This document shows, in pieces, positions 1 to 10,354 of a stretch of DNA of 10,354 nucleotides. Origin of the DNA: Desulfuromonas sp. SDB (GTDB taxonomy: Bacteria; SDB-A). Made by a program: the position numbers and the translations under genes. The stretch's first letter is position 1; each line of letters begins with the position of its first letter. The DNA lies in the NCBI GenBank assembly GCA_001412365.1, contig LKUE01000128.1, positions 1 to 10,354 of the forward strand, read 5' to 3'. The notes under the pieces are model-generated. The model saw only the letters and a program-made list of their open reading frames with translations, did not search any database and had not been told where the DNA came from.

Positions 1-254
1 TTTAGCAAGAGGTATAAAAAATATAACCGTGATTTACTAAAGTTTTACTAGGGAATTTCTAGGTATTTAACAATATTACCCCTTAGTTGAAAATCAAGCT
101 TTGAGTTAACCCAGTACAGGGGTTAACCATTAACTTCTCTTAAATGACCGGTGGCAATTAATTCCCGATTATTTGATTACAGCTGGTATTGTATTTATTC
201 CAGTTAGGGCAATTTCAATTTTAGGTTTAAACAATTCAGAAATTTTAACTCAAA
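1..254. other. Left-edge intergenic stretch, no supported gene
   Basis: No gene can be supported here. Two plus-strand frames are open from the window edge (stops at 49-51 and 38-40), so the tail of an upstream gene is possible but is at most 16 residues. An 8-bp perfect inverted repeat lies at 105-112/120-127 (GTTAACCC with a 7-base loop). A second, 10-bp inverted pair lies at 100-109 and 245-254. Neither hairpin is followed by a T-run on either strand, so I do not call a terminator for the minus-strand operon that ends at 255. A plus-strand open stretch (134-358) encodes a hydrophobic peptide, but it has no Shine-Dalgarno site and runs antisense into the NlpC/P60 gene. Confidence 0.5.
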
Positions 255-1193
255 TTAAAATATTACTCGACGCGCCATCTGATATCGGCTGGCATAAGCA
301 TCCCGTTCCAGTGAACTTACAATTACTCCCCGGTTACGGTAAGAGGAAGAATGAATAAATCTGCCCCCCCCGATATATATGCCCACATGTTTTGGATCGT
401 AGAAAATTAATAAATCCCCAGGTTCTAAATCCTGTTTCTCTATCTCCTGACCTGCTGTCTCCAAACCGGTCACTGTTCTGGGAAGATCTATTCCATGATC
501 TCCGAAAACACGGTAAACCAAACCGCTGCAGTCAAAACCAGATCGGTCTATTCCGCCGTACACATAGGGTGTTCCCAGATAAGATAATGCAGAATTCAAG
601 ATGCTGTTGATCAATTCAGATTTTTCCGAAGGTACTTCAACAACCTCTTCGGTAAATTCATGAGTCTCCTCAATGATATCCAACTCCGAAGCTAAGGGGG
701 GGGGAAGGTATTTTGAAAATTCAAAAACAGCTGGTTTTTGCTGTTTATGTTCATCGGGAATATCAACTGTTGAAGTAGGTCTGGTGTAAGTGGTGGTAGT
801 GGTAGTGGTATAGGTAGGGGGAGGATAATGACCGGGAATAGCCAACCGCTGACCTTCCCGAATAAAATCTGAACTTAAGTTATTTGCAGATTTTATCTGA
901 GAAACACTTACTCCGAATTTATCTGCAATACCGGATAGTGTTTCACCCCATTGAACCACATAAAGATCACCGGATTGAGTCTGACCAGGTATAGTCAAAC
1001 GCTGCCCTTCTCTGATGAAATCAGAGCTGAGATTATTAGCTCTTTTTAACGATTCTACCGTAGTGCCATAACGCTGGGCAATTGAAGTTAAAGTTTCTCC
1101 GCTGGATACAGTATGAGTGGTTGCATTGACCATCGCTGGCATAAAAAAACCCACCAGGGCAACTATGATTAAACAAAATGCTAAACTTTTCAT
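255..1193 (-). CDS. Secreted two-LysM NlpC/P60 peptidoglycan endopeptidase
   Basis: This is a 312-residue cell-wall hydrolase expected to cleave peptide stems of peptidoglycan in the periplasm. Residues 1-24 form a signal peptide (MKSLAF, hydrophobic core, cleavage near VNA). LysM domains at about 26-69 and 77-120 bind glycan. A Thr/Pro-rich linker (about 122-190) contains a run of seven Thr and a PPP. The NlpC/P60 domain (about 192-312) has Cys222 in FDCSGL, His269 in KHVGIYIGGG and His281 in FIHSS, matching the family's Cys-His-polar catalytic triad. The ATG overlaps the TGA of the asparaginase gene by 4 bases. A GGGAGG on the coding strand (1213-1208) sits about 14 bases upstream, rather far, so coupling probably helps initiation. 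It is the last gene of the minus-strand operon. The gene carries tracts of nine C and eight G on its coding strand. Family assignment is secure; the exact bond cleaved is not known. Confidence 0.95.
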   Translation of the reverse strand: MKSLAFCLIIVALVGFFMPAMVNATTHTVSSGETLTSIAQRYGTTVESLKRANNLSSDFIREGQRLTIPGQTQSGDLYVVQWGETLSGIADKFGVSVSQIKSANNLSSDFIREGQRLAIPGHYPPPTYTTTTTTTYTRPTSTVDIPDEHKQQKPAVFEFSKYLPPPLASELDIIEETHEFTEEVVEVPSEKSELINSILNSALSYLGTPYVYGGIDRSGFDCSGLVYRVFGDHGIDLPRTVTGLETAGQEIEKQDLEPGDLLIFYDPKHVGIYIGGGRFIHSSSYRNRGVIVSSLERDAYASRYQMARRVIF

Positions 1194-2149
1194 AATCGTG
1201 TAAAATACCTCCCAAGTTCATGTAATTTTCCTGCGCTTAATAATATAATTAGTTTAATTCGGGCTTTGGGCCCGGATAAATCTTCTGCAAAATAACAACC
1301 CATTTCCGCCAAGGTTTTACCTCCCCCCGAATAACCGTAAACTGGAGCAACTCTTCCCTGGAGTACCCGGGTAGTTATAACTACTGGAATTTTTGACACT
1401 GCTTGTTCAATTCCTTCCAGCATACCGGGTGGTACATTTCCCCTCCCCAACGCCTCTATCACCAGACCATCCACCGGCTGTTCCAATAATCCCAAGATAA
1501 TTCTGGAATCCGAACCAGCAGTGGCTTTAACCAGCTCCACTCGGGCATTGACATCTTCAATTTCCAAGGGTGACTGAGGTGATGGTTGATGGTAAAACAT
1601 AACTTTCAAATCCACTGTCCCCCAACACCCGTAATTTGGTGCAGTAAAACCAGTCACACTGGTAGTGGAAATTTTCATTACCTCCCGGGGTGAAAAAATT
1701 TCATTATTCATGACCACCATTACTCCCCTCCCCGCCGCTTGTTCGCTTAGCACTACCTGAATTGAATCGTAAAGATTCCGGGGTCCATCCAATCCCAGGT
1801 CAGGAGGAGCTCTCATCGCCGCAGTCATGACTACAGGACAGTCCGGTTTTAAAATCAATGACAGGAAGTAGGCAGTTTCTTCCAATGTATCGGTGCCATG
1901 AGTTATTACCAAACCATCGCAGATGCTGGATAAACTTTTAATTTTATTGGCTAATTCCAGCATTTTCCGGGGAGTCATCCAGGGGCTGGGGATATTGGAG
2001 AATTCACAAACTTCAAATTCCACCAATTGGGATTCAAAGGGAATCATCTCCAGTAATTCTTCACCCCTTATGGTGGGAACTATTCCCCGCTCCCCTTTTT
2101 TCATCATACTAATGGTTCCACCGGTGGAAACCAATATAATTTTTTTCAT
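1190..2149 (-). CDS. ansA: L-asparaginase family enzyme (cytoplasmic)
   Basis: This 319-residue protein belongs to the asparaginase/glutaminase family, which hydrolyses L-asparagine to aspartate and ammonia. The first active-site motif, STGGTI, is at 8-13 with nucleophile Thr12. The second, THGTDTLEET, is at 83-92 with Thr86 and Asp87, and Lys159 in EVMKIS fits the remaining catalytic lysine. GRGNVPP, typical of the C-terminal domain, is present near residue 246. There is no signal peptide, so it should be cytoplasmic. The flexible loop after TGGTI lacks the Tyr found in E. coli AnsB; VPTIRGEELL follows instead, as in many bacterial asparaginase-like proteins. Its start overlaps the stop of the response-regulator gene (ATGA, 2149-2146) and its stop overlaps the next start. 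The family is clear, but substrate preference is not provable by eye. The link with a wall hydrolase and a signalling protein is unexplained. Confidence 0.9.
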   Translation of the reverse strand: MKKIILVSTGGTISMMKKGERGIVPTIRGEELLEMIPFESQLVEFEVCEFSNIPSPWMTPRKMLELANKIKSLSSICDGLVITHGTDTLEETAYFLSLILKPDCPVVMTAAMRAPPDLGLDGPRNLYDSIQVVLSEQAAGRGVMVVMNNEIFSPREVMKISTTSVTGFTAPNYGCWGTVDLKVMFYHQPSPQSPLEIEDVNARVELVKATAGSDSRIILGLLEQPVDGLVIEALGRGNVPPGMLEGIEQAVSKIPVVITTRVLQGRVAPVYGYSGGGKTLAEMGCYFAEDLSGPKARIKLIILLSAGKLHELGRYFTRL

Positions 2150-3474
2150 CTTTTCATTTCTACCTGTTCAACAAACTGGGATTCAGTATAATCAAAAATA
2201 TACTTCAAAACTTCCTCTATGTTGACCATGTAGTATTCAGGGACCGCAAACCATTTTGGTTTTTCTAATTTTAAAATTCCTGCTTTTTCCCCTACCGGGG
2301 ATAACACTACCACCGGCAGTTTATCCTGAATTGGTTTCAGCCTCTTAGTTAATTCATCCACATCATCCTTGGTATCCTCCAATCGTGGATCTATCATTAA
2401 AATAAGGGCATTTGCCTGTTCCAAAAATACCTGCCACAGCAAATTAAATTTTTTCTTTCCGCTGCTGACAACAATTTCCAGGGATACTTCCGGGGATATA
2501 TCAATTCGGGCAAAACTGGAAATGGCACTGTGTTTCTTGGTAATTCCCACTTCTTTGCCCAAATAATCAACAAATCCATCAATAATGAAATTTAAAATAT
2601 TCTTTCTCTCCTCTGACCACATATCAATCACCAATATCTCAAATATCTTCTTTTTCTCTTTGGTTACTTTCTGGGATATGCTTTCGATTCTCCTCTCCGC
2701 ATCTTCAGCCATTCCTACCTTTAGCAGAGCATTAGTCAGTTCATCTACCGCCACGTTATCCCTGGACTCCTCATCCATCAGCCTTACCCCTTCCAGCAAC
2801 AGATGGGATAAAGTTTCCCTGATGGTTACTTCTTCCGGTTGGGCATTGGGAGCATAGGTGAACAAACCTTCTTCCCAGCTGATAATATGATAAATTGCAT
2901 TACTTCCCTTTAACCGTCCTGACTCCGCATGAACAATTGTTCCCGAATCAAAATAAACCACCGCGGTCTTGAGAACACTTTTCAACTTTATACAGCCGGT
3001 TTTTCCTCCCATCTCCATAAACTGAAGTAAATCAACCACCGGAAAACTTTCAATCTTTCCACCAAATCCTTTAATATTGCTGAGAAAATATTCAGGGTAG
3101 TAATTCTGAGTAATAAAATTTTCAACAATTAACAGGATTTCAGCTTTGTTTATCGGCTTGTTCAATATTATGTTTGCTCCCGATCTCCACGCTTCAATTC
3201 TTGATGAAGAGTCAACATCTACTGCTAACAGAATTACCGGCAATCCTTTAGTTTGGGAATTTTCCCGCAGTTGTTTACAAATAGCATATCCACTCATCCC
3301 CGGCATTGCTACATCAATAATCACTAGATGAAATTCTTCCTTAAATAATGTATCCACCGCATCATTGCCGTTATCTTCCCTAACCACATCATATCCCTGT
3401 TCCAGAAGAATATCGCTTAGATAAGTAATCACAGTAGGATCATCATCAGCGATCATTATTTTAAACTTTTCCAT
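2146..3474 (-). CDS. Response regulator fused to DUF4388 (PATAN) and a degenerate GTPase-like domain
   Basis: This is a 442-residue cytoplasmic signalling protein in three parts. Residues 1-125 form a receiver domain: acidic cluster Asp10-12, phospho-acceptor Asp54 in IIDVAMPGMSG and Lys106 in NKPI. The usual switch Thr/Ser is Ala84. Residues about 135-230 match DUF4388/PATAN (DLLQFMEMGGKTG, YFDSGTIVHAESG, AIYHIISWEEGLFTY). After a charged helical link, residues about 277-430 resemble small GTPases of the MglA/COG2229 type (FNLLWQVFLEQANALILMID), but the P-loop position reads DMWSEERKN, the GTPGQE position reads VSSGKKK, and no NKxD is seen. GTP binding is therefore unlikely. There is no DNA-binding domain and no kinase gene in the window, so output is probably through protein contacts. 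The upstream Shine-Dalgarno is weak (AGGA, about 11 bases before ATG). Domain order is a strong call; the pseudo-GTPase reading is inference from pattern similarity. Confidence 0.85.
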   Translation of the reverse strand: MEKFKIMIADDDPTVITYLSDILLEQGYDVVREDNGNDAVDTLFKEEFHLVIIDVAMPGMSGYAICKQLRENSQTKGLPVILLAVDVDSSSRIEAWRSGANIILNKPINKAEILLIVENFITQNYYPEYFLSNIKGFGGKIESFPVVDLLQFMEMGGKTGCIKLKSVLKTAVVYFDSGTIVHAESGRLKGSNAIYHIISWEEGLFTYAPNAQPEEVTIRETLSHLLLEGVRLMDEESRDNVAVDELTNALLKVGMAEDAERRIESISQKVTKEKKKIFEILVIDMWSEERKNILNFIIDGFVDYLGKEVGITKKHSAISSFARIDISPEVSLEIVVSSGKKKFNLLWQVFLEQANALILMIDPRLEDTKDDVDELTKRLKPIQDKLPVVVLSPVGEKAGILKLEKPKWFAVPEYYMVNIEEVLKYIFDYTESQFVEQVEMKR

Positions 3475-3538
3475 AACTCGGTCGTCCTAACTCTTTAATA
3501 ATGCAATCCAATTATGTTTAACTAAAAATTGTATAATA
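3475..3538 (-). other. Short gap between DUF58 gene and response-regulator operon
   Basis: This is 64 bases of AT-rich sequence between two genes on the same strand. I see no convincing terminator hairpin and no good -35/-10 pair on the minus strand, so the DUF58 gene and the three genes below it may share one transcript. Only a weak AGGA lies before the response-regulator ATG. Confidence 0.35.
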
Positions 3539-4420
3539 TTATGTAATTTTTCTTCTTAAATCAACAAAATCATAGAGTAATTTATTAACAGCTACAGAAG
3601 TATCCGCAATATGCATGGTTATATTGTGCTTTTTTGCCTGTTCACTTATATGTTCTTCTAATTCAGAAATTTTTTGATTTAAATATTTTCTGCTCTGCTC
3701 TGCTGATATTGAAATTTTTAATCCACTTTCAGGATCTGTCAAGGCAAGTTTCCCGGTTAATGAAAAATTTCTTTCCGCAGGATCTTTAATCCAAAAAACC
3801 ACTACCTCATTTCCCTTGTATCTTAATCCTTTTAAAGGAACTATGAAATCATGGGGAGGCTTAATTAAATCTGAAATTAAAATAATCATACTCCTCTTAG
3901 TAATCCTTTCTCCAATTTGATAAAGAATATTTCCAATAGAAGTGCTGCCTTCTGTGCGGATATTGTTTAACCGAGAAAAAATTTGATTTTGATGAAGATT
4001 AGTGCTCTTCGGCTTTAAAAAATCAATTAATCTGTCACTAAACAAGATTAATCCCACTAAATCGCGCTGAGATATTAAAAGGTAAGTTAAGCAGGCAGTT
4101 AAAATTTTCGCATATTCAATTTTTTTTATTTTTCCGCTGGAGTAATTCATTGAACTGGAAACATCCAGGAGAATATAGCACTGCAGATTAGTCCTATCCT
4201 CAAATTCCTTAACTACAAATTTATCGGTTCGTCCATACACTTTCCAGTCAATAGTTTTAATTTCATCCTGGGGAAAATATGGACGATGTTGAGAAAACTC
4301 CACCGAAAAACCTTTATAAGGGCTTCGATGATATCCACTGAACAAACCCTCTACCACCACCCGGGATATGATATTTAAATTATTTAGCTTTATTAACTGT
4401 TCAGGATCAATTAATCTCAT
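3539..4420 (-). CDS. DUF58 family protein with vWA-like MIDAS fold
   Basis: Starting at ATG 4420 gives 293 residues. The N-terminal half carries the DUF58 signature: RVVVEGLFSGYHRSPYKGFS at 20-39 and IDWKVYGRTDKFVVKEFEDR at about 57-76. A von Willebrand factor A-like fold follows, with the metal-site motif Asp86-x-Ser-x-Ser90 (LLDVSSSM), GST at 158-160 and ISDL at 182-185. I prefer this start because family members begin just before LDPE. The reading frame extends to a TTG at 4483, but that TTG has no Shine-Dalgarno site, and the extension is not family-like. Family members are usually encoded beside a MoxR AAA+ ATPase; none is present here. It lies 64 bases upstream of the response-regulator operon on the same strand and diverges from the ABC exporter. 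Function is not established for the family beyond MoxR-linked complex assembly or chaperone-like proposals. Confidence 0.88.
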   Translation of the reverse strand: MRLIDPEQLIKLNNLNIISRVVVEGLFSGYHRSPYKGFSVEFSQHRPYFPQDEIKTIDWKVYGRTDKFVVKEFEDRTNLQCYILLDVSSSMNYSSGKIKKIEYAKILTACLTYLLISQRDLVGLILFSDRLIDFLKPKSTNLHQNQIFSRLNNIRTEGSTSIGNILYQIGERITKRSMIILISDLIKPPHDFIVPLKGLRYKGNEVVVFWIKDPAERNFSLTGKLALTDPESGLKISISAEQSRKYLNQKISELEEHISEQAKKHNITMHIADTSVAVNKLLYDFVDLRRKIT

Positions 4421-4585
4421 ATACAAATTATCAATCAGCTCATCATAATAATCAATAGAAATGGTGAAAATTTCAAAAATCAACAGGAGGTTAAGGTTTC
4501 ATTCAATACTTCTTTTAAAAAAAGATGAAGCAGTTATATTTTTGTGAATAAATGAAAAAAAGTTTTAAAAATTTCTTTTTGAATT

Positions 4586-4591
4586 TATAAT
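4586..4591 (+). promoter_or_regulatory. Candidate -10 box for the ABC exporter genes
   Basis: A perfect TATAAT lies 34 bases before the chosen ATG of the ABC ATPase. The sequence 17 bases upstream (TTTTAA at 4563-4568) is a poor -35 match, so in this AT-rich setting the call is tentative. Confidence 0.3.
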
Positions 4592-4614
4592 ATTATTTTT
4601 GCAACCATTAAAAA

Positions 4615-4620
4615 TAGGAA
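4615..4620 (+). promoter_or_regulatory. Ribosome binding site deciding the ATPase start
   Basis: TAGGAA lies 5 bases before ATG 4626. It favours this ATG over the in-frame TTG at 4599, which has only T-rich sequence before it. Confidence 0.5.
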
Positions 4621-4625
4621 TTTTG

Positions 4626-5396
4626 ATGTTAAAAATAACTAATCTTGTCAAATACTACGGTTCAAATTTAGCCATAGACAATTTAAACCTGGAAATACCG
4701 GACCATACTATTTTCGGCTTTATCGGTCCCAATGGCGCCGGAAAAACCACCACCATTAAATTAATTTCCACCTTAATTGAACCAACTAAAGGGGAAATCA
4801 CCATTAAGGGGACCAATGTAACCAAAAAACCCCAGGAAGTGAAAAAGCTAATCGGCTATATTCCGGATACACCTTTCTTGTATGAAAAGCTAACCGGAAG
4901 AGAATTTATTCAGTTTGCCGGTGATATTTTTAAAATTGATCGAAAAATTATCGACAACCAGATCAATGAATTAAATAAATTCCTGGGATTCGGGGATTGG
5001 CTGGATAATCTTATTGAAAGTTATTCCCATGGAATGAAACAAAGAATAGTCATCGCCAGTGCTCTAATTCATAACCCCTACCTGCTTTTGGTGGATGAAC
5101 CTATGGTAGGTCTGGACCCTCTTTCCGCAAAAAAAGTTAAGGACTTGTTTAAAAAACAATCCCAATCCGGCAATATTGTATTTATATCCACCCATACCCT
5201 GAGTTTAGCTGAAGAAATATGTGACCTGGTGGGAGTAATTCATCATGGAAAATTGATCTACCTGGGAAGTCCTAAACAAATTGTTCAGGAAAAAGACAAG
5301 TCTTTAGAAGAAGTCTTTCTTCAGATAACTGCTGAACAAGTAGATCAGTATCCAACCTCATCAACACTCTCCCCAACCCCAACCTCCTCAGAATGA
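4626..5396 (+). CDS. ABC-2-type exporter ATP-binding protein
   Basis: This 256-residue ATPase should power the permease encoded directly downstream. Walker A is GPNGAGKTT (34-42), the signature is YSHGMKQR (133-140), Walker B is LLLVDEP (153-159) with Glu158, and the switch His is His190. The Q-loop position reads IGYIPD (Asp81) instead of the usual Gln. YIPDTPFLYEKLTGREF resembles the IPE/IPD-type loop of EcsA-like ATPases. The start at ATG 4626 is chosen because family homology begins at MLKITNLVKYYG. The last 16 or so residues form a Ser/Thr/Pro-rich tail (TSSTLSPTPTSSE) beyond the usual fold. The stop is 3 bases before the permease start, so the two are co-translated. The substrate is unknown. 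The ATPase family is certain; EcsA-likeness is a motif-level judgement. Confidence 0.93.
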   Translation: MLKITNLVKYYGSNLAIDNLNLEIPDHTIFGFIGPNGAGKTTTIKLISTLIEPTKGEITIKGTNVTKKPQEVKKLIGYIPDTPFLYEKLTGREFIQFAGDIFKIDRKIIDNQINELNKFLGFGDWLDNLIESYSHGMKQRIVIASALIHNPYLLLVDEPMVGLDPLSAKKVKDLFKKQSQSGNIVFISTHTLSLAEEICDLVGVIHHGKLIYLGSPKQIVQEKDKSLEEVFLQITAEQVDQYPTSSTLSPTPTSSE

Positions 5397-5399
5397 GTT

Positions 5400-7058
5400 A
5401 TGTATAAATTACTCCTTTTAAAATTAACTACCTTGCGCCGAAATATTTTCCAATTAAATATGCAAAGTTTCATCAAGATACTTTCTTTTATTGCAGTTAT
5501 CTCCTTATTTTATTTAGGTATCTATTCAATTCTAAGCAGAATATTCGGTTTTCTGGTAGTTCAGGAATTTATTGGGGAAGTGATAATAATCAGACTAATT
5601 TCCTTGACCTTCAGTGCTTTTTTCTTATTTTTAATCATCAGTAATATTATAACTTCCATGTCCACATTTTTCAGGTCCCCCGAAGTGGAATTTTTATTTT
5701 CCCTGCCCATTTCCTTCAGGAAAATTTTCACAATCAGACTTGCCGAGAATATAATTTACGCTTCCTGGGCTAGTTTAATCGTGGACATCCCCATAATTAT
5801 GGCATTGGGCAACACTTATAATAGTGGTTTTAAATTTTACCTGTTTGCAATTATTGGATTGTTGTTGTTTTTAATTATCACCGCTTCTATCGGCATATTT
5901 CTGATTTTTATTATGATCCCAGGTTTTCTGAGCTTTTCCAGATTCAAATATACGGTAACTATCATTGGACTGGCATCCTTGGGAGTCATTTTGTACTTAA
6001 TTTTCAAAATGAATAATCTTCTGGATGTTCCCCAAATGCTCACCCTTAATGCGGTATTTGAATACATAAGGTCCGTTGAAGTGCCTGCATTCAGATATAT
6101 GCCCTCTGAATATTTGGCGATGCTGCTCCGGGAACTCAGTGTTCCCCAGGGTAATTGGTTAAGACCGTTGTCAATTTTAATAAGTTTTAGTTTGGGGGGA
6201 TTGCTTTTACTGCTGTTTTCCGCTCATAGATACAGAAAACTTTTTCTGAAAATTCCGGTTACCTCATCTAACAATAATAAAAAGTATCAGGATTTTCCTA
6301 AAATTAACCTTAAATGGATGCAAATTGGAAGAGTGTTGATGACCAAGGATATAATTGTATTTTTCAGAGATCCCACTCAATGGGGTCAAAGCTTGATTTT
6401 GATGCTGTTAATGCTGGTATACGTGTTTGGAATCATCAATTCCTCATTCAATGTAAAAATGCCCCTTTTTCTCACCTTTGTTTCTTTCGCCAACATCGCC
6501 TTTGTGGCTTATCTGATGGTGACCATTTCAGTAAGATTTGCCTATCCTTCCATAAGCCTGGAGGGGAACAGTTTCTGGTTTATCAGAACTTACACCAATA
6601 TTAGAACGTTTCTAACCGTAAAGTTCATCGTCAGCTTATTGACCATATTGTTCATAGGAACATTGCTGGTAACCATTGGAAATATTTTTCTCAATATTAA
6701 CACATTTATTTCAATCTTCAGCATAGTAAATATATTTTTATTTGCCTGGGGTATTACCGGTATAAATATCGGGATAGGATGTCTTTATCCAAATTTTAAG
6801 GAAAAGAATCCATCCCGTTTAGCTGCTGGTTCCGGAGGCATAATCTCCGCAGTGATCAGTTTGTTTTATCTGATCACCTCCCTAATGATATTAAATCAAT
6901 GGGCTTATCATTACTTCAGCAGAACTTATTTTTTCGGAGGAGAAATAAATTATCAATTTTTTGCCATATGTCAACTTGGGGTGGTGGTTGAAACAATAAT
7001 TTTCACCACTGTTTTTCCCTTAGTTGGATTAAAAAAATTACGGAAAACTAATCTTTAA
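5400..7058 (+). CDS. ABC exporter permease, about 12 membrane segments
   Basis: This 552-residue inner-membrane protein partners the ATPase upstream. Hydrophobic segments lie near residues 26-47, 62-88, 118-137, 145-173, 183-203 and 255-275, then 328-346, 355-377, 404-425, 436-462, 478-498 and 520-545: two halves of six around a soluble part at about 277-325. Motifs seen in large bacterial ABC-2 exporter permeases are present: KDIIVFFRDPTQWGQ (316-330), YPSISLEGNSFWFIRT (382-397) and LYPNFKEKNPS with AAGSGG (462-480). The size suits a full-length permease with both halves in one chain rather than two half-subunits. It begins 3 bases after the ATPase stop with no clear Shine-Dalgarno, so translation is probably coupled, and its stop abuts the yigZ start. 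The exported substrate cannot be inferred. Confidence 0.88.
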   Translation: MYKLLLLKLTTLRRNIFQLNMQSFIKILSFIAVISLFYLGIYSILSRIFGFLVVQEFIGEVIIIRLISLTFSAFFLFLIISNIITSMSTFFRSPEVEFLFSLPISFRKIFTIRLAENIIYASWASLIVDIPIIMALGNTYNSGFKFYLFAIIGLLLFLIITASIGIFLIFIMIPGFLSFSRFKYTVTIIGLASLGVILYLIFKMNNLLDVPQMLTLNAVFEYIRSVEVPAFRYMPSEYLAMLLRELSVPQGNWLRPLSILISFSLGGLLLLLFSAHRYRKLFLKIPVTSSNNNKKYQDFPKINLKWMQIGRVLMTKDIIVFFRDPTQWGQSLILMLLMLVYVFGIINSSFNVKMPLFLTFVSFANIAFVAYLMVTISVRFAYPSISLEGNSFWFIRTYTNIRTFLTVKFIVSLLTILFIGTLLVTIGNIFLNINTFISIFSIVNIFLFAWGITGINIGIGCLYPNFKEKNPSRLAAGSGGIISAVISLFYLITSLMILNQWAYHYFSRTYFFGGEINYQFFAICQLGVVVETIIFTTVFPLVGLKKLRKTNL

Positions 7059-7673
7059 ATGGATTTGTTTAAACCCGATCAATCTCATGAATTCAGCTAT
7101 ACAGTAAAAAAAAGCAGGTTTATATCATATTTCAGCCCATTGGATAATATTACTGAAATAAATGAGATAATCAATAATCGCAAAAAACTTCATCACAAAG
7201 CAAGACATCATCCTTATGCTGCGGTAATAGGGAACTATCAAAAGTATTCTGATGATGGTGAACCTGCCGGAACCGCCGGGCAGCCAATTTTAGTCAGCCT
7301 TCAATCCAGAAAATTAACTAATTGTATAATAATTATAAGCAGGTACTTCGGAGGGATAAAACTGGGAAAAGGAGGATTAGCCCGTGCTTTTGCCTTCTCC
7401 GCCGATCAAGTAATTTCCCAAGCCAAGTTGTTGAAAGCCTATAATGCGATTTTTATAACTATTACTGCAGATTATCCTGTATTCAATGAACTGAAAAAAA
7501 TATTGGAGAATTTTCATCTACTTAACTATCAGGAAAATTTTTTAAATAAAGTAATAGTTGAACTTGCTATACCTGCAGAGGAGAAACTGAATTTTACCAA
7601 TCAAATATCTTCTATTCAGAAGTACATCAATTTTAGCACGGTTGGGGAAAAACTAATTTTTTCCGATCGGTAA
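7059..7673 (+). CDS. yigZ: YigZ / IMPACT family protein
   Basis: This 204-residue protein has both domains of the bacterial YigZ family. The UPF0029/IMPACT domain (about 15-120) contains SDDGEPAGTAGQPIL at 64-78 and SRYFGGIKLGKGGLARAF at 94-111. A DUF1949 ferredoxin-like domain (about 135-190) follows. The length is normal. The ATG directly follows the TAA of the permease gene, without spacing and without a strong Shine-Dalgarno, so it is probably translated by ribosomes terminating on the permease. Eukaryotic IMPACT proteins modulate Gcn2 signalling; bacterial members are proposed to bind nucleic acid or take part in translation, and their cellular role is not settled. Its link to the exporter is probably operon convenience. 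It converges on the thioesterase gene with 9 bases between stops. Confidence 0.95.
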   Translation: MDLFKPDQSHEFSYTVKKSRFISYFSPLDNITEINEIINNRKKLHHKARHHPYAAVIGNYQKYSDDGEPAGTAGQPILVSLQSRKLTNCIIIISRYFGGIKLGKGGLARAFAFSADQVISQAKLLKAYNAIFITITADYPVFNELKKILENFHLLNYQENFLNKVIVELAIPAEEKLNFTNQISSIQKYINFSTVGEKLIFSDR

Positions 7674-7682
7674 ATTATTAAA

Positions 7683-8162
7683 TTACATGTAATTAACCAG
7701 ATCAGTTTTAGTAAGATCTACCGAACTGGCTTGTTCCCACATCTTCCGACTGGGTATAATATAAACTCCCCGGGCTTTACAGTAAACCTCATTTCCTCGG
7801 TCCACAATTTCACTTGTGCAGTTCACCATTCGTGAGTTTGCTTTAACCACCCTGGCATAACAAGTTAACTTTTTCTCAACACTCAGCGGTTTTTTAAACT
7901 GAATCTCCATTTTGCCGGTTACTGATAATTTTTTAACAAATTCCAGCACAGCCCAGAACATGGTTTCATCAACAATAGTGGATTGAATTCCTCCGTGGGT
8001 AATTCCGGGGAATCCTTCAAATTTTCTATTTAAATAAAAATCAGTGTAAACCCGGTCTGAATCAACTAAAAATTGTAAGCGCAATCCCGATTTATTAAAA
8101 GGAGAACAAGCAAAACATTGATAATTATCAATAGATAAAAATGGATTTTTTACTTTTTTCAT
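7683..8162 (-). CDS. PaaI-type hotdog thioesterase
   Basis: Counted from ATG 8162, the protein has 159 residues with the single-hotdog thioesterase pattern. CFACSPFNKSGLRL at 16-29 matches the N-terminal C-x-x-C/GL motif of THEM4/PaaI-like members. THGGIQSTIVDETMFWAV at 55-72 is the family's HGG-helix motif, with Asp65 and Glu66 as likely catalytic residues. Such enzymes hydrolyse acyl-CoA or acyl-ACP thioesters in the cytoplasm; the acyl group cannot be told. The frame continues back to a TTG at 8201 but lacks a Shine-Dalgarno there, and those 13 residues are not family-like. ATG 8162 also has none; instead a TATAAT on the coding strand ends 8 bases upstream, so the mRNA may begin at or next to the start codon. 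It is transcribed divergently from lptE. Confidence 0.88.
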   Translation of the reverse strand: MKKVKNPFLSIDNYQCFACSPFNKSGLRLQFLVDSDRVYTDFYLNRKFEGFPGITHGGIQSTIVDETMFWAVLEFVKKLSVTGKMEIQFKKPLSVEKKLTCYARVVKANSRMVNCTSEIVDRGNEVYCKARGVYIIPSRKMWEQASSVDLTKTDLVNYM

Positions 8163-8169
8163 TGACAAT

Positions 8170-8182
8170 ATTATACTATAAT
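8170..8182. promoter_or_regulatory. Palindromic back-to-back -10 element between thioesterase and lptE
   Basis: The 13-base ATTATACTATAAT is a perfect palindrome around its central C. It gives TATAAT on the minus strand (8175-8170), 7 bases before the thioesterase ATG, and TATAAT on the plus strand (8177-8182), 31 bases before the lptE ATG. Minus-strand -35 candidate TTGACT (8201-8196) is 20 bases away, which is long. The plus strand has only T-rich sequence 17 bases upstream. A plus-strand TTGACA at 8162-8167 is too close to serve this -10 box. Confidence 0.45.
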
Positions 8183-8213
8183 TGCTGCTTGATTTAGTCA
8201 AACTAAGTTATCA

Positions 8214-8723
8214 ATGGAGACAAAACTGATTAGAAAAAATATAATGAAAATTACAATAATATTGTTTTTAGCGGGAACTAATTGTGTCAGCTATTCATTC
8301 AGGGGAGGTGCATTCCCTGAACACACCAAGACCATCCATATCCCCATTTCAGACAACCAGTCAACCATGTACGGATTGGAACAGCCTCTTACATCAGCAG
8401 TGCGCAATGAATTCATCAAGGATGGAAGACTAGGTTTAAGTGATGATCAGAATGCGGATTTATATCTTCAATTAACCATTCTTTCCTATGCCCATGAAGC
8501 TTATTCCTACACTGCGGAAGAAGAGGTCAAAGAATACCAAGTAACCATGAATATTTCCGTATTTTACCTGGATCAATTAAACGGTGATACCATTTGGGAT
8601 GATAAGGTTATGGTTGCAAAAGAAACTTATTCCGCATACAATGAAGATGAAGAAATTGGGAAAAATCGTGTTTTAGAAGAATTTGCAAAAGATTTGATAC
8701 CATTAATGACAGAAAATTGGTAG
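8214..8723 (+). CDS. lptE: LptE-family LPS-assembly lipoprotein
   Basis: This 169-residue protein is expected at the outer membrane, where LptE plugs the LptD barrel and helps insert LPS. After a basic N-terminus and a hydrophobic stretch (ITIILFLAG), CVSYSFRGGAFPEHTKTIHI (24-43) matches the start of mature LptE proteins (C-x-YSF-GGS-P.H-KTI-I). Later features agree: PLTSAVRNEFIKDGRL near 58-73, LYLQLTILSY, and the EYQVTM strand. The presumed lipidated Cys24 has Asn at -1 (AGTNC), which fits the lipobox poorly. Start 8214 gives a 23-residue signal; ATG 8244 (residue 11) would leave a short one, and neither has a clear Shine-Dalgarno, so I keep 8214 with reserve. HU follows after 44 bases. The family call is good; the lipidation claim is inference. 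Confidence 0.82.
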   Translation: METKLIRKNIMKITIILFLAGTNCVSYSFRGGAFPEHTKTIHIPISDNQSTMYGLEQPLTSAVRNEFIKDGRLGLSDDQNADLYLQLTILSYAHEAYSYTAEEEVKEYQVTMNISVFYLDQLNGDTIWDDKVMVAKETYSAYNEDEEIGKNRVLEEFAKDLIPLMTENW

Positions 8724-8755
8724 AATCTGAAAAAATAAAAGACAATGATATAAAC

Positions 8756-8762
8756 AAAGGAG
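8756..8762 (+). promoter_or_regulatory. Shine-Dalgarno site of the HU gene
   Basis: AAAGGAG lies 5 bases before ATG 8768. It decides the start against an in-frame alternative codon at 8717 that would overlap the end of lptE and add 17 residues absent from HU proteins. Confidence 0.8.
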
Positions 8763-8767
8763 TTAAG

Positions 8768-9061
8768 ATGAGAGAGCCAACCAAGACTAAGATGGATTTA
8801 ATAAATGAAGTCGCTGAAGCCACCGGTTTTCCCAAAAAAGATACTGGAATTGTTGTCAATGCTTTTATAAACGCTTTAGTGAATACTATAGCCAATCATC
8901 ATCGGGTTGAAATCAGGGGATTTGGAGTATTTAAGGTAAAAAACCGCAAAGGACGCCAAGCAATTAACCCTCGTACTAAACAGATGATGAACATTCCCGA
9001 TCATCCAGCTCCTACCTTCAAGCCAGCAAGATATCTAAAAGAATCAGTTAAGAAAAATTAA
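8768..9061 (+). CDS. hup: HU/IHF-family DNA-binding protein
   Basis: This 97-residue nucleoid protein binds and bends DNA as a dimer. The helical N-terminus (MDLINEVAEATGFPKKD, 9-25) leads to VEIRGFGVFKVKNRKGRQAI (48-67), then the DNA-gripping beta-arm NPRTKQMMNIPDHPAPTFKP (68-87) with the conserved Pro, and a closing helix ARYLKESVKK. Residue 66 is Ala where HU often has Arg-Asn-Pro directly. The N-terminus has about seven extra residues before the usual start of HU helix 1. Its stop is immediately followed by the AAGGAGG of the next gene, so it heads a tight HU, small basic protein, tRNA, arnD series. HU versus IHF subtype cannot be decided by eye. Confidence 0.95.
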   Translation: MREPTKTKMDLINEVAEATGFPKKDTGIVVNAFINALVNTIANHHRVEIRGFGVFKVKNRKGRQAINPRTKQMMNIPDHPAPTFKPARYLKESVKKN

Positions 9062-9067
9062 AGGAGG
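9061..9067 (+). promoter_or_regulatory. Strong Shine-Dalgarno site setting a TTG start
   Basis: AAGGAGG overlaps the last base of the HU stop codon and lies 5 bases before TTG 9073. The strength and spacing make this TTG the start of the 31-codon gene. Confidence 0.85.
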
Positions 9068-9072
9068 AACAT

Positions 9073-9168
9073 TTGCCCTGCGGTAGAAAAAAGAAATTAC
9101 AGAAGATTAGAACTCATAAGCAGAAAAAAAGACGTAGGAAAAACAGACATAAAAAGAAAGTAAAATAA
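9073..9168 (+). CDS. AURKAIP1/COX24-family tiny basic ribosomal protein (bS22/mS38-like)
   Basis: This gene has 31 codons beginning with TTG. The peptide starts MPCGRKKKLQKIRTHKQKK, continues RRRKNRHKKKVK, and is more than half Lys and Arg. It matches the very short bacterial proteins annotated as AURKAIP1/COX24-domain (typical form MPCGKKRK, then THKRKKR, then RKNRHKKK), relatives of mitochondrial ribosomal protein mS38 and of mycobacterial bS22. A perfect AAGGAGG sits 5 bases upstream, directly at the HU stop. The tRNA begins 13 bases after its TAA. The proposed role is binding rRNA in the small subunit; this comes from homologues, not from this sequence. Codons such as AAA, AGA and CAT follow the local AT bias. 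The gene is short enough that length filters will drop it, but the motif and the ribosome site together make it convincing. Confidence 0.85.
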   Translation: MPCGRKKKLQKIRTHKQKKRRRKNRHKKKVK

Positions 9169-9181
9169 TTTTTTCCTGCGC

Positions 9182-9257
9182 GTGCCCGTAGCTCAATGGA
9201 TAGAGCAGCGGATTCCGGATCCGAAGATTGAAGGTTCGAGTCCTTTCGGGCACGCCA
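9182..9257 (+). tRNA. tRNA-Arg(CCG): tRNA-Arg (anticodon CCG)
   Basis: This is a complete 76-base cloverleaf with encoded CCA. The acceptor stem is GTGCCCG (9182-9188) with CGGGCAC (9247-9253), then G and CCA. The D-stem is GCTC/GAGC (9191-9194/9203-9206) with a GG in its loop. The anticodon loop TTCCGGA (9213-9219) carries CCG at 9215-9217, reading CGG arginine codons. The T-stem is GAAGG/CCTTT around TTCGAGT. The top pair of the anticodon stem is a G-A mismatch (9208 with 9224); the other four pairs are Watson-Crick. It sits 13 bases after a protein gene and 5 bases before the next start, so it is probably cut out of a longer transcript. Confidence 0.97.
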
Positions 9258-9262
9258 AAAGT

Positions 9263-10099
9263 ATGTCCACAAAAAAATGTTATCTTAGAATTGACGGGGA
9301 TACCTTTTGGGGAATATCCGCTGGAATTCCAAGATTGTTGGAACTTTTATCTGATCTAAAAGTTCCTGCGTCTTTTTTTCTAACTACCGGCGGTGATGAC
9401 AGCTGGGCAAGCCTGCCCAGGATTTTCAGAGAAAATGGTTTTGCCAAGAGGATATTAAAATTACGAAGAAGTTATCTTAAACCGCCTGCTAAAATTAAAA
9501 CCCCTCCTTTCCGTGAAATCGCCCTAAACCTGATATCCAGGGGGCATGAAATTGGCGTACACGGATATAATCATTTTCACTGGATAAGAGACTTTAAGTA
9601 TCTTACCCCGTTAAGAGCAATTAACATCATCAGACAAAGCAAATGTGCTTTTAAACAGCGGTACGGGGTTACTCCCCCCTATACCGGGGCTCCGGGATGG
9701 AGGATGTCTTTTCCGGTACTGGAGCTGCAGGATGAACTTAACTTTGATTTTGCCAGTGATGTCAGAAGTGCCTATCCTTTTCTTCCTAAATCATCTAAAG
9801 GAAAAGTATTATCAACCGTACAAATACCGGTCAATCTGCCAACCCTGGATGAAATATTGATGACGGGGGGATCCTTTCCCTTTCCCTTGAATAACCATGA
9901 TATTTACTGTGCTCATGCAGAAATGGAAGGAACAGGTTACTTCTCCGAATTTAAGCAGTTTATCCAACTTAATATAAACCGTGGATGCACTTTCCACTTA
10001 CTCAGTGAATATCCCCTTTCCCCACCTCTACCTCAGTGCCAACTGGCTTTTGATAAAATACCAGGCAGAACCGGGGAGGTATTAATTGCCCAAAAATAA
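9263..10099 (+). CDS. arnD: ArnD-like polysaccharide deacetylase family enzyme
   Basis: This 278-residue protein of the NodB-type deacetylase superfamily resembles ArnD, which removes the formyl group from undecaprenyl-phosphate-linked 4-deoxy-4-formamido-L-arabinose during lipid A modification. Metal-site motifs are LRIDGDTF (Asp11, Asp13) and EIGVHGYNH (His100, His104). GWRM (Arg147), SDVR (Asp166), VQIPVNLPTLDEIL (186-199) and AHAEMEG (His218) follow the ArnD order; FHLLSEY and PGRTGE match its C-terminal end. There is no signal peptide, as expected for ArnD. The frame stays open back to 9182, but that stretch is the tRNA, so I start at ATG 9263, 5 bases after the CCA end, with no Shine-Dalgarno in between. 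No other arn gene is in the window, so the real substrate may be another polyprenyl-linked N-acylated sugar. The next gene overlaps its end by 14 bases. Confidence 0.85.
   Translation: MSTKKCYLRIDGDTFWGISAGIPRLLELLSDLKVPASFFLTTGGDDSWASLPRIFRENGFAKRILKLRRSYLKPPAKIKTPPFREIALNLISRGHEIGVHGYNHFHWIRDFKYLTPLRAINIIRQSKCAFKQRYGVTPPYTGAPGWRMSFPVLELQDELNFDFASDVRSAYPFLPKSSKGKVLSTVQIPVNLPTLDEILMTGGSFPFPLNNHDIYCAHAEMEGTGYFSEFKQFIQLNINRGCTFHLLSEYPLSPPLPQCQLAFDKIPGRTGEVLIAQK
10073..10079 (+). promoter_or_regulatory. Shine-Dalgarno site setting a TTG start inside arnD
   Basis: GGGGAGG within the last codons of the deacetylase gene lies 6 bases before TTG 10086 and supports that start for the overlapping downstream gene. 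Confidence 0.75.
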
Positions 10100-10354
10100 A
10101 GTTGCCCTGATTTCACCATCTCAAAAACACATCTACGGACACCCCCCGCCTTATCCTCCCTTAAGTTTAATGCAGATATCTTCAGTATTAAAACAAGACA
10201 ATTATAAAACTATTTTTATCGAGCAGGATTTTTATTCTCCCGGTGAATTTCAAAAAACCATTTCCGATCCGGATATAATCTGTATCTTTATAACTTCTAC
10301 TTCACCACTTATGGTGGAAGTTAAAAAACTAATTGAAAAAATTAAACTTTTGTC
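10086..10354 (+). CDS. Probable cobalamin-binding radical SAM protein, N-terminal part only
   Basis: The reading frame is open from TTG 10086 to the right edge, giving 89 codons of a longer gene. It starts LPKNKVALISPSQ and continues YGHPPPYPPLSLMQISSVLK, the pattern of the Rossmann-like B12-binding domain that precedes the radical SAM core in BchE/HpnJ-type proteins (K-V-L-I-P, PPLGL, LA-L). IIFIEQDF and the DPDIICIFITSTS strand also fit that fold. The CxxxCxxC cluster motif would lie beyond the window, so the radical SAM part is inferred. The start is supported by GGGGAGG 6 bases upstream and overlaps the deacetylase gene by 14 bases in another frame, which implies co-translation and a shared pathway, perhaps modification of a lipid or lipid-linked sugar. 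Confidence 0.7.
   Translation, partial: MPKNKVALISPSQKHIYGHPPPYPPLSLMQISSVLKQDNYKTIFIEQDFYSPGEFQKTISDPDIICIFITSTSPLMVEVKKLIEKIKLL

Follow-up and report, generated by a model that had tools for sequence, protein, structure and literature searches.

Can a molecular switch of one class, run by GTP, yield to one of another class, run by a phosphorylated aspartate? The question is raised by a gene on the reverse strand of the window (the whole stretch of 10,354 nucleotides from Desulfuromonas sp. SDB that was analysed), at positions 2146 to 3474, whose 442 amino acid product was read in an initial annotation as a receiver, a DUF4388 (PATAN) domain and a dead GTPase in one chain. To our knowledge no pseudo-GTPase domain has been described in a bacterial response regulator, and none was found in the literature searched. 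A single-chain and probably nucleotide-free version, with a frozen and conserved switch surface, would offer a clean route to what that surface binds, as well as a handle on the question just asked.

Results

The three-domain chain is borne out by Pfam, predicted structure and homology (this gene, its features and the neighbouring genes given below are all on the reverse strand). The receiver covers residues 6-117 (3124 to 3459; Pfam E 7e-25) and keeps the acidic pair Asp11/Asp12, the phospho-acceptor Asp54 and Lys106, and DUF4388 covers residues 139-236 (2767 to 3060; E 1.5e-20, with 73.9 bits against the PF14332 cut-off of 25). A helical linker (residues 237-273; 2656 to 2766), which the full-length model draws at low confidence as helices 235-252 and 259-273, leads to a Ras-like pseudo-GTPase domain at about residues 274-434 (2173 to 2655). 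In this C-terminal third Pfam gives sub-threshold matches only (Roc, E 0.002; Arf, 0.034; Ras, 0.097); the best 25 NCBIfam matches of the whole protein are receiver-containing families only, and the C-terminal domain alone has no NCBIfam match.

A Thr/Ser switch residue is common in receivers, though not strictly defining. The Ala noted earlier at this position (residue 84; 3223 to 3225) is real in the window protein, yet the family does not share it: all three aligned orthologs have Thr there (LLTATT), so that the change to Ala84 belongs to the window lineage. In the window organism the switch of the receiver may be weakened or altered by it.

Structural models were built from the alignment of the four orthologs, with no active GTPase included. 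Residues 270-442 modelled alone reach a mean pLDDT of 83.3 and a pTM of 0.84, with the Ras-like order of elements b1-a1-b2-b3-a2-b4-a3-b5-(a4 stub)-b6-a5. This order was already seen for residues 275-430 of the full-length model, where DUF4388 is poorly modelled because the alignment is shallow, and with which the fold search returned receivers only (PDB receivers at Z about 22). For the domain alone, the top PDB matches by Foldseek are Rab3C, MglA, RhoD and Arf (E about 1e-6 to MglA and Rab), whilst VIA-align ranks first the MglA-MglB complexes (transition-state and GppNHp, Z 13.0 and 12.9, with 152-154 residues of the MglB-bound MglA aligned at an rmsd of about 3.0), then more MglA, then Arf/Arl structures. 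The predicted fold is therefore Ras/MglA-like, as had been supposed from the pattern of the sequence.

From switch I through b4 the domain aligns without gaps to a TPGQ-type GTPase (TVAMDFGRITLDGENVLHIFGTPGQFRFNYMWSILGKDALGIIVVVD versus SAISSFARIDISPEVSLEIVVSSGKKKFNLLWQVFLEQANALILMID), and alignment places degenerate strings where the nucleotide motifs should be. At G1, DMWSEERK (residues 284-291; 2602 to 2625; D, W, R and K invariant in the orthologs) replaces the P-loop GxxxxGKT, which is GPFAAGKT in the aligned active relative; at G2, switch I is SAISSFA (316-322; 2509 to 2529), invariant in the four orthologs; at G3, VSSGKKKF (336-343; 2446 to 2469) replaces GTPGQxRF, TPGQ having become SSGK with Lys in place of the catalytic Gln and only the Gly (Gly339) retained; and at G4, PVGE (393-396; 2287 to 2298) replaces NKxD. 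The G5 loop is covered by an invariant PKWFAVPEY (406-414; 2233 to 2259). The spacing from G4 to G5 is about 8-9 residues shorter than in active relatives, and a bulky Trp stands both at G1 (Trp286) and at G5 (Trp408). The hydrophobic pattern quoted earlier as kept (LLWQVFLEQANALILMID) is, as corrected here, the switch II helix plus strand b4. The claimed loss of G1, the G3 Gln and G4 is confirmed, and it extends to 4/4 orthologs; an intact P-loop elsewhere would have spoken against it, and no Walker A motif was found anywhere in the 442 amino acids, where the sole [NT]KxD string is TKDD at 368, outside the G4 column. From these replacements we infer that the Ras-like domain would have lost its nucleotide binding.

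The nearest relatives of the domain seem, from sequence comparison, to be stand-alone TPGQ-type (COG2229-like) GTPases rather than the genome's own MglA; both names are used here as labels, for relatives defined by direct homology and not by the COG2229 profile. A search of 60 relatives matched three genomes of the same family at 49% identity and one stand-alone GTPase of 178 amino acids (E 1e-5), and the ortholog profile, run over 386 genomes, found further stand-alone GTPases (E 1e-6 to 1e-3). Pairwise alignment to five TPGQ-type GTPases gave z of 7.0-14.5 over shuffles, the best pair scoring 103 where shuffles averaged 30 (z 14.5, a score reached by 0/1000 shuffles), compared to z of 1.2-1.7, which is chance level, for two MglA. 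Similarly, hhalign gave 95.3% (E 2e-8) for the TPGQ-type and 0.4% or less for MglA. Of the MglA/COG2229 kinship originally proposed, the COG2229-like part thus stands, whereas the resident MglA is ruled out as the nearest source by both comparisons. The exact place of the pseudo-GTPases in the tree is unsure, since their branch is very long (6.6 changes per column).

Genes for PATAN proteins are known to lie next to genes for small GTPases. Among 32 distinct loci of TPGQ-type GTPases, a DUF4388 gene lies immediately upstream in 28 (partners called by Pfam on representatives and by sequence similarity for the rest), and in one locus (L087, 1589-2968, reverse strand) the two form an intact fusion of 460 amino acids, with a Roadblock gene overlapping its 3′ end. 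In the three remaining loci, L015, L018 and L020, a different gene precedes the GTPase; in L015 and L018 it is weakly receiver-like, and no DUF4388 was found upstream of GTPases of the L015/L018 type. In five loci of TVPGQ-type MglA a short gene precedes instead; two of these short genes were aligned, and both resemble Roadblock. Given the frequency of the pair and the existence of a natural fusion, the window protein looks like a pair of DUF4388 and TPGQ GTPase genes that was fused, joined to a receiver and rendered catalytically dead. Wuichet and Sogaard-Andersen (PMC4316618) likewise reported PATAN genes in the vicinity of MglB and of group 1 and group 5 MglA.

The host lineage is a little-known one, related to candidate division WOR-3; a contig scan found one named relative, a WOR-3 MAG. 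All four genomes of the phylum examined (two genera) have the gene, with the order of its neighbours preserved, and beyond these four orthologs the sampled genomes yielded no further chain of receiver, DUF4388 and GTPase. Within one genus the identity is 90-94% for the GTPase-like domain, 82-90% for DUF4388 and 70-78% for the receiver; between the window protein and the other genus it is 52%, 72-73% and 40-44%, respectively. The pseudo-GTPase domain is under purifying selection, with a dN/dS of about 0.02 for the G002-G003 pair only, synonymous sites being saturated in the other pairs. The open frame, this ratio and the conserved gene order rule out a decaying pseudogene. Invariant residues make up 25/31 of the G1-G5 columns, as opposed to 55/130 elsewhere (four orthologs; Fisher p 1e-4; p 5e-9 with a looser column set, chosen from the data), so that the former nucleotide/switch face is strongly constrained in spite of the loss of its motifs.

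The regulator's stop codon and the ATG start of an asparaginase-family gene (1190 to 2149) overlap at 2146-2149, and a DUF58/VWA gene (3539 to 4483) lies just upstream; both were identified by Pfam and are conserved neighbours, the asparaginase in the same order in orthologous loci. A LysM/NlpC-P60 gene stands next to the asparaginase, with DUF58 on the opposite side of the regulator, wherever the locus stretch covers them. An asparaginase neighbour kept in four genomes is odd company for a regulator of the polarity type. No motility gene was found beside the regulator at the locus, where the conserved neighbours are asparaginase, LysM/NlpC-P60 and DUF58, and this calls for caution on a motility-type role.

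Elsewhere in the four genomes, each has one MglA (group-1-like) with one adjacent Roadblock gene, between five and nine matches to DUF4388 and several ATPases of the T2SSE/PilT family; an active TPGQ-type GTPase was found in none of them.

Discussion

The loss of the motifs in what is, within one genus, the best-conserved domain of the protein suggests that the switching once done by GTP has passed to a phosphate on the receiver. We consider it probable that receiver phosphorylation would play this part for a GTPase-shaped docking domain. In this mechanism a pair made of a DUF4388 protein and a TPGQ-type small GTPase would have been fused, a receiver added, and the P-loop, Gln and NKxD then lost, productive binding of GTP presumably going with them. 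Phosphorylation of Asp54 would alter the grip of receiver, PATAN and linker on the GTPase-shaped domain. The fixed switch/pocket face of this domain, which would be made up of SSGKxKFNLLWQVFLEQANAL, SAISSFA and PKWFAVPEY, would then bind a former partner of the GTPase, for example a Roadblock-type protein, the PATAN domain of the same chain or, through PATAN, an ATPase of type IV pili. In Synechocystis, response regulators of the PATAN type have PilB and PilC as binding partners (PMC12288463). The initial annotation had proposed a docking module controlled by phosphorylation, and the docking part of it gains support, since conservation within the domain peaks at the loops of the former active site. 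That the Ras-like domain moved from nucleotide to two-component control, its P-loop switch being dead and the receiver setting the on and off states of the same docking surface, we put forward more tentatively, as a real possibility.

Some GTPase-like proteins are known to bind nucleotide without the standard motifs. It could then be that the domain still binds guanine nucleotide, or some other ligand, in a remodelled pocket, as a divergent GTPase or a ligand sensor. Conservation centred on the loops of the former nucleotide site is what a retained pocket would need, and the invariant Gly339 and the basic residues in the G1 and G3 positions (Arg290/Lys291 and Lys340) could, together with the aromatic PKWFAVPEY loop, conceivably line one, though we think these candidates unlikely to do so. 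All the G1 glycines and the Lys-Thr pair are gone, however, as is G4, and the two tryptophans and the shortened G4-G5 stretch argue in the same direction, making such a pocket unlikely. The conservation of the loops bears also on the reading that treats the domain as a structural leftover, or as a dimerisation module, with no partner of its own: PATAN would then be the true output, and the GTPase fold would do no more than stabilise the protein. PATAN is a known output in cyanobacterial regulators of type IV pili (PMC12288463), and pseudoenzymes often turn into scaffolds (PMC10211241); a mere leftover, however, would hardly be the most conserved domain within one genus, above PATAN, with its invariance centred in loops and not spread over the core, and we regard this as the least probable of the readings.

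It had also been suggested that the domain competes with, or copies, an active MglA-like GTPase. Were the domain to rival the resident MglA, or act as its decoy, at the Roadblock (MglB-like) protein, it would find both encoded side by side in each of the four genomes, and the best structural matches are indeed MglA in complex with MglB. The similarity to MglA is nevertheless at chance level, none of the four genomes yielded the active subfamily from which the domain comes, and in most loci that subfamily pairs with DUF4388 and not with MglB; the suggestion is weakened by this, and we doubt it. Phosphorylation in place of GTP, acting on a docking face, thus remains the reading we prefer.

Compared to known systems, the protein stands closest to the TPGQ-type GTPases found after DUF4388 genes (L010, L012-L014, L016, L017, L055-L069 and L075-L087), with which it shares the fold, the ungapped core from switch I to b4 and the association with DUF4388, fused naturally in L087. 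Theirs, however, are without a receiver, encoded by a separate gene, and keep GxxxxGKT and TPGQ, whereas the window protein lost all nucleotide motifs. Modules of group 1 MglA and Roadblock/MglB offer the closest solved fold and likewise have ties with response regulators (RomR) and PATAN genes, but by pairwise alignment the window domain shows no detectable similarity to the resident MglA; it is fused to the regulator instead of acting in trans, and has lost its nucleotide motifs. PATAN response regulators such as PixG of Synechocystis share receiver and PATAN, and the description of PixG consulted mentions no GTPase-like domain. Eukaryotic pseudoGTPases (CENP-M, the pG domains of p190RhoGAP, Rnd; PMC5593906, PMC10211241) are also Ras-like, non-cycling modules of protein interaction; the window domain, by contrast, is bacterial, fixed to a phospho-receiver and of independent lineage.

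Partial loss of motifs occurs among P-loop-intact relatives too: the GTPases of L010, L014 and L016 have NQFE or NHFK at G4, and not NKxD. In these same loci the DUF4388-GTPase pairs lie between phosphofructokinase-like and Bmp-type lipoprotein genes (both by eye). Other receiver-DUF4388 proteins of the four genomes (L025, L036, L038, L042; L039, L041, L043, L044) carry two further kinds of C-terminal domain, on which Pfam is silent; a Roadblock-like look of one of them, seen by eye, was discarded at an hhalign probability of only 1.8%. Finally, the upstream partners of TPGQ-type GTPases, of about 335 amino acids, in L015 (353-1357) and L018 (479-1501), and their relatives L094-L098, with a weak, degenerate receiver and no detectable DUF4388, share a conserved C-terminus ending in KKSFLKKIIDKIRGL.
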